A stretch of DNA of 64,000 nucleotides. Source: Fictibacillus marinisediminis. GTDB lineage: Bacteria > Bacillota > Bacilli > Bacillales > Fictibacillaceae. The stretch is taken from contig NZ_JAIWJX010000002.1 of assembly GCF_023149135.1 (NCBI RefSeq), forward strand, positions 310,001 to 374,000, given 5' to 3'. Both the position numbers and the translations under genes were made by a program. Below the pieces are notes generated by a model, which worked only from the letters and a program-made list of their open reading frames with translations, searched no databases and had not been told where the DNA came from. Each line of letters begins with the position of its first letter. Within the stretch, counting starts at the first letter, position 1. This document shows, in pieces, positions 1-64,000 of this stretch.

Positions 1-255
1 ATTACAGTTAATGTGATTACGACCGAAACGGAAGCCGGACTGCCGAACGCGATTCGCTCGAAAGGGTTTGGCGTCACGGATTGGATGGCTTCCGGCCGGG
101 AAGGGCAGCGGCTGATGATGGAGATCCTGACATCACGCAAATCAGAATCCAACTTATATGAAGCGGTCCGTTCACTCGATCCGAAGGCGTTCATTATCTC
201 CCATGAGCCGAAGGCCTTTCATGGCGGATTTTGGGTGAAAAGCATACGGAGGTAG
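1..255 (+). CDS. YebE-like UPF0316/DUF2179 membrane protein, 3' part
   Basis: The frame is open from base 1 and ends at 255, so only the last 84 residues are inside the window. The visible part (GLPNAIRSKGFGVTDW near its start, then SHEPKAFHGGFWVK at the end) matches the cytoplasmic DUF2179 tail of the YebE/UPF0316 family, whose N-terminal half is membrane-embedded. Molecular function is unknown. It sits just before the NETI-motif gene and the purine operon, the same place as yebE in B. subtilis, which supports the call. The true start lies upstream of the window. Confidence 0.8.
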   Translation: MTVNVITTETEAGLPNAIRSKGFGVTDWMASGREGQRLMMEILTSRKSESNLYEAVRSLDPKAFIISHEPKAFHGGFWVKSIRR

Positions 256-257
256 CA

Positions 258-458
258 ATGGATAAAAAGCCAAACAAGAAAAAATTTGAGGTTCAGCCCG
301 GTGAGACGATCTCTGATTGTATAGACCGAATGGCGGAGGAAGGGTATTCCCCTGTACGCCGCATGGAGGAGCCGGTTTTTAAAGAAGTAAAGAAAAATGG
401 AAAAATCGAGCAGGAGTATCACGAACAACGCATTGTTTTTGAAGGGAAAATACAGTAA
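258..458 (+). CDS. NETI motif-containing protein (YebG-like)
   Basis: A 66-residue basic, soluble protein. The ATG at 258 is chosen because GGAGG at 248-252 is well placed; the gene starts 2 bases after the YebE-like stop, so the two are co-transcribed. The segment FEVQPGETISDCIDRM followed by EGYSPVRRMEEPVFKE is the signature of the small NETI-motif family (here the motif reads GETI). No biochemical function is known. Its stop overlaps the first PurR box of the downstream purine promoter. Same position as yebG in B. subtilis. Confidence 0.75.
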   Translation: MDKKPNKKKFEVQPGETISDCIDRMAEEGYSPVRRMEEPVFKEVKKNGKIEQEYHEQRIVFEGKIQ

Positions 459-501
459 AAACCGAACATTAAATTGTCAGAATATATTATTGTTCGATTT
501 T
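457..501 (+). promoter_or_regulatory. Paired PurR boxes (PurR operator)
   Basis: AAAACCGAACATTA (457-470) and the inverted copy ATTGTTCGATTTTT (488-501) each match the PurBox pattern AWWWCCGAACWWT and are separated by 17 bases, the spacing known for Bacillus PurR operators. The site lies directly upstream of the -35 element. PurR represses purine genes and is relieved by PRPP; that is known of the family and inferred here. Confidence 0.85.
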
Positions 502-504
502 TGG

Positions 505-534
505 TTGACACAACTAAATGCCCTTCGTTACAAT
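505..534 (+). promoter_or_regulatory. Sigma-A promoter of the purine operon
   Basis: TTGACA at 505-510 and TACAAT at 529-534, 18 bases apart. It sits just after the PurR operator and about 25 bases before the riboswitch, so transcription should begin near 541 and include the aptamer in the leader. Confidence 0.85.
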
Positions 535-554
535 AAGGGTGACAAAAGCATAGT

Positions 555-625
555 ACCTCATATAATCACGGGATTATGGCCCGTAAGTCTCTACCTGATG
601 ACCGTTATTCATCGGACTATGAGGG
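555..625 (+). promoter_or_regulatory. Guanine-type purine riboswitch aptamer
   Basis: P1 is formed by CCTCATA (556-562) and TATGAGG (618-624). P2 (ACGGG/CCCGT) and P3 (TGATGA/TCATCG) and the conserved joining bases TATGGC and TCTCTACC are all present. The base that decides specificity (C74 of xpt) is C617 in GGACTATG, so guanine/hypoxanthine rather than adenine is expected. It controls the whole purEKBCSQLFMNHD operon together with the terminator at 668-726. Confidence 0.93.
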
Positions 626-667
626 GAAGCACCACTGCTGTTTTCGGCATATCCGCAGGTGAAGTAT

Positions 668-726
668 GTCCAGCGTAGTAGCTTTCTCTCATACAACAGA
701 GAAAGTGAGTACACTGGACTTTTTTA
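668..726 (+). terminator. Riboswitch-controlled intrinsic terminator (pur leader)
   Basis: Two complementary arms, GTCCAG at 668-673 with CTGGAC at 714-719, and CTTTCTCT with AGAGAAAG inside, form a long imperfect stem followed by a T-run at 720-725. It lies between the aptamer and purE and is the expected expression platform: guanine binding favours termination. Confidence 0.85.
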
Positions 727-777
727 TTGCAGAAAAATCATTCACATAGCGTTTAGTTACGATGCGGGGAGGAAACG

Positions 778-1266
778 ATGCAAAAACAAGTTGGCGTTAT
801 TATGGGAAGTACTTCTGACTGGGAAACGATGAAGCATGCTTGCGATGTGCTGGATGAACTTAACGTGCCTTACGAAAAGCGGGTAGTTTCCGCACACAGA
901 ACACCGGATCTGATGTTTCAATATGCAGAAGAAGCGCGCACCAGGGGAATTGGCGTAATCATTGCCGGTGCTGGCGGCGCAGCACACCTGCCAGGTATGG
1001 TGGCTGCGAAAACTGTACTTCCTGTCATCGGCGTGCCGGTTCAATCCAAAGCATTGAACGGCCTTGATTCACTCCTTTCCATCGTTCAGATGCCAGGGGG
1101 AGTACCTGTAGCAACAGTCGCCATCGGCAAAGCAGGCGCCACCAATGCAGGGCTCTTGGCTGCTCAAATTTTAGCGGTAACGGACGAAGGTTTAAACGCT
1201 CGTTTAACAGCGCGCCGCAAGAAGATTCAGGAAACCGTAATAGAAAGCAGTGATTCCCTTGACTAA
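778..1266 (+). CDS. purE: N5-carboxyaminoimidazole ribonucleotide mutase PurE
   Basis: 162 residues, the usual class I PurE length. It converts N5-CAIR to CAIR (step 6 of purine synthesis) together with PurK. The N-terminal GSTSDW phosphate-binding motif, SAHRTP (about residues 40-45) and the [10 protein letters not shown] loop (around 64-73) are all intact. ATG at 778 is preceded by GGGGAGGAAAC. First gene of the purine operon; its 3' end overlaps purK by 17 bases, indicating translational coupling. Confidence 0.97.
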
Positions 1267-2413
1267 AACCATTTTGCCAGGACAGACGATTGGTATTTTA
1301 GGCGGAGGACAGCTTGGACGGATGATGGCGATCAGTGCCCGTGAGATGGGCTATGGGATCGTTGTACTGGATCCCGGTGAAAAGTCGCCGTGCGGACAAA
1401 TAAGCGATGAACAGATCGTTTCGTCTTATGATGATGCAGCAGGCATCGAGGAACTGGCTCAAAAGAGTGACGTCATTACGTATGAGTTCGAAAATGTAGA
1501 CAGCGAAAAAGCTCAGTGGCTTGAAAAGAATGCCTGCATGCCTCAAGGAAGCCGGCTTCTCTATCTTACGCAGCACAGGATCAGGGAAAAGAAAGCCATT
1601 GAACAAGCGGGCGTTAAGGTCGCACCCTACCTTCCTGTGCAAGATAAAGAAGAATTGCGTAAAGCCGCAGATCAGCTGGGACTTCCAGCCGTTTTGAAAA
1701 CGTGCCGCGGAGGCTATGATGGGAAGGGGCAGGCAGTGATCCGAAGTGAAGCTGATCTTGCCAAAGCGGAAGAACTGATTGCCGGAAACAGAGAGTGTGT
1801 CCTGGAAAGCTGGGTTTCCTTTAAGAAAGAACTCTCAGTCATTGTAACCAGAGGAACGAATGGCGAGATGACGACGTTCCCGGCTGCAGAAAACATTCAC
1901 CTGGAAAACATTCTTCACCAGTCGATCGTGCCGGCGAGGATCTCTGAGGAGACGGCAGCAAAAGCTTATGAGATGGCAAAACAGATTGCACTTGAGCTGG
2001 ACTTGTACGGAACGCTCGCAGTAGAGATGTTTTTTGGAACTGACGGTGAGATCTACGTGAACGAACTGGCACCAAGGCCTCATAATTCCGGACACTATAC
2101 GATCGAAGCCTGTGAAACGTCTCAGTTTCAGCAGCATGTACGAGCCGTTTGCGGACTGCCGCTTGGCAAAACAGCACTGGTCAGCCCGGCAGTGATGATT
2201 AACGTGCTTGGTGAACATATGAAGCCATTGCTGGCCAATTTGGAATTACTGAAAGACGCCAAGCTTCACCTGTATGGAAAAGATGAAGCGAAATTGAAAC
2301 GAAAAATGGGCCACATTACTGTGCTCGGAAACACGGTAAGCGAAGCCCTCGACAAAGCAGAATTCATTAAAGCTGCTGTACTCAAGATCGAAAAGCTGGA
2401 GGTAACGACATGA
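1250..2413 (+). CDS. purK: N5-CAIR synthetase PurK
   Basis: 387-residue ATP-grasp enzyme that carboxylates AIR with ATP and bicarbonate, feeding PurE. The N-terminal [12 protein letters not shown] nucleotide-binding loop, the [15 protein letters not shown]-grasp loop and the [18 protein letters not shown] segment are all present. The start is uncertain: GTG at 1250 gives the full frame, but TTG at 1259 ([12 protein letters not shown]) is also possible and neither has a strong Shine-Dalgarno, consistent with coupling to purE. Its stop overlaps the purB ATG in an ATGA. Confidence 0.95.
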
Positions 2414-3702
2414 TTGAACGTTATACGCGCCCCGAAATGGGAGCCATTTGGACAGATGAAAACCGATTTAAAGCATGGCTTGAAGTAGAAATTTTAGCTT
2501 GTGAAGCATGGGCAGAACTTGGTGAGATTCCGAAAGAGGACGTGAAGAAGCTTCGCGAAAATGCCTCTTTTGACATCAACCGCATTTTAGAGATCGAGCA
2601 GGAGACACGCCATGATGTTGTAGCCTTTACCCGCGCAGTTTCTGAAACGCTTGGAGATGAGCGCAAGTGGGTGCATTATGGACTAACTTCAACAGACGTC
2701 GTTGATACAGCGTTATCTTATCTGCTTTTACAGGCGAATGAGATTTTGATCAAGGACATCGAAAGGTTCATCGAAATCATCGGAAACAAAGCGAAAGAAC
2801 ACAAATACACCGTTATGATGGGCCGTACTCACGGTGTGCACGCTGAACCTACAACATTTGGCCTCAAACTTGCACTTTGGTATGAAGAAATGAAGCGCAA
2901 CCTGGAGCGATTCAAGCAAGCAGCTGATTCTGTCCGCGTCGGAAAGATCAGCGGAGCTGTCGGCACGTATGCCAACATCGATCCATTCGTTGAAAAGTTT
3001 GTCTGTGAAAACCTGGGGCTTGAAGCATCGCCGATCTCAACGCAAACCCTGCAGCGTGACCGCCATGCTCATTACTTGTCTGCGTTGGCACTTGTGGCTA
3101 CAAGCATTGAAAAGTTCGCGGTTGAAATTCGCGGACTTCAAAAAAGTGAAACACGTGAAGTGGAAGAGTTCTTTGCGAAGGGGCAAAAAGGGTCGTCAGC
3201 AATGCCTCACAAACGCAATCCAATCGGCTCTGAGAACATGACAGGATTAGCTCGTGTGGTCCGAGGGTACATGATGACTGCGTATGAAAACGTGCCGCTA
3301 TGGCATGAACGTGACATCTCTCACTCATCGGCAGAACGCATTATTCTGCCGGATGCAACGATCGCATTGAACTACATGCTTAACCGTTTTGGCAATATCG
3401 TGAAGAACTTGACGGTATTCCCTGAAAACATGAAACGCAACATGACGAGAACGTACGGATTGATCTACTCTCAGCGTGTTCTTCTCAAATTGATCGATAA
3501 AGGCATGAGCCGTGAAGCTGCGTACGATATCGTCCAGCCAAAAGCGATGCAGGCGTGGGAAGAAGGCATTCAATTCAAACAGCTCGTACAAGAAGAGCCG
3601 CGCATTACTGAAAAACTAACACCTGAAGATATCGAGGATTGTTTCGACTACTCCTACCATCTTCAGCATGTGGATACCATCTTTGAACGATTAGGGCTGT
3701 AA
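2410..3702 (+). CDS. purB: Adenylosuccinate lyase PurB
   Basis: 430 residues. It cleaves SAICAR to AICAR and adenylosuccinate to AMP, so it works in both IMP and AMP synthesis. The fumarase-superfamily signature [11 protein letters not shown] (about residues 261-271) carries the flexible catalytic serine loop, and TSTDVVDTA and [11 protein letters not shown] form the other active-site regions. ATG at 2410 is preceded by GGAGGTAAC and overlaps the purK stop. It is followed by an unusual 256-base gap before purC. Confidence 0.97.
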
Positions 3703-3722
3703 TTTACTGTCTTGGGGTGAAA

Positions 3723-3750
3723 GGAACGAGAAGGGAAACCTTTTCGTTCC
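3723..3750 (+). repeat. Hairpin with GAAA tetraloop in the purB-purC gap
   Basis: GGAACGAGAAGG (3723-3734) and CCTTTTCGTTCC (3739-3750) pair over 12 positions with one wobble, closed by a GAAA (GNRA-type) loop. No T-run follows, so it is not a standard terminator. It could stabilise the upstream mRNA or act as a processing boundary inside the operon; that is inference. Confidence 0.6.
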
Positions 3751-3756
3751 GGAGCG

Positions 3757-3894
3757 CCTCAGCACTACTAATAGGATCCAGCTTCGGTGTCCAGGCCCTC
3801 GAGGTCGTTTCACTTTTGATCAGAAAACAAAAAGCGTTTTATGCTCAAAAGTTCCAATGCTTGTCGGGCCTGAACGTACACCTCAGCACTTCTA
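3757..3894. repeat. Folded intergenic repeat element between purB and purC
   Basis: The stretch is bounded by near-identical direct repeats CCTCAGCACTACTA (3757-3770) and CCTCAGCACTTCTA (3881-3894). Inside, CAGGCCC (3792-3798) pairs with GGGCCTG (3866-3872) and ACTTTTGA with TCAAAAGT (3845-3852), giving a long interrupted stem. The CCCTCGAGGTCG...CTTGTCGGG pattern resembles intergenic repeats common in Bacillaceae genomes. No convincing coding sequence. The flanking direct repeats could be a target duplication left by insertion. Confidence 0.6.
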
Positions 3895-3899
3895 TAAAA

Positions 3900-3930
3900 T
3901 TGCCAATATTCGTAATTTTTGCAGTATAAT
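3900..3930 (+). promoter_or_regulatory. Possible internal promoter before purC
   Basis: TTGCCA at 3900-3905 and a perfect TATAAT at 3925-3930, with a long 19-base spacer. It lies 29 bases before the purC start and just after the folded repeat, so purC and the later genes may have a secondary promoter. Weak because of the spacing. Confidence 0.4.
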
Positions 3931-3958
3931 TCGGAAGCTTATAACAGGGGGACTTTGA

Positions 3959-4678
3959 ATGGAAAAGCAAACCTTGCTTTATGAAGGAAAGGCGAAGAAG
4001 ATTTACAGCACAGAAGATCAGCATACCGTTTGGGTGGAGTACAAGGATTCAGCGACAGCTTTTAATGGCGAAAAGAAAGCAACCATCGATGGGAAAGGCC
4101 GTTTGAATAACGAAATTACGAGTCTGATGTTTTCGATGCTAGAGGAAAACAACATTCCAACCCACTTTATCTCCAAGCAATCTCCAACAGAACAGATTGT
4201 CCAGCACGTAACCATCATTCCTTTGGAAGTGGTAGTCCGCAACGTGGTGGCTGGTACACTGGCTAAACGCACAGGGCTGCCGGAGGGACATGTTCTTCAT
4301 AAGCCGATCGTCGAATTCTATTTCAAAAATGACGACCTTGGCGATCCTCTTTTTAATCATGATCATATCGAGGCTCTTGAACTGGCAGCTCCTAAGCAGC
4401 TGGAAGACATGAGAGAGCTTGCGCTTCAGGTCAATACAATACTCACAGCATTTTTTACAGAGAAAAAGGTTAGATTAATCGACTTTAAGCTGGAATTCGG
4501 GAACAACGCCAAGGGCGAATTGCTTGTGGCGGATGAGATCTCACCGGACACGTGCCGCCTTTGGGACAGCGAAACGAACGAAAAGCTGGATAAAGATGTC
4601 TTTCGCCGTGATCTTGGCAGTTTAACAGAAGCCTATGAAAAAATTTTAGAGCGTTTAGGGGGAAATTTGCATGTATAA
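3959..4678 (+). CDS. purC: SAICAR synthetase PurC
   Basis: 239 residues, usual length. It joins aspartate to CAIR with ATP to give SAICAR. LLYEGKAKKIY at the N-terminus is the nucleotide-binding strand-loop, and LIDFKLEFG with DEISPDTCRLWD (about residues 173-205) is the family signature. ATG at 3959 follows AGGGGG. Its end overlaps purS by 8 bases. Confidence 0.97.
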   Translation: MEKQTLLYEGKAKKIYSTEDQHTVWVEYKDSATAFNGEKKATIDGKGRLNNEITSLMFSMLEENNIPTHFISKQSPTEQIVQHVTIIPLEVVVRNVVAGTLAKRTGLPEGHVLHKPIVEFYFKNDDLGDPLFNHDHIEALELAAPKQLEDMRELALQVNTILTAFFTEKKVRLIDFKLEFGNNAKGELLVADEISPDTCRLWDSETNEKLDKDVFRRDLGSLTEAYEKILERLGGNLHV

Positions 4679-4925
4679 AGTAAAAGTATTCGTCACGTTG
4701 AAGGAAAGCGTATTGGATCCTCAAGGAACAGCTGTAAAAGGCTCGCTTCACCGCATGGAGTACAACGAAGTTCAAGATGTGCGCATCGGTAAATACCTAG
4801 AGCTCACGATCGAAGAAGGCGTTGAAAACCTGGACAAGCGCGTTGCGGAAATGTGTGAAAAATTGCTCTCCAACCCGGTTATTGAAGATTATCGCTATGA
4901 GGTGGAGGAGGTCGTCGCACAGTGA
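4671..4925 (+). CDS. purS: FGAM synthase subunit PurS
   Basis: 84 residues. Small structural subunit that holds PurQ and PurL together in the three-part FGAM synthase of Gram-positive bacteria. [16 protein letters not shown] is the typical start of the family. ATG at 4671 lies inside the end of purC, and the stop overlaps the purQ GTG. Confidence 0.95.
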
Positions 4926-5605
4926 GATTTGCGGTTATCGTTTTTCCAGGATCCAACTGTGACATTGACATGTTTCACGCAGTAAAAGACGAGCTTGGTG
5001 CTGAAGCAGAGTATGTCTGGCATGATGAAAGCAATCTGGACCGCTTTGACGGAATCCTGCTTCCAGGCGGATTCTCATACGGAGACTACTTGCGCACAGG
5101 TGCCATCGCCCAGTTTTCAAACGTGATGGATGAAGTGAAGAAAGCCGCTCAAGCCGGCAAGCCTGTTCTTGGCGTATGCAACGGGTTTCAGATTCTCCTT
5201 GAAACAGGACTTCTGCCTGGAGCAATGCGGCGCAACGAATCATTGAAATTCATCTGCAAGCCGGAAAAACTTCAAGTTGTGAACGCCGAGACCATGTTCA
5301 GTTCTTCCTATGAGCAAGGGGAAGAAATTACGATTCCGATCGCACATGGTGAAGGAAACTACTATTGTGACGAAGAGACGCTAAAGCAGCTGGAAAAAGA
5401 GAACCGAATCGTCTTCCGCTATAAAAATAACCCGAACGGATCGATCTCTGATATTGCAGGGATCATGAATGAAAGAGGAAATGTATTGGGCATGATGCCG
5501 CATCCGGAGCGTGCGGTCAGCGGCCTATTGGGCAGTGACGACGGTCTGAAATTGTTTCAATCAATCGTAAAAAGCTGGAGGGAAAACCATGTCTTATCTT
5601 CATGA
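4922..5605 (+). CDS. purQ: FGAM synthase glutaminase subunit PurQ
   Basis: 227-residue class I glutamine amidotransferase that releases ammonia for PurL. The nucleophile cysteine sits in GVCNGFQIL (about residue 86), and MPHPER near the C-terminus supplies the catalytic histidine and glutamate. GTG start at 4922 with GGAGGAGG about 11 bases upstream; GTGA overlap with purS. Confidence 0.96.
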
Positions 5606-7820
5606 ACCTACTGCAGAACAAATTCAGGAGCAAAAATTATACCGTGATATGGGCTTGAACGATGATGAGTTTTCACTCGTACAATCAATCATCGGCCGTC
5701 TTCCAAACTGGACGGAAACCGGATTGTTCTCGGTTATGTGGAGTGAGCATTGTTCGTATAAAAACTCCAAGCCTGTCCTTCGCAGGTTCCCGGTAGAAGG
5801 AGAACGCGTTCTTCAAGGACCAGGAGAAGGAGCCGGGGTTGTAGACATCGGTGACGGCCAGGCGGTTGTTTTTAAAATCGAAAGCCACAACCATCCTTCT
5901 GCCATTGAACCGTACCAAGGTGCAGCAACCGGGGTTGGCGGCATCATTCGCGACATCTTTTCCATGGGCGCGCGTCCTGTCGCACTATTAAACTCACTTC
6001 GTTTCGGGGAGTTAACTTCTTCCCGCGTAAAATATTTATTTGAAGAAGTAGTAGCGGGTATCGCAGGCTATGGCAACTGTATTGGTATCCCAACAGTTGG
6101 GGGAGAAGTACAGTTCGACGCTTCTTATGACGGCAATCCGCTCGTGAATGCGATGTGTGTCGGCTTGATCGACCACAAAGACATCCAAAAGGGACTGGCA
6201 AAAGGCGCAGGCAACTCTGTGATGTATGTTGGAGCAAGAACCGGACGCGACGGCATTCACGGTGCAACCTTTGCATCAGAAGAACTGACCGAAGCATCTG
6301 AAGAGAAGCGCCCGGCGGTTCAGGTCGGTGATCCGTTCATGGAAAAACTTTTGCTTGAAGCCTGTTTGGAGCTCATCCAGAACTGTGATGCATTAGTCGG
6401 CATCCAGGATATGGGGGCAGCAGGGCTAACAAGTTCTTCTGCAGAGATGGCGAGCAAAGCGGGTATGGGTATCGAGATGAACCTGGATCTTGTACCGCAG
6501 CGCGAGCTTCACATGAGCGCATACGAAATGATGCTTTCTGAATCTCAGGAACGCATGCTGATCGTTATGGAAAAAGGCAGAGAGCAAGAGGCTGTTGAGA
6601 TCTTTGAGAAATGGGGCCTAGAGGCAGTTGTCGTAGGAAAAGTAATTGAAGAAAAGCAGCTTCGCCTTGTTCATCACGGAGAAGTGGTTGCAGACGTTCC
6701 GGTTGATGCACTTGCAGAAGAAGCGCCGGTCTATAATAAGCCATCCAAAGAACCTGCGTATTTTTCTCAGTTCCAGAACGAAGAAGTTTTCGTTCCAAAC
6801 GTAGAAAACAAGAAAGACACGCTGCTGCAGCTTTTATCCCAGCCAACGATCGCGAGCAAGTCATGGGTATTTGACCAGTATGATTACATGGTTCGCACGA
6901 GCACGGTCGTGCCTCCGGGATCAGATGCAGCAGTCATCCGTATCCGTGAAACGGATAAAGCACTCGCGATGACAACAGACTGCAACTCGCGCTACATCTA
7001 TCTTGATCCGGAAACAGGCGGAAAGATCGCGGTAGCTGAAGCAGCAAGAAACCTTGTATGTTCAGGAGCAGAGCCGCTTGCCATCACAGACTGCCTGAAC
7101 TACGGAAACCCTGAAAAGCCGGAGATCTTCTGGCAGCTTGAAAAGTCCGTTGACGGAATGAGCGAGGCGTGCCGAACGCTGAGCACACCCGTCATCGGCG
7201 GCAACGTTTCTTTATACAACGAAACAAACGGTGTGGCTGTATATCCGACGCCGGTCATCGGCATGGTCGGACTAATTTCTCACCTTGACCATATTACGAC
7301 GCAATATTTTAAAACACCTGGAGATCTAGTCTATGTGATCGGTGAGACACAGCAGGAATTTGGCGGAAGTGAGCTGCAAAAAATGCAGCTTGGCAAGATC
7401 TCCGGAAAAGCACCTGAGCTTCATCTTGAAACAGAAGCTAAACGCCAAAAACAATTGCTCGAAGCGATTCAGAACGGGTTGGTTGAATCCGCACATGATG
7501 TGGCAGAAGGCGGGTTGTCGGTAGCACTAGCCGAGAGCATGATGAACGGCGGCATCGGTGCTTCTGTTGAAGTAAATGGCGATATCGTTTCTGTGCTATA
7601 CAGTGAAACACAGTCACGTTTCCTCGTTTCAGTCAAACCGGAAAACGCAAAGGCGTTTGAAGCCATGGTACAAGACGCGAAACAAATCGGTTTTGTGACC
7701 GACACAGCTGTTCTTCGTATCGACCATGAAACAGGCGAAGAAGTGCTGGCAGCGACTCATGAAGAACTTCATTCCGCCTGGAAAGGAGCAATACCATGCT
7801 TGCTGACATCAAAGGCTTAA
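5589..7820 (+). CDS. purL: FGAM synthase ATPase subunit PurL (small type)
   Basis: 743 residues, the short Gram-positive form without a fused glutaminase. It converts FGAR to FGAM with ATP and ammonia from Pur[14 protein letters not shown], the [23 protein letters not shown] loop and the second-half [16 protein letters not shown] region show the duplicated AIR-synthase fold. The ATG at 5589 overlaps purQ by 17 bases, and its own end overlaps purF by 25 bases. Confidence 0.97.
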
Positions 7821-9214
7821 ACGAAGAATGCGGGGTATTTGGGATCTGGGGCCACCAGGATGCGGCCCAGTTAACATATTATGGCCTTCACAGTCTTCAG
7901 CACAGAGGACAGGAAGGTGCAGGCATTGTGGTTACAGACGGTGCCAAGCTGAAAATGCACAAAGGACACGGTCTTGTGAACGAGGTATTCAGCCGCGGAG
8001 AATTGGAAGGATTAACAGGACATGCGGCCATTGGCCATGTCCGTTACTCCACAGCAGGCGGGAACGAATATGCAAATGTTCAGCCCCTGCTTTTCCGTTC
8101 ACAGACGTCCAGTCTTGCCCTTGCCCATAACGGAAATCTCGTAAATGCCAACGCATTGAAGCATCAGCTTGAAGCGCAGGGAAGTATTTTTCAAACGACT
8201 TCTGACACGGAAGTACTCGCTCATTTAATTAAACGAAGCGGCTATATCGGATTAAAAGATCAAGTGAAAAATGCGCTGACCATGCTTAAGGGAGCGTACG
8301 CTTTTGTCATCATGACCGAGGACAAACTGATGGTGGCGCTTGACCCGCACGGCCTTCGTCCACTATCCATCGGAATCCTGGGAGATGCTTATGTCGTCGC
8401 TTCTGAAACGTGTGCATTTGACGTGGTTGGAGCCGAGTATTTACGTGATGTGAAACCTGGTGAACTATTAATTATTGATAATGACGGCATGACAGCGGAC
8501 ACGTTCTCTTCACCGATGAACCGCTCCATCTGCTCTATGGAATATATTTATTTTTCAAGACCGGACAGCAACATCGATCAGATTAATATCCATAGCGCAC
8601 GAAAAAACCTTGGTAAAGAGCTCTATAAGGAGTTTCCGGTAGAGGCTGATGTCGTAACAGGGGTTCCTGATTCCAGTATTTCAGCAGCAATCGGATATGC
8701 GGAAGAGTCTGGCATACCGTATGAGATCGGTTTGATCAAAAATCGTTATGTCGGCCGTACGTTCATCCAGCCTTCTCAGGAATTGCGTGAACTAGGGGTG
8801 AAAATGAAGCTTTCTCCGGTTCGCGGGATTGTAGAAGGCAAACGTGTGGTCATGGTGGATGACTCGATCGTTCGCGGAACAACAAGCCGGCGTATCGTTA
8901 AAATGCTGCGCGCGGCAGGAGCGACTGAAGTGCATGTACGGATTACCGCACCGCCGATCGCCCACCCGTGTTATTACGGAATTGATACCTCTGAGCGTGC
9001 AGAACTGATTGCATCGAATCATTCTGTAGAAGAAATCAGGGACATTATCGGTGCGGATTCACTGGCGTTCCTATCTCCGCAAGGATTGTTAAGAGGAATC
9101 GGACGCCCGGACAGCGATCCGAACAACGGACAGTGCCTCGCTTGCTTTACTGGAAAGTATCCGACGGAAATTTACCCGGATACGGTGCTGCCTTACGAAA
9201 AAGAAATGGTGTAA
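7796..9214 (+). CDS. purF: Amidophosphoribosyltransferase PurF
   Basis: 472 residues. It commits PRPP and glutamine to purine synthesis. An 11-residue propeptide ([11 protein letters not shown]) precedes Cys12, which becomes the N-terminal nucleophile (CGVFGIWG) after self-cleavage. Cys246, Cys392 and the CLAC pair at 447/450 match the four ligands of the [4Fe-4S] cluster known from the Bacillus enzyme. [14 protein letters not shown] (about residues 351-364) is the PRPP-binding motif. ATG at 7796 lies within purL. Confidence 0.97.
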
Positions 9215-9239
9215 TGGTTTAAAAAAGGGAGGAAATACA

Positions 9240-10280
9240 ATGGCAGAGGCATACAAACAGGCCGGAGTAGATATTGAAGCGGGCTATGAAGCGGTAGACA
9301 GAATTAAGAAACACGCATTGCGTACACGCCGTCCGGAAGTCATGGCAGGCCTTGGCGGATTCGGGGCAATGTTCGATCTGTCCAATCTGTCTTATAAAGA
9401 GCCTGTTCTTATTTCAGGAACAGACGGAGTGGGAACGAAGCTTATGGTGGCGATCATGATGGACAAGCATGATACCATTGGAGTTGACGCTGTCGCGATG
9501 TGTGTGAACGATATCGTGGCTCAAGGAGCCGAGCCGCTGTACTTCCTGGATTACATTGCATGCGGCAGGCTGGAGCCTGCTAAAGTCGAAGACATCGTAA
9601 AAGGGATCGCTGACGGCTGCGAACAAGCTGGCTGTGCCCTTATCGGGGGAGAAACTGCAGAAATGCCAGGCATGTACAGCAACGGAGACTATGACCTCGC
9701 CGGTTTTTCAGTCGGCGGTGCTGAAAAATCTAAGCTGATCCATCCCGGTCTTGTAAAAGAAGGCGATGTACTAATCGGACTTTCTTCCAACGGTATTCAC
9801 AGCAATGGCTATTCTTTGGTCCGCAAAGTGCTGCTTGAAACTGGCCAGCTTGATCTGAACGGAGAGTTTGGAAGTGAAGGCCGGACTCTTGGCGAAGAGC
9901 TGCTCGTGCCAACCCGAATCTATGTGAAACCGCTGCTTAACGTTTATAAAAACTATCATGTTCACGGAGCGGCGCATATTACCGGCGGAGGTTTCATTGA
10001 AAACATTCCCCGTATGCTGCCTGAAGGACTTGCGGCAGAAGTTGATTATGGTTCATGGCCGATTCCAGAGATTTTTGATGCCATAGAAGAGACCGGAAAC
10101 ATCGGCAGAAAAGAGATGTTCACGACGTTCAACATGGGAATCGGAATGGTTCTTGCTGTGGATTATGACGAAGCGTTCGATATTATCCAATCCCTTGAAC
10201 AGGATGGAGAGAAAGCATTTGTGATCGGCCGTGTGAAAAAAGGCGAGGGTGTTGTGTTCGGCGGCGGTGAACTGAAATGA
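9240..10280 (+). CDS. purM: AIR synthetase PurM
   Basis: 346 residues, standard length. ATP-driven ring closure of FGAM to [13 protein letters not shown] and the [12 protein letters not shown] signature (about residues 132-143) are intact. ATG at 9240 follows GGGAGG. The 25-base gap to purF is the longest spacing in this part of the operon; the 3' end overlaps purN in ATGA. Confidence 0.97.
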
Positions 10281-10867
10281 AAAAGATCGCAGTATTTGCA
10301 TCAGGGAGCGGCTCAAACTTTCAAGCGATTAACGATGCCATAAACGAAAAGAGCCTCGGCGCCGAAATTTCACTGCTTGTCTGTGACAAGCCAGGGGCTT
10401 ATGTCATCGAGCGGGCAGAAGAAGCGGGAGTGGAGTACTTTACGTTTTTTCCGAAGCAGTACGAAACAAAAGTGGAATTTGAAACGGAGATTTTAAAGCA
10501 GCTGAAGGCGAGAGACATTGAGTTCATCGTCCTGGCTGGATACATGCGGCTGATCGGCTGCACGCTGCTGGCTGAGTATGAAGGCCGGATCGTAAATATC
10601 CACCCGTCCCTGCTTCCGGCTTTTCCCGGCAAGGATGCGATCGGCCAAGCGTTAGAAGCACAAGCGGGAGTATCAGGAGTTACTGTACATTACGTGGACA
10701 GCGGAATGGATACAGGGCCGATAATCGCCCAAAAAGCAGTAATGATCAAAAAAGAAGATACGAGAGAGACCTTGCAGCAGCGGATCCAGAAGGTAGAGCA
10801 TGAGCTGCTTCCTCGTGTTTTACAGGATCTATTCAACCAAGAAAAAGTGGGAGGAGTTCAATCTTGA
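10277..10867 (+). CDS. purN: GAR transformylase PurN
   Basis: 196 residues. It transfers a formyl group from 10-formyl-tetrahydrofolate to GAR. The N-terminal [14 protein letters not shown] phosphate loop, [19 protein letters not shown] and [15 protein letters not shown] (catalytic His and Asp) are all present. Starts with ATGA on the purM stop and ends with TTGA on the purH start. Confidence 0.97.
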
Positions 10868-12402
10868 CCATTAAACGAGCATTAGTATCAGTATCGAATA
10901 AAGCAGGACTTGTTCCTTTTGTAAAAGCGCTGGCCGATAAAGGCGTGGAAATCATCTCAACCGGCGGAACGAGCAAAGCATTGCAGGAAGCCGGAGTGAA
11001 CGTGACCGGCATTTCAGAAGTGACCGGTTTTCCTGAAATCATGGACGGACGCGTTAAAACCTTGCACCCGATGATTCACGGAGGCCTTCTGGCAGTAAGG
11101 GAGAACGAAAGCCATGTTCGCCAGATGGAGGAAAACGGCATTTCTCCTATCGATCTTGTTGTCGTTAACCTTTATCCGTTCAAAGAAACCATCTCAAAAG
11201 AGGATGTGGCTTTTGCTGATGCAATCGAAAACATCGATATCGGCGGGCCGAGCATGCTTCGTTCCGCAGCGAAAAACCATGCGTATGTAACGGTTGTCGT
11301 CGATCCATCCGATTACAGCAGGGTGCTTGAAGAAGTAGAGAAAAACAATGAAGTCTCTGTAGAAACCCGCCGTAAGCTGGCGGCGAAAACATTCCGCCAT
11401 ACAGCGGCATACGATGCGCTGATCGCTGAATACTTAACAAACATGGTAGAAGAAGAAAACCCTGAATCTTATACAGTTACGTATGAAAAGAAACAGGATC
11501 TTCGCTACGGGGAAAATCCCCACCAAAAAGCGGCTTTCTATAAAGCACCGCTAGGAACAAAAACATCCATCGCTCAAGCTGAACAGCTCCACGGCAAAGA
11601 GCTTTCTTACAATAACATTAACGATGCGGATGCGGCTCTTCAGATCGTCCGCGAGTTCCAAGATCCAGCTGTTGTTGCGGTCAAGCACATGAATCCATGC
11701 GGTGTTGGAACAGGAAATAGTGTGGAAGATGCTTTCGCGAAAGCATTCGCAGCCGATCCGATCTCCATTTTCGGAGGCATTATCGCATCTAACGTGGAGA
11801 TTAACGAAGCGGCTGCACAAAAGATGAGCGAGATCTTCCTGGAGATCATTATTGCACCATCATTTAGTCCCGAAGCGAAAGAGATTTTAACGAAAAAGAA
11901 AAATATCCGATTGCTTACACTTGAGCTCGGTGAAGATAAAAAGCAAGAGAAAAGATCAACAACCGTTCGCGGCGGTCTTCTTATTCAGGACGAAGATGCG
12001 TACGGTTTGGAGCAAGCCAATATCTCGATCCCGACCAAACGCGAACCCAACGAAAAAGAGTGGGAGGATTTGAATCTTGCATGGAAAGTCGTCAAGCATG
12101 TGAAATCCAATGCGATCGTTTTAGCGAAAGATCAGATGACGATCGGGGTAGGAGCAGGGCAGATGAACCGTGTTGGTGCTGCTAAAATTGCGATCGAGCA
12201 AGCGGGAGAAAAAGCGGAAGGAAGCGCCCTTGGTTCTGATGCGTTTTTCCCGATGGACGATACCGTAGAAGCGGCAGCGAAAGCCGGTGTTACGGCGATC
12301 ATCCAGCCAGGCGGATCGGTAAAAGACGAAGATTCCATCAAAAAAGCGGACGAATACGGCATCGCGATGGTCTTTACCGGCGTACGCCATTTTAAACATT
12401 AA
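10864..12402 (+). CDS. purH: Bifunctional AICAR transformylase / IMP cyclohydrolase PurH
   Basis: 512 residues. It performs the last two steps to IMP. The N-terminal MGS-like cyclohydrolase domain is about residues 1-195 ([23 protein letters not shown]) and the transformylase domain follows ([21 protein letters not shown]). TTG start at 10864 with GGGAGGAG 7 bases upstream. It is followed by a 24-base gap to purD. Confidence 0.97.
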
Positions 12403-12414
12403 ACCTGTGAATAA

Positions 12415-13774
<1,360 letters not shown>

Positions 13775-13795
13775 TGCCGTATACCTCCTTATAGA

Positions 13796-13824
13796 AAACT
13801 CCCCGTTGCAGGGGAGTTTTTTTT
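13796..13824 (+). terminator. Terminator of the purine operon
   Basis: AAACTCCCC (13796-13804) pairs with GGGGAGTTT (13811-13819) and is followed by a T-run. Purine operon transcripts would therefore continue across the antisense EYxxD gene, including its start region, before ending. Confidence 0.85.
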
Positions 13825-13830
13825 CTTCTT

Positions 13831-14013
13831 GGCTGTTTTCGTAACCTTTGTTGCTCTTGAGAGTGGCTGATTTCCGTTCCAGGTTGCTCGCTTTCCGCGT
13901 GTCTCACCCGCCCCGTTAATCCTAGCCTCAGTCTCGCACCTTGCACTCCAATCAACTTAGCAATGAAGGTTCTTTACAAAAATGTTCCCAAAGCAATTTT
14001 TTAGAAATGAGAC
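13831..14013. mobile_element. MITE copy A (183 bp, internally deleted)
   Basis: Begins GGCTGTTTTCGTAACC and is flanked on both sides by TTCTTCTT (13823-13830 and 14014-14021), a possible 8-bp target duplication, though the sequence is low-complexity. It is the same element as 19631-19911: both ends align, including TTTCCGTTYCAGG, CTCGCTTTCCGCG, TCTCGCACCTTGCACTCCAA and CAATGAAGGTTCTTTAC, but about 100 central bases are missing. No coding capacity. Confidence 0.7.
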
Positions 14014-14023
14014 TTCTTCTTAA

Positions 14024-14284
14024 TCAGCTCGGATTAATCGCTGAGCCTTCCTTGGAGATATCGTCTAAATCCATGTCTTTCAGCTCAGATCCTTGTTTTA
14101 TCATATCCGTAACAGGACAGTAGCGCAGGATGCCTTCTGCCACTTTCATGGAGGCGAGGATCATCATAAAGACGTAAGAACCGCGGTAAGGCCTGCGTGT
14201 GTACTTGGCGGTCAGCATCGCCAGCATGGTCAATCCGCACACGATCCGAATCATGGAGTTTAAGATGCCAATGTTCTGTTTCAT
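14024..14284 (-). CDS. DUF2892 (YgaP-like) small membrane protein
   Basis: 86 residues starting MKQNIGILNSMIRIVCG, chosen because AAGGAG lies 8-9 bases upstream; longer starts lack a site. Two hydrophobic segments (about residues 8-25 and 38-53) are followed by a YCPVTD motif typical of DUF2892 proteins, and an acidic tail. Function unknown. It is a monocistronic gene divergent from the YerA-type deaminase. Confidence 0.75.
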   Translation of the reverse strand: MKQNIGILNSMIRIVCGLTMLAMLTAKYTRRPYRGSYVFMMILASMKVAEGILRYCPVTDMIKQGSELKDMDLDDISKEGSAINPS

Positions 14285-14399
14285 AACGGGAATGCTCCTT
14301 TTTGTGATGATTTTTTGTGTTTTGCTTAAAGACACCCACGAAGCAAAATTGTATGGTATCCTTGAGAAAATGTAATTTACAGAGAAAAAGGTGAAACCT

Positions 14400-16142
14400 A
14401 TGTCTAACCAGTTCTTGTTTTGGTCGAAGGCGGACCTTCGCCGCCATCAAGCAGTGATCTTGGGCGAATTGGCGCCGTCGATCGTACTGCAGAATGCAAC
14501 CTACTTAAATGCTGCCCGGCACTGCTGGGCAAAAGCTAACATATGGATTTACGATAACCGCATCGTTTATGTTGGGGATAAAATGCCCAGCCATACGAAC
14601 GGGACAGAGATTTTGGATATTGACGGTAAATATGTCGTCCCTGGTTACATTGAGCCGCATGCCCATCCATTTCAACTATATAATCCCCAGACTCTTGGCC
14701 ATTATGCATCGGCAAGGGGCACAACGACATTTATGTGTGATAACCTTATGCTTTTTTTATCATTGCCAGTTACGAAAGCGCTTACTATTATGGAAGACCT
14801 GAACCGGCTGCCTTTTACGTACTATTGGTGGTGCCGCTATGATTCCCAGTCAGAGCTCTTGAATGAAGACTCTTTGTTCTCATTGAGCAACATTAAAAAA
14901 ATGCTCGCTTCTCCTTATGTCATACAGGGCGGAGAGCTGACAAGCTGGCCGAAAGTCCTTCAGGGAGATGATCATATTCTTCATCTCATGCGGGAAACAC
15001 GCAAGGCCGGAAAGCGGATCGAAGGGCATCTGCCGGGTGCCTCTGAAAAAACCTTGACGCAGATGGCGCTGCTCGGTGTGGATTGCGATCATGAGGCGAT
15101 GACTGGAGAGGAAGCGATGATGAGACTGAACCTCGGACTTACCACCTCTCTCCGCTATTCCTCCATCCGTCCCGATCTTTCACAGATTTTAAAAGAGATG
15201 AAAGAGATCGGAGCGGCTCATTTTGACCGTGTCATCTTTACAACGGACGGATCAACACCGGCATTTTATGAAGAAGGCGTCACGGATAAAATGATTTCTA
15301 TCGCGCTTGAAGAAGGAATTGATCCGATCGATGCTTATAAAATGGCTTCTTATAACATAGCAAGATATTACGGCAAAGAGCATATACTCGGAATGGTCGC
15401 ACCGGGAAGAGTAGCACATCTCAATATCCTGGATAGTGTGCAGCACCCGAATCCTGAGTCCGTGCTCGCCAAAGGGCAATGGATCAAGCGTGACGGTGAG
15501 GTTATGGAGGCTGGTGCACCGTTCCCTTGGAGCGATTATGGAATGGGGCCGCTCGAATTGAACTGGGATCTGTCGCTGAAAGACTTTCAGTTCAGTTCAC
15601 TGGCGGGCATTGAGATGGTGAACTCCGTCATTACGAAGCCGTATCAGATCCAGCTCAATCCTGCTGAGGAAAAATTGGATATGGAGCACGATGAATGCTT
15701 CTTCATGCTCGTCGACAAAAAAGGCAAGTGGCGGGTAAACACTCTGGTCAAAGGCTTTGCCAAAGGAGTTTCCGGGTTTGCGAGCTCCTATTCGAGCACG
15801 GGTGATCTGCTCTTAATCGGAAAAAGCAAGCGGGATATGCTCGCGGCGTTTAACCGTGTAAAAGAGATGAAAGGCGGCATCGTGCTTGTGGAGGACGGAG
15901 AAGTCATCAGCGAGGTCAAGCTGCCGCTTGGAGGAGGAATGTCTTCTTCATCAGTCGAAGAACTCATACAGGAAGAAAAGGCATTAACGTCAGAACTGCG
16001 AAAAAGAGGATATCCCTTCGAAGATCCGATCTACAGTCTGCTTTTCTTTTCTTCAACTCATTTGCCATATATCCGCATTACACAGCTAGGAATCTATGAT
16101 GTGAAGAAGAAAGTCATACTCTTTCCTTCGATTATGCGTTAA
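14400..16142 (+). CDS. Adenine deaminase-like amidohydrolase (YerA family)
   Basis: 580 residues. Amidohydrolase-superfamily metalloenzyme of the adenine deaminase group, expected to act on a purine-like or cyclic amide substrate; in B. subtilis the ortholog yerA also follows the purine operon. VVPGYIEPHAHPF (about residues 79-91) contains the HxH metal pair, and EGHLPG (about 205) and TTDGST (about 281) fit further metal ligands; the C-terminal adenine deaminase domain starts near residue 430. ATG at 14400 is preferred to GTG at 14391 because AAAGGTG precedes it. Whether it deaminates adenine itself is not shown by sequence. Confidence 0.8.
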   Translation: MSNQFLFWSKADLRRHQAVILGELAPSIVLQNATYLNAARHCWAKANIWIYDNRIVYVGDKMPSHTNGTEILDIDGKYVVPGYIEPHAHPFQLYNPQTLGHYASARGTTTFMCDNLMLFLSLPVTKALTIMEDLNRLPFTYYWWCRYDSQSELLNEDSLFSLSNIKKMLASPYVIQGGELTSWPKVLQGDDHILHLMRETRKAGKRIEGHLPGASEKTLTQMALLGVDCDHEAMTGEEAMMRLNLGLTTSLRYSSIRPDLSQILKEMKEIGAAHFDRVIFTTDGSTPAFYEEGVTDKMISIALEEGIDPIDAYKMASYNIARYYGKEHILGMVAPGRVAHLNILDSVQHPNPESVLAKGQWIKRDGEVMEAGAPFPWSDYGMGPLELNWDLSLKDFQFSSLAGIEMVNSVITKPYQIQLNPAEEKLDMEHDECFFMLVDKKGKWRVNTLVKGFAKGVSGFASSYSSTGDLLLIGKSKRDMLAAFNRVKEMKGGIVLVEDGEVISEVKLPLGGGMSSSSVEELIQEEKALTSELRKRGYPFEDPIYSLLFFSSTHLPYIRITQLGIYDVKKKVILFPSIMR

Positions 16143-16175
16143 ACTAAAGAAGTAAAGCGTCTGGAAAGAATTCGG

Positions 16176-16198
16176 CCGGGGGGCCAGGGGGGCAGGGG
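16176..16198 (+). other. G-rich tract before yerB (possible G-quadruplex)
   Basis: Between the YerA-like stop and the YerB-like start lie GGCC, then runs of six, six and four G separated by CCA and CA. The last G-run also serves as the ribosome binding site of the lipoprotein gene. Such tracts are rare in this moderate-GC sequence and could fold as a G-quadruplex in DNA or RNA; that is inference. Confidence 0.45.
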
Positions 16199-16204
16199 TG
16201 CCTG

Positions 16205-17236
16205 ATGAAAAAATGGCTGCTTAGCTTTTGTGCGGCTCTATTGATCCTAGGCGGTGCAGGCTGCCAGAAGGAAGAAACGGCAAGTAACAAAAAGCCTGTG
16301 GAACATGTGAAAGCTCCTGAAAAGAAAGAAAAGAAGACAGAGCTGAAAAACACGTATCCGCTGACAGGAATCAAAACGAACAAGGACACCGATGCAAGGG
16401 TGTTTGCCGTAATGATCAATAACCACTGGAAGGCTCGTCCGCAGTCCGGGCTTCATAAGGCGGATCTCGTATACGAAGTTTTGGCGGAAGGGGATATTAC
16501 ACGCTTTCTTGCCGTATTTCAGAGCGAGAAGCCAGAGGTGGTCGGGCCTGTCCGCAGCGCACGCGATTACTTTATCGAGCTGAGCCAGGGTTTTCATGCT
16601 TTTTACGTTCATCATGGCTGGAGTCCGGAAGCGAAGAAAATCCTTTCCGGCAGCAACAGCAAGGTGGATTCGCTGAACGGCCTGTATTATGACGGAACGC
16701 TTTTTCACCGGGCATCGTTTCGGCAAGCGCCTCATAACTCGTATATTAAGTACAAAGACATCATGAAAGGTTTAAAGAAGAAAGGCTATGACAATAAAGA
16801 TAAAATAAAGCCTCTTCCTTTCTTAAAACCATCGGAGGTCAAAGCGCTTACTGGTGACAAAGCCGATAAAGTTCTGATAACATACAATCACGGTGAGACC
16901 GTCGGCTATACGTACGACTCATCAACGAAACGGTATGCCCGCTTTAGCAACGAGAAGCCGACCGCTGACCGCGAAACCAAAACACCGATCGAACTCGATA
17001 ATGTGCTGATTGTGGAAGCGAGCCATAAAATCATTGATAGTTACGGACGAAGAGAAATTGACCTTACATCCGGAGGCAAAGCCATTTTGCTTCAGCGCGG
17101 AAAAGCCAGGGAAGTTAGCTGGGAAAACAAAGACGGCAGAATCATCCCGTCTGGCACAGGTTTTGTACCGGGAAAAACCTGGATTAACATCATCCCGGCG
17201 CAGCCAGGAATCAGTAAGAGCGTTTCTATTGAATAG
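16205..17236 (+). CDS. yerB: DUF3048 lipoprotein (YerB)
   Basis: 343 residues. A signal peptide ends at the lipobox LGGAGC (Cys about residue 19), so it should be lipid-anchored outside the membrane. After a charged linker the DUF3048 domain begins (YPLTGIKTN, ARVFAVMINNHWKARPQSGL, YEVLAEGDITRFLAVF, GPVRSARDYF). The biochemical role is unknown. It lies 21 bases before yerC and follows the yerA ortholog, as in B. subtilis. Confidence 0.88.
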   Translation: MKKWLLSFCAALLILGGAGCQKEETASNKKPVEHVKAPEKKEKKTELKNTYPLTGIKTNKDTDARVFAVMINNHWKARPQSGLHKADLVYEVLAEGDITRFLAVFQSEKPEVVGPVRSARDYFIELSQGFHAFYVHHGWSPEAKKILSGSNSKVDSLNGLYYDGTLFHRASFRQAPHNSYIKYKDIMKGLKKKGYDNKDKIKPLPFLKPSEVKALTGDKADKVLITYNHGETVGYTYDSSTKRYARFSNEKPTADRETKTPIELDNVLIVEASHKIIDSYGRREIDLTSGGKAILLQRGKAREVSWENKDGRIIPSGTGFVPGKTWINIIPAQPGISKSVSIE

Positions 17237-17257
17237 AGCAGAAGGAGTGCAAAGTAC

Positions 17258-17566
17258 ATGCAAATTGATAAATTAAGAGGGAAGGCGCTTGATCAGCTGT
17301 TTGAAGCCGTCCTTTCACTAAAAGATCTGGAAGAATGCTATATGTTCTTCGATGATCTGTGCACGATGAACGAGATCCAGTCACTGGCACAGCGCCTTGA
17401 AGTAGCCCGCATGCTTCGTGAAGGAAAGACCTATCATAAAATTGAATCAGAAACCGGTGCCAGCACAGCAACGATTTCCCGTGTGAAACGATGCCTGAAC
17501 TTCGGAAACGATGCCTATCAAATGGCTCTCGACCGTGTGCACGGAAATAAAGAAGAAACAAAGTAA
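17258..17566 (+). CDS. yerC: YerC/TrpR-like DNA-binding protein
   Basis: 102 residues. The TrpR/YerC/YecD family fold is shown by FFDDLCTMNEIQSLAQRLEVARML followed by the helix-turn-helix KTYHKIESETGASTATISRVKRCL (about residues 58-81). A probable transcription regulator of unknown targets. ATG at 17258 with AAGGAG upstream; followed directly by a terminator. Confidence 0.88.
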   Translation: MQIDKLRGKALDQLFEAVLSLKDLEECYMFFDDLCTMNEIQSLAQRLEVARMLREGKTYHKIESETGASTATISRVKRCLNFGNDAYQMALDRVHGNKEETK

Positions 17567-17600
17567 AACCTGTAACGCCTTTGGGCGGTGCAGGTTTTTT
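17567..17600 (+). terminator. Terminator after yerC
   Basis: AACCTG-TA-ACGCC pairs with GGCGG-T-GCAGGTT and is followed by a T-run; it begins immediately after the yerC stop. Confidence 0.85.
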
Positions 17601-17624
17601 GTTTTGTGGGGTTACACGGCCTGA

Positions 17625-17804
17625 CGATTTTTTATGAAAATGATGTGTTTTGCAAGTAAGTGGTCCATTATCGCAAGTAAAGACTGTATTTTCGCAAGTA
17701 AATGGTGTCGAACCGCAAGTAAACTCACCATTTCCGCAAGTAAAACATGTCGAACCGCAAGTAACGACCACAGACAAGCCATTTGAGGCCGACAAAAAGG
17801 CCAC
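17625..17804. repeat. GCAAGTAA array, copy 1 (six units, 21-nt period)
   Basis: GCAAGTAA occurs at 17652, 17673, 17694, 17715, 17736 and 17757, each exactly 21 bases after the last, with 13-base spacers that differ. Conserved flanks are CGATTTTTTATGAAAATGAT on the left and GACAAGCCATTTGAGG...AAAAAGGCCAC on the right. The same unit, inverted, is at 53144-53324. Weak open frames run through it on both strands because 21 is divisible by 3, but none has a convincing start. Function unknown. Confidence 0.8.
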
Positions 17805-17837
17805 CATGAATCCAAACATTGGGCAGCCTCCACACAT

Positions 17838-18257
17838 TTAAAGCTTTCGAGTAAATACTTCCTGTTTCTTCACACGTTCATAGCCGATGTTTTCATAAAA
17901 TTGGTGCGCTTCTTTTCGTTCAGCGCCCGAACGGAGCCGGATTTGATCATAGCCGTTTTCCAGCGCCCACGTTTCACATTTTTTCATTAATTCTTTTCCA
18001 TTACCTGACCGGCGTTGTGACTCATCGACTACCAAACCGCCGATCTCGCAATACTCCATTCGCAGAAAGGTTTTTCCGTAGACATGAACCCAGCCGGCGA
18101 TCGTACCGTTCACTTCTTGTACAAAAAGAGCAGCATTTTCCTGGATGATAATTTTTTCCAACCGTGTTATGATTTCAGTAGTGTCACCTGTGCAGCCGAG
18201 CTGCAACGACAGGGAAGCCAAGGCGGATACGTCCTCTAAGGTGGCTTGTCTAATCAT
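17838..18257 (-). CDS. GNAT family N-acetyltransferase
   Basis: 139 residues. GNAT fold: IGGLVVDESQRRSGNGKELM (about residues 72-91) holds the acetyl-CoA loop, although the usual Q/RxxGxG/A reads RRSGNG, and AHQFYENIGYE is the typical C-terminal motif. Substrate unknown. Start at 18257 has GAGGTGAT upstream. It converges on yerC across the repeat array. Confidence 0.8.
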   Translation of the reverse strand: MIRQATLEDVSALASLSLQLGCTGDTTEIITRLEKIIIQENAALFVQEVNGTIAGWVHVYGKTFLRMEYCEIGGLVVDESQRRSGNGKELMKKCETWALENGYDQIRLRSGAERKEAHQFYENIGYERVKKQEVFTRKL

Positions 18258-18388
18258 AAAATCACCTCTTCAATAAGGAGTAAGGTCAAAAGAATCAGAG
18301 TCGGCCGAACACTATGGACAAGAGTTATCGAGCATTTTGCACAATCCAGCAAGAGTAACGAAACATTCCAAAACGGGAAGTGAAGAAC

Positions 18389-19053
18389 TTGAAGAAAAGC
18401 ATCGTAGTTTTTGATTTGCTGTTTTATTTAATACTGCCTTATCTGATCTGGAACCAGGGAAGAGACATTTTGGGCGATTATTACGCCATCCTGCTGTCTT
18501 CCGCTCCAGGTTTTATCTATACCATATACAGGTTTGTGAAAGAAAAGCAATTCAATGTTACAGGGATGTTTATTCTGTTCTCCCTGTTTGCCGGAACAAC
18601 GATCGACCTCCTGTCAGGGGGGCCGGCCGAATGCTTTGGAACCAGGTGTTCTTCGGTATTTTTATGGCGCTGCTGATATTCACGACCATTCTGATCAAAC
18701 AGCCGCTTGGCATGCACTTTGCGGTGGATATTGCTTATCTCCAGGGTGAACCGAGGGACAAGACGCAGTCTCTGTACCGTCAGCCTGAGTTTTATAAGTA
18801 TTTTGTCTGGCTTACCGGACTGTTTGCATTCCGCAGTTTGTTCCAGGCCGGATTGAAATCGTATCTCCTGATGGAATACGGCGCGAAGAAGTATGATTTT
18901 ATTTTATTCTCGATGAAGATTTCAGGCTGGATTTTTGGAGGCCTGATCACAGCAGGCTTTGTATTTATATCTTTAAAAATCTATAACTATCATGAGAAGA
19001 ACAAAGGGCCTGAGGGTTCGGACAGCCCGATTCAAACGGAACCGAAGATCTGA
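18389..19053 (+). pseudogene. VC0807-type membrane protein, frameshifted in a G-run
   Basis: Two overlapping frames together make one hydrophobic protein of about 220 residues with several membrane segments, similar to the VC0807 family of unknown function. The first frame breaks down after DLLSGG and the second resumes at MLWNQVFFGIF. Adding one G to the six-G run at 18617-18622 restores DLLSGGAGRMLWNQV. TTG at 18389 is taken as start because GGGAAG precedes it; GTG 18380 is the alternative. It could be a true pseudogene, a phase-variable gene or a sequencing error. Confidence 0.65.
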
Positions 19054-19054
19054 G

Positions 19055-19600
19055 TTATTTTTGAGACCAATCCCTCGCCAGCATGCCATAGACCGCAACA
19101 TCTACAAAGTGGTCGTACAGCCATTCCGCCTGGCGGAGTTCTCCTTCTTGATGAAATCCAAGCCGTTCTGCAACAGAGCGGCTTCTTTTATTGTCCAGTG
19201 CGGCCTTCAGTTCCAGCCGGTTCAGGCCGAGCGTTCCAAACGCATAGTCCACCATCCCTTCGCACGACCGGGTCATGATGCCCTGGCCTTCAAAGTCCTT
19301 GCCCAGCCAATATCCAATGTTCGCCGAAAAGTTATTCCACTTGATGTCATACAGTGCCAGAGAGCCGGCCGGAATGCCCCGGTACCAGATAAGGGTGACG
19401 AGGTCCGTATAGTCGGCATACTTCTGCTGCGCCAGCTTAATGAATGTTTTTGTATCTTTTAAGGTACGTGAATAATCGACCCAGCCGAGCCAATTCCTCA
19501 GGTGGTCTCTTGAATAATCGGTCAGCTGGAAGAGGAGCTGGGCATCTCTTTTTTCGAGCATCTTCAAGGAAACTTCCTCATCAACTTGTAAAAAAAACAT
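19055..19600 (-). CDS. RimJ/RimL-type GNAT acetyltransferase
   Basis: 181 residues. The RimJ/RimL group pattern is clear: NIGYWLGKDFEGQGIMTRSCEGMVDYAF followed by NRLELKAALDNKRSRSVAERLGFHQEGELR. Likely acetylates a protein N-terminus or polyamine-like substrate; not assignable further. The start MFFLQVDEEV at 19600 is chosen because AGGAG sits 7 bases upstream. It converges on the frameshifted VC0807-type gene with 1 base between stops. Confidence 0.85.
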   Translation of the reverse strand: MFFLQVDEEVSLKMLEKRDAQLLFQLTDYSRDHLRNWLGWVDYSRTLKDTKTFIKLAQQKYADYTDLVTLIWYRGIPAGSLALYDIKWNNFSANIGYWLGKDFEGQGIMTRSCEGMVDYAFGTLGLNRLELKAALDNKRSRSVAERLGFHQEGELRQAEWLYDHFVDVAVYGMLARDWSQK

Positions 19601-19630
19601 ACACATTCTCCTGTTCATCGCTTTTTATAA

Positions 19631-19911
19631 GGCTATTTTCGTAACCTTTGTTGATCTTGGGAATGATTGATTTCCGTTTCAGGCTGCTCGCTTTCCGCGG
19701 GGCGTGCGCTGAGCCCCACGGCGCAAGCGCCTTTGGGTCTTACCTGTCACGCTACCCCCGCAGGACAAGGAAGGCTTCGGCAGCGTTATATCGCACGAAG
19801 AAAATGTGAAATTCATTTTCGAGGAGTCTCGCACCTTGCACTCCAATCAACTTGTCAATGAAGGTTCTTTACGGAAAAGTTTCCAAAGCAACTATCATTT
19901 AGAAAAGAGCC
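19631..19911. mobile_element. MITE copy B (281 bp, fuller copy)
   Basis: Termini GGCTATTTTC (19631-19640) and GAAAAGAGCC (19902-19911) are inverted repeats, and the match extends imperfectly for about 30 bases. TTTATAA occurs directly on each side (19624-19630 and 19912-19918), a target-site duplication. The interior includes a GC-rich fold (GGGGCGTGCGCTGAGCCCCACGG region). There is no transposase frame. GGCTnTTT ends with a 7-8 bp duplication recall ISL3-type elements; that assignment is tentative. Confidence 0.75.
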
Positions 19912-20082
19912 TTTATAAAGTTACCAAAAATTAATCTTCATGTAAGCGTTGTTTCACAGTGTCAAAGATGAGTAGCCCTATAATTTTTGATATAATGGCA
20001 AAAGGTATAAAGAGAATAACCGGCCGGGATGACCCCGGTTTAGAAAGTATAGATGGTTCAGCTTTAGTTAATTAGGAGGATC

Positions 20083-20781
20083 ATGGATCTTATGAATTTT
20101 GATTATCGGGTTTGGAAGCATATTTTTAAGCTGGATCCCAATAAGGAAATATCGGATGGCGATTTGGAGGCCATCTGCGAGTCAGGCACGGATGCGGTCA
20201 TCGTTGGCGGGAGTGACGGAGTAACACTTGATAATACTCTTGATTTGATGTCGCGGATCCGCAAGTTTGCGGTTCCTTGTGTCCTGGAGGTTTCCAACAT
20301 TGAATCATTGACTCCCGGCTTTGATTTTTACTATATTCCGACCGTTCTTAACAGCAGGGATGCCAGCTTTATTGTCGGCTTGCAGCATGAGGCGGTGAAG
20401 GAATACGGCGATCTCATGAACTGGGAGGAGATTGTGACGGAAGGCTATTGCATCGTGAATCCGGATTGCAAAGCCGCAGAATACTCCAGCGCGAATGCCA
20501 GTCTTTCATTAGAAGATGTTGTAGCATATGCGCGCATGGCGGAAAAAATGTTCAGGCTTCCCGTGTTTTATCTTGAATACAGCGGAACGTATGGCGACAT
20601 TGAGGTCGTGAAGGAAGTTAGGAAAGTGCTGGACCGTACGAAGTTTTATTATGGCGGCGGTATTTCAAATGCAGAACAGGCGAGAGAGATGGCAGTCTTC
20701 GCTGACACGGTCATCATCGGCAACATCATTTACGACGATTTGAAGAGTGCACTTGAGACAGTAAAAGCTGTAAAAGGATAA
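20083..20781 (+). CDS. pcrB: Heptaprenylglyceryl phosphate synthase PcrB
   Basis: 232 residues, TIM-barrel prenyltransferase that joins glycerol-1-phosphate to heptaprenyl diphosphate in Firmicutes, giving an archaeal-type ether lipid. [51 protein letters not shown] and [13 protein letters not shown] are family motifs. ATG at 20083 has AGGAGG only 3 bases away; ATG at 20092 ([10 protein letters not shown]) is equally possible. Upstream DNA holds two TATAAT boxes (19979 and 19991) without a good -35. 66 bases before pcrA. Confidence 0.93.
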
Positions 20782-20810
20782 TTGAAGTAAGACAGCAAAT
20801 CATTTACAAT
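20782..20810 (+). promoter_or_regulatory. Sigma-A promoter for pcrA
   Basis: TTGAAG at 20782-20787 and TACAAT at 20805-20810 with a 17-base spacer, starting immediately after the pcrB stop. It would let pcrA and the genes behind it be expressed independently of pcrB. Confidence 0.7.
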
Positions 20811-20817
20811 AGAAATA

Positions 20818-20831
20818 AGAACAAACGTTTG
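20818..20831 (+). promoter_or_regulatory. LexA (DinR)-like operator before pcrA
   Basis: AGAACAAACGTTTG matches the Bacillus SOS box CGAACRNRYGTTYG at 13 of 14 positions. It lies just downstream of the -10 element, covering the expected start of transcription, a normal place for repression. This suggests SOS induction of the helicase gene. Confidence 0.7.
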
Positions 20832-20847
20832 GGTAGGTGACGGATAA

Positions 20848-23091
20848 ATGAGTATGCACCAATTGATCGAAAAGCTGCTGACAGGACTCAATCCTGAACA
20901 GAGAGCAGCCGTTAAACATACACAGGGACCGCTTTTAATTATGGCGGGAGCGGGAAGCGGTAAGACGAGGGTGCTGACCCACCGCATCGCTTATTTATTG
21001 ATGGAGAAAGAAGTCGCACCATGGAACATCCTCGCGATTACGTTTACGAACAAAGCAGCACGCGAGATGAAGGAAAGGGTAGCCAGCATTACTGGACCTG
21101 TAGCGGAAGACATCTGGATTTCCACATTCCACTCCATGTGCGTAAGAATTTTGCGGCGTGATATCGACCGGATCGGCATTAGCCGCAACTTCTCGATCCT
21201 CGATTCTACGGATCAGCTTTCGGTAATCAAAAATATCCTAAAAGACAAGAACATGGATTCGAAAAAATTTGAGCCGCGGAGCATCTTGGGCTCTATTTCG
21301 TCATTGAAAAATGAACTGAAAACGAGTGCTGATTTTGCGAAAACGATGAACGGGCCGTATGACAGTGTCGTCCATGAGGTATACCAAGAATATGAAAAAC
21401 GTTTGAAAAAGAACTCTGCGCTCGATTTTGATGATTTAATTATGACAACCATCCATCTCTTCAAGCGTGTGCCGGAAGTGCTGGAATTCTATCAGCGCAA
21501 GTTCCAATACATTCACGTGGATGAGTATCAGGATACGAACCGTGCGCAGTATATGCTCGTACAAATGCTTGCTGACCGTTTCCGTAACCTTTGTGTTGTC
21601 GGTGATTCGGATCAGTCGATCTACGGCTGGCGCGGAGCGGACATCGCAAACATCCTTTCTTTTGAAAAAGATTACAATGACGCGAAGGTGATTTTGCTTG
21701 AGCAAAACTACCGTTCTACGAAAACCATCCTGGACGCAGCCAACAAAGTGATTGAGAACAACTTCAACCGCAAGGCGAAAAACCTATGGACAGACAAAAA
21801 CGAAGGACAGAATATTATTTATTACCAAGGCGATAGTGAGCACGATGAGGGCCATTATGTAGCAGGAAAGATCCGTGAGATGACCACCGGCGGAAGCCGC
21901 AAATGCTCAGAGATCGCCATCCTGTATCGTACGAATGCCCAGTCCCGTGTGATCGAGGAAGTTTTGATGAAGTCGAACATCCCGTATAACATCGTCGGCG
22001 GCACCAAGTTCTACGACCGCAAAGAGATCAAGGACATTCTTGCCTACCTTCGCCTCATTGCAAACCCGGATGATGACATCAGCATGATGCGGATCATTAA
22101 TGTACCGAAGCGCGGAATCGGTGCTTCGACTGTCGATAAGATTCTCCAATATGGAGCGGATAATGATCTTTCCATGTACCAAGCGCTTCAGGAAGTGGAG
22201 CAGATCGGATTAACATCCCGGATTACAGGCGTATTGCGCGATTTTTCCGAGCTGATCACGAACTGGACCCGAATGCAGGAGTTCCTTTCCGTGACCGAGC
22301 TTGTGGAAGAAGTGATTGATAAGACGGGTTACCGCGACATGCTGAAGGCAGATAAGTCGCTTGAATCGGAAAGCCGTCTGGAGAACATTGACGAGTTCCT
22401 TTCTGTAACGCAAGACTTTGAAAAACAGCAGGAAGATAAGAGCCTTGTGGCATTCTTAACCGACTTGGCCCTTGTAGCAGACATTGACCGCCTGGATGAG
22501 GATGAAGGCGATAAGCCGAAAGAATCGGTTGTTCTGATGACCTTGCACTCCGCTAAGGGCCTGGAGTTCCCGGTTGTCTTCCTGATTGGTTTGGAGGAGG
22601 GTGTATTCCCGCACAGCCGTGCTCTCTTTGAAGAAAGCGAAATGGAAGAAGAACGACGACTGGCTTACGTTGGAATTACCCGTGCCGAACAGGAGCTTTA
22701 TTTAACGAACGCTCGAATGAGAACATTGTTCGGACGTACGAACATGAACCCGGTATCCCGGTTTATCGGCGAGATTCCAGAGGAGTTGCTTGAATCCGTT
22801 CAAAAGGAAAAAGAAACTCCGAGCTGGGGAAGATCGTCACGTTCCAATGCGGCTCCTTCCTTCATGAAGCAGCCGGCTGCTGCTAAGAAAACATCTCCTG
22901 TTTATACGACTAATGGAGGCGAAAAGCTGGATTGGAAAGTCGGGGACAAAGTAAAACACCGCAAATGGGAGACAGGCGTGGTCGTCAGCATGAAGGGTGA
23001 AGGCGACTCCCTGGAATTGGACATTGCGTTCCCGCAGCCGGTAGGACTGAAACGGCTGCTTGCGAAGTTTGCTCCGATTGAAAAAATGTAG
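20848..23091 (+). CDS. pcrA: ATP-dependent DNA helicase PcrA
   Basis: 747 residues, UvrD/Rep superfamily 1A helicase acting 3'-5' in repair and rolling-circle replication. Walker A is [12 protein letters not shown] (about residues 31-42), followed by [12 protein letters not shown] (Ia), DEYQDTN (II), [14 protein letters not shown] (III), NYRSTK (IV), [13 protein letters not shown] (V) and [13 protein letters not shown] (VI). The C-terminal [17 protein letters not shown] segment is the RNA-polymerase-binding Tudor-like domain. ATG at 20848 with AGGTG 8 bases upstream. Confidence 0.97.
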
Positions 23092-23110
23092 TTGTGAACG
23101 TGTTAAAGGG

Positions 23111-23130
23111 GTTTAAACGTGCGTTTAAAC
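23111..23130. promoter_or_regulatory. Dyad of two GTTTAAAC octamers between pcrA and ligA
   Basis: GTTTAAAC (23111-23118), GTGC, GTTTAAAC (23123-23130). The inner AAACGTGCGTTT keeps the AAC-N4-GTT spacing of a LexA box but lacks the outer G and C. A similar AAACNNNNGTTT core occurs twice before rlmCD (58892-58923). Likely an operator; the bound protein is unknown. Confidence 0.45.
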
Positions 23131-23144
23131 AATCATCCGGTTAA

Positions 23145-25193
<2,049 letters not shown>

Positions 25194-25235
25194 AGAATAG
25201 CTCTGTTCCATCAAGTTTTATGGAGGAGTGTTACC

Positions 25236-26435
25236 ATGATAAAGCGGATCAGCCTGATCCTGTTAAGCTCCCTTTTGATCCTGAGCGGCTGTATGAACAA
25301 GGACAAGCTGCAGAAGGAAGAGGAAGTTGTAAAGAAAAAAGGGAAAACTGAAGAAAAAGCCATCATTACCGGGGAGATCAAAACCGGGGAAAAATATTAC
25401 CGAAGCATTGTGCCGTTTGAGCCAGGCGGTGCCCGCGGCTTAATCAAGTACGGTGTAGATAACCGCCTGGATATCAACGAGTTTGAACTCGGCCTCATGC
25501 GGATTGCTCAGGATAATTTCAGCACGGACAAGTATTACTACCAGGAGGGCCAATACTTGTCTTCCACGACCGTCAATAACTGGCTGAAGCGTGCGGACGA
25601 GAAGACTGAGAAAGATAATAAAACAGACATGGCCCAAAAAGGTCTTAACCCTGCTTTGGGCGTTAAGAAGGATGCTCCATACAAGCAAGTAATGGCTGCA
25701 GAAGATAAACATCCGAAATACTTATCATATGTGCTGGAGCAGAACTATCTTGTACAGAGCGGAAATGATAAAGTCAAACTCGGCGGTGTCGTTGTCGGCT
25801 TATCGTTTAACTCTACGTACTATTACAAGGCGACAGACAAAGCTGGCTTGATTTATAATGGCTCAAAGAAGCTGGACTCAAGTGATGTTTCCCGTGAAGC
25901 AAGAAAAATGGGGCAGCAGGTCATCCAGCGTATTCGCCAAAACCATGCACTGAAAAATGTTCCGATCACCATCGCTCTCTATCAGGAAGCGGAAAAAGAA
26001 TCGGTCACACCAGGGCACTTTTTTGCATCGGCATCAGCCGGAGCGGGCAGTTCGCAGCTCGGAAGCTGGGATAAGATTGACGACCGTTACTATTTATTCC
26101 CTTCAAAAGATGCGACCGCAGCCAAAAGGGATGATGCTGAGAAATTTAATAACTTCAAGACCAAAATTCAGGACTACTTCCCGAACTATGTAGGCGTAAT
26201 CGGAAAAGCTCAATACCGGGACGGCAACCTGAACCGTCTGGACATCGATATCCCGATGCAGTTCCAGGGCAAAGCTGAAGTCATCTCGTTCACACAGTAT
26301 GTTACCTCGTCGGTGATGAAGGAGCTTCCAAGCGTGCCGGTTACAATCAACATCCAATCTGCCGTCAATAAACCGGAAGCGCTCATCGTCCGGGATGACG
26401 GAAGCAGCGAGCCGTTCGTGCATATTTATAGATAG
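25236..26435 (+). CDS. camS: CamS-type sex pheromone lipoprotein (YerH)
   Basis: 399 residues. The signal peptide ends at lipobox ILSGC (Cys19), giving a lipid-anchored surface protein of the CamS/DUF3 family; the family name comes from staphylococcal lipoproteins whose signal peptide yields a pheromone-like peptide. Conserved blocks include YYRSIVPFEPGGARGLI and the C-terminal VTINIQSAVNKPEALIVRDD. Function in bacilli is unknown. ATG at 25236 follows GGAGGAG. Last gene of the pcrA-ligA group, followed by a terminator. Confidence 0.9.
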   Translation: MIKRISLILLSSLLILSGCMNKDKLQKEEEVVKKKGKTEEKAIITGEIKTGEKYYRSIVPFEPGGARGLIKYGVDNRLDINEFELGLMRIAQDNFSTDKYYYQEGQYLSSTTVNNWLKRADEKTEKDNKTDMAQKGLNPALGVKKDAPYKQVMAAEDKHPKYLSYVLEQNYLVQSGNDKVKLGGVVVGLSFNSTYYYKATDKAGLIYNGSKKLDSSDVSREARKMGQQVIQRIRQNHALKNVPITIALYQEAEKESVTPGHFFASASAGAGSSQLGSWDKIDDRYYLFPSKDATAAKRDDAEKFNNFKTKIQDYFPNYVGVIGKAQYRDGNLNRLDIDIPMQFQGKAEVISFTQYVTSSVMKELPSVPVTINIQSAVNKPEALIVRDDGSSEPFVHIYR

Positions 26436-26441
26436 TGCCAA

Positions 26442-26480
26442 AGACAGACCCATGAACACACAAGGGTCTGTCTTGTTTTA
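26442..26480 (+). terminator. Terminator after camS
   Basis: AGACAGACCC (26442-26451) pairs perfectly with GGGTCTGTCT (26464-26473), followed by TGTTTTA. A weaker AAACCC/GGGTTT hairpin follows at about 26496-26518. Confidence 0.85.
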
Positions 26481-26556
26481 TGTGCATAGTTATGAAACCC
26501 CTTGAAATAAAAGGGTTTATTATTTATTTCTTATTATTCTGACTATTTATCATTGT

Positions 26557-26586
26557 TTGAACTGTGGCACGAGTTTAGGGTAGAAT
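26557..26586 (+). promoter_or_regulatory. Sigma-A promoter of the P5C dehydrogenase gene
   Basis: TTGAAC at 26557-26562 and TAGAAT at 26581-26586, 18-base spacer, 48 bases before the start codon. Confidence 0.6.
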
Positions 26587-26634
26587 AGACATGTTGAACA
26601 AATGAAAACGCTTAAGGGCATAGGAGGGGACAAA

Positions 26635-28182
26635 ATGATTCGAGAGTATAAACACGAACCATTTACGGATTTTTCAGTTAAAGAAAACAAGAAAGCTTTT
26701 GAGGAAGCTTTAGACCTTGTTAATTCACAGCTAGGCAAAGAGTATCCTCTGGTCATTGGCGGAGAACGCATCACCACTGATGAAAAAATCGTTTCTATTA
26801 ATCCGGCCAATAAAGAAGAAGTTATTGGAACGGTTTCTAAAGCAAATAAAGATTTAGCAGAAAAAGCAATGCAAGTTGCGGTTTCTACGTTCGAAACTTG
26901 GAAAAAATGGGCGCCTGAAGCTCGTGCAAATATCCTTTACAGAGCTTCTGCTATTCTGCGCCGCCGCAAGCATGAATTCTCTGCTTACCTCGTAAAAGAA
27001 GGCGGTAAACCATGGAAAGAAGCAGATGCTGATACAGCTGAAGCAATCGACTTCCTAGAGTTCTATGCTCGTCAAATGGAATTGATGAAAAACGGAGTAC
27101 CGGTAAAAAGCCGTGAAGGTGAAATCAACCAATTCAACTACATCCCTCTGGGAGTAGGTATTGTGATTTCTCCATTTAACTTCCCGCTTGCGATCATGGC
27201 AGGAACAACTGTAGCTGCGATCGTTTCCGGTAACACAGTTCTTCTTAAACCAGCAAACAACACACCGGTTGTTGCGGCTAAGTTTGCTGAAGTGATGGAA
27301 CAAGCTGGTCTTCCAGCAGGCGTATTGAACTTCATCCCAGGAAGCGGAGCAGAAGTGGGCGACTACCTGGTAGACCACCCGAAAACACGTTTTGTATCCT
27401 TCACTGGTTCCCGTGAAGTCGGCTGCCGTATCTACGAACGCGCAGCAAAAGTGCATCCTGGCCAAATCTGGCTGAAGCGTGTTATCGCTGAAATGGGCGG
27501 AAAAGACACAATGGTTATCGACAACAACGTAGATACAGATATGGCTGCTTCTGCGATTGTTTACTCTGCATTCGGTTTCTCTGGACAAAAATGTTCTGCA
27601 GGATCCCGTGCGGTCGTTCACCAGGATGTGTATGATGAAGTTCTTGAAAAAGCAGTGGAGTTAACAAAATCTCTTCGTGTAGGAAATCCTGAAGATCTAG
27701 GAAACTACATGGGTCCTGTTATCGACCAAGCGGCTTACAACAAGATCATGAGCTACATTGAAATTGGAAGAACGGAAGGGAAAATCGCAGCTGGAGGAGA
27801 AGGCGACGACTCTAAAGGTTACTTCATCCAACCGACAATCGTAGCAGACGTGGAAGAAAAAGCACGTCTTATGCAAGAAGAAATCTTTGGACCGGTTGTA
27901 GCGTTCTGTAAAGCTCGCGACTTCGATCACATGATGGAAATTGCTAACAACACAGATTACGGTTTGACTGGAGCTCTAGTTTCCAATAACCGTGAGCACA
28001 TCGAGCGTGCGAAAGAAGAATTCCACGTGGGTAACCTTTACTTCAACCGCGGATGTACAGGCGCGATCGTTGGATACCAGCCGTTTGGCGGATTCAACAT
28101 GTCTGGTACGGACTCCAAAGCTGGTGGCCCAGACTACCTTCTTCTTCACATGCAAGCAAAAACAACTTCAGAGTTGCTTTAA
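26635..28182 (+). CDS. 1-pyrroline-5-carboxylate (glutamate semialdehyde) dehydrogenase
   Basis: 515 residues, aldehyde dehydrogenase superfamily, RocA/PutC group: oxidises glutamate-gamma-semialdehyde to glutamate with NAD in proline and arginine catabolism. [10 protein letters not shown] (cofactor), [16 protein letters not shown] with the general-base Glu, [12 protein letters not shown] with the catalytic Cys (about residue 321) and the C-terminal [19 protein letters not shown] are intact. ATG at 26635 follows AGGAGGGG; the earlier in-frame ATG has no site. Stands alone between two terminators, with codon use of a highly expressed gene. Confidence 0.93.
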
Positions 28183-28188
28183 TAAAAC

Positions 28189-28224
28189 AAAAACCCCTTT
28201 CAGCTTTGGCTTGAAGGGGTTTTT
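28189..28224. terminator. Bidirectional terminator
   Basis: AAAAACCCCTTT and GAAGGGGTTTTT form an A/T-flanked stem between the convergent dehydrogenase and FHA-regulator genes, so it can end transcripts from both sides. Confidence 0.8.
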
Positions 28225-28225
28225 A

Positions 28226-28912
28226 CTATATTTCTTTAGTCACTGCCATTACGAATCCTTTGCGTAAAACAGATTCAATCTGCAAATAAGGAGTAAGTTT
28301 TTTACGAACACGGTAGATCAGGGAGTTTAACTCTTCAGAGCCAACATCGGGTACCCTGCCGTCCAGAAGTTCTCTTTCACTCCAGGCATGCCGCTTAATT
28401 TCTTCTTTCGAAACAAATTGTCCGAGGGAAGAATACAGCAGTTTAAAACACTGAAACTCCTTATGCGAAAAGTGAATATCTTTTTGATGCACCCGTACTT
28501 TTTGCAAAAGTTCATGAATGTCAATGAAATCTTCAGTTGGCAGACGAAATGGTTTTACGGGATCCCAGTCCATGGTCTCCTGATTGTTTACGGTTATGTA
28601 TTTCATGGAGATCATGCCATTGACGAGCGTGATCTGGTCACCGTTGCTCAAACCATATTCCTTTTGTGGAAGAAGTCGCATGCCATTTAGCCAGGTGCCA
28701 TGTTTGCTGCCAAGATCAATCAGCATGGGTAAAGGTTTTTCACAATCGATCACACAATGCTGCCTGGATACGAGCGGGATATGAAATGCGATGCCGGGGG
28801 CAGGTTCGGAGCCGAATCTTCCGATGGAAATCTTTCTTTTTAACGGCACAAATTCATTTTCATAAGGCTGTCCGCGCTCAATCAATAAGTGAAATTTCTC
28901 CAAAACATCCAT
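28226..28912 (-). CDS. FHA domain - winged-helix regulator
   Basis: 228 residues with two domains. The N-terminal FHA domain (about residues 25-105) shows SIGRFGSEP, LVSRQHCVID and DLGSKHGTWLNG, the phosphothreonine-binding loop residues Gly-Arg, Ser-x-x-His and Asn-Gly. The C-terminal part (about 130-228), with FSHKEFQCFKLLYSS, LNSLIYRVRKKL and RKGFVM, fits an OmpR/PhoB-type winged helix. It would couple a Ser/Thr-kinase signal to transcription. It is transcribed divergently from the metallo-beta-lactamase gene 137 bases away. Target genes unknown. Confidence 0.75.
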   Translation of the reverse strand: MDVLEKFHLLIERGQPYENEFVPLKRKISIGRFGSEPAPGIAFHIPLVSRQHCVIDCEKPLPMLIDLGSKHGTWLNGMRLLPQKEYGLSNGDQITLVNGMISMKYITVNNQETMDWDPVKPFRLPTEDFIDIHELLQKVRVHQKDIHFSHKEFQCFKLLYSSLGQFVSKEEIKRHAWSERELLDGRVPDVGSEELNSLIYRVRKKLTPYLQIESVLRKGFVMAVTKEI

Positions 28913-29049
28913 AGGTTCACCTTCAAATTATTTAAATATTCTTACTTTTGTTAGGGATTTGTCATTCCTACTCCATTGAATGGGGGAAAGATAAGGAATA
29001 CCATCAATAACATAGCAGGAAAATTAAAATTTAGGAAGGTAGGATGGTC

Positions 29050-29850
29050 ATGAAAAAAAGAATCGTATTAAATGCTGCTCTCACCGGAATTATTGGATTA
29101 GGTGTAATCACTGCACCATTAATCGTGAACGCTCAAGCTCAGAAGCCATATACCCAAGCTGCTCATGTTCTAAAAACATATTCAAACAAATCAGGAACAG
29201 TCACTCTTACCGAAATCCAGCCGCACGTTTGGGTACATACGACGATCGGCGAATTTAACGGGGTGCCAGTTCCTTCGAATGGACTGCTGATGGAAACTTC
29301 CAAAGGCCTTCTGCTTGTTGATTCTTCTTGGGACGATTCCCTTACCGGAGAACTGATGGATATGATTTCTCAGCATTTTAAAAAACCGGTGAAAAACGCC
29401 ATCATCACTCATTCCCATCAAGACCGCATAGGAGGCATTAAAACGCTGAAGGAGCGGGGGGTTCATGTGTATACGACTCCTCAAACCGCGAAGCTTGGCG
29501 TTGAAAATGGCTATGAAGCTCCGGATCGTTTGCTGAATCCGGTACTGACTCACTTAAAGTTTGGGAACGTGAAGGCGGAAGCGTACTATCCTGGCAAGGG
29601 GCATACTGAAGATAACATTACGGTTTACTTTCCGCAGTACAAGCTCCTGGTCGGCGGCTGCCTGATAAAGTCGAAGGAAGCTAAAGATCTTGGGAATGTA
29701 GAGGATGCAGATGTTCAAGCGTGGCCAGTGTCCGTGCAAAACGTGATTGACCGATTTCCTAAGGCGAGGACTGTTGTTCCAGGCCATGGAAACATAGGTG
29801 GAACCGGGCTTCTATATCACACGATAAACCTCCTGGAAAATAACAAGTAA
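29050..29850 (+). CDS. Subclass B1 metallo-beta-lactamase
   Basis: 266 residues with a signal peptide ending near VNAQA (about residue 30), so secreted or exported. All zinc ligands of the Bacillus cereus BcII type are visible: THSHQDRIGG (His-x-His-x-Asp), GKGHTEDNI (His), LVGGCLIKS (Cys) and VPGHGNIG (His). It should hydrolyse penicillins, cephalosporins and possibly carbapenems; the spectrum cannot be read from sequence. ATG at 29050 (MKKRIVL) is preferred to ATG 29044 because of SD spacing. Next to an FHA regulator and followed by a terminator. Confidence 0.9.
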   Translation: MKKRIVLNAALTGIIGLGVITAPLIVNAQAQKPYTQAAHVLKTYSNKSGTVTLTEIQPHVWVHTTIGEFNGVPVPSNGLLMETSKGLLLVDSSWDDSLTGELMDMISQHFKKPVKNAIITHSHQDRIGGIKTLKERGVHVYTTPQTAKLGVENGYEAPDRLLNPVLTHLKFGNVKAEAYYPGKGHTEDNITVYFPQYKLLVGGCLIKSKEAKDLGNVEDADVQAWPVSVQNVIDRFPKARTVVPGHGNIGGTGLLYHTINLLENNK

Positions 29851-29862
29851 CTTTAAAACACA

Positions 29863-29897
29863 AAAAACTGGCGGAAGTAGTTTCCGCCAGTTTTTCT
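29863..29897. terminator. Bidirectional terminator (lactamase / doxX)
   Basis: AAAAACTGGCGGA (29863-29875) pairs perfectly with TCCGCCAGTTTTT (29883-29895). It lies between convergent genes and has A- and T-runs on both sides. Confidence 0.9.
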
Positions 29898-29904
29898 TCA
29901 TAAA

Positions 29905-30303
29905 TTAGAACCAAAGTGCGTCTAAAGAGTAAGCGCCTGCTCCAGTAAGTGCTACACCTAATGCTGCTGCGATGAGGATCAAATTGTACTCATAGCCGCC
30001 TGATGTTGCCCAAAAGCCGTTTGGTCCGTGCACTTTTACGATTGCCATGAGCATGGTCACAATAATTGCTGCTGCACCGAGCCAAGTGACCAATCCTGCT
30101 GCGAACAATAGACCGCCGCCAAACTCAGCGAGCCCTGCAAACAGTGCCATCGTGTAGCCTGGCTTAATACCGATGGATTCTAGCCAGCCGCCTGTTCCTT
30201 TCAGACCATGGCCTCCGAACCAGCCGAACAATTTTTGTGTACCATGTGCCGCGAACGATAACCCGATCACGAGACGAATGATTAATAATCCTAAACTTAA
30301 CAT
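29905..30303 (-). CDS. DoxX family membrane protein (CatD-like)
   Basis: 132 residues, four predicted membrane helices (about 4-22, 48-68, 72-92, 104-124). [25 protein letters not shown] is the DoxX family signature. Members include B. subtilis CatD, part of the quinone/thiol-stress response. Start at 30303 has AAGGAG upstream. The promoter region carries two YodB/CatR-like dyads (see 30337-30382), which supports a redox-stress role. Confidence 0.85.
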
Positions 30304-30336
30304 ATAAGAACAACTCCTTGTTGAGATTTAATAACT

Positions 30337-30382
30337 TACTTTATGTAAGTATAATATAATATATGCTTACTTTTGTAAAGTA
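30337..30382 (-). promoter_or_regulatory. doxX promoter with two TACTT..AAGTA operators
   Basis: Reading the minus strand, -35 TTTACA (30379-30374) and -10 TATTAT (30356-30351) are 17 bases apart. Dyad 1, TACTTTATGTAAGTA (30337-30351), matches the recalled YodB/CatR box TACTWTTTGTWAGTA at 14 of 15 positions and overlaps the -10; dyad 2, TACTTTTGTAAAGTA (30368-30382), covers the -35. An HxlR-type (YodB/CatR) repressor sensing quinones or electrophiles is the likely ligand. Confidence 0.7.
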
Positions 30383-30488
30383 TTTATCGAAAAAATTTTT
30401 CTGCACCCGATTTTGGTGCCTTACTACATAGAATAGCGGCTTAAGGAAAAATTATGACTATATCTTAAGTAGGAAGGAGAAAAATAAC

Positions 30489-30851
30489 GTGGTTGATCAT
30501 AAAAACAATAAAGAAGAAGAGAACCTGGAAAAGCCTTATATTGAAGAAACAATGCCTCATCAAGCGAGTTCGCCGTCATTCAAAGGAACAGGAATGAAAA
30601 TGCAGCCTCCCTTTGTGAATGATTACGGAGTTGTCATAGGTGACAGCAAATACAATTCCGAAAACTCACCGCTTAACAACTGGAGTGAAGATACGGATCC
30701 GGAAATCATGGCAGGCGATCAGTGGGTTCATCCGACAAACGATATCGGCTGGAACACGGCAGAAAACCGTGATCTCATCGAGAAGAATGTTAAACCCAAA
30801 GGAGCCCCATTTACCCATCCCACAAAAGACACCAGCTTCCGGAAGGATTAA
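30489..30851 (+). CDS. DUF3905 domain-containing protein
   Basis: 120 residues, hydrophilic. PPFVNDYGVVIGDSKYNSE, SPLNNWSEDTDPEIMAGDQW and HPTNDIGWNTAENRDL are the DUF3905 blocks, found in spore-forming Bacillaceae. No function known. GTG start at 30489 with AAGGAG 9 bases upstream. It ends 2 bases before a GGTGCC palindrome element that may help end its transcript. Confidence 0.8.
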   Translation: MVDHKNNKEEENLEKPYIEETMPHQASSPSFKGTGMKMQPPFVNDYGVVIGDSKYNSENSPLNNWSEDTDPEIMAGDQWVHPTNDIGWNTAENRDLIEKNVKPKGAPFTHPTKDTSFRKD

Positions 30852-30853
30852 AA

Positions 30854-30905
30854 TGGTGCCAGGCACCCCAATTACACAAGTGTGTAATCGAGGTGCCTGG
30901 CACCA
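30854..30905. repeat. GGTGCC palindromic repeat, copy 1
   Basis: TGGTGCCAGGCACC (30854-30867) and GGTGCCTGGCACCA (30892-30905) are inverted and enclose ATTACACA-AG-TGTGTAAT, another dyad. The whole 52 bases can fold as nested hairpins. The family recurs at 31143, 39661, 39819 and, as a half unit, 55131. Confidence 0.85.
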
Positions 30906-31142
30906 TATAAAAAAAGGGTCTCTTTATAGAAATTACTTCAGCATTTTGAAATCATAAGAATTTTCTTTTACCTTTTCCTACTCTTTAAATTATATTTCTC
31001 AATGGAGTATTGATTTGAAGTTTTCTCATTAACGTTTCCTCATTGTGTCGAACCCCATCTTTCAATATCCTGTGTTAACAGCAGCACTCCGTCCTGACCC
31101 GCTCCAGCCGCTAGTATGTAATAATGCTTATGTTGGGAAGAA

Positions 31143-31192
31143 GGTGCCAGGCACCCCTCTTACATATATGTCAAAACGCGGTGCCAGGCACC
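31143..31192. repeat. GGTGCC palindromic repeat, copy 2
   Basis: GGTGCCAGGCACC at 31143-31155 and again at 31180-31192 around a 24-base centre containing TTACATATATGTCAAAA. It lies 3 bases before the gatC -35 element. The rest of the 30906-31142 gap shows no gene or clear signal. Confidence 0.8.
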
Positions 31193-31194
31193 GG

Positions 31195-31224
31195 TTGCTT
31201 AGTAACTGCGATTTTTGTTATCAT
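31195..31224 (+). promoter_or_regulatory. Likely gatCAB promoter
   Basis: TTGCTT at 31195-31200 and TATCAT at 31219-31224, 18-base spacer, 39 bases before the gatC start. It directly follows a GGTGCC repeat. Confidence 0.5.
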
Positions 31225-31262
31225 CTATATATTGTGAACGTACTGTTTTGGAGGTGGCAAGC

Positions 31263-31550
31263 TTGTCTCGAATTTCAAAAGACCAGGTAAAACACGTTGC
31301 CCATCTGGCCCGTCTTTCTGTCAGCGAAGAAGAAGTGGACATGTTTACGGAGCAGCTGGATGCAATTATCGGTTTTGCCGAAGAACTGAATGAACTGGAT
31401 ACAGAAAACATTGAACCAACAACCCACGTGCTTGAGCTGAAAAACGTGCTGCGCGAAGATACTGTGAAAGAATCGGTAACGCGAGAAGAAGCGTTGAAGA
31501 ACGCCCCTGATCAAAGGGATGGACAGTTTAAAGTACCGAAGACGTTTTAG
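31263..31550 (+). CDS. gatC: Asp/Glu-tRNA amidotransferase subunit C
   Basis: 95 residues. Small belt subunit that joins GatA and Gat[19 protein letters not shown] and the C-terminal LRED...[20 protein letters not shown] are family motifs. TTG start at 31263 with GGAGGTGG 5-7 bases upstream; the longer frame has no matching site. First gene of gatCAB. Confidence 0.95.
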
Positions 31551-31565
31551 AGTAGGAGGCAGCAC

Positions 31566-33023
31566 ATGTCATTATTAGAGAAGAAAGTCTCAGAACTGCA
31601 CAACCTGTTACATAAAAGAGAAGTAAGCGTGACGGATCTTGTTGATGCTTCATATGCCCGAATCGGCCAAGTGGAGGACAAGGTAAAAGCGTTTCTTACG
31701 CTGAATGAAGAACACGCCCGCATACAGGCGAAGGAGCTGGATGAAGTTCTAGCTGGTTCTCCGGGAGAACGAATCCTTGCAGGCCTTCCGATTGCCTTGA
31801 AAGACAATATCTCTACAAAAGGACTCCGCACTACAAGCGGAAGCAAAATCCTTTCCAACTTTGATCCAATCTATGATGCAACAGTGGCCAGCAAGCTTTA
31901 TGAGGCAGGTGCTATCACGATTGGCAAGCTGAACATGGATGAGTTTGCGATGGGATCTTCCAACGAAAACTCCGGCTATCATGTGACGAAGAACCCATGG
32001 AACACAGATTACGTGCCAGGCGGTTCCAGCGGAGGATCAGCAGCAACTGTTGCAGCGAGCGAAGTATTATTTTCCCTCGGTTCCGATACCGGCGGATCGA
32101 TCCGCCAGCCAGCAGCATATTGCGGCGTTGTAGGATTGAAGCCGACATACGGACTTGTTTCCCGCTTCGGCCTAATTGCGTTTGCATCTTCCCTTGACCA
32201 GATCGGACCGATCACGCGTACGGTGGAAGATAACGCGTATCTTTTACAGGCAATTGCCGGACATGATCACATGGACTCCACGTCAGCAAACGTCGATGTA
32301 CCGGACTACCTGTCAGCCATTACTGGAGACGTTAAAGGCCTTCGTATTGCCGTTCCAAAAGAATACCTGGCAGAAGGCGTTGATCCAGCAGTAAAAGAAA
32401 AAGTGCTTGAAGCGCTGAAAGTGTTAGAAGGACAAGGCGCTGTGTGGGAGGAAGTATCGCTTCCGCATTCCAAATACGCGCTTGCGACCTACTATCTTCT
32501 GTCTTCATCAGAAGCATCAGCCAACCTTTCCCGTTTTGACGGCGTACGATACGGGGTGCGTTCGGATAACACCGAGAACCTCTTGGAGCTTTATAAAAAC
32601 TCCAGAAGCGAAGGCTTTGGGGACGAAGTGAAGCGCCGGATCATGCTCGGAACGTTCGCCCTCAGCTCCGGATACTATGATGCTTACTATAAAAAGGCGC
32701 AAAAAGTCCGTACACTGATCAAAAATGATTTTGAACAAGTGTTTAATAACTTTGATGTCATCATCGGGCCAACGACTCCGACGACTGCGTTTAAAATCGG
32801 AGAAAAAACGAACGATCCGTTGACGATGTATGCCAACGATATTTTAACCATTCCTGTAAACCTTGCGGGTGTGCCAGCCATTTCCGTGCCGTGCGGATTC
32901 TCAAACGGATTGCCGGTCGGATTGCAGATCATCGGAAAACACTTTGACGAAAGCACGATTTACCGCGTAGCTTCAGTCTTTGAACAGGCGACGGAACACC
33001 ATAAAGCGAAACCGCAATTGTAG
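31566..33023 (+). CDS. gatA: Glu-tRNA(Gln) amidotransferase subunit A
   Basis: 485 residues, amidase-signature glutaminase that supplies ammonia to GatB. The Ser-cisSer-Lys triad is visible: PIALKDNIS (Lys about residue 79), [14 protein letters not shown] and [16 protein letters not shown]. Needed because most Firmicutes lack glutaminyl-tRNA synthetase. ATG at 31566 with AGGAGG upstream. Confidence 0.97.
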
Positions 33024-33034
33024 GAGGTGCAGGG

Positions 33035-34468
33035 ATGAGGAAATTTGAAACAGTCATTGGATTAGAAGTCCACGTTGAACTTAAAACCAACTCTAAAATA
33101 TTCTGCGGCTGCTCCACCGATTTCGGAGCGCCGTCCAACAGCCATACATGCCCGATCTGCCTTGGACATCCAGGCGTTCTGCCGGTCCTGAATAAACAGG
33201 CGGTCGATTTTTCAATGCGTGCAGCGATGGCATTGAACTGCCAAATTAACCGAGAGCAGCATTTTGACCGAAAGAACTATTTTTATCCTGACAATCCGAA
33301 AGCATATCAGATTTCCCAGCTTGATAAGCCGATCGGCGAGCACGGCTGGATTGAGATCGAAGTGAACGGCGAAAAGAAAAAAATTGGTATCACACGTCTT
33401 CACTTGGAAGAGGATGCAGGGAAACTAACGCATGCTGCTGACGGATCGTCTCTTGTGGACTTGAACCGCCAGGGCACGCCGCTGATGGAAATCGTGTCCG
33501 AGCCGGATATCCGTACACCGGAAGAAGCATATGCGTATTTGGAAAAGCTGAAAGCGATCATCCAATACACGGGCGTTTCCGACTGTAAGATGGAAGAGGG
33601 ATCATTGCGCTGTGACGCCAACATCTCAATCCGTCCTGTCGGGCAAAAGGAATTCGGTACCAAAACCGAGCTTAAGAACCTGAACTCCTTCGCCTTCGTG
33701 CAAAAAGGGCTCGAGTATGAAGAGAAGCGCCAGGAGGAAGAGATTCTGGGTGGCGGCGAAATCCTTCAGGAGACCCGCCGTTTCGATGAAAAATCAAATA
33801 AAACAATCCTCATGCGTGTAAAGGAAGGATCGGATGACTATCGTTACTTCCCAGATCCGGATCTTGTGAGTCTGAGTGTTTCTGAAGAATGGATCGAGCG
33901 TGTCCGCGCGGAGATTCCTGAGCTTCCGGATGCTCGTAAAAAGCGCTATGTATCAGAGTTCGGTCTTCCTGCTTATGACGCTGGCGTTCTGACAGCATCG
34001 ATCAAAATGGCTGATTTTTTTGAAGAAGGAATGAGGGAGAAAGCGGATCCGAAATTGCTTTCAAACTGGCTCATGGGCGAAGTGAGTGCCTTCTTGAACA
34101 CAGAGTCCAAAGAAATCGGTGAAACACCATTAACACCGGGCAACCTCGCTAAAATGATCAAGCTCATTGAAGACGGCACGATCTCATCTAAGATCGCGAA
34201 GAAAGTCCTTAAAGAGATGATCGAGAATGGCGGCGATCCCCAAACGATTGTTAAGGAAAAAGGCCTCGTGCAGATTTCCGATGAAGGCGCCATCCGTGAG
34301 TTTGTTGTGGCTGTCCTTGACCGCAATCCGCAGTCCATCGAGGACTTTAAGAACGGAAAAGACAAGGCCATCGGCTTCTTAGTCGGCCAGGTCATGAAAG
34401 AGACCAAAGGAAAAGCAAATCCGCCATTGGTTAACAAATTGATCGCAGAAGAATTGAAGAATCGTTAA
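33035..34468 (+). CDS. gatB: Glu-tRNA(Gln) amidotransferase subunit B
   Basis: 477 residues. Phosphorylates and amidates Glu-tRNA(Gln). [12 protein letters not shown] at the N-terminus, [12 protein letters not shown] and the [13 protein letters not shown] kinase region are diagnostic; the C-terminal YqeY-like tail ([27 protein letters not shown]) binds tRNA. ATG at 33035 with AGGAGG upstream, followed by a strong terminator. Confidence 0.97.
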
Positions 34469-34476
34469 TTGAAAGG

Positions 34477-34507
34477 CTGCCGGACGTTGTTCCGGCAGTT
34501 TTTTTGT
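34477..34507 (+). terminator. Terminator of gatCAB
   Basis: CTGCCGGA (34477-34484) and TCCGGCAG (34491-34498) form the stem, followed by seven or eight T. Confidence 0.9.
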
Positions 34508-34521
34508 GTACTGGGATGTGG

Positions 34522-34598
34522 AATTGAGCGTAAATGAAGATAATTGAGCCGAAATCAAAATAATTGAGCCAAACTCTTGATTAATTGATCCTTACTCA
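34522..34598. repeat. AATTGAGC array (four units, 20-21 nt period)
   Basis: AATTGAGC at 34522, 34542 and 34562 and AATTGATC at 34583, spaced 20, 20 and 21 bases, with A-rich spacers (CGAAATCAAAAT type). Non-coding, between the gatB terminator and a lipoprotein gene. The organisation parallels the GCAAGTAA arrays but the motif differs. Confidence 0.6.
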
Positions 34599-34728
34599 TT
34601 ATTCAGACTTCTTCGCCTCGATATTTACTTATGCTGTATACAAAAAACGTCGAAACTTGCGTCCGAAGCTTGTCCGGCTGACTGTGAAATAATGGTATGA
34701 TTTGAGTAACAGATCGGGGGTGGAGTTC

Positions 34729-35277
34729 ATGAGAAGAGCCGGTGTTCTTGCGGCTGGATTGCTTTTGACTGTTTTGACGTCTTGCCAGGGGTCCATGCTG
34801 GTTGATGGTGAGCTGAAGCTGGACAGGCATTCGAAAGGGCATTACCCACGGTCGTACAAGCCGGTTTCTATTGAAAAAACGGAAGATGTTATTCCTTTTA
34901 AAGCACACCTGCCAGAGTTCATTCCGTATAAGTATGAGAAACCGAAAATCGTCATTACGGATTGGGGAAAGAAAAAGAAGCTGCAGCTTGAAACGGAGTA
35001 CGGAAGAAAAGATCAAAAAACCGAGAAGGGATTCATCGCCCTTAAAATTTTTAACCATAAAAATCTCGTGAGTGAACTCATTAAAAATAAAAAATACGAA
35101 GATACCCTGGAGCTTGAAGACGGGACAGAAGCCTATTTCGCTTACTTTGGAAATTACGCCGAACTATTTTGGCTGGCAGATGAGGAAGAATACGATCTGC
35201 GGCACATGTTTGCCAATGAATACAGTGAAAAACAGCTTAAAAAAGAGCTGTTGAGGATCGCAAATTCGATGAATTAA
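34729..35277 (+). CDS. Hypothetical lipoprotein
   Basis: 182 residues, no family recognised. A signal peptide ends at lipobox VLTSC (Cys about residue 17), so it should be anchored outside the membrane. The mature part is lysine- and glutamate-rich with alternating strands (KPKIVITDW, KKKLQLETEYG, TEAYFAYFGNYAELFW). The start at 34729 follows GGGGGTGGAG. It probably forms an operon with the next secreted protein (14-base gap). Confidence 0.65.
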   Translation: MRRAGVLAAGLLLTVLTSCQGSMLVDGELKLDRHSKGHYPRSYKPVSIEKTEDVIPFKAHLPEFIPYKYEKPKIVITDWGKKKKLQLETEYGRKDQKTEKGFIALKIFNHKNLVSELIKNKKYEDTLELEDGTEAYFAYFGNYAELFWLADEEEYDLRHMFANEYSEKQLKKELLRIANSMN

Positions 35278-35291
35278 AAGGAGTACAGCCT

Positions 35292-35765
35292 ATGAAGGTG
35301 TTTAAAATCATTCCATTATTCATCGCCTGTCTGATGGCTTTTCAATTTATTTTGGCAAGTCCTGCTTTTGCCAGCTGGGCAAACTCTTTCGTCGTCTGGG
35401 ATCACTATTCTTATGTCATCAGTGACGAATACGTGGATCAGGTAGACAAAGAGATCGGGCAGGTAACAAAGTACTCTGATCAGGAAGGAACCTATTCCGG
35501 CAATTTTTCCAATGAGTATAAAAAGGGCACAAAATATTTCACCATCCACGGCATCAGCACCGATAAGGCGATAGCCGTTCAAGAACCGGATGGAAAATAC
35601 AGAAAAGCTGTTAGAGACCATAAATACAACACCAACAAAGCAGCAAATGTTATGGAACAAGCCGCTGCCAACCCATGGATCAGCTTTCTCATTCTGACAA
35701 GTGGGGCAGCTGTCCTGCTAATTTCGTTTCGATCATTAAAAGGTAAATTTAATAGAGAAGAGTGA
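35292..35765 (+). CDS. Hypothetical secreted protein with C-terminal membrane anchor
   Basis: 157 residues. N-terminal signal peptide (cleavage near SPAFA, residue 27), an extracytoplasmic region with WANSFVVWDHYSYVISDEYVD, and a C-terminal membrane helix (about 127-146) followed by a basic tail. No known domain recognised. AAGGAG precedes ATG 35292; a terminator follows. The pairing with the lipoprotein suggests a common envelope function, unproven. Confidence 0.65.
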   Translation: MKVFKIIPLFIACLMAFQFILASPAFASWANSFVVWDHYSYVISDEYVDQVDKEIGQVTKYSDQEGTYSGNFSNEYKKGTKYFTIHGISTDKAIAVQEPDGKYRKAVRDHKYNTNKAANVMEQAAANPWISFLILTSGAAVLLISFRSLKGKFNREE

Positions 35766-35779
35766 AATCACAATTATGA

Positions 35780-35816
35780 TGAGACTGACTCAAATTGAGT
35801 CAGTCTCATGTTTTTA
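35780..35816 (+). terminator. Terminator after the secreted-protein pair
   Basis: TGAGACTGACTC and GAGTCAGTCTCA form a perfect 12-bp stem with an A/T loop, followed by GTTTTTA. Confidence 0.85.
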
Positions 35817-35976
35817 TAAAGGTATTTTTAACTATGTAAATCCTCTATGAAGTTTAGGTAAAACTTAAAGGAAACACCTATAATTCCTTTCTTATTTACG
35901 TTAATGTTGGTCAAGAAAGCTTGTTACATTAATTTTCTTAATCAATGGCATCATCAAGCTTATGAGGAGGCTTATT

Positions 35977-36984
35977 ATGAACAAAAAAATAATTACGGCA
36001 GCATCCGTATTGCTTATTTCGGCAGGTTTAATGGCTTTTCATCCGTTCAATTCTAAAGATACTGAGGCTTTTGCGGTCTCTAGTAGTGCCAAAGCAACCA
36101 CCACTTCTTCTGCAAATGATAATGGAAAGCAAAATATATCTGACCAGTTTGAGAAAATCAGCAGAGACACAAAATGGCAACAAAAAGAAAAGATTGATCT
36201 GCAATTTAATAACTATCATTCACAAGGTATGGTTAAGGTTGGGGACCTTTTTTATATGTCTGCCGTTCAGATTATCGAAAAGCCTGTTAAATATGGCAAG
36301 ATCGTGGACGGTTATGACCGTTCTCCAGGTAAAGGGATAGGCCACCTTTTTGTGTTTACGAAAGAAGGAAAGCTTGTAAAAGACATCAAACTGGGTGAAG
36401 GGAACATGTATCATCCTGGCGGTATCGATTTTGATGGGAAAAATATCTGGGTATCTGTTGCTGAATACCGCCCCAACAGCCATTCCATCGTCTACAAAGT
36501 GGATCCTAAAACAAAGGATGCCAAAGAAGCCTTCCGTGTTCAGGATCATATCGGAGGAATGGTACGAGACGGTCAAAGTGGAAAAATTATAGGAAATAGC
36601 TGGGGTTCCCGCAAGTTCTATGAGTGGAATGAACAAGGAAAGCAGCTGGCTAAGAAGGAAAATACCAGTCATTTTATTGATTACCAGGACGGTCATTATG
36701 CAGGAAACGGAAAAATGATCTTAAGTGGAATAGCTGAGCTGCCTGATCCAGCAAATAGTAATTCCAAGCCTTATGAATTAGGCGGAGTCGCTTTGGTGGA
36801 CATGAAAACTCTAGATACCATCCACGAAGCACCAATCACTGAATTTTCTCCACAAGGACATGTGATTACTCGGAATCCTGTATTCATGGAAAATGCCGGT
36901 CAAGAGCTTCGCCTATATGCTGTTCCTGATGATGACAACGGCTCCTTGCTGGTTTATGAAACAAACCATCTTAATGAGAACTAA
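35977..36984 (+). CDS. Secreted DUF6454 family beta-propeller-like protein
   Basis: 335 residues. A signal peptide (about residues 1-32) is followed by a Ser/Thr-rich linker, then repeats of the type GNMYHPGGIDFDGKNIWVSVAEY and DHIGGMVRDGQSGKIIGNSWGSRKFYEW that look like beta-propeller blades. It resembles DUF6454 proteins of unknown function. The start at 35977 has AGGAGG upstream; the earlier ATG overlaps that site. It stands alone. Confidence 0.65.
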   Translation: MNKKIITAASVLLISAGLMAFHPFNSKDTEAFAVSSSAKATTTSSANDNGKQNISDQFEKISRDTKWQQKEKIDLQFNNYHSQGMVKVGDLFYMSAVQIIEKPVKYGKIVDGYDRSPGKGIGHLFVFTKEGKLVKDIKLGEGNMYHPGGIDFDGKNIWVSVAEYRPNSHSIVYKVDPKTKDAKEAFRVQDHIGGMVRDGQSGKIIGNSWGSRKFYEWNEQGKQLAKKENTSHFIDYQDGHYAGNGKMILSGIAELPDPANSNSKPYELGGVALVDMKTLDTIHEAPITEFSPQGHVITRNPVFMENAGQELRLYAVPDDDNGSLLVYETNHLNEN

Positions 36985-36999
36985 ATTTTTTGTTAAAAA

Positions 37000-37045
37000 A
37001 AAGACAGACTCTATCCTTTCTGAGTGATGGTGTCTCTCTTTTTTT
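37000..37045 (+). terminator. Possible terminator after the DUF6454 gene
   Basis: An imperfect stem (GACA..GACTC with GAGT..TGTC) is followed by a long T-run. Pairing is interrupted, so the call is moderate. Confidence 0.45.
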
Positions 37046-37121
37046 TTCTCCTTATTTGCAGGAAAACAATCTTGAAACATTGAAAGATGGAACGACTAGC
37101 ATTTTTGAAGGAGTAATAAAA

Positions 37122-37750
37122 ATGGACAGTGAAATAGTAAGGATATTTGATGAGAATATGAAATGTATCGGAAAGAAAACAAGAGGAGAAGTACATATAT
37201 CTGGAGATTGGCATGAAACCTTTCATTGCTGGTTTACGATAGTAGAAAAGAATGAGTGTTATGTACTCTTCCAAAAAGAGCTGAAGTAAAGAAAGATTAC
37301 CCTGGCCTTCTGGATATCACTTCGGCTGGACATTTATTGGCAGAAGAGGATGTAAGGGAAGGAACAAGGGAAGTAGAGGAAGAATTAGGGGTATCTATTG
37401 AATTTGAGGACCTGATTTCGCTTGGAATCATCAAAGGTGAGATAAAACTAGAACAAATATGGGATCGGGAAATATGTCATGTGTTTTTGTATGAATGCAG
37501 GCTATTACCCGAATTTAAACTTCAGGAAGATGAAGTAGATAGCCTTTATAAAATTAGATTAGATGATGTAATGAATCTGTTTGAAGGCACAGTAACTGAA
37601 ATAACTGCAACGGAAATAAGCAAACAAAATAGCAAAATAGTAAATAAAGCAAGCTTTGTTGGATTGGATTCATATTATGTAAACATTTTTGACCGGATAA
37701 AAAAAAGATTAAATAAAGCAAAAGGCAGCGTACAGCAGGCAAAGGACTGA
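37122..37750 (+). pseudogene. Nudix hydrolase, frameshifted in an A-run
   Basis: The N-terminal frame (SEIVRIFDENMKCIGKKTR, WHETFHCWF) ends shortly after YVLFQK, while the rest of the protein (KKDYPGLLDITSAGHLL, then the Nudix-box-like REGTREVEEELGV) continues in another frame. Adding one A to the five-A run at 37273-37277 restores FQKRAEVKKDYP, giving a normal protein of about 209 residues like isopentenyl-isomerase-type Nudix enzymes. ATG at 37122 has AAGGAG upstream. Pseudogene or homopolymer error. Confidence 0.75.
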
Positions 37751-37775
37751 ATAGATCATCTATCCAGTCCTTTTT
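37741..37775. terminator. Bidirectional terminator
   Basis: AAGGACTG pairs with CAGTCCTT and ATAGAT with ATCTAT in one extended stem, followed by T. It lies between the convergent Nudix and GerPC-like genes. Confidence 0.85.
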
Positions 37776-38166
37776 ACGGGTTTCTGCCCTTTATGGAATA
37801 GCTCGGACTGTCCTGTTTCTTTTGGTAGACCTTTCCTTTTTTTTGCCCCATCTTCATCATGGCGTTCTCCGTCATTTTGGCCTGGTCGGCTTCCTCCTGC
37901 AAGGTCATGCCGCGGCCATAGTTGGCGCCGATGTTCAGCTTGCCTTTGAGATCCTTGATGCCCAGGTTGGCGAAGTTGTTGCTCAGTTCGTATTTATCAA
38001 TTCTTAGCGTTTCGATGTTGATATGTTCAATGACAACAGGGGGTCCATTGTTGTCTTTTTTCATTTCGGCGAGCTCATTCTGCAGCTGTTTTAAATGCAG
38101 GTGGATTTCTTCCATATTCTTATCATGATTTGTAAGGGCGTTGAGTATGGTTTTAAAAAAAGGCAT
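37774..38166 (-). CDS. GerPC-like spore germination protein
   Basis: 130 residues. An N-terminal coiled-coil (about residues 15-40, HLKQLQNELAEMKK) is followed by VIEHINIETLRIDKYELS, then LGIKDLKGKLNIGANYG. The coiled-coil plus GKLNIG pattern resembles GerPC, a coat protein needed for germinants to pass the coat. It is shorter than typical GerPC. It is divergent from a GerPF-like gene 118 bases away, which strengthens the call. Confidence 0.6.
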   Translation of the reverse strand: MPFFKTILNALTNHDKNMEEIHLHLKQLQNELAEMKKDNNGPPVVIEHINIETLRIDKYELSNNFANLGIKDLKGKLNIGANYGRGMTLQEEADQAKMTENAMMKMGQKKGKVYQKKQDSPSYSIKGRNP

Positions 38167-38284
38167 AAGCTACCCCACGCTTCCATTCAGCATTAATCGT
38201 ACCGGCTTGTACTTTATTTTATGAATAAAAAAGGAGAACATGTCTGTTTTCTCCCACTCCATGCACAGAAAGGAAGGAAGTTTG

Positions 38285-38515
38285 ATGAAATTTTCATCAT
38301 CTGAACTGAATCTTGGATTTCTTGACGTTAACAAGATGGGCAACCAATGCAAGCTTTCGTTCGGCCAGACGGTGCGAAGCAGGGTGTACAATACGACGAA
38401 AAAAACGCAGTCCTTTGGCGAAAGCAACGGTGATTTTGGCCAGCATAACTGCGAAAGATGCAGGGTGAATGACAATGATATCTTGGATGGTCCAACGGAA
38501 AACAAGAGGTGCTAA
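38285..38515 (+). CDS. GerPA/GerPF-like small spore protein 1
   Basis: 76 residues. LGFLDVNKMGNQCKLSFGQTV, then QSFGESNGDFGQHN and VNDNDILDGP, share the pattern F.VN..., FG..NGD, V.D.D..D.P with the proteins at 39089 and 39371. It is probably a coat/inner-coat protein acting in germinant permeability. Start at 38285 follows GGAAGGAAG. Its stop overlaps the Hsp20 gene's stop on the other strand by 4 bases. Two Cys in NCERC are unusual for the family. Confidence 0.6.
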   Translation: MKFSSSELNLGFLDVNKMGNQCKLSFGQTVRSRVYNTTKKTQSFGESNGDFGQHNCERCRVNDNDILDGPTENKRC

Positions 38516-39009
38516 TCGATCCGGATGTTTCGTTCAGGTGTGAGATTTCGCATGATCCGAACCTCTAGCACACCGTTAAAAAAACGGGCGGCAGTGCGAG
38601 TTTCATTAATTAGTTCAGGAAGCTGGATGGTCCGCTCAAAATGGCCGTTCGCCCGTTCTGCCCGTATAACGGTGGCATCCTTATACGGAGAGTGAAGCAC
38701 ACCCTTGATCGTCAGTTTATTGGCTGCCATCGAAAGGCTGACATCTTCTTTACGGATACCTGGAAGATCAATGACCACCATCCATTCCCGGTTGTTTGTG
38801 TAGATATCAACCTTGGGGAAATCCTCTTGAGGGGATGGTGCGTTCTGGTTAGGTTGAAAATGATTGTAACGCGTACGTGATTCTGGCTGTCCATTCACCT
38901 GGCCTGCCATCTGCTGTCCCGGTGAACCATCGAAAATACTGTTCCAAAAATCATTTCCCTGTACCTTTTGCGCAAGCTCCAGCCACTGTTTCAATTTATC
39001 GACGTCCAT
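38512..39009 (-). CDS. Hsp20/alpha-crystallin family protein (CotM/CotP-like)
   Basis: 165 residues. The alpha-crystallin domain is about residues 70-165 (PKVDIYTNNREWMVVIDLPGIRKEDVSLSMAANKLTIKG and FFNGVLEVRI, the usual A-x-x-x-N-G-V-L motif written as ARFFNGVLEV). The N-terminal part is Gln/Asn-rich. In spore formers such proteins (CotM, CotP) are coat components, which fits the GerP-like neighbours. The start at 39009 follows GGAGGT by 8 bases. Confidence 0.75.
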   Translation of the reverse strand: MDVDKLKQWLELAQKVQGNDFWNSIFDGSPGQQMAGQVNGQPESRTRYNHFQPNQNAPSPQEDFPKVDIYTNNREWMVVIDLPGIRKEDVSLSMAANKLTIKGVLHSPYKDATVIRAERANGHFERTIQLPELINETRTAARFFNGVLEVRIMRNLTPERNIRID

Positions 39010-39088
39010 GCATTGCCACCTCCGGGATTCAAGCAAACATAATTACAGGGAACAAACATATATTTAGGGGAAAAGGAGGGAGAAATTA

Positions 39089-39352
39089 GTGGGTTCACCT
39101 TCTATAGTTATAAATATTTTTCTTTTTAAAATTAATTCCTTTGAAAATGCGTCGGCGGTGAATATCGGGGAGAATTACTTGTCTGACTGGCATAACTCCG
39201 ACAAAAAAAATCAGGGATTCGGCCAAAGTTTTGGGGATGATGCGCGGTTTTTTGGAAATGAAAATTCGGTTGATGACAGAGATGCGGTCGATTCGCCGGT
39301 CACACAGTCTTCCTATGGCCGGGAGATTCCTTCGCTAATTGAGAAGATATAA
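39089..39352 (+). CDS. GerPA/GerPF-like small spore protein 2
   Basis: 87 residues. FLFKINSFENASAVNIGENYLSDW, QGFGQSFGDDARFF and VDDRDAVDSPV are typical of the gerPA/gerPF family. GTG start at 39089 with AAAAGGAGGG 8 bases upstream. CATATATTTA at 39057 with AAAC 18 bases before is a weak candidate for a sigma-K promoter, fitting mother-cell expression. Followed by the next paralog after 18 bases. Confidence 0.65.
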   Translation: MGSPSIVINIFLFKINSFENASAVNIGENYLSDWHNSDKKNQGFGQSFGDDARFFGNENSVDDRDAVDSPVTQSSYGREIPSLIEKI

Positions 39353-39370
39353 AACGGCAGCAGGAGGTTC

Positions 39371-39607
39371 ATGATGCTCTTTTCACCTATGGTCGTCAAC
39401 ATGCTTGGATTTAAAGTCAACACGATGGACCGGTCAGCTACGCTGGGCTTTGGGCCGATCCAGCAGCTCGACCTGTTCAGCTCCAATAAAATCAACCAGG
39501 GATTCGGGGAGGACAACGGTGATTTTACCGTTGTCAACCTGCCGATCATCTGGGTAGCTGATCAGGATGTCATCGATGCACCATCCGTTAAGAACAGTGT
39601 GCTTTGA
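39371..39607 (+). CDS. GerPA/GerPF-like small spore protein 3
   Basis: 78 residues. VNMLGFKVNTMDRSATLGFGPIQQLDLF, INQGFGEDNGDFTVVNLPI and VADQDVIDAPSVKNS are gerPA-like blocks. ATG 39371 or ATG 39374; the second is better spaced from AGGAGG. Same operon as the preceding paralog, ended by the terminator at 39617. Confidence 0.7.
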   Translation: MMLFSPMVVNMLGFKVNTMDRSATLGFGPIQQLDLFSSNKINQGFGEDNGDFTVVNLPIIWVADQDVIDAPSVKNSVL

Positions 39608-39616
39608 TTATTGAGG

Positions 39617-39650
39617 GCGTGCGGGCCTGGAGAGCTTGCATGCTTTTTTT
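39617..39650 (+). terminator. Terminator after the GerP-like pair
   Basis: GCGTGCGGGC pairs (with G-T wobbles) with GCTTGCATGC and is followed by a seven-T run. Confidence 0.75.
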
Positions 39651-39660
39651 ATTTGATTTT

Positions 39661-39713
39661 TTGGTGCCAGGCACCAGCATTACACAGATGTCAAAAGCCG
39701 GTGCCTGGCACCA
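39661..39713. repeat. GGTGCC palindromic repeat, copy 3
   Basis: TTGGTGCCAGGCACC and GGTGCCTGGCACCAA enclose AGCATTACACAGATGTCAAA. Outer bases T and A extend the stem, and an A-run follows. On the minus strand the stem is followed by AAATC rather than T, so it is not a standard terminator. Confidence 0.85.
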
Positions 39714-39818
39714 AAAAAAGAACACAATTCTCCTCCTCACTTAGCATAATTTGTCTTTTTCTGCCCGCAGTTAAAGGAATCACCATAGAAGAGGAGAATG
39801 TAAGAAGGGGGAATAACG

Positions 39819-39857
39819 TGGTGTCAGGCACCGCAATAACAACGGTGCCTGACACCA
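39819..39857. repeat. GGTGCC palindromic repeat, copy 4 (GGTGTC variant)
   Basis: TGGTGTCAGGCACC and GGTGCCTGACACCA around an 11-base centre. Both arms carry compensating changes (GGTGTC with GACACC), so pairing is kept. The 39714-39818 stretch between copies 3 and 4 shows no gene. It lies 23 bases upstream of the GNAT start. Confidence 0.8.
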
Positions 39858-39879
39858 CCAAGAAAAGGGGGGATGTTCA

Positions 39880-40383
39880 ATGAACATTACACTCGAAAGA
39901 ATTCCGTTAGAGAAGAAGCCTGTGCTCAGGCAGATGCTTGAGCTGTACCGCTACGACTTCAGCGAGTTTGATGGTTCGGATCTCAACAAAGAAGGCCGAT
40001 ATGGCTATACCTATCTGGATGCATACTGGGAAGAAGAGGGCCGTTATCCGTTCTTTATTAAAGCGGGTGAGCATTATGCAGGCTTTATCCTGGTCCGCAA
40101 AAACCAGGGCATCTACCACATGTCCGAATTCTTCATCCTGAAGAAATACCGCAAACAAGGACTCGGGAAAGCGGCGGCATTTGCCGTATTTTATCAGTTC
40201 CCAGGGGACTGGGACATCGCCCAGATTCCCCAGAATAAACCGGCGCAGGCCTTTTGGACAAGCATCATCCATGATTACACCAACGGCCATTTTACCGATC
40301 AGTTTTCAGATAAAGACAATGTGCGTTTTCAAACATTTACGTCAGTCCCACAACAAACACGAATAAAGGAGGCAATACAATGA
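39880..40383 (+). CDS. GNAT family N-acetyltransferase
   Basis: 167 residues. YAGFILVRKNQGIYHMSEFFILKKYRKQGLGKAAAFAVF (about residues 66-105) carries the acetyl-CoA RKQGLGKA loop. Substrate unknown. ATG at 39880 with GGGGGG upstream. Its stop overlaps the next gene's ATG in ATGA, so it is coupled to the DinB-like gene. Confidence 0.85.
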   Translation: MNITLERIPLEKKPVLRQMLELYRYDFSEFDGSDLNKEGRYGYTYLDAYWEEEGRYPFFIKAGEHYAGFILVRKNQGIYHMSEFFILKKYRKQGLGKAAAFAVFYQFPGDWDIAQIPQNKPAQAFWTSIIHDYTNGHFTDQFSDKDNVRFQTFTSVPQQTRIKEAIQ

Positions 40384-40868
40384 ACGCGAAAGAACTTTTG
40401 CTGAACCAGCTTGATGCTTTTCAGAACAATCACTGGTTTGTTTCACTGGAAAACTCGCTCGTCGGCTTGACCGATGAACAGGCTGCCTGGAAAGAAACGC
40501 AGGAAAGCAACTCCATCCGTGAGATCGTCAACCATCTGATCTATTGGAATCAGCGCTACCTGGACCGTTTTACCGGAGCAAGTCCATCTACGGCCAAAGC
40601 AGAAAACGATCAAACGTTTGAGGACATGAACGGAGAATGGGACTGGAAGAAGACGGTCGACCGGTTAAAAGAGGTCATGGCCCAGTGGCGTAATGCAATT
40701 GAAGAAAGTGAAGAAGAACGCTTTGATGAAGGCGCTTATGAAGACAGGCATGAAGAGTGGGGAAGCGTCATCGCCAACCTCACGATCCATACCGCCTATC
40801 ATACGGGCCAGATCCTTTACGCACGGAAAAAGCAAGGCAGCTGGAATGTGGAGAACGGCGTCCACTAA
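40380..40868 (+). CDS. DinB family protein (putative metal-dependent enzyme)
   Basis: 162 residues, four-helix-bundle DinB/YfiT-like. The metal triad is visible as His in IREIVNHLIYW and HTAYHTGQI. Such proteins act in thiol (bacillithiol-type) transfer or unknown chemistry; the name reflects DNA-damage induction in B. subtilis. ATG overlaps the GNAT stop; AAAGGAGG upstream. Confidence 0.85.
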   Translation: MNAKELLLNQLDAFQNNHWFVSLENSLVGLTDEQAAWKETQESNSIREIVNHLIYWNQRYLDRFTGASPSTAKAENDQTFEDMNGEWDWKKTVDRLKEVMAQWRNAIEESEEERFDEGAYEDRHEEWGSVIANLTIHTAYHTGQILYARKKQGSWNVENGVH

Positions 40869-40872
40869 AAAC

Positions 40873-40898
40873 GAAACTTTTTACGAAGTGTTATCGTA
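40873..40898 (+). promoter_or_regulatory. ECF sigma factor (SigW/SigM-type) promoter
   Basis: GAAAC at 40873-40877 and CGTA at 40895-40898 with a 17-base spacer and a T-run after the -35, the pattern of B. subtilis envelope-stress sigma factors. It lies 37 bases before the PH-domain gene. Confidence 0.6.
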
Positions 40899-40935
40899 TA
40901 TAGAGTAAACGAAAACATAAGGAGAGTAAGAGGAT

Positions 40936-41550
40936 ATGTTAAAACGCTTAGCTTCAGATGCACTCGGATTAAGTGATGTAGGGAGCGTCATCAAGCCTGC
41001 AGACTATGACAAGGTGGATGCCGACGATTACGTGTTCCATGAAGATAACGAGAAAATCTACTTTCTTATTAAATCGAAAACCGATGAGTACTGCTTTACG
41101 AACCGTGCGCTGATCCATTTGGATGGAACGAGCGCGATCAGCAAAAAGCGCATGCTGCACCGATACAGCTACAGCGAGAACACCATTTCCAACGTTTCAT
41201 TGGAAACCGCAGGAACCGTGGATCTCGATGTGGAAATCAAGTTTGTCATCGGCTCTGTACCTTTTTCCATCGATGTTCACAAAAAGCATATCGAGGAGCT
41301 GAAGGATCTCTACAAGTCTCTTAGCAAAATCGCTGAGATTGCTCACGAGAACGAATTCGCCCTGCAGTATGCCCAGCAGAGCATCAACCTTGCTTCGACC
41401 ACACTCAGCCGCATCACAAGCAAGGAAGACCAGCTCGTGGATAACTTCAATCAGTTGAACGATGCTGCCTTCACATGGCTTATGGAAAGCAGAAAAGAGT
41501 ATCATGTAAAAGACTATGGCAATGTATTTGAGAAATATATTAATAATTAA
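40936..41550 (+). CDS. PH domain-containing protein (YvbH-like)
   Basis: 204 residues. An N-terminal bacterial PH domain (about residues 20-125; YFLIKSKTDEYCFTNRALIHLDG, SISKKRMLHRYSY) is followed by a helical C-terminal part typical of YvbH. Function unknown; PH-domain proteins in bacilli are often envelope-stress induced, consistent with the ECF-type promoter. ATG at 40936 with AAGGAG upstream and a terminator after it. Confidence 0.8.
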   Translation: MLKRLASDALGLSDVGSVIKPADYDKVDADDYVFHEDNEKIYFLIKSKTDEYCFTNRALIHLDGTSAISKKRMLHRYSYSENTISNVSLETAGTVDLDVEIKFVIGSVPFSIDVHKKHIEELKDLYKSLSKIAEIAHENEFALQYAQQSINLASTTLSRITSKEDQLVDNFNQLNDAAFTWLMESRKEYHVKDYGNVFEKYINN

Positions 41551-41563
41551 TAGGCCACTAAAG

Positions 41564-41592
41564 ACAGGCTGCACCTTGCAGCCTGTTTTTTA
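41564..41592 (+). terminator. Terminator after the PH-domain gene
   Basis: ACAGGCTGCA pairs with TGCAGCCTGT and a T-run follows. Confidence 0.88.
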
Positions 41593-41622
41593 ATATCAAA
41601 AAATAAGTGTGGAGGTTTGTGC

Positions 41623-41694
41623 ATGCTGGTACTTGAAAGTATGGACCCAACCCAAAACAAAACGAAATTCCAGGAGCAGCCGCTTATTAACTAG
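41623..41694 (+). CDS. Possible 23-residue small protein
   Basis: ATG at 41623 is preceded by GGAGG 7 bases upstream and encodes MLVLESMDPTQNKTKFQEQP plus three residues, then TAG. The stop lies inside the hairpin of an intrinsic terminator, as in leader peptides or tiny monocistronic genes. No homolog recognised. It could be a real micro-protein or chance; the strong ribosome site and terminator favour a transcript. Confidence 0.4.
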   Translation: MLVLESMDPTQNKTKFQEQPLIN

Positions 41695-41706
41695 CGGCCT
41701 TTTTTA
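41679..41706 (+). terminator. Terminator overlapping the 23-residue ORF
   Basis: GCCGCT (41679-41684) and AGCGGC (41693-41698) with an A/T-rich loop, followed by CTTTTTT. Confidence 0.8.
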
Positions 41707-41761
41707 ATGAACGGGTTGCTTCATTATGAGCGGCCAGTTTATTTTGTTTCGAAAAAACCTA

Positions 41762-41816
41762 TTGACACTCCCTCAATAATTCAATAAAATGAAAACGATA
41801 TTGATAATCATTTTCA
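41762..41816 (+). promoter_or_regulatory. Fur-controlled promoter of the siderophore importer
   Basis: TTGACA at 41762-41767 and TAAAAT at 41785-41790 (17-base spacer). TGATAATCATTTTCA at 41802-41816 matches the 7-1-7 Fur box TGATAATNATTATCA at 14 of 15 positions and overlies the transcription start, so iron should repress the operon. Confidence 0.85.
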
Positions 41817-41871
41817 ATTAAGTCGAATAACAGCTTTATATAAATTGATTAAATGTTTAAAAGGAGGGTGA

Positions 41872-42687
41872 ATGATGTCCAGGCTGTATGCTCAGAATTT
41901 GAAGATTGCTTATGGTGAGCGAGACATCGTCAAAAATCTGAACATCTCGATTCCGGATGGGAAAATTACGACGATTATCGGTCCAAATGGCTGCGGAAAA
42001 TCAACGGTTTTGAAAACGTTGTCGCGTATATTGAATCCGAAATCCGGCGTTGTTTATCTTGATGGTAAAGGCATCAGTAAAGAATCAACGAAGAAAATCG
42101 CTCAAAAGATGGCAATTTTGCCGCAGTCTCCAGATTCACCAGAAGGACTTACGGTTGGTGAGCTTGTTTCTTACGGAAGATTTCCTTACCAAAAGGGTCT
42201 TGGAAAACTTACGAAAAGAGATTTTGAGGTGATCGACTGGGCTCTTGAGGTTACAGGAATTTATACGTTTAAGAATCACCCGGTAGATGCACTCTCAGGC
42301 GGCCAGCGCCAGCGTGTATGGATTGCAATGGCATTAGCCCAAGAAACAGATATTATTTTGCTGGATGAGCCGACTACATATTTGGATCTGTCACATCAGT
42401 TAGAGGTACTCGAGCTGTTAGAGCAGCTGAATCGGGATGAAAAGAGAACCATTGTGATGGTCATTCATGATTTGAATCATGCTGCACGGTTTGCTCACCA
42501 TATGGTTGCGATGAAAGACGGTGCTATCCTAAAAGAGGGAACTGCTGAAGATGTAATGACACGTCAGGTCCTTCGAAATGTTTTCAATATCGATGCGGAG
42601 ATTGGTGTGGATCCGAGAACAAGGAAGCCCGTATGTCTAACGTATGATCTCATCAAAAGTGTTCAATTAGTAGAGAATTTGGCGTAA
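41872..42687 (+). CDS. Siderophore ABC transporter ATP-binding protein
   Basis: 271 residues, FecE/FepC/YusV type. Walker A GPNGCGKST (about residues 38-46), Q-loop LPQSP, signature LSGGQRQRVWIAM, Walker B ILLDEPTTYLDLSHQ and the H-loop VIHDLNHA are complete. Energises import of a ferric siderophore. ATG 41872 or ATG 41875 after GGAGGGTGA. First gene of the Fur-controlled operon; the ATPase gene leading the operon is less common. Confidence 0.93.
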   Translation: MMSRLYAQNLKIAYGERDIVKNLNISIPDGKITTIIGPNGCGKSTVLKTLSRILNPKSGVVYLDGKGISKESTKKIAQKMAILPQSPDSPEGLTVGELVSYGRFPYQKGLGKLTKRDFEVIDWALEVTGIYTFKNHPVDALSGGQRQRVWIAMALAQETDIILLDEPTTYLDLSHQLEVLELLEQLNRDEKRTIVMVIHDLNHAARFAHHMVAMKDGAILKEGTAEDVMTRQVLRNVFNIDAEIGVDPRTRKPVCLTYDLIKSVQLVENLA

Positions 42688-42715
42688 TGGATCGCCTTTC
42701 TTTTTTACAGTTAAT

Positions 42716-42730
42716 TGAGAATGATTTTTA
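42716..42730 (+). promoter_or_regulatory. Second, weaker Fur-like box
   Basis: TGAGAATGATTTTTA matches the Fur box at 12 of 15 positions and lies 26 bases before the binding-protein start, in the short gap after the ATPase gene. It may give separate iron control of the binding protein. Confidence 0.5.
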
Positions 42731-42755
42731 TTGTCAAATATAGGGGGATACAAAA

Positions 42756-43700
42756 TTGAATCAACATACAAAGAAACTTTTAGTTAGCTTTATGACAATG
42801 CTTTTAGTATTTGCACTTGCAGCATGTGGTAATAAATCAGAAGAAGACGCGAGCTCTGGAGAAAAAGATTCGAAAAAAGAAACAAGGATTTATAAAGGCG
42901 AAAAAGGTGACGTTGAAGTTCCTGCAAAGCCAAAACGCGTTGCAATGATGGCTGCTACCTATGCAGGTAACTTGCTGGAGTTAGGGATTACACCAATAGC
43001 AGTAAATGAATATCCGAAACAAAATAAATTTTACGGCAACAAACTGGACAAAGCAGAAGTTGTTACGGCTGATTCTTATGAAAAGCTTCTAGAACTAAAT
43101 CCTGACCTGATCATTACGTATTCAGATGATAAGAACATTAAGAAATATAAAGAAATTGCTCCAACTGTAACCATGACGTACGACAAGTACGACTACTTGG
43201 AACAGCATGTTGAAATCGGAAAAATGGTTGGGAAAGAAAAAGAAGCAAAAGCATGGGTAGAAGAGTGGAAGAAAAAAGCTGCAGATGCACGTGAAAAAGT
43301 TAAATCTGCTATCGGAGAAGACAAAACGTTTATGGTTATGGAAGCTTACGGTAAAGATATGTATGTCTACGGCAAAAACTGGGGCCGTGGAACAGAAGTC
43401 ATCTACCAGGCTCTTCAACTAAAAGCGCCTGCAAAATTAGAAAAGGATGTTTTCGGACCTGGCTGGAAAGCGATCTCTACTGAAGTGATCCCAACTTACG
43501 CTGGAGACTATATTTTTGTCGGAACAGGTGCAGGCAACCCGGACAACTCATTCATGAAGTCAAATGTATGGAAAGAGCTTCCAGCGGTTAAAAACGGTCA
43601 TGCGATTAAGTTCGATTCTGAATCATTCTACTTCAATGACCCGATTTCTCTTGAAAAAGAACTGGACTTTATTGTTAACGAGTTAACGAAAAAGAAATAA
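42756..43700 (+). CDS. Siderophore-binding lipoprotein
   Basis: 314 residues. The signal peptide ends at lipobox ALAAC (Cys24). The mature protein is a class III periplasmic-binding fold of the FhuD/FeuA type: VPAKPKRVAMMAATYAGNLLELGITPIAVNEY, LLELNPDLIITYSDDKN, and VGTGAGNP. The resemblance is to hydroxamate/citrate-hydroxamate binders, but the ligand is not certain. TTG start at 42756 with AGGGGG upstream. Confidence 0.9.
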   Translation: MNQHTKKLLVSFMTMLLVFALAACGNKSEEDASSGEKDSKKETRIYKGEKGDVEVPAKPKRVAMMAATYAGNLLELGITPIAVNEYPKQNKFYGNKLDKAEVVTADSYEKLLELNPDLIITYSDDKNIKKYKEIAPTVTMTYDKYDYLEQHVEIGKMVGKEKEAKAWVEEWKKKAADAREKVKSAIGEDKTFMVMEAYGKDMYVYGKNWGRGTEVIYQALQLKAPAKLEKDVFGPGWKAISTEVIPTYAGDYIFVGTGAGNPDNSFMKSNVWKELPAVKNGHAIKFDSESFYFNDPISLEKELDFIVNELTKKK

Positions 43701-43729
43701 GAAAGCTTTTATAAAAAAGGAAATCCGCC

Positions 43730-44773
43730 ATGTTCAAAACAAAAATCAAGCAGATAAAAGATAATAAAGTGTATTCGAGGCCGGCAGCGGGTACAGCCAT
43801 TTTACTGATGGGATTCGCTCTTCTGATGTTGAGTATTGGTCTTGCGATTTCAGTTGGTGCCGCTAAGATTGATTTTCTTACCGTATGGAAATCTATTTTA
43901 AATTATGATCCTGGCAGGGAAGCTGACCGCATTATTGTCAGTCTCCGATTACCAAGAGAGCTGGGTGCAGCTGTTGTCGGTGCGGCATTTGCTGTCAGCG
44001 GGGCAATCATGCAGGGAATGACACGAAATCCCCTTGCAGATCCTGGGTTGCTTGGTTTGAACGCTGGTGCAAGCTTAGCTCTTGCTTGTGTGTTTGCTTT
44101 CAGTACAGGTGCAAACTATGTAACAGTGATGATTATTTCCTTTATCGGTGCGGGAATTGGTGCAGGACTTGTGTTCGGATTAGGCTCCATGAGCAGAGGG
44201 GGGCTATCCCCAATCCGAATTACGCTGGCAGGTGCCGCTGTTTCTGCACTGCTTTCTTCGTTGGGAGAAGGCATAGCTCTATACTTTAAGCTTTCTCAAG
44301 ATCTTGCTTTTTGGACAGCAGGCGGGGTTTCAGGAACAAATTGGACTCAGCTGAAAATCATCGTACCGGTCGTCGTAATTGGTATTGTGGTTGCTGTTAT
44401 GTTTTCAAGGCAGTTAACCATTCTGAGCTTTGGTGAAGAAGTGGCAAGGGGCCTTGGACAGCGTACGCTGGTAACGAAGGCTGTACTGATGACTGTTGTG
44501 CTGATCCTTGCTGGTGCGGCAGTATCGCTTGTAGGAGCAATAGCATTTGTCGGTTTGATGGTTCCACACATTGTACGCTTCCTGGTTGGAACGGATTATC
44601 GCTGGATCATACCATGCTCAGCAATATTTGGAAGTGTGCTGATGGTTTTGGCAGATACATTGGGCCGAACGGTAAATGCTCCATATGAAACGCCAGTTGG
44701 GGCGATCGTTGCTATGGTCGGCGTACCGTTCTTCCTTTACCTTGCGAGAAGGGGAGGAAGAAAACTTTCATGA
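43730..44773 (+). CDS. Siderophore ABC transporter permease 1 (FecCD type)
   Basis: 347 residues with about nine or ten membrane helices. RLPRELGAAVVGAAFAVSGAIMQGMTRNPLADPGLLGLNAGAS and the late IAFVGLMVPHIVRFLVG motif are hallmarks of FecCD permeases. Pairs with the next gene; its stop overlaps that gene's ATG in ATGA. Confidence 0.93.
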   Translation: MFKTKIKQIKDNKVYSRPAAGTAILLMGFALLMLSIGLAISVGAAKIDFLTVWKSILNYDPGREADRIIVSLRLPRELGAAVVGAAFAVSGAIMQGMTRNPLADPGLLGLNAGASLALACVFAFSTGANYVTVMIISFIGAGIGAGLVFGLGSMSRGGLSPIRITLAGAAVSALLSSLGEGIALYFKLSQDLAFWTAGGVSGTNWTQLKIIVPVVVIGIVVAVMFSRQLTILSFGEEVARGLGQRTLVTKAVLMTVVLILAGAAVSLVGAIAFVGLMVPHIVRFLVGTDYRWIIPCSAIFGSVLMVLADTLGRTVNAPYETPVGAIVAMVGVPFFLYLARRGGRKLS

Positions 44774-45777
44774 TGAACGCGAGACAGATCAAGAAGATAA
44801 GAATGACGACGATTGCAGCGATTGTTTTATTAATAGCCATGTTTATCATTAGTGTCGCTGCAGGATTTGCGTCATTAACTCCTGCTGAACTCTTTCGGAC
44901 AATCATCGGACAAGGTACACCGAGGGAGAACCTTATTTTGTTTGAGTTCAGGCTGCCGCGAATAGTTGTTGCTATCCTTGCTGGGATGGGACTCGCGGTG
45001 TCTGGTGCTATTCTGCAAAGTATTACAAAGAACCCGCTTTCAGATCCTGGTATTTTGGGTATTAATGCCGGTGCAGGTCTGATGGTCGTTGTCTATATCA
45101 TGTTCTTTACGGTGGAAACATCGAGTTCCCTGTACATACTGCCTCTTTTTGCATTGGCGGGTGGAATGGCAACAGCAGCTGTCATCTATAGTATGTCTTA
45201 CATAAAAGGTGAGGGCGTTGAACCAACAAGGCTAGTATTAGTGGGGGTTGGTTTGGCTGCGGCCCTTTATGGTGCGACGTTGACACTGTCGACGCGACTG
45301 GATATGGAAGACTACTCGTTCATGGCCAATTGGATGGCCGGAAGAATATGGGGTGATGATTGGACGTTTGTACTGTCATTGCTGCCGTGGATTCTGATTC
45401 TCATTCCTCTCACGATGTATAAATCCAATGTGCTGAACATGCTGAACTTTCATGAGAATGTTTCAATTGGCGTTGGGGTGAAGACTGGCAGAGAACGAAT
45501 TGTCCTAATCCTGATTGCTGTTGCGCTTGCTTCGGCATCCGTGGCTGTCAGCGGAGGAATTGCCTTTGTTGGACTTTTGGCTCCTCATATTGCAAGATCA
45601 CTCGTTGGGCCTCGCCATCAAGCCTTTCTTCCGGTTGCGGCCTTGATCGGATCAATCTTGCTTCTTACGGCAGATACAATTGGCCGGGTAATACTGGATC
45701 CAAGTGGTATTCCAGCTGGAATTATCGTAACCATTATCGGTGCCCCATATTTCATGTATTTATTGGCGAAAAAATAG
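44770..45777 (+). CDS. Siderophore ABC transporter permease 2 (FecCD type)
   Basis: 335 residues, the second half of the heterodimeric channel. RLPRIVVAILAGMGLAVSGAILQ, NPLSDPGILGINAGAG and GIAFVGLLAPHIARSLVGPRHQ are diagnostic. ATG at 44770 or 44773, with GGGGAGGAAG upstream. Last gene of the importer operon, followed by a bidirectional terminator. Confidence 0.93.
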   Translation: MMNARQIKKIRMTTIAAIVLLIAMFIISVAAGFASLTPAELFRTIIGQGTPRENLILFEFRLPRIVVAILAGMGLAVSGAILQSITKNPLSDPGILGINAGAGLMVVVYIMFFTVETSSSLYILPLFALAGGMATAAVIYSMSYIKGEGVEPTRLVLVGVGLAAALYGATLTLSTRLDMEDYSFMANWMAGRIWGDDWTFVLSLLPWILILIPLTMYKSNVLNMLNFHENVSIGVGVKTGRERIVLILIAVALASASVAVSGGIAFVGLLAPHIARSLVGPRHQAFLPVAALIGSILLLTADTIGRVILDPSGIPAGIIVTIIGAPYFMYLLAKK

Positions 45778-45796
45778 TAATAAGAGTTTTTGAAAT

Positions 45797-45827
45797 AAAA
45801 AAGGAGCCTTGCTGGGCTCCTTTTTTA
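45797..45827. terminator. Bidirectional terminator (permease / FNR)
   Basis: AAAAAAGGAGCC and GGCTCCTTTTTT form a strong stem between convergent genes with A- and T-runs on both sides. Confidence 0.9.
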
Positions 45828-46871
45828 ATGGATCATCTGTTTGACTAGATCACGGTTGCGTTTTTTGAATACTTCATTATGAGAAGAAACCATCGCCACT
45901 TTTTGAGCTTCAGGTTCGATGAATTGTTTTGCTTTGTTGACAGCGTTAGCTGCGTCTTGAAAGGCTCCGGAAATCAGGTTCAATTTACCGTCATGCTTGA
46001 GTATATCTCCAGCAGCATACAACCCCGGGACTGAGGATTCGCTGTTTGAATTGCCTGCGATATAGAAATTTTCTTCAAGTTCAATATTCAGGCTGCTATT
46101 TCCGAGAAGTGATGTATCCTGTTCATAGCCATGATTGATGACCACTTCATCTATGGGCAGATAGGTAACTTCACCAGTTTCATGGTTCGTTAACTCGATC
46201 TGTTCAATTACATCATGGTTCGGGCATGCGAATAGTTTAGAGATTGATGTGTTAAAGATGCAGTCTGCACAACTGTTCATAAGCTGTGTCACTTGAGCTT
46301 CATGACCGGCAAGAGTTCCTTTTCTATACGTTAAGTATACTTTTTTAGCGATATTCACTAATTCATTCGCCCAATCGATCGCTGTATTTCCTCCGCCGGA
46401 TATAATCACCGTTTTATCCTTAAAATGCTGAAGTGACTTCACCGTGTAGTTTAAGTTAGACACTTCAAATCTCTCGGCACCCTCGATCTCCAGCTTCTGC
46501 GGGTTTAAGATACCGCTCCCAACAGCAACGATTACCGTTTTGGAATAATGCACTGCACCATTAGCGCCTTTCAGGATAAAGATACCATCTTCATTCCGCG
46601 TAATCGATTCTACTTTTTCATTCAAAACGACTTCAGGGTCGAACGTCAGTCCTTGCTCAACAAGTTTTTCGATAAGCTTTGCTCCTGGAAGTGGTGTGTG
46701 GCCGCCTACATCCCAGATCATCTTCTCAGGATACACATGAATTTTTCCGCCTAACTGGGGCTGGAATTCAATGATCTTTGTCTTCATTTCCCGAAGTCCG
46801 CTATAAAAGGCAGAGTAAAGCCCTGCTGGCCCCCCGCCAATAATCGTTACATCATAAATTTCTTTTTCCAC
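45825..46871 (-). CDS. Ferredoxin--NADP reductase, thioredoxin-reductase-like (YcgT type)
   Basis: 348 residues. FAD site IIGGGPAGLYSAFYSGL, NADPH site IISGGGNTAIDWANEL, and the C-terminal GLYAAGDILKHDGKLNLISGAFQDAANAVNKAKQ. There is no CxxC redox pair in the place used by thioredoxin reductase, which identifies the ferredoxin/flavodoxin reductase group. GTG start at 46871 with GAGGAG upstream. The Fur box upstream and the neighbouring importer suggest it supplies electrons for iron release from siderophores. Confidence 0.88.
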   Translation of the reverse strand: MEKEIYDVTIIGGGPAGLYSAFYSGLREMKTKIIEFQPQLGGKIHVYPEKMIWDVGGHTPLPGAKLIEKLVEQGLTFDPEVVLNEKVESITRNEDGIFILKGANGAVHYSKTVIVAVGSGILNPQKLEIEGAERFEVSNLNYTVKSLQHFKDKTVIISGGGNTAIDWANELVNIAKKVYLTYRKGTLAGHEAQVTQLMNSCADCIFNTSISKLFACPNHDVIEQIELTNHETGEVTYLPIDEVVINHGYEQDTSLLGNSSLNIELEENFYIAGNSNSESSVPGLYAAGDILKHDGKLNLISGAFQDAANAVNKAKQFIEPEAQKVAMVSSHNEVFKKRNRDLVKQMIH

Positions 46872-46902
46872 ATGCGTTCTCTCCTCAGAAAGAAATTAAT
46901 AT

Positions 46903-46917
46903 TGATTATCATTCTCA
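46903..46917 (-). promoter_or_regulatory. Fur box of the ferredoxin reductase gene
   Basis: On the minus strand TGAGAATGATAATCA; it matches TGATAATNATTATCA at 13 of 15 positions. It lies 32 bases before the GTG start of the reductase. Confidence 0.75.
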
Positions 46918-47052
46918 ATTAAAATATATATCGAATCGCCCATTTTTACAATAGGTATTTTTCCTGAAGAAAGTAAAAAAGTTTAAAATGCATGTTCTCT
47001 AGTTATAGGGTATTATAATTTCAGACCTATATACGAATCCTTGGAGGAAAGT

Positions 47053-47901
47053 ATGATGAAGAACGAAATAAAGCTGCTAGGGGAATTACTTATTAAACAA
47101 AGACATAAGATTGCCGAATCGGTTCACGCTGATCGAATGGATGGCGTGGCCATGACTCAAGCAGAGAAAAATGAATTCCAGAAAATTGAGCCGCGAATCA
47201 TGGAAGTGCGAGCTGAATTTATCACCCTGTTTGGTGAAGCATTAACTGAGCACGATAATCGAAATAAAGCCATTGAAAAGACGAAGCAATGGGGAAAAGA
47301 AACGGGTGACTATTTCTTTAAACTGGGAGCCCCCCTTGATGAGGCATTAAAAGATACAAGCTATTATCGTGATTACATTTGGAAATCCATCAAAGAAGAG
47401 GCGACCATTCAGGGAATGTCCGCTGAAACGATTTTTAATGTTATTGAGATCATCGATCCTCTGCTGGATCAGGCAGTATATTATTTCAGTCTGACCTATG
47501 TTCAATCTCATCAAAATATGCTTGAACAGGCAAAATCGGCCTTTTTGGAGTTATCGGTTCCTATCGTTCCCTTGATTAAAGGGACAGGGGTGCTGCCGTT
47601 AATCGGGAACATTGATACAGAAAGAGCTCATTTACTAATGGAAGAAACATTGAGTCAGGCCGTAAAATTAAAATTGGAGCACTTAATCATGGATGTTTCA
47701 GGTGTAATGATAGTCGATACGATGGTGGCTGACCAGTTATTTAAAGTGATCGATGCTTTAACCTTGTTAGGAGTGACGACGATCCTTACAGGCATTCGCC
47801 CTGAGGTGGCACAAACGATGGTTGCCCTGGGATTAAACCTCGATAAAATAAAAGTTAAAGGTAATTTGCATCAGGCCTTTATGGATATACAATCGTTATA
47901 G
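47053..47901 (+). CDS. RsbR-like protein with C-terminal STAS domain
   Basis: 282 residues. Non-haem globin-like N-terminal half (about 1-150) and a STAS domain (about 165-280) with LEHLIMDVSGVMIVDTMVADQLFKV and TGIRPEVAQTMVALG, as in RsbR stressosome subunits. Phosphorylatable positions appear as Ser in DVSGV and Thr in the AQTMV region. It probably senses or relays stress towards sigma-B. ATG at 47053 follows GGAGG; no rsbS/rsbT next to it. It resembles stand-alone paralogs such as YqhA/YkoB/YojH. Confidence 0.8.
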   Translation: MMKNEIKLLGELLIKQRHKIAESVHADRMDGVAMTQAEKNEFQKIEPRIMEVRAEFITLFGEALTEHDNRNKAIEKTKQWGKETGDYFFKLGAPLDEALKDTSYYRDYIWKSIKEEATIQGMSAETIFNVIEIIDPLLDQAVYYFSLTYVQSHQNMLEQAKSAFLELSVPIVPLIKGTGVLPLIGNIDTERAHLLMEETLSQAVKLKLEHLIMDVSGVMIVDTMVADQLFKVIDALTLLGVTTILTGIRPEVAQTMVALGLNLDKIKVKGNLHQAFMDIQSL

Positions 47902-47903
47902 AT

Positions 47904-47940
47904 AAAAAGGAGGAGAGCTCAATAGCTTTCCTCCTTTTCT
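47904..47940 (+). terminator. Terminator after the RsbR-like gene
   Basis: AAAAGGAGGA...AGCT and AGCT..TCCTCCTTTT form a long stem followed by CTTG; it can serve the convergent oxidoreductase gene as well. Confidence 0.8.
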
Positions 47941-47950
47941 TGCTTATGAA

Positions 47951-48919
47951 TCACATAGTGATGACCACTTTTCCTTGGGCGTGTCCTTCTGCAAAATACC
48001 TGAATGCTTCGGGAACTTCACTCAGCTTATAACTTCTATCAATAACTGGTTTTACTTTGCCGGACTCAAGAATTTCTTTCATAAAAATCAGATCCTTTTG
48101 GTTTTGCCTTTGTAAAATGTTACCCATTTTCTTACTCCCGGTCATTGAAATCCAAGGTCCTAATGCCATGGCTTGGAACATCTGAGCACCGGAACCTCCG
48201 ACCATAACATAATTTCCATTGGTACTTAATAAACGCTTATAAGCTGAAATCGGCTGATATCCGTTAGCGGCAAGAATCAGGTCATAACTTTGCGCTTTCC
48301 GGGTAAAATCCTCCTTTGTATAATCAATGGCATGGTCTGCGCCAATCGACCGGACAATGGTTAGATTTCTTGTACTGCACACAGCCGTTACCTCAGCCCC
48401 GAACGATTTGGCGATCTGTACGGCGAAAGTCCCCACACCACCAGAGGCACCATTAATCAAAACCTTTTGCCCCGGCTGAATCTTGCCTTTATCCCGCAGA
48501 GCCTGCAGGGCCGTTACTGCTGCCATAGGCACAGCAGCCGCTTCCTCGAAAGATAGATTGGCTGGTTTTAGTGCCAATGCATTTTCGGGAACAGAAACAT
48601 ATTCGGCAAAACCACCCCAGCCACAACGGGATAGATCACCGAACACCTCATCGCCAGGTTGAAACTGCATAACATCTTTGCCAACCGCTTCAACCCGGCC
48701 TGCTATGTCACCACCGGGTATGGAGTATTTAGGTTTTAGAAGACCGAAAACAAAGCGGGCCAAGAACGGCTCCCCTTTCAAAAGAACCAGGTTCCCATAA
48801 TTCACAGACGCAGCATGAATTTTCACAAGTACTTGGTTGTCCTCAGGAATAGGCTTTTCTATCTCTGTAAATTCAAGAACATCCGGCGGACCATATTTGT
48901 GATAAACAATAGCTTTCAT
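47951..48919 (-). CDS. NAD(P)-dependent medium-chain alcohol dehydrogenase / quinone oxidoreductase
   Basis: 322 residues, zinc-free MDR superfamily. GroES-like N-terminal part (VLVKIHAASVNYGNLVLLKG, PGGDIAGRVEAVGKDV) and Rossmann domain with LINGASGGVGTFAVQIAKSFGA (about residues 153-174). Reduces a quinone, enone or aldehyde; substrate unknown. Start at 48919 with GGAGGAATG. Single gene. Confidence 0.88.
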   Translation of the reverse strand: MKAIVYHKYGPPDVLEFTEIEKPIPEDNQVLVKIHAASVNYGNLVLLKGEPFLARFVFGLLKPKYSIPGGDIAGRVEAVGKDVMQFQPGDEVFGDLSRCGWGGFAEYVSVPENALALKPANLSFEEAAAVPMAAVTALQALRDKGKIQPGQKVLINGASGGVGTFAVQIAKSFGAEVTAVCSTRNLTIVRSIGADHAIDYTKEDFTRKAQSYDLILAANGYQPISAYKRLLSTNGNYVMVGGSGAQMFQAMALGPWISMTGSKKMGNILQRQNQKDLIFMKEILESGKVKPVIDRSYKLSEVPEAFRYFAEGHAQGKVVITM

Positions 48920-49243
48920 AACATTCCTCCATACTAAACTTTGATTTGTTCATTTTTTCTCATGAATAAATAAAAAATATCGCTAAAAAGCCTACAAAAG
49001 ACCCATTAATCTAAAGATATTCGAACTAAGAAGAAGGTAGTCATGCGTGCCAAATTCTTTTGAGGTAAAATAAAAACGATTGTATGAAAAAAATTCAACG
49101 CTGTATTAATCCTGAAAAATCGGTATTGAAGTACAATGCCGGTAATGTTATTCATTTAAATGAAAAAGATTTCGAATTATTAGGCTGAAATGGAAAGTGC
49201 CTTTATTAATTAATGGACCAAAAATCAAGGAGTGTTCTTTTTC
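48920..49243. other. Intergenic region with one possible small ORF
   Basis: No clear promoter or repeat. A 34-codon frame at 49084-49188 (+) begins MKKIQRCINPEKSVLKYNAG and ends NEKDFELLG; its ribosome binding site is weak and no homolog is recognised. It could be a gene remnant. Confidence 0.3.
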
Positions 49244-49699
49244 ATGGAGATCAAAGCAGATGATCTAACAGGACCTGAAATAGCCAGATTAATAGGGGAG
49301 CATCTTCAGGGGATGGAGCTTCATTCTCCGCCAGAAAGCAGGCATGCCCTTAACCTTGAAGGACTAAGGAAACCGGATATTACGTTCTGGAGTGCTTGGG
49401 AGGATGGAGAATTATTGGGCTGCGGGGCACTGAAAGAACTGGACCGCCAGCATGGAGAGGTCAAATCCATGCGAACGTCGGTTGCCCATTTAAGAAAGGG
49501 AGTTGCAAAGCGGATGCTTCAACACATCATGGAGGAAGCGAAGCGGCGCGGCTATCGCCGGCTCAGTTTGGAAACGGGCTCCATGGAAGCCTTTGAACCG
49601 GCCAGGAGTCTTTATGCCAGTTTCGGGTTTCAATATTGTGAGCCATTTGCAGATTACATTGAGGATCCGAATAGTGCATTTATGACAAAAGAATTATGA
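49244..49699 (+). CDS. ysnE: YsnE-like GNAT acetyltransferase
   Basis: 151 residues. The sequence is close to B. subtilis YsnE through its whole length as I recall it (EIKADDLTG, SPPESRHAL, ITFWSAWEDGELLGCGALKELD, SMRTSVAHLRKGVAKRML, LSLETGSMEAFEPARSLYASFGF). YsnE has been linked to indole-acetic acid production as a putative acetyltransferase. ATG at 49244 with AAGGAG 11 bases upstream. Confidence 0.88.
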   Translation: MEIKADDLTGPEIARLIGEHLQGMELHSPPESRHALNLEGLRKPDITFWSAWEDGELLGCGALKELDRQHGEVKSMRTSVAHLRKGVAKRMLQHIMEEAKRRGYRRLSLETGSMEAFEPARSLYASFGFQYCEPFADYIEDPNSAFMTKEL

Positions 49700-49806
49700 T
49701 TTCATTTAAAACCATATAATTTCTTTACGTTTGCTTCAATAAGGCTTTATATGCTCTCTTTATACTTTAAAAGTAAAACACTTTAAAGTTTTGAGGAGAT
49801 GAGCAA

Positions 49807-50892
49807 ATGACGAGGAAAAAGGTTATTTTAGCAACGATTGCAGCAGTCATGGTGAGTTCACTATCAAGTTTAGGAATGGGGCAGACCGTTTCAGCAGCTG
49901 AGCAAAACGGAAGTAATTTTGGTCCTGAAGGATTTGATCTCCAGGCTCACCGCGGCGGGATGGGACTTACTGTTGAATCGACGATCGCATCGTTTTCCCA
50001 TGCACTTGAGCTAGGCGTCAGCACTCTTGAACTGGATGTCCAAATTACACAGGATCATAAAGCGGTTGTTACGCATGACCGTAAAATATCAAGCGGGAAC
50101 TGTAAGGATACCAAGCCTGCGTATACAGGGGATCCGGAGTATCCTTATGTCGGCAAATATATAAAAGATCTGACGCTCAAACAGATTCGTACTCTTGATT
50201 GCGGCTCAACCACCAAGCCGCAGTTTCCAGGACAGGTGACAAGTCCGGGAGCGAAGATGCCATTGCTGACGGAAATTTTTGACCTGGTCAAACGCTATAA
50301 AGCAGATAACGTTTGGATGAACATCGAAACAAAGGTGGAGGCCGGTGCTCCCGAGGAAACGGCTCCCCGCGAAGAATTTGTCCAAACGGTAGCCCGCCAA
50401 GTTCGTGAGGCAGGCATGCTGAATCGGGTATCGATCCAAAGCTTTGACTGGGGTTCACTCATGCGCATGCGTGAAGTAGAGCCGAGCTTGCCTTTAGTGG
50501 CACTTACCAATGGACCGCAGTTTCTTCAGCCTGGACAGCCGGGTGCCTCTCCATGGCTAGGCGGAATCGACATTGACGACTTTAACGGAGATTTGGTTGC
50601 AGCTGCCCACTCTTTCGGTGCAAACGCAATATCTCCAGTACATGGCTTCCCGCAGGATGGCAAAGTAACCGATGACAACTATGAGCCTTACGTAACAAAA
50701 CAAATGGTTGAAAAGGCACATAAAGCAGGGATGAAAGTTATTCCTTGGACGGTTGATGACAAGCCAACAATGAACAAACTATTCAACGACGGTGTAGACG
50801 GAATGATTACCGACTATCCGGACCGGCTGCGTGAAGTGATGGCAGAGCATGGCTTGGAGCTGCCTACGAAATATCCTGCACCAACCAAATAG
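49807..50892 (+). CDS. glpQ: Secreted glycerophosphodiester phosphodiesterase GlpQ
   Basis: 361 residues. Signal peptide (about 1-30, ending VSAAE). GDPD TIM barrel: FDLQAHRGGMGLTVESTIASF with the catalytic His and Arg, LELDVQITQDHKAVVTHDRKIS with metal-binding Glu/Asp and second catalytic His, and the C-terminal PWTVDDKPTMNKLFNDGVDGMITDYPDRL. It should release glycerol-3-phosphate from deacylated phospholipids or teichoic acid outside the cell. ATG follows GAGGAG; a terminator follows. Confidence 0.92.
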   Translation: MTRKKVILATIAAVMVSSLSSLGMGQTVSAAEQNGSNFGPEGFDLQAHRGGMGLTVESTIASFSHALELGVSTLELDVQITQDHKAVVTHDRKISSGNCKDTKPAYTGDPEYPYVGKYIKDLTLKQIRTLDCGSTTKPQFPGQVTSPGAKMPLLTEIFDLVKRYKADNVWMNIETKVEAGAPEETAPREEFVQTVARQVREAGMLNRVSIQSFDWGSLMRMREVEPSLPLVALTNGPQFLQPGQPGASPWLGGIDIDDFNGDLVAAAHSFGANAISPVHGFPQDGKVTDDNYEPYVTKQMVEKAHKAGMKVIPWTVDDKPTMNKLFNDGVDGMITDYPDRLREVMAEHGLELPTKYPAPTK

Positions 50893-50906
50893 TTTGCTAG
50901 AAAGAA

Positions 50907-50942
50907 AGAGCGGCATTACTAAAAAAGTATGCCGCTTTTTTG
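50907..50942 (+). terminator. Terminator after glpQ
   Basis: AGCGGCAT and ATGCCGCT enclose an A-rich loop and are followed by six T. Confidence 0.88.
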
Positions 50943-50983
50943 TTGTGCTCAAAAAGCCCAAAAGGAGCTAGTATCGTTCGTTC

Positions 50984-51421
50984 TTACTTTAAGTTAAAAA
51001 TACCCTTCCCGGTTTCCATATTTATTGGCAATGATGAATGTTCATGTGTGATGGCCCAGGAATCGTTTTCTTTTCTTAAACAGAATGTGAATCGATTTGT
51101 CAGCTGACGAAGTTTCTCTCCAGATTCGTTGTGAGCAGCGAACGTAACAGTACAATGAACGAAAGCGAGATTCGTATTTTCTTCAACTACTAAATCATCA
51201 AAATCTATTTTGAGTACAACACCTTCCTCACGTAAACCATTAAACCAGCCATCCACCATTTCCTTCCATTGGGAAATGCCGATACTCTCCCAGTTTTCCC
51301 AACAATCATACACATGGATGTCAGAATCGTATGCAGATAAAAATCTCTCAACATCTTTCTCATATACTGCAGACCGGTAATTTTCCAGAACGTCCTGAAC
51401 TTTATTAAAGCCTGCCCTCAT
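50984..51421 (-). CDS. SnoaL/NTF2-like protein
   Basis: 145 residues. Cone-shaped NTF2-like fold suggested by YRSAVYEKDVERFLSAYDSDIHVYDCWE at the N-terminus and FRFTFCLRK...WAITHEHSSLP at the end. Members are small enzymes or binding proteins; function not predictable. Start at 51421 chosen because AAAGGAGATG precedes it. Stands alone, convergent to glpQ. Confidence 0.75.
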   Translation of the reverse strand: MRAGFNKVQDVLENYRSAVYEKDVERFLSAYDSDIHVYDCWENWESIGISQWKEMVDGWFNGLREEGVVLKIDFDDLVVEENTNLAFVHCTVTFAAHNESGEKLRQLTNRFTFCLRKENDSWAITHEHSSLPINMETGKGIFNLK

Positions 51422-51705
51422 GAATTCATCTCCTTTACTTATAAATTTAAGTTTATTTATAACCATTACTATATTCGATATCCCCAACATTCTTCCTCTT
51501 CAACGATCGTGACCCGTAAGTTCAGGAAACGCTATCTCCCCTACTATTTGGCTGAGAAGTAACTATTCTTCATTTTATTACTATCATTCGGTGTAGACAG
51601 CCACATCGATAGAAATGAAGAACTTGTAAAGCATTCATGTGAATTTCGGCTGTGGTTTTTGTTATAATTTACCTTAAACTGCTCTTTCATGATGGAGGTA
51701 TTCAA

Positions 51706-52029
51706 TTGATAAAAGCAATTGCCATTTTGAATGGGAAGAAAACGACCTTGCATGCGGTATGTAAACTTCCTCTGAAGAATTACAGTCATAAGGATGTTCG
51801 ATTTACTGTAGAACTTAGGGGAAAGAACGGAGATAAAGGTGTAAAGAAAATGGTCACGCTTTTAAACGCCAATGCCCCGTATGACGTCTTTTTAAGAGGA
51901 AAAGAAAGTAAATCTATTAAAATCGAAAAGGATATTGATGTATCGCATATCAAGAATCATATGGAAGGCGGGGAATTTTCTTCAGTCAATATCATCATTA
52001 AATCGGGGAAAAAGACGAGAAAATTATAA
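51706..52029 (+). CDS. Hypothetical protein, first gene of a three-gene cluster
   Basis: 107 residues, no family recognised. It begins MIKAIAILNGKKTTLHAVC, continues KNYSHKDVRFTVELRGKNG and ends with a basic KSGKKTRKL tail; predicted all-beta with many lysines. TTG at 51706 with GGAGGT 6 bases upstream. 21 bases before the ribosyltransferase-like gene, so probably co-transcribed. Confidence 0.55.
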   Translation: MIKAIAILNGKKTTLHAVCKLPLKNYSHKDVRFTVELRGKNGDKGVKKMVTLLNANAPYDVFLRGKESKSIKIEKDIDVSHIKNHMEGGEFSSVNIIIKSGKKTRKL

Positions 52030-52050
52030 GTGGAAAGGGTGTGATGAAGA

Positions 52051-52434
52051 ATGAAGTTTTATATCGCCTCAAGCTTTAACAATATACCCAGTGTGACTTA
52101 TGTTAGTGAAAAGCTGAAAAGCAAGGGCTTTATACAAACCTATGATTGGACGAAAGAAAGAGCCTCAACGATTGAAGATTTAAAGGATATCGGGCAAAAG
52201 GAAAGGGAGGCTGTGATCGAAGCTGATTTTTTTGTCGTGCTGCTCCCCGCAGGAAAAGGAAGCCATATCGAACTTGGAATTGCTCTGGGCACAGGCAAAA
52301 AAGTATATCTTTATTCACCAAATGAAGCAATCTATGACTTTGAAGCAACGAGTACGTTTTATCACTTGCCTGAAGTGGAGCATGTAATGGGGACGCTCGA
52401 TGATTTAGTTTATATTCTTACAGGTTCTTCTTAA
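52051..52434 (+). CDS. Nucleoside 2-deoxyribosyltransferase-like protein
   Basis: 127 residues. KFYIASSFNNI at the N-terminus and the VVLLPAGKGSHIELGIALGTGKKVYLYSP block match the nucleoside 2-deoxyribosyltransferase/DUF4406-like fold, where the Glu in HIELG is the nucleophile. It may act on nucleosides or nucleotide analogues. ATG at 52051 with AAAGGGTG upstream; 18 bases before the kinase-like gene. Confidence 0.7.
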   Translation: MKFYIASSFNNIPSVTYVSEKLKSKGFIQTYDWTKERASTIEDLKDIGQKEREAVIEADFFVVLLPAGKGSHIELGIALGTGKKVYLYSPNEAIYDFEATSTFYHLPEVEHVMGTLDDLVYILTGSS

Positions 52435-52452
52435 AAATTGGGGGGTCATTCG

Positions 52453-52977
52453 ATGTTTTTTGTGCAAATGTCAGGTTTTCCGGGTTCCGGCAAGTCCACA
52501 CTTGCTCGAGAAATAGCAAAAAGATCGGGAGCAGTCATTATTGATCATGACATCGTAAAGTCTGCTTTATTGTATAGTATGGAAGAAATCCAAATAGATT
52601 CAAGGGCAGCAGGCAGGGTTTCCTATGAAATTGAATGGGCGTTGATTGACTTTCACTTATCCCAAGGACATGCTGTTATATTGGATAGTCCTTGCTTGTA
52701 TGATGAAATGGTTGATAAGGGAACAGCACTTGCTGAAAAATATCATGTGAAATACAAGTACGTGGAGTGCTGCCTTGATGATCTAAGTAAAATAAACGCC
52801 AGGCTGAAAAACCGTAAACAAATGATCAGCCAAATAAAAGATATTAAGTCTGAAGCTGCCTTTGAAGAAACGATGGGAAACAGCAAAAAACCAGCCAATC
52901 ATCAGTGTCTTGTTGTTGACACTGGACAGCCTTTAGAAAGTTACATTGCCGAGGTTATGAACTACATTAACGAGTGA
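52453..52977 (+). CDS. P-loop kinase-like protein
   Basis: 174 residues. Walker A GFPGSGKST (about residues 7-15) followed by IIDHDIVKSAL, and IDFHLSQGHAVILDSP in place of Walker B. Belongs to the zeta-toxin/APS-kinase-like group of small-molecule kinases (AAA_33). Phosphate acceptor unknown; a nucleoside is a reasonable guess from its neighbour. ATG at 52453 with GGGGGG upstream. Confidence 0.75.
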   Translation: MFFVQMSGFPGSGKSTLAREIAKRSGAVIIDHDIVKSALLYSMEEIQIDSRAAGRVSYEIEWALIDFHLSQGHAVILDSPCLYDEMVDKGTALAEKYHVKYKYVECCLDDLSKINARLKNRKQMISQIKDIKSEAAFEETMGNSKKPANHQCLVVDTGQPLESYIAEVMNYINE

Positions 52978-53143
52978 AAAAGGGGATGGAAATAGAGGCG
53001 GCTCGGTTGTTCGGGAGAAAATCCGATCAGTTCTACATGTAATTTTGAAGCAATATATGTACCATCCACCCAAGTTTAAGAACTCGACAAAAATAGTAGA
53101 TTTACTCGTAAAAATATGGAGCACCTAGTGATTTAATGATCAA

Positions 53144-53324
53144 GTGGCCTTTTTGGCGACCCTCAAATGGCTTGTGCAGAACCGTTACTTGCGGTTCGAC
53201 ACATGTTACTTGCGAAAATGATGAGTTTACTTGCGAGATTTGGGACTTTACTTGCAGAAATCCTCCATTTACTTGCGAAAACCCAGCTTTTACTTGCAGA
53301 ACGCATCATTTTCATAAAAAATCG
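53144..53324. repeat. GCAAGTAA array, copy 2 (inverted, six units, 21-nt period)
   Basis: TTACTTGC (the complement of GCAAGTAA) at 53185, 53206, 53227, 53248, 53269 and 53290, exactly every 21 bases. Both flanks match copy 1 (17625-17804) in inverted orientation, with the same six units and nearly equal length (181 against 180 bases). Spacers next to the GGCC flank are similar in both copies; the others differ. The remaining non-coding DNA at 52978-53143 and 53325-53579 shows nothing clear. Confidence 0.8.
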
Positions 53325-53579
53325 ATCTGCCATACGCGTGGACCCATTGCGAGAGCGAGGCTAAACAGTATAGGACTTAGATTACGAAAACTAATTCGAA
53401 GGACCTGGGTGCGGAGGATTGTTTTATTAATATTGACGATAAGGATCAGCTGCATGCTTGTTTAGAAAGTATGTATTGTCTTCAAAGAGAACTCAAAATT
53501 CAAAGGTATTCATTGCCCATACAAGATAGACATATACTGAATGGATACTTGTGATCGGATGAGAAAGGAGCTATCACCT

Positions 53580-54536
53580 TTGACAAAATATCGGATCATG
53601 ACCTTTGATGGAGGCGGTACCCTAGGTGCTTTAAGTTTACAGCTTTTGAATAGACTGGCTCAGCAAAATCCAAAATTAATTAGTCGGACCCATGTTTTCG
53701 CGGGAAATTCAATCGGTTCATTTACTGCCCTTGCGTTGGCAAGTGGAAGATCACCGAAGGAGACTTTCCAGTTCTTTAAGGAAAAAATCTTGCCGGCATT
53801 CAGCATTTCCCGACCAGGTGGACCTGTGTTTAATCAACAATTGCCCTATTCTGGTTTTATTGAAGCGGTACGAACATTTTTTCCATCAGATCTTCGTCTC
53901 AAAGACTTAAAAAGACGAATGGTTGTCCCTTCATTTCAATTATTTTCACCGGAGCTGAATCGTTGGACTCCTGTGCTATTCCACAACTTTCCTGGCTCTC
54001 CCTATTTAAATGAAAAAGCGAGTGATGTAATACTGAGGAGCAGCGGTGCTCCCGCGACGCAACGAGCCTATCAAAACTACGTGGATGGGTATACAGTAGC
54101 AACTAACCCAAGTACAGCCAGTATCGCGTTTGCAGTGGGTAAAGCCAAAGTGCCGTTAGATCAAATTGCGGTATTATCCATTGGAACAGGTGAAGCCCCG
54201 ACTCAGTTAAGAAGAGATACGAGGGGGTGGGGGATGGTGAGTGCAGATAACATACGCCCGGAGAATCTGAAGAACCTTCCTCCAAATTGGGGAGTCCTTA
54301 TGGACCGATCGCCCAATGAACCCTTACTGCCATTTCTTCAAATTGTCGCTGGCGGAAATGGGTACTATGAATCCATGGTCAGTTCTAATCTTCTGGGAAA
54401 ACGTTTTTTTCGGTTAGATCCACGGATCCCTAACTTCTCCAAAACGGACCCTACCGTGGTTCCGGCTGTCATTGAAATTGCGAACAAAACCAATTTACAG
54501 CCTGCCGTTCAATTTATAGAGAAAAACTGGAACTAA
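53580..54536 (+). CDS. Patatin-like phospholipase
   Basis: 318 residues. RIMTFDGGGTLGALSLQLL (glycine-rich oxyanion hole), FAGNSIGSFTALAL (GxSxG nucleophile serine, about residue 48) and YVDGYTVATNP (catalytic Asp, DG-Y instead of the usual DGG/DGA) are present. Releases fatty acids from phospholipids. TTG at 53580 is the start because AAAGGAG is 9 bases upstream. Followed by an unusually long terminator hairpin. No cyclic-nucleotide synthase nearby. Confidence 0.85.
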   Translation: MTKYRIMTFDGGGTLGALSLQLLNRLAQQNPKLISRTHVFAGNSIGSFTALALASGRSPKETFQFFKEKILPAFSISRPGGPVFNQQLPYSGFIEAVRTFFPSDLRLKDLKRRMVVPSFQLFSPELNRWTPVLFHNFPGSPYLNEKASDVILRSSGAPATQRAYQNYVDGYTVATNPSTASIAFAVGKAKVPLDQIAVLSIGTGEAPTQLRRDTRGWGMVSADNIRPENLKNLPPNWGVLMDRSPNEPLLPFLQIVAGGNGYYESMVSSNLLGKRFFRLDPRIPNFSKTDPTVVPAVIEIANKTNLQPAVQFIEKNWN

Positions 54537-54574
54537 TAGTCCTTACATCTCCTTAACTTTCAACTTCCCCCCAC

Positions 54575-54634
54575 AAAAAACAGCTAAAAGCAGTGTGATT
54601 TCACCTGCGAAATCCACTGCTTTTAGCTGTTTTT
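54575..54634. terminator. Very long terminator hairpin (patatin / yisL)
   Basis: Left arm AAAAACAGCTAAAAGCAGTG plus GATTTC pairs with the matching right arm over 26 bp with only one bulged T, loop ACCTGC. It lies between convergent genes and serves both directions. Confidence 0.9.
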
Positions 54635-54669
54635 ATACAATACCTACTGAGGGAGCCAGGCTTTTTCAA

Positions 54670-55005
54670 TTAAAACGAAATAACGCCATATCCCATCATT
54701 ACAATAACCGCGAGCAGGATGATCAATACGATCCACATCGCCGGCATCGGGCTGCCTTTGCGTTTGCGGGCAACAAGCATTTCCATAACACCGATCAAGA
54801 CAATCGCGAGTACGCCTTTTAGGACGTAAGTTAGCGGGAAGTGAAGGATGGAGAGCATCCATACCCCGGTAACGATCATGATAAGGTAGAACAGACGCTG
54901 CAGCATGGGCGTGATCTTTTGGCTCTTCGTAAAGTAGGTGATCAGGAACAAGATGACCATAATCGCCCATGAACCCGAGTGAGTATGTAATAGCGCATTA
55001 AACAT
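54670..55005 (-). CDS. yisL: YisL family (UPF0344) membrane protein
   Basis: 111 residues, four membrane helices. LLHTHSGSWAIMVILFLITYFTK, QRLFYLIMIVTGVWML and LVARKRKGSPMPAMWIVLI are the YisL blocks. Function unknown. Start at 55005 with AAAAGGAGG. Confidence 0.9.
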   Translation of the reverse strand: MFNALLHTHSGSWAIMVILFLITYFTKSQKITPMLQRLFYLIMIVTGVWMLSILHFPLTYVLKGVLAIVLIGVMEMLVARKRKGSPMPAMWIVLIILLAVIVMMGYGVISF

Positions 55006-55130
55006 TGGTTTTCCTCCTTTTAAACGTAATCAACGTATAAGTGCATATGAAACAATTCACATATTCATAGTATCGGTTCCCATCTGTTAAAACAAGGGAA
55101 AGCCATCAACGTCCCAAAAATGTTCAAATG

Positions 55131-55144
55131 TGGTGCCAGGCACC
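55131..55144. repeat. GGTGCC repeat, half unit
   Basis: TGGTGCCAGGCACC only; no second arm follows. It lies 2 bases beyond the stop of the HXXEE protein gene, on its downstream side. Confidence 0.65.
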
Positions 55145-55145
55145 T

Positions 55146-55679
55146 TTACAATAGCAGTAAACTCCCCACGGTAAGCGCTCCAACTGCAAGCGGAATCTGC
55201 AGCATCATTCCGGCCGCTAAATATTTGGCTAACTTCACGCCATGAATCCGATTCATCGATCTCCAAACCCAAATCGAATAAGGAAAAATGACGAGAACAG
55301 CCGTGGCCACCCCGGGTGTATAGCCTCTAAAGTACAGCGCTTGTAGCACATGCGTCACACCGTTCATAAAAAGCGTCGAAGCCAGCAGCAGAAAAAGCGG
55401 CTGACCCGAGGTGCGGTTTTTCGTAATATACGAGCACAACCCCACAATAACAAGCAGGATGAGCAGGACGCTCAACCCAAACGTACCCGTGGTCATCTGG
55501 CTGATCGGCAGTCTGCTAAAGGGTGGCTCATGCCGATGGGCGTTTAGGAAGGATTTGACGGTTAACGTCTCCTCGGCATCATGAACGATAAAAGCGGCAG
55601 GAAAGAACCAGACCAGCTTCATTGAAATCGTGGATCTGGTACCCGCCTGTTTCTGTAGATTCAGTTCTGCCCTAGTCAT
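55146..55679 (-). CDS. HXXEE domain-containing membrane protein
   Basis: 177 residues with about five membrane segments. VHDAEETLT contains the HxxEE motif that names the family; a later conserved stretch is FLLLASTLFMNGVTHVLQALYFRGYTPG. Function unknown, a metal-dependent membrane enzyme is possible. The start at 55679 overlaps the upstream GNAT gene by 8 bases and lacks its own ribosome site, so it is translationally coupled; MKLVWFFPAAF at residue 20 is an alternative start. Confidence 0.8.
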   Translation of the reverse strand: MTRAELNLQKQAGTRSTISMKLVWFFPAAFIVHDAEETLTVKSFLNAHRHEPPFSRLPISQMTTGTFGLSVLLILLVIVGLCSYITKNRTSGQPLFLLLASTLFMNGVTHVLQALYFRGYTPGVATAVLVIFPYSIWVWRSMNRIHGVKLAKYLAAGMMLQIPLAVGALTVGSLLLL

Positions 55680-56169
55680 CCAGCATTTTATACATCATGA
55701 TGTCGTCCACATACTTGCCATCGATATAAAATTCATTCACCAGCAGTCCTTGTTTAATAAAGCCGTACTTTTCATAAAAACGGACAGCCTTCGGATTTGT
55801 GGCCATCACCCGGAGGGACAGCTTCTTTTTGCCGAGGCGCTTCATCCAGTCTTCGCCGGACTTCATTAATTCCTGAGCGACACCTTGACCCTGAAAATCA
55901 GGATGGATGGCCAATGCCAGCTCAGCGACATGCTTGTTGCTGTCGAGCGGGGTAGGGATACGGTAGGAAAAATAGCCGCAGATCCGGTCACCGGAAAGAG
56001 CCAGGAGCTGGCTGCCTTCCGGACAGTGCTGGGCATATTCTTCAGTCGAATGCCAGTAGATCTCCGCCGGAGCGGTATTGGTATTCCATACAAGGTTCTC
56101 CAGTTCGACCAGCTGCGGAAAGTCAAAGCGGCTGGACAGACGAAAGGTAAGGTTGGTGATAGTCATCAT
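55672..56169 (-). CDS. GNAT family N-acetyltransferase
   Basis: 165 residues. VAELALAIHPDFQGQGVAQELMKSGEDWMKRLGKKKLSLRVMATNPKAVRFYEKYGFIKQG contains the complete acetyl-CoA loop QGQGVA and C-terminal motif. Substrate unknown. Start MMTITNLTF at 56169 with AAGGAGAG upstream. Divergent from the TetR gene. Confidence 0.85.
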   Translation of the reverse strand: MMTITNLTFRLSSRFDFPQLVELENLVWNTNTAPAEIYWHSTEEYAQHCPEGSQLLALSGDRICGYFSYRIPTPLDSNKHVAELALAIHPDFQGQGVAQELMKSGEDWMKRLGKKKLSLRVMATNPKAVRFYEKYGFIKQGLLVNEFYIDGKYVDDIMMYKMLDD

Positions 56170-56233
56170 ATTCTCTCCTTCAAAGATTTCCACCCTTCTA
56201 CTTCGTGCTTTTCATCATAAAACCCTTCTTCTT

Positions 56234-56286
56234 TTGACAAGAGAAGAAGAGTGTGAGATGATTTACCTAACGAATATTAGTTAGGT
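56234..56286 (+). promoter_or_regulatory. TetR promoter and 22-bp operator
   Basis: TTGACA at 56234-56239, weak -10 GATGAT 17 bases on, then the dyad ACCTAAC-GAATATTA-GTTAGGT (56265-56286), 8 bases before the tetR start. The arrangement predicts self-repression of the TetR-SMR operon. Confidence 0.7.
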
Positions 56287-56294
56287 GATGAGAT

Positions 56295-56864
56295 ATGACA
56301 GCAGATAAAATTAAAGCAGCAGCACTTGCCCATTTTGCGAACCACGGCTACAGCGGGGCATCTCTATCGGGAATTGCATCCGACGTTGGAATTAAAACAC
56401 CGTCGATCTACGCCCATTTTAAAAACAAGGATGAATTGTTTTTAGCGGTGACAGAAGAGGCGATCGCCCACGAATGGGAAAAGGCAACCGCCTATTTTAA
56501 CGACAGCAGCCTTTCGTTTAAAGAGAAGCTGTACGGATTTTTACAGCTGCAAATGGAAAACTACGAGCAGGATGAACGGGCAAAGTTTTGGCTGCGCACA
56601 TCGTTTTTTCCCCCAGAACATTTGGAGGAACAGCTGATGGATCATGTGTACAGCTATCTGGATAAAATGGAGAGTCTGCTGCTTCAGGAATTTAAAGAAG
56701 CGAAAGAACCGGGGCTTCAGGACTTAAACATCAAGTACGCAGCCAAAGCGTACATCGCGCTTCTGGACGGCGTGTTTGTGGAGATGCTCTATGGCGGAGA
56801 GGGAAGCGCCGAAGAACGCCTTGAAGCATCATGGTATATGTACGAACGCGCGTTATTCAACTAA
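56295..56864 (+). CDS. TetR/AcrR family regulator (YvdT-like)
   Basis: 189 residues. N-terminal HTH: IKAAALAHFANHGYSGASLSGIASDVGIKTPSIYAHFKNKDELF. The C-terminal part should bind an inducer, probably a cationic drug carried by the two exporters encoded next. Gap to the first exporter gene is 13 bases, so it is one operon, as in B. subtilis yvdT-yvdS-yvdR. ATG at 56295 with TTAGGTG upstream, within the operator. Confidence 0.88.
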   Translation: MTADKIKAAALAHFANHGYSGASLSGIASDVGIKTPSIYAHFKNKDELFLAVTEEAIAHEWEKATAYFNDSSLSFKEKLYGFLQLQMENYEQDERAKFWLRTSFFPPEHLEEQLMDHVYSYLDKMESLLLQEFKEAKEPGLQDLNIKYAAKAYIALLDGVFVEMLYGGEGSAEERLEASWYMYERALFN

Positions 56865-56877
56865 GAGGTGAACAGAA

Positions 56878-57219
56878 ATGAATCGATATTGGACATTGGT
56901 CATCATGGGAGGAATTCTGGAAGTGCTGTGGGTCAGCGGACTGAAGCACGCGGATTCTGTCCTCGGATGGATCGGAACCGGACTTGTAATCGTCGTCAGC
57001 TTTTTCCTGATGGTCCCATGTTTGGGTAAACTGCCGGTCGGGACGGTGTATGCCGTCTTTACCGGAATCGGAACCGCAGGAACCGTGCTGGCGGAGATGC
57101 TGTTCTACGGGGAACCGGTCAGCTGGGCGAAAATTTCACTGATCGCGCTCTTGCTCGCCGGAGTTATGGGGCTAAAAGCCGTAACGGGAGAACCGAAAGA
57201 GAAAGGGAGTGAAGCGTAA
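56878..57219 (+). CDS. SMR family exporter subunit 1 (YvdS/YkkC-like)
   Basis: 113 residues, four helices. The essential Glu is in GGILEVLWVSGLKHAD (helix 1), and KLPVGTVYAVFTGIGTAGTVLAEMLFYGE is the SMR signature. It works as a heterodimer with the next protein. GAGGTGAAC upstream. Its stop overlaps the start of the next gene by 1 base (TAATG). Confidence 0.9.
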   Translation: MNRYWTLVIMGGILEVLWVSGLKHADSVLGWIGTGLVIVVSFFLMVPCLGKLPVGTVYAVFTGIGTAGTVLAEMLFYGEPVSWAKISLIALLLAGVMGLKAVTGEPKEKGSEA

Positions 57220-57533
57220 TGGGCTGGCTGTATGTGGTGCTTGCCGGAGGCTTTGAAGTGTTGGGGGTCATTGGACTGAACAAGGTGAGCCAGAAGAAAA
57301 GCTTTATGACGTTCCTTTTTCTCATACTCGGATTTGCCTGCAGCTTCTCGCTTCTGTCCCTCGCCATGGAAACCCTGTCCATGGGAACCGCCTATGCGGT
57401 ATGGACGGGAATCGGTACGGTCGGTGGTGTGCTTGTCGGCATGCTCGTGTACGGGGAATCGCGGGACTGGAAACGGATTTTATTTATGGCGATGGTGCTG
57501 AGCGCGGCCATTGGTCTGAAGCTTATTTCATAA
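57219..57533 (+). CDS. SMR family exporter subunit 2 (YvdR/YkkD-like)
   Basis: 104 residues, four helices. Glu in AGGFEVLGVIGLNKVSQ and LSMGTAYAVWTGIGTVGGVLVGMLVYGE. Partner of subunit 1. No guanidine riboswitch is seen upstream of the pair; control appears to be through TetR instead. Substrate may be guanidine-like or a quaternary cation. Confidence 0.9.
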   Translation: MGWLYVVLAGGFEVLGVIGLNKVSQKKSFMTFLFLILGFACSFSLLSLAMETLSMGTAYAVWTGIGTVGGVLVGMLVYGESRDWKRILFMAMVLSAAIGLKLIS

Positions 57534-57595
57534 AAATTTCCTTTTTTGAGTTTTGCTTTTTTTATGGGGAATCACTATAATAAGAGTTGGTAATA

Positions 57596-57623
57596 AACAG
57601 TCCAAATTCGGGCTGTTTTTTCT
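57596..57623 (+). terminator. Terminator after the SMR pair
   Basis: AACAGTCC and GGGCTGTT (one G-T wobble) around AAATTC, followed by six T. Confidence 0.7.
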
Positions 57624-57679
57624 GGTTAGAGCGTATCATGTTTATAAGAAACCAATAGAAAATAAATCAGGTGAAAAGT

Positions 57680-58600
57680 ATGAAACGAGCACGATTAATA
57701 TACAATCCAACATCAGGAAGAGAAGCGATCAAGAAGCAGCTTCCTTATATCTTAGAGCGTTTAGAAATTGCAGGCTACGAAACGTCCACCCACGCGACGA
57801 CACCGGAGGAAGGCAGTGCGACCCGTGCAGCCAGGCTCGCAGGTGAACGTGGCTTTGACCTTGTCATCGCAGCCGGTGGTGACGGGACGATCTATGAGGT
57901 GGTCAACGGTCTTGCCGATCTTGAAGACCGTCCGAAGCTCGGCCTTATTCCAGCGGGAACGACAAACGACTTTGCTCGTGCCCTTGGCGTGCCGCGAACG
58001 ATTGAAGGCGCGTGTGATGTCCTCTGTCAGGGTGCTGAAATGCCGGTCGATATCGGAAAAGTGAATGATAAGTTCTTCATTAACATTGCAGGCGGCGGCC
58101 GTATTACGGAGCTGACTTATGAAGTGCCGAGCAAGCTGAAGACGATGATCGGGCAGCTTGCCTATTTCCTCAAAGGCATCGAGATGCTTCCGTCCATCCG
58201 TCCGACGTACGTAGAAATCGAATATGACGGCAAGCTGTTTCAAGGGGAGATCATGCTGTTCCTCGTGGCCAACACGAACTCCATCGGCGGTTTTGAAAAA
58301 CTCGCTCCAACGTCCGAGTTCAACGACGGCATGTTTGACCTTATTATATTAAAGAAAACGAATCTGGCTGAATTTGTCCGCATCGCTTCCATGGCGCTAA
58401 AAGGCGACCATATCAATGATGATCATATCATCTACACGAAAGCGAACCGGATCAAAGTACGGCCAACCGATAAAATGCAGCTCAACCTGGACGGTGAATT
58501 CGGCGGACTCCTGCCGGGCGAATTTGTGAACCTTCGCCACCACTTCCAGATGCTCGTGCCAAAAGAGCGCGTGAAACTAACAGAGGATGAGGCTCTATAA
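57680..58600 (+). CDS. dgkB: Diacylglycerol kinase DgkB
   Basis: 306 residues. Phosphorylates diacylglycerol (from lipoteichoic acid synthesis) to phosphatidic acid. IYNPTSGRE and the catalytic AAGGDGTIYEVVNGL (about residues 63-77) with IPAGTTNDFARALG are lipid-kinase motifs. ATG at 57680 after AGGTG 6 bases upstream; GTG 57671 overlaps that site. Same place as yerQ in B. subtilis, just before yefA. The stop is inside a terminator stem. Confidence 0.93.
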   Translation: MKRARLIYNPTSGREAIKKQLPYILERLEIAGYETSTHATTPEEGSATRAARLAGERGFDLVIAAGGDGTIYEVVNGLADLEDRPKLGLIPAGTTNDFARALGVPRTIEGACDVLCQGAEMPVDIGKVNDKFFINIAGGGRITELTYEVPSKLKTMIGQLAYFLKGIEMLPSIRPTYVEIEYDGKLFQGEIMLFLVANTNSIGGFEKLAPTSEFNDGMFDLIILKKTNLAEFVRIASMALKGDHINDDHIIYTKANRIKVRPTDKMQLNLDGEFGGLLPGEFVNLRHHFQMLVPKERVKLTEDEAL

Positions 58601-58625
58601 TTAGAGCCCCATCTTTTCTTTTTGT
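58586..58625 (+). terminator. Terminator overlapping the dgkB stop
   Basis: GATG-A-GGCTCT and AGAGCC-C-CATC pair around ATAATT, then TTTTCTTTTT. The left arm is within the last dgkB codons. Confidence 0.75.
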
Positions 58626-58890
58626 CGTTAGCGGGAGAGTGATGTGGGTATACTCTTGCTAGGGTAAAAGATGTGAAGGTATGTAATGGGTGATCAGCTT
58701 GGAGTTGTGATCCTTTAACTAAGCGAGCTTAGGTACGGTTCACACCTCGGCTGGTCATTTGCTTCACAAACCTCTGGGCTCATTCTTCGCCAGGGTCCCA
58801 TTCCAAACTATTTAGAAGTAAAAGATTTGACGTCTCTTTTAAGCATCAGTTTGCGATGTGTGATTGAAGAGGAATCAAACTAATGTTTAA
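58626..58890. other. Non-coding stretch before rlmCD, unexplained
   Basis: About 265 bases without a convincing frame on either strand. It holds several short complementary segments (for example GTGATCC and GGTGATCA nearby) and an oddly GC-varied composition, but I recognise no known RNA family. It could be an old insertion remnant. Confidence 0.3.
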
Positions 58891-58891
58891 A

Positions 58892-58946
58892 TTAAACGAC
58901 TGTTTAATGAAACGATCGTTTAACAAATGAAGAGTTATGCTACAAT
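58892..58946 (+). promoter_or_regulatory. rlmCD promoter with two tandem AAACNNNNGTTT dyads
   Basis: TTAAACGACTGTTTAA (58892-58907) and TGAAACGATCGTTTAA (58908-58923) abut. The second overlaps -35 TTTAAC (58919-58924); an extended -10 TGCTACAAT ends at 58946 (TACAAT 58941-58946, 16-base spacer). The layout predicts repression by a TetR-like or LexA-like protein. Confidence 0.55.
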
Positions 58947-58980
58947 CAGGAAAGAACTGAACATAAAGGAACGATGTCTA

Positions 58981-60375
58981 ATGACGAAGGCAAATGTGCC
59001 GGTTTCAAAAAATGAAATCATAGATGTGGAATTCGTGGATCTGACCCATGATGGAGCTGGAGTGGCGAAGGTCGATGGATTTCCGCTGTTTGTACCGAAC
59101 GGCCTGCCAGGCGAGAAAGCCAAGATAAAGGTCGTGAACGTAAAAAAGGGGTACGGTTTTGGCCGTTTGATGGAACTAACGGAAGAAAGCGGGCAGCGTG
59201 TCGATCCGCCATGCCCGATCTATAAATGGTGCGGAGGCTGCCAGCTTCAGCATCTCTCCTATGAAGGACAGTTGGAATTCAAACGCAAGCAGGTCGAGGA
59301 CGTGCTGCAGCGGATTGGAAAACTGGAAAACGTTCCGGTGCTTCCAACGCTTGGCATGGGAGACGAGCCTTGGCGCTACCGCAACAAAGCCCAGGTGCCG
59401 GTCGGTGAACGTGAGGGCCAACTCATTACCGGTTTTTATCAAAAGCGAAGCCATGAGATCGTAGAGATGGACAGCTGCATCATCACGGGAGATACGGCTG
59501 ACGAAGCGATTCAGGCGGTCAAGGACATCCTGAACAAGTATGGCATTTCACCGTATGAAGAAAAGCGCCATAAAGGAATCATCCGCCACATTATCGCCCG
59601 TTACGGCAAAACGACGAATGAGCTGATGATTGTTCTCGTAACAAACGGAAAAGACCTGCTGAACCGCAAAAAGATCGTGGATGATATCGTATCGACGATT
59701 CCACAGATTAAGTCGGTCGTGCAAAACATAAACACACGACGTACAAACGTGATTTTCGGTGACGAAACGAAAGTCCTTTGGGGCTCAGAATACATTTATG
59801 ATTACATCGGCGATATCAAGTTCGCTATTTCTGCCCGCTCGTTCTACCAGATCAACCCGGAGCAAACGAAGGTTCTGTACGATCAGGCCCTGAAATACGC
59901 GGATCTGACTGGAGACGAAACCGTCATCGATGCCTATTGCGGCATCGGAACGATCTCTTTATTCCTGGCGCAAAAAGCGAAGAAGGTATACGGCGTAGAA
60001 ATCGTACCGGAAGCCATAGAAGACGCACGCCGAAACGCCGAACTGAACGGACTGGATAACGCCGAGTTTGCCGTTGGGGAGTCCGAAGTCGTCATCCCAG
60101 GCTTAAAGGAACAAGGCATCACCCCGGACGTCATCGTCGTCGATCCACCGCGCAAAGGCTGCGACGAGGCCTTGCTTCAAACCATCATCGAAATGAAGCC
60201 AAAGCGCGTCGTGTATGTAAGCTGTAATCCATCCACGCTGGCGAGGGATCTTAGAATTTTAGAAGATGGTGGATTTAAGACAGTTGAAGTGCAGCCGGTG
60301 GACATGTTTCCGCAGACGACGCATGTGGAGTGTGTAGCGCAAATAATTTTAAAAGAAGAAGCAGGTTCCCGTTAA
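58981..60375 (+). CDS. rlmCD: 23S rRNA (uracil-C5)-methyltransferase RlmCD
   Basis: 464 residues. N-terminal TRAM domain (about 5-65), then the cluster cysteines [14 protein letters not shown] and a later SCIITG, then the SAM domain [23 protein letters not shown] and catalytic Cys in [13 protein letters not shown]. It methylates U747 and U1939 in Gram-positive bacteria. ATG at 58981 is preferred since the promoter -10 overlaps the earlier candidate start. Same neighbour (dgkB) as B. subtilis yefA. Confidence 0.93.
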
Positions 60376-60392
60376 TGGTAAAACCTGCTTCT
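60357..60392 (+). terminator. Hairpin at the rlmCD stop
   Basis: AGAAGCAGGTT and AACCTGCTTCT form an 11-bp stem spanning the stop codon; the T-run after it is poor (ATTC). Confidence 0.5.
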
Positions 60393-60456
60393 ATTCAAAT
60401 GTTGGGGCGGCTCTTTTACATCAATCCGATTAATCAGGCAATGAAAATTTCTTTGC

Positions 60457-60617
60457 TTATTTCTTTCCTGCAATATCCGCTGGTGTTTTAAATCCTTCAT
60501 TATAGAGCCGTCGTGCGATACTCTCGCGACCGCTTCCTTCAAGGTACTCCTTGTATATTCGTCGTGTAGGGGTAGCGTCAGGAAAATGCGGATTTACAAC
60601 GATAAGGAAATTCCAAA
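60457..60617 (-). pseudogene. Serine recombinase C-terminal fragment (relic)
   Basis: The minus strand reads NPHFPDATPTRRIYKEYLEG, then SGRESIARRLYNEGFKTPADIAGKK and a stop. This is the recombinase-domain linker (IF..YL.G....IA..L...G..TP) of large serine integrases of the Pin/TnpX type. Everything else of the protein is missing, so it is a dead remnant of a mobile element. Confidence 0.6.
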
Positions 60618-60618
60618 T

Positions 60619-60671
60619 TAAAAAGCCCAACTTCTCTGCAAATCAAAATAGAGAAATTGAGCTTTTTTAGT
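60619..60671. terminator. Bidirectional terminator
   Basis: AAAAAGCCCAACTTCTCT pairs with AGAGAAATTGAGCTTTTTT (wobbles allowed); it ends the DJ-1-like gene on the minus strand. Confidence 0.75.
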
Positions 60672-60675
60672 TACT

Positions 60676-61308
60676 TCATTTATTTATGGAATTCATTAAC
60701 TGGAAGAAGTATTCAGGTTTATGAGTCTTATTCAGGTTATACCATGAATGTAATGTATCTGATGCAAATACATCTAATTTTTTCAGTACTTCCATCGCAA
60801 ATTCAAGAGGAGCTATTCCTGATGCAGTAACTAAATTCGCATCAGATACCGCAGATCCCATCTCATAGAACTTTTCTCCTTTATAGTTAGGACAAACCAT
60901 TTTAGTGTATTCTAAATTATTACTTGTATGCTTTCTAGTATCTAAGTATCCCATATTCGCAAGGGCCTCAGTTGCACCACAAATTGCAGCAACAATAGTG
61001 CCAAGCTTTAAAGCTTGGCCAATTCTTTCCAAGATAGGCTGATGAATTTCTTCACTCCAAGTAGTCCCTCCTGGTAAAATTAAAAGATCTTTACTCTCAA
61101 GAGTACATTCATCAAGGGAAATATCTGGTTTTATGCTCAGTCCTCCCATCGTAGTAATCATTTCTTTATTAGCTCCTACTGTAATTACTGTTAAAGGTGA
61201 TAAATCTTTTTTGAAATATCTTCCTGAGTTTAGTTCAGCAATTAAATATCCATATTCCCAGTCCGACATTGTATTAAATACATATAGAAAAACTTTTTTT
61301 GTTTGCAT
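60676..61308 (-). CDS. DJ-1/PfpI family glutamine-amidotransferase-like protein
   Basis: 210 residues. DLLILPGGTTW and AAICGATEALANMG with the nucleophile Cys (about residue 111) match DJ-1/PfpI proteins, a group covering chaperone, glyoxalase-like and protease-like functions. Start at 61308 with GGGAG upstream. More AT-rich than neighbours. Lies downstream of a WYL regulator on the same strand, but a terminator separates them. Confidence 0.85.
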   Translation of the reverse strand: MQTKKVFLYVFNTMSDWEYGYLIAELNSGRYFKKDLSPLTVITVGANKEMITTMGGLSIKPDISLDECTLESKDLLILPGGTTWSEEIHQPILERIGQALKLGTIVAAICGATEALANMGYLDTRKHTSNNLEYTKMVCPNYKGEKFYEMGSAVSDANLVTASGIAPLEFAMEVLKKLDVFASDTLHSWYNLNKTHKPEYFFQLMNSINK

Positions 61309-61351
61309 CCAATAACACTCCCAATCACAATTGATACAGCAATTATAATAA

Positions 61352-61382
61352 AACTTCCCTGACAGCTAACGTCAGGGAAGTT
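61352..61382 (-). terminator. Terminator between the WYL regulator and DJ-1 genes
   Basis: AACTTCCCTGAC and GTCAGGGAAGTT form a perfect 12-bp stem; on the minus strand it is followed by TTTATT. Confidence 0.8.
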
Positions 61383-61383
61383 A

Positions 61384-62346
61384 TCATACTTGATGAAATT
61401 TTATTAATTCCGACAGAACTTCAACAAGTCTTTTCTTAAGACTTATTGGCTCAATAACTTTAATCGATTTATTGTACGGTAAAAGTAGATAAGGTACATA
61501 TGTATGTATTATATCTTTTTCAAGAAGAAAAACGGCTTGATTTGAAGTCCGTTCTTGTAAATAATGTCCTAAAAACCAATGTTGGCAAATATCATTCAGC
61601 GTACTTTCATTTCCATTAATAACTAAAGAAGTAATCCCTTCCTTATCTTCTATAGTTGGAAGAAGATTTTTTATAAAAAAGTCACGTGCTGAAAAATTTT
61701 CTGGCCGGTTAAACTTATTTTCGGTTAGCATGAGACTTTCAATTCGATCTACTCTAAAACTACGGATATCATTCCTAAGATGACAAAATCCAATCACATA
61801 CCACTTATTATTCCAATAGATAATTCTGTACGGATCGACCAATCTATCATTTAATTGCTTTTCGCTGCTTTTATGGTAAAGAATTTTTACTGAGTACCCG
61901 TCAGCTACGGCCTGCTCCAACTCCTTCAAAAAAGGTTCCGTAGAGAGTGAACTTAATCGACTTATTACTTCAAGACTAGTTAAATGTTGGTTTAACTTTG
62001 TTTCCTGCTCTTGATTTGAGTATTTACTTAGTTTTGAAATGGCCCTATTTAGTGCTTCACCTCCATAATACCCGGCTTCTTCTGCAAAAACAGCAGCGTG
62101 AAATAGAGAAGTTTGCTCCTCAATATCAAAAAAAAGAGGAGCCTCAATAAAATGGTTCATTAAAGTGTATCCACCGTTATGTCCTGGTTCTGAAATAATA
62201 GGTACGCCACTTGTTGAAATTGTATCAATATAACGATACACAGTCCTTATATTCATCTCTAACTTTTCTGAAATTTGTTTTGCAGTAATTTTTTCACCTG
62301 AACGAAGCATCCATAGAATGGCTAACATATTGTCAATTTTAGGCAT
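61384..62346 (-). CDS. YafY/WYL-type transcription regulator 1
   Basis: 320 residues. N-terminal HTH_11 winged helix (ITAKQISEKLEMNIRTVYRYIDTI, about residues 19-42) and a C-terminal WYL-like domain (WNNKWYVIGFCHLRNDIRSFRVDRIESL, about 186-213). WYL proteins bind nucleotides or small ligands to switch genes. Target is probably the adjacent DJ-1 gene. GAGGTG upstream of the start. AT-rich codon use suggests recent arrival. Confidence 0.85.
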   Translation of the reverse strand: MPKIDNMLAILWMLRSGEKITAKQISEKLEMNIRTVYRYIDTISTSGVPIISEPGHNGGYTLMNHFIEAPLFFDIEEQTSLFHAAVFAEEAGYYGGEALNRAISKLSKYSNQEQETKLNQHLTSLEVISRLSSLSTEPFLKELEQAVADGYSVKILYHKSSEKQLNDRLVDPYRIIYWNNKWYVIGFCHLRNDIRSFRVDRIESLMLTENKFNRPENFSARDFFIKNLLPTIEDKEGITSLVINGNESTLNDICQHWFLGHYLQERTSNQAVFLLEKDIIHTYVPYLLLPYNKSIKVIEPISLKKRLVEVLSELIKFHQV

Positions 62347-62409
62347 ATAATTCCACCTCTATATGAAACTTATTTTCTATTATATATTTCCTATTTTTGG
62401 TATGAACCA

Positions 62410-62620
62410 TCAACTTTTCCTTTCCGATGGCTTTCTATATAATGAGGCCCTAGACACATTCGTAATTTCACAAATTTGATTTACAGTCATATCTCCCTCT
62501 TTATAAAGCTTTACCGCATAATTCAATCTTGCATGATTTTTATGGTACATCTTTAACAGACCTTTAAAATTTCCTTCTTTCTTAGCCGGTTCAATCGAAT
62601 AACGCCAACAGAAGCCTTTA
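62410..62620 (-). pseudogene. Resolvase-type recombinase C-terminal HTH fragment (relic)
   Basis: The minus strand reads NYAVKLYKEGDMTVNQICEI, then TNVSRASLYRKPSERKS and stop: the resolvase HTH (HTH_7) of small serine recombinases. Upstream of about 62560 the likely frame changes (VIRLNRLRKKE lies in another frame), so there is at least one frameshift. The catalytic domain is absent. The rest of the 62347-62748 gap holds no gene. Confidence 0.55.
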
Positions 62621-62748
62621 ATTATTTTTAGAGATTCTCACTTAGATGTCAATACAATTCAATGTAAAAAAACTCCAGATTCACTAAATCATCTTCTCCA
62701 TTAAGATATGGTATGTTTATTTTACAATGAACATGTAAGGGAGAACCG

Positions 62749-63696
62749 ATGAACAAAACAGACCGTTTGTTAGCCATCGTACTGAATTTACAACGTAAAG
62801 ACGTTGTACGGGCCGGAGATTTAGCAACCCAATTTGAAACTAGCGTGCGAACCATCTACCGCGACATCCAAGCACTGTGTGAAGCCGGCGTACCGATAAT
62901 AGGAGCCCCTGGGACAGGATATTCCCTTATGAAAGGCTATTTCCTGCCCCCAATTAGTTTTACGGTTCCAGAAGCCGTGAGTTTGCTGATTGGAACGGAC
63001 TTTATCGAACAACAATTTGATGATGATTATCGTGTCAAGGCTCAAGATGCCCGCGGCAAAATTGAGGCCATTCTTCCTGAGAGCGTACTCGATGAAACAT
63101 TTCGTGTACGCAAGGCTATCCGTTTGCTCATTTCTGATAAGCATCTTAATCAGTCAAAAGAAAAAGAATATCTAGAAAAGATCCGTCGAGCGATATTAGA
63201 TGAGAGAAAGATTGGATTTCATTATTCAAAAAGACATGCAGATTCGGAGGGGAAACGACATAGTGTTCGTGTCGCTGCTCCCTATGGATTGGTGCTAGTT
63301 GAAGGATCCTGGATGCTCGTAGCCCGGTGTGATCTGCGCCAAGAAATTCGTCATTTTCGCTTGTCCCGGATGACAGAATTGATAGACTTGGGAGAACGAT
63401 TCGAATTACCAATACATTTTAACTTAAGGGAGTACACCCCTCTGGATAATCGACACTTACTCGTCCGCCTTCGATTTAACAATGAAATCGCTGATAAGGT
63501 GAAGGAATCAAACTTTTATTACATAGAGGATATGGAAGAGCATCAAGATGGATTTCATGTGGTCTTACGTGTTCGTCACTTGGACGAAGTGTTGCAATGG
63601 GTCCTTGGTTGGGGGAGTGATGCATTTGTTTTGGAACCTAAATCACTCCGAAATGTGATTCGTGAGGAAGCCCAAAAAATCTTAAAGCGCTACTGA
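62749..63696 (+). CDS. YafY/WYL-type transcription regulator 2 (YobV-like)
   Basis: 315 residues. HTH: VRAGDLATQFETSVRTIYRDIQALCEAGVPI (about residues 20-50); WYL-like domain with YGLVLVEGSWMLVARCDLRQEIRHFRLSRM and a C-terminal WCX extension (VLRVRHLDEVLQWVLGWG). GGGAG precedes the ATG. It probably controls the VOC-family gene starting 69 bases downstream. More typical base composition than regulator 1. Confidence 0.88.
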   Translation: MNKTDRLLAIVLNLQRKDVVRAGDLATQFETSVRTIYRDIQALCEAGVPIIGAPGTGYSLMKGYFLPPISFTVPEAVSLLIGTDFIEQQFDDDYRVKAQDARGKIEAILPESVLDETFRVRKAIRLLISDKHLNQSKEKEYLEKIRRAILDERKIGFHYSKRHADSEGKRHSVRVAAPYGLVLVEGSWMLVARCDLRQEIRHFRLSRMTELIDLGERFELPIHFNLREYTPLDNRHLLVRLRFNNEIADKVKESNFYYIEDMEEHQDGFHVVLRVRHLDEVLQWVLGWGSDAFVLEPKSLRNVIREEAQKILKRY

Positions 63697-63765
63697 CATA
63701 CTGGTGTCAGTAGCGTCATTTTATAATCGGAGTAAGTAAACATAAAGAGGTGAGAGATAGGAAGG

Positions 63766-64000
63766 ATGGTAACTGTGAATTTTGCTTCTGTACGTATCAT
63801 TACCGACGACGTGGATCGTCTTGTCTATTTCTATGAAAAAGTCATGGGTGTTTCGGCGGAACGCCCTGCGCCTGTATTTGCCGAACTTGTTGTGCCATCG
63901 TGTACCCTTGCGATCGGCCATTCGCAGACGGTACCACTGTTTGGAACTGGTTCCGCAGTGGCGGCCGATAATCACTCTGTCATTATTGAGTTTCGCGTCC
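63766..64000 (+). CDS. VOC family (glyoxalase/bleomycin resistance) protein, 5' part
   Basis: 78 residues visible, cut by the window end. NFASVRIITDDVDRLVYFYEKVMGV is the standard start of VOC metal-dependent proteins. ATG 63766 or GTG 63775 (better spaced from GGAAGG). Likely regulated by the WYL protein before it. Substrate unknown. Confidence 0.8.
   Translation, partial: MVTVNFASVRIITDDVDRLVYFYEKVMGVSAERPAPVFAELVVPSCTLAIGHSQTVPLFGTGSAVAADNHSVIIEFRV

Follow-up and report, generated by a model that had tools for sequence, protein, structure and literature searches.

Plasmid iterons and partition-site repeats consist of several direct repeats of ~20-22 bp in helical phase, REP and BIME elements are dispersed, multi-copy elements with a palindromic unit that lie at the ends of transcription units, and CRISPR loci alternate repeats of roughly 21-48 nt with spacers that are comparably long. 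STAR elements of Staphylococcus are interspersed intergenic direct repeats with locus-specific spacers; the report on them (PMC3532100) describes the element at gapR as beginning with a conserved start signature, after which come 1-6 conserved motifs divided by variable spacers, the motif being 14 bp long and GC-rich, T(G/A/T)TGTTG(G/T)GGCCC(C/A), and the spacers 40-44 bp. According to the same text, no function is known for STAR or for other dispersed intergenic direct repeats of the kind.

Two arrays that can be set beside these systems lie in a window of 64,000 nucleotides (C2:310001-374000) from the 4,565,559-base assembly of a Fictibacillus strain (G000). A preliminary description had proposed a pair of ~180-bp arrays, and BLAST aligned 17625-17804 (copy 1, L014) with 53144-53324 (copy 2, L015) at 79% identity, at exactly the limits first given. 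Six units at a 21-nt period, as also claimed, were found without deviation in both copies: the word GCAAGTAA stands at 17652, 17673, 17694, 17715, 17736 and 17757 on the forward strand in copy 1 and six times from 53185 to 53290, in steps of 21, on the reverse strand in copy 2, which amounts to 10 exact pairs vs 0 in 100 dinucleotide shuffles. Period scans at 20, 21 and 22 nt detected no other array in the window. The two copies do align across their flanks, but the core common to further copies spans just ~140 bp (17628-17767), and among 81 loci from six genomes the 3' extension to 17804 was confined to the window copies and the two loci orthologous to them (L168 and L167) in a strain of the same species, G004. 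The spacers differ, as had been noted, but not randomly; they form classes, one of which is TGTCGAA. Features of both loci are collected in Table 1.

Table 1. Features at and around the two arrays, in positions of the window.
Feature	Position	Strand	Basis or remark
Upstream gene of copy 1, Trp_repressor family, product presumably YerC-like	17258..17566	+	PF01371, 4.1e-36
Intrinsic terminator, hairpin of -18.8 kcal/mol with T-rich tail	17565..17605	+	behind Trp-repressor-family gene, 25 bp before leader
Copy 1 leader, TTTATGAAAATGATGTGTTTT	17631..17651	+	variants precede most arrays
Copy 1, six GCAAGTAA units, period 21	17652..17764	+	word and period scans
TGTCGAA, Spo0A-box core, copy 1 spacer 3	17706..17712	+	sequence match
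TGTCGAA, Spo0A-box core, copy 1 spacer 5	17748..17754	+	42 bp from spacer-3 box
Copy 1 3' extension	17765..17804	+	only window copies and their G004 orthologs
GNAT acetyltransferase gene, convergent, downstream of copy 1	17838..18257	-	PF00583
AAA_33 ATPase gene, 3' end toward 3' side of copy 2	52438..52977	+	PF13671
Copy 2 3' extension, matches 17765-17804	53144..53184	-	BLAST
Copy 2, six GCAAGTAA units, period 21	53185..53297	-	word and period scans
TGTCGAA, Spo0A-box core, copy 2 spacer 5	53195..53201	-	sequence match
Copy 2 leader, TTTATGAAAATGATGCGTTCT	53298..53318	-	sequence
Patatin-like phospholipase gene, 5' side of copy 2	53541..54536	+	PF01734

Across the G000 genome, the exact pair GCAAGTAA-N13-GCAAGTAA occurs 89 times (43 forward, 46 reverse) and the reversed-pattern control 0 times. 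The pairs group into 20 arrays (L009-L028), a count that leaves out degenerate relatives recovered as weaker BLAST matches; with further relatives in other Bacillales, the suggestion of a dispersed element was thereby borne out. Four near-identical arrays sit behind 23S-5S genes of rRNA operons and the other 16 elsewhere. Beside each rRNA-linked array lies a second, degenerate one with 70% BLAST identity to copy 1 (C2:15542-15681, 35847-35986, 101956-102095 and 238866-239005). The usual build is a 21-nt leader, which reads TTTATGAAAATGATGTGTTTT or ends in GACGTGATAT and has other variants, followed by units of 8 + 13 nt. When units were counted with the tolerant word GCNANTAW in chains of at least three, six proved to be the modal number, found in 17 of 20 arrays in G000, 19 of 22 in G004, 18 of 21 in G002 and 6 of 7 in G005, with 2 of 8 in G006 and 0 of 2 in G001; the word itself is often GCAACTAA or GCAAGTAT in G001, G002 and G005. 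Non-rRNA copies within G000 have no spacers in common (120 pairs, mean identity 0.41, maximum 0.66). Searches of open-licence PMC text found no published description of the GCAAGTAA word or of this build. Four features were absent from the preliminary description: the genome-wide mode of six units, the presence of the Spo0A-box core among the spacers, the position at gene ends and the existence of sister families.

STAR is the nearest known kind, alike in layout, and the arrays are not STAR elements. The Fictibacillus arrays have the STAR-like order of a leader and then repeated units, modally six, with spacers distinct at each locus, and the end of the STAR start signature, AGAAATGAT in PMC3532100, resembles GAAAATGAT of the array leader by eye. 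However, the signature sequence differs, the conserved word is the 8-bp GCAAGTAA rather than the 14-bp GC-rich motif, the spacers are 13 bp in a strict 21-bp period rather than 40-44 bp, and neither the modal six units nor the Spo0A-box cores are STAR-like. The arrays share direct repeats in helical phase with plasmid iterons and partition-site repeats, but they occupy ~20 chromosomal places, conserve only 8 bp and gave only short, weak matches to plasmid records. They resemble REP/BIME in being multi-copy and dispersed at transcription-unit ends, whereas their unit is not palindromic and their array strand lacks a fold; the copy 1 region contains no inverted repeat. Although a short repeat with variable spacers recalls CRISPR, an 8-nt repeat with 13-nt spacers falls outside that definition, and the spacers here drift by point change in 20 scattered arrays of about six units. 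An origin in plasmids or phages was rejected: plasmid and phage records yielded no more than the short weak matches, and nine viral contigs with the pattern carry near-identical units that are dissimilar to those of the arrays, several of them coding in appearance by eye.

Comparison between strains separated constrained from free letters. For the 16 non-rRNA ortholog pairs between G000 and G004 (four poorly aligned rRNA-linked pairs being left out), differences numbered 4/709 in the 8-mer, 60/1005 in the spacers and 6/336 in the leader, with ~5% in the flanks (5' 215/4300, 3' 255/4832). The contrast between 8-mer and spacer is about ten-fold (Fisher 1.7e-10), and we estimate that the choice of exact-match words in G000 lowers the motif difference count by about half at most. 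Unfixed spacing in other copies had been named as evidence that would speak against a phased site, and spacings over the same 16 pairs were 21 in 78 of 79 cases in G000 and 78 of 81 in G004. Gap openings were not significantly fewer in arrays (10/1650) than in intergenic flanks (32/2943, p 0.11); of the 10 array gaps, 7 have no effect on spacing, 2 alter it and 1 amounts to an additional whole unit, and one more altered spacing (L016) lies outside the gap-counted span. Spacer identity gave no sign of locus-specific descent across species: at six orthologous loci (0.29-0.58) it was not above that at other loci (0.43, sd 0.12), a result that fits drift to saturation and replacement alike. The array of L027 in G000 is identical to that of L192 in G006 over 113 bp, while the 3' flanks are ~10% different (30 mismatches in 286); strong constraint, conversion or transfer may each account for this identity.

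Because a 21-nt period equals seven codons and the leader carries an in-frame ATG, with few stops in several frames, the arrays might encode heptapeptide repeats. Translation, which the preliminary description had listed as a finding that would overturn its proposal, is nonetheless extremely improbable: differences are spread over codon positions (16/290, 19/289 and 21/362), the shortage of stops extends to four of the six frames rather than marking one, the leader has no obvious ribosome site by eye, its first ATG is missing in some copies, and other genera include units of 18-20 nt. Opposite-strand open frames span both window arrays (17226-17837 on the reverse strand, 53136-53465 on the forward strand), and spurious protein annotation is possible there.

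A reading at the RNA level, in which transcripts that run on beyond the terminator would present six GCAAGUAA sites to an RNA-binding protein, draws on the arrays' lying behind a co-oriented ORF in 13 of 16 non-rRNA cases in G000 and, in other genera, in 10 of the 11 clusters that could be judged. It is very unlikely, given that fold energy on the array strand was ordinary (22 arrays, 60 shuffles each, z -1.92 to 2.19), that single-stranded RNA offers no evident reason for a 21-nt period held constant to the nucleotide, and that some arrays, copy 2 included, break the orientation rule. On the opposite strand, the window copies gave z -4.85 (L015) and -2.22 (L014), and L026 gave -2.0; one 14-nt inverted pair in copy 2 is the sole lead on the L015 value. 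The window arrays had no Rfam match, and the only one in the window is a purine riboswitch at 538-639 on the forward strand. A Rho-type site was also rejected, the sense strand not being C-rich (C 0.209 and 0.249).

Since the 8-mer is constrained, the units keep a two-turn phase and the spacers are free, with neither a fold on the array strand nor a reading frame, a protein on double-stranded DNA fits best. The earlier proposal of a phased protein-binding site on one helix face thus gains from the 8-mer constraint, the fixed 21-bp spacing and the lack of codon bias and of an array-strand fold, while its suggestion of a protein filament gained nothing from these data.

The spacers fall into two classes, a feature new here. 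Across six genomes, 151 of 372 spacers carry exact TGTCGAA at unit positions 13-19: 31/99 in G000, 32/105 in G004, 11/27 in G006, 57/101 in G002 and 20/40 in G005 and G001 together, counts that are not independent, given the common descent of G000 and G004 and the near-identity of the four rRNA copies. Forms with one mismatch are few (2, 5, 0, 3 and 2, in the same order), and shuffled spacers contained no exact TGTCGAA at these positions. The boxes lie on the array strand and prefer units 1, 3 and 5, which puts them 42 bp apart. In the 4.57-Mb G000 genome as a whole, TGTCGAA occurs 394 times (reversed control 1202), so that ~0.2 would be expected in 2.5 kb of arrays; the arrays hold 31 of the 394 within 0.06% of the genome. 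Between strains, TGTCGAA letters differed at 5/161 and other spacer letters at 51/780 (p 0.10), a suggestive contrast to which the two-class distribution lends support.

In two reports, TGTCGAA is given as the core of the Spo0A box (PMC3485338, PMC5295017), and the replication origin of B. subtilis contains such boxes (PMC5295017). The likeness is close, in that the core is exact and repeated and the genome encodes Spo0A; a Spo0A_C domain was found in all 17 genomes asked, the source genome included. Unlike the boxes described in those texts, which lie in promoter regions or oriC (PMC3485338, PMC5295017), those of the arrays are interleaved with another repeat and mostly stand behind gene ends. 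Spo0A is the natural second candidate ligand in Fictibacillus arrays, and from these matches we infer that it may occupy the array boxes; if it does, a sizeable block of its sites lies in arrays, mostly outside promoters. The same protein cannot be the general ligand, since TGTCGAA was absent from 137 arrays scanned in ten other groups, of which seven had genomes asked and encode Spo0A_C. G000 also encodes a second, diverged Spo0A_C-domain protein (C2:3737497-3737778, 74.6 bits; the other is at 2562981); neither G004 nor any of the five remaining Fictibacillus genomes yielded a counterpart.

The fixed register of TGTCGAA, always two letters before GCAAGTAA in the counted spacers, and the odd/even alternation common in G002 could also reflect one protein that reads a long strong site, TGTCGAACCGCAAGTAA, alternating with a weak plain YCGCAAGTAA, the identity with the Spo0A box being coincidental. 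This is doubtful on two indirect grounds: an exact seven-letter match to the core of a regulator encoded in the genome is unlikely to arise by chance, and a sister family of arrays, built on GTTCAAAA, has GTCG-type boxes without GCAAGTAA.

The genomic context places the arrays mostly behind genes. The nearest upstream ORF, among mechanically called ORFs, was co-oriented in the 13 of 16 non-rRNA arrays noted above, the exceptions being L015 (copy 2 of the window), L022 and L028; copy 2 points toward the origin and does not follow a co-oriented gene. In 13 of 16 non-rRNA arrays the 75 bp ahead of the leader contain a hairpin with a T-rich tail, as they do in 13 of 21 arrays of G002 and in none of the four rRNA-linked arrays, an uncontrolled count that includes some weak hairpins. 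The comparison in other genera comprised eleven loci picked for long arrays, with 12 clusters, one of them unjudgeable; one of the ten co-oriented ORFs is 506 bp away, and L063 is the exception. At the copy 1 locus, five relatives match the upstream gene: G006 keeps two units there, G002, G003 and G005 have no array and wholly different sequence behind the gene, and the stretch from G001 contains no GCAAGTAA pair. Because the locus differs so broadly in array-free relatives, it offers no clean insertion boundary.

With dnaA at C2:22-1344 in G000, the 16 non-rRNA GCAAGTAA arrays lie nearer the origin than a uniform distribution would place them (KS 1.7e-4), a bias absent in the GTTCAAAA family (KS 0.26). 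As to orientation, 13 of 16 GCAAGTAA and 8 of 10 GTTCAAAA arrays point away from the origin; the total of 21 of 26 departs from 50% (p 0.0025), but orientation along replication was rejected as a principle, as the proportions match an assumed 75% gene-strand bias (p 0.77 for 13/16, 0.65 for 21/26). In G006, where dnaA lies close to the beginning of C8, every pair on C8 points away from it, and in G197 two loci flank dnaA, both pointing away. A phasing of A/T steps at 10.5 bp was seen in the arrays of two Fictibacillus genomes (z 15.6 and 9.4) but not in Psychrobacillus (z -2.3), and intrinsic curvature as a general principle was rejected accordingly.

Taken together, the sequence data suggest, at about even probability, that the arrays are dispersed, non-coding binding platforms on double-stranded DNA with an architectural function, in which Spo0A takes part in Fictibacillus. 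A putative sequence-specific protein would bind the six GCAAGTAA sites, exactly two helical turns apart on one face; many odd-numbered spacers of the Fictibacillus arrays would have become Spo0A-box cores, typically four turns apart, and phosphorylated Spo0A would join the array on starvation. Because the arrays lie mostly beyond gene ends and terminators and are origin-biased, local DNA architecture is the likely output: gene ends in the origin half would be bent or bridged, and a mild buffering of Spo0A would be a by-product. The sequences themselves show the dispersal, the six-unit build, the fixed phase, the constrained 8-mer, the TGTCGAA class at its one position and the genomic context. 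From these we infer protein binding, with Spo0A among the probable binders, and an architectural role that is a guess from genomic context. The rigid build, the defined constrained letters and a spacer class equal to a regulator's core make the function of such a repeat testable by binding assays.

Relatives of the arrays occur in other Bacillales. A three-unit pattern matched 112 stretches in named genomes, most of them from Psychrobacillus, Fictibacillus, Ureibacillus, Planococcus, Kurthia, Neobacillus and kin, and several stretches in distant MAGs resemble simple tandem repeats by eye. An exact GCAAGTAA pair was present in 17 of 299 sampled genomes of the order, and the word is therefore patchy. 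Psychrobacillus arrays have another leader, yet 44 of 73 have six units. The 21-nt period is not universal, as arrays of Neobacillus, Psychrobacillus and Ureibacillus include 18-20-nt units. Long clusters of 23-41 words were seen at L041, L051, L058 and L090 (Psychrobacillus) and at L106 (Ureibacillus), and whole elements are tandemly repeated in Psychrobacillus in steps of roughly 156-226 bp.

The GTTCAAAA family, whose word is unrelated to GCAAGTAA, comprises 20 exact pairs at ten places in G000 and 7 pairs in G006, with none in G001-G005. In 8 of 10 loci the tail has GTCG words at a spacing of exactly 10 bp; being mutual copies, these loci do not count as independent. Seven of the ten were followed from G000 to G004 and read by eye. 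In place of the GTTCAAAA array, G004 has four TTATCGA-type units with a period of exactly 20 nt (L233/L245) or a TTCGATAATATA remnant (L235/L251); elsewhere it holds a degenerate, inverted form of the same array (L232/L247), an array shortened or interrupted with a dispersed-repeat copy alongside (L230/L248, L237/L249), a gap that takes further sequence with the array (L238/L250) or, within the 420 letters compared, unrelated sequence (L229/L246). Conversely, at L156 a GCAAGTAA array in G004 corresponds to four GTTCAAAA units at 20-21 nt in G000. One intergenic place can therefore hold different array families in two strains. In G006, five copies of GTGAGTAA immediately precede a GCAAGTAA array.

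Similarly built sister families, turnover in copy number, replacement at the same place between two strains and the whole-element tandem copies of Psychrobacillus are what a selfish or passive dispersed repeat that prefers sites behind terminators might produce, its build being due to copying and not to host function. We regard this as decidedly unlikely, because the 8-mer is constrained about ten-fold while spacers drift at the flank rate, non-rRNA copies within a genome do not share spacers, an unsystematic look met no transposase or target duplication, and the one array-free site seen (L238/L250) lacks more than the array. A tentative and rather improbable extension of the platform interpretation is that the arrays are interchangeable phased landing sites, in which slots, many of them behind gene ends, would be filled by unrelated families of 20-21-bp words, each with its own protein, two Fictibacillus families having independently gained Spo0A-type boxes. 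Were this so, the arrays would shape the architecture of the origin half in response to starvation instead of acting as promoter sites.

A MITE-like dispersed repeat of ~250 bp, with at least some 40 genome copies at 71-92% identity, was also encountered. It is present at L156:819-1080 and, for example, at C2:3332527-3332759 of G000, and in the sister strain its copies adjoin or interrupt GTTCAAAA arrays (L248, L249).
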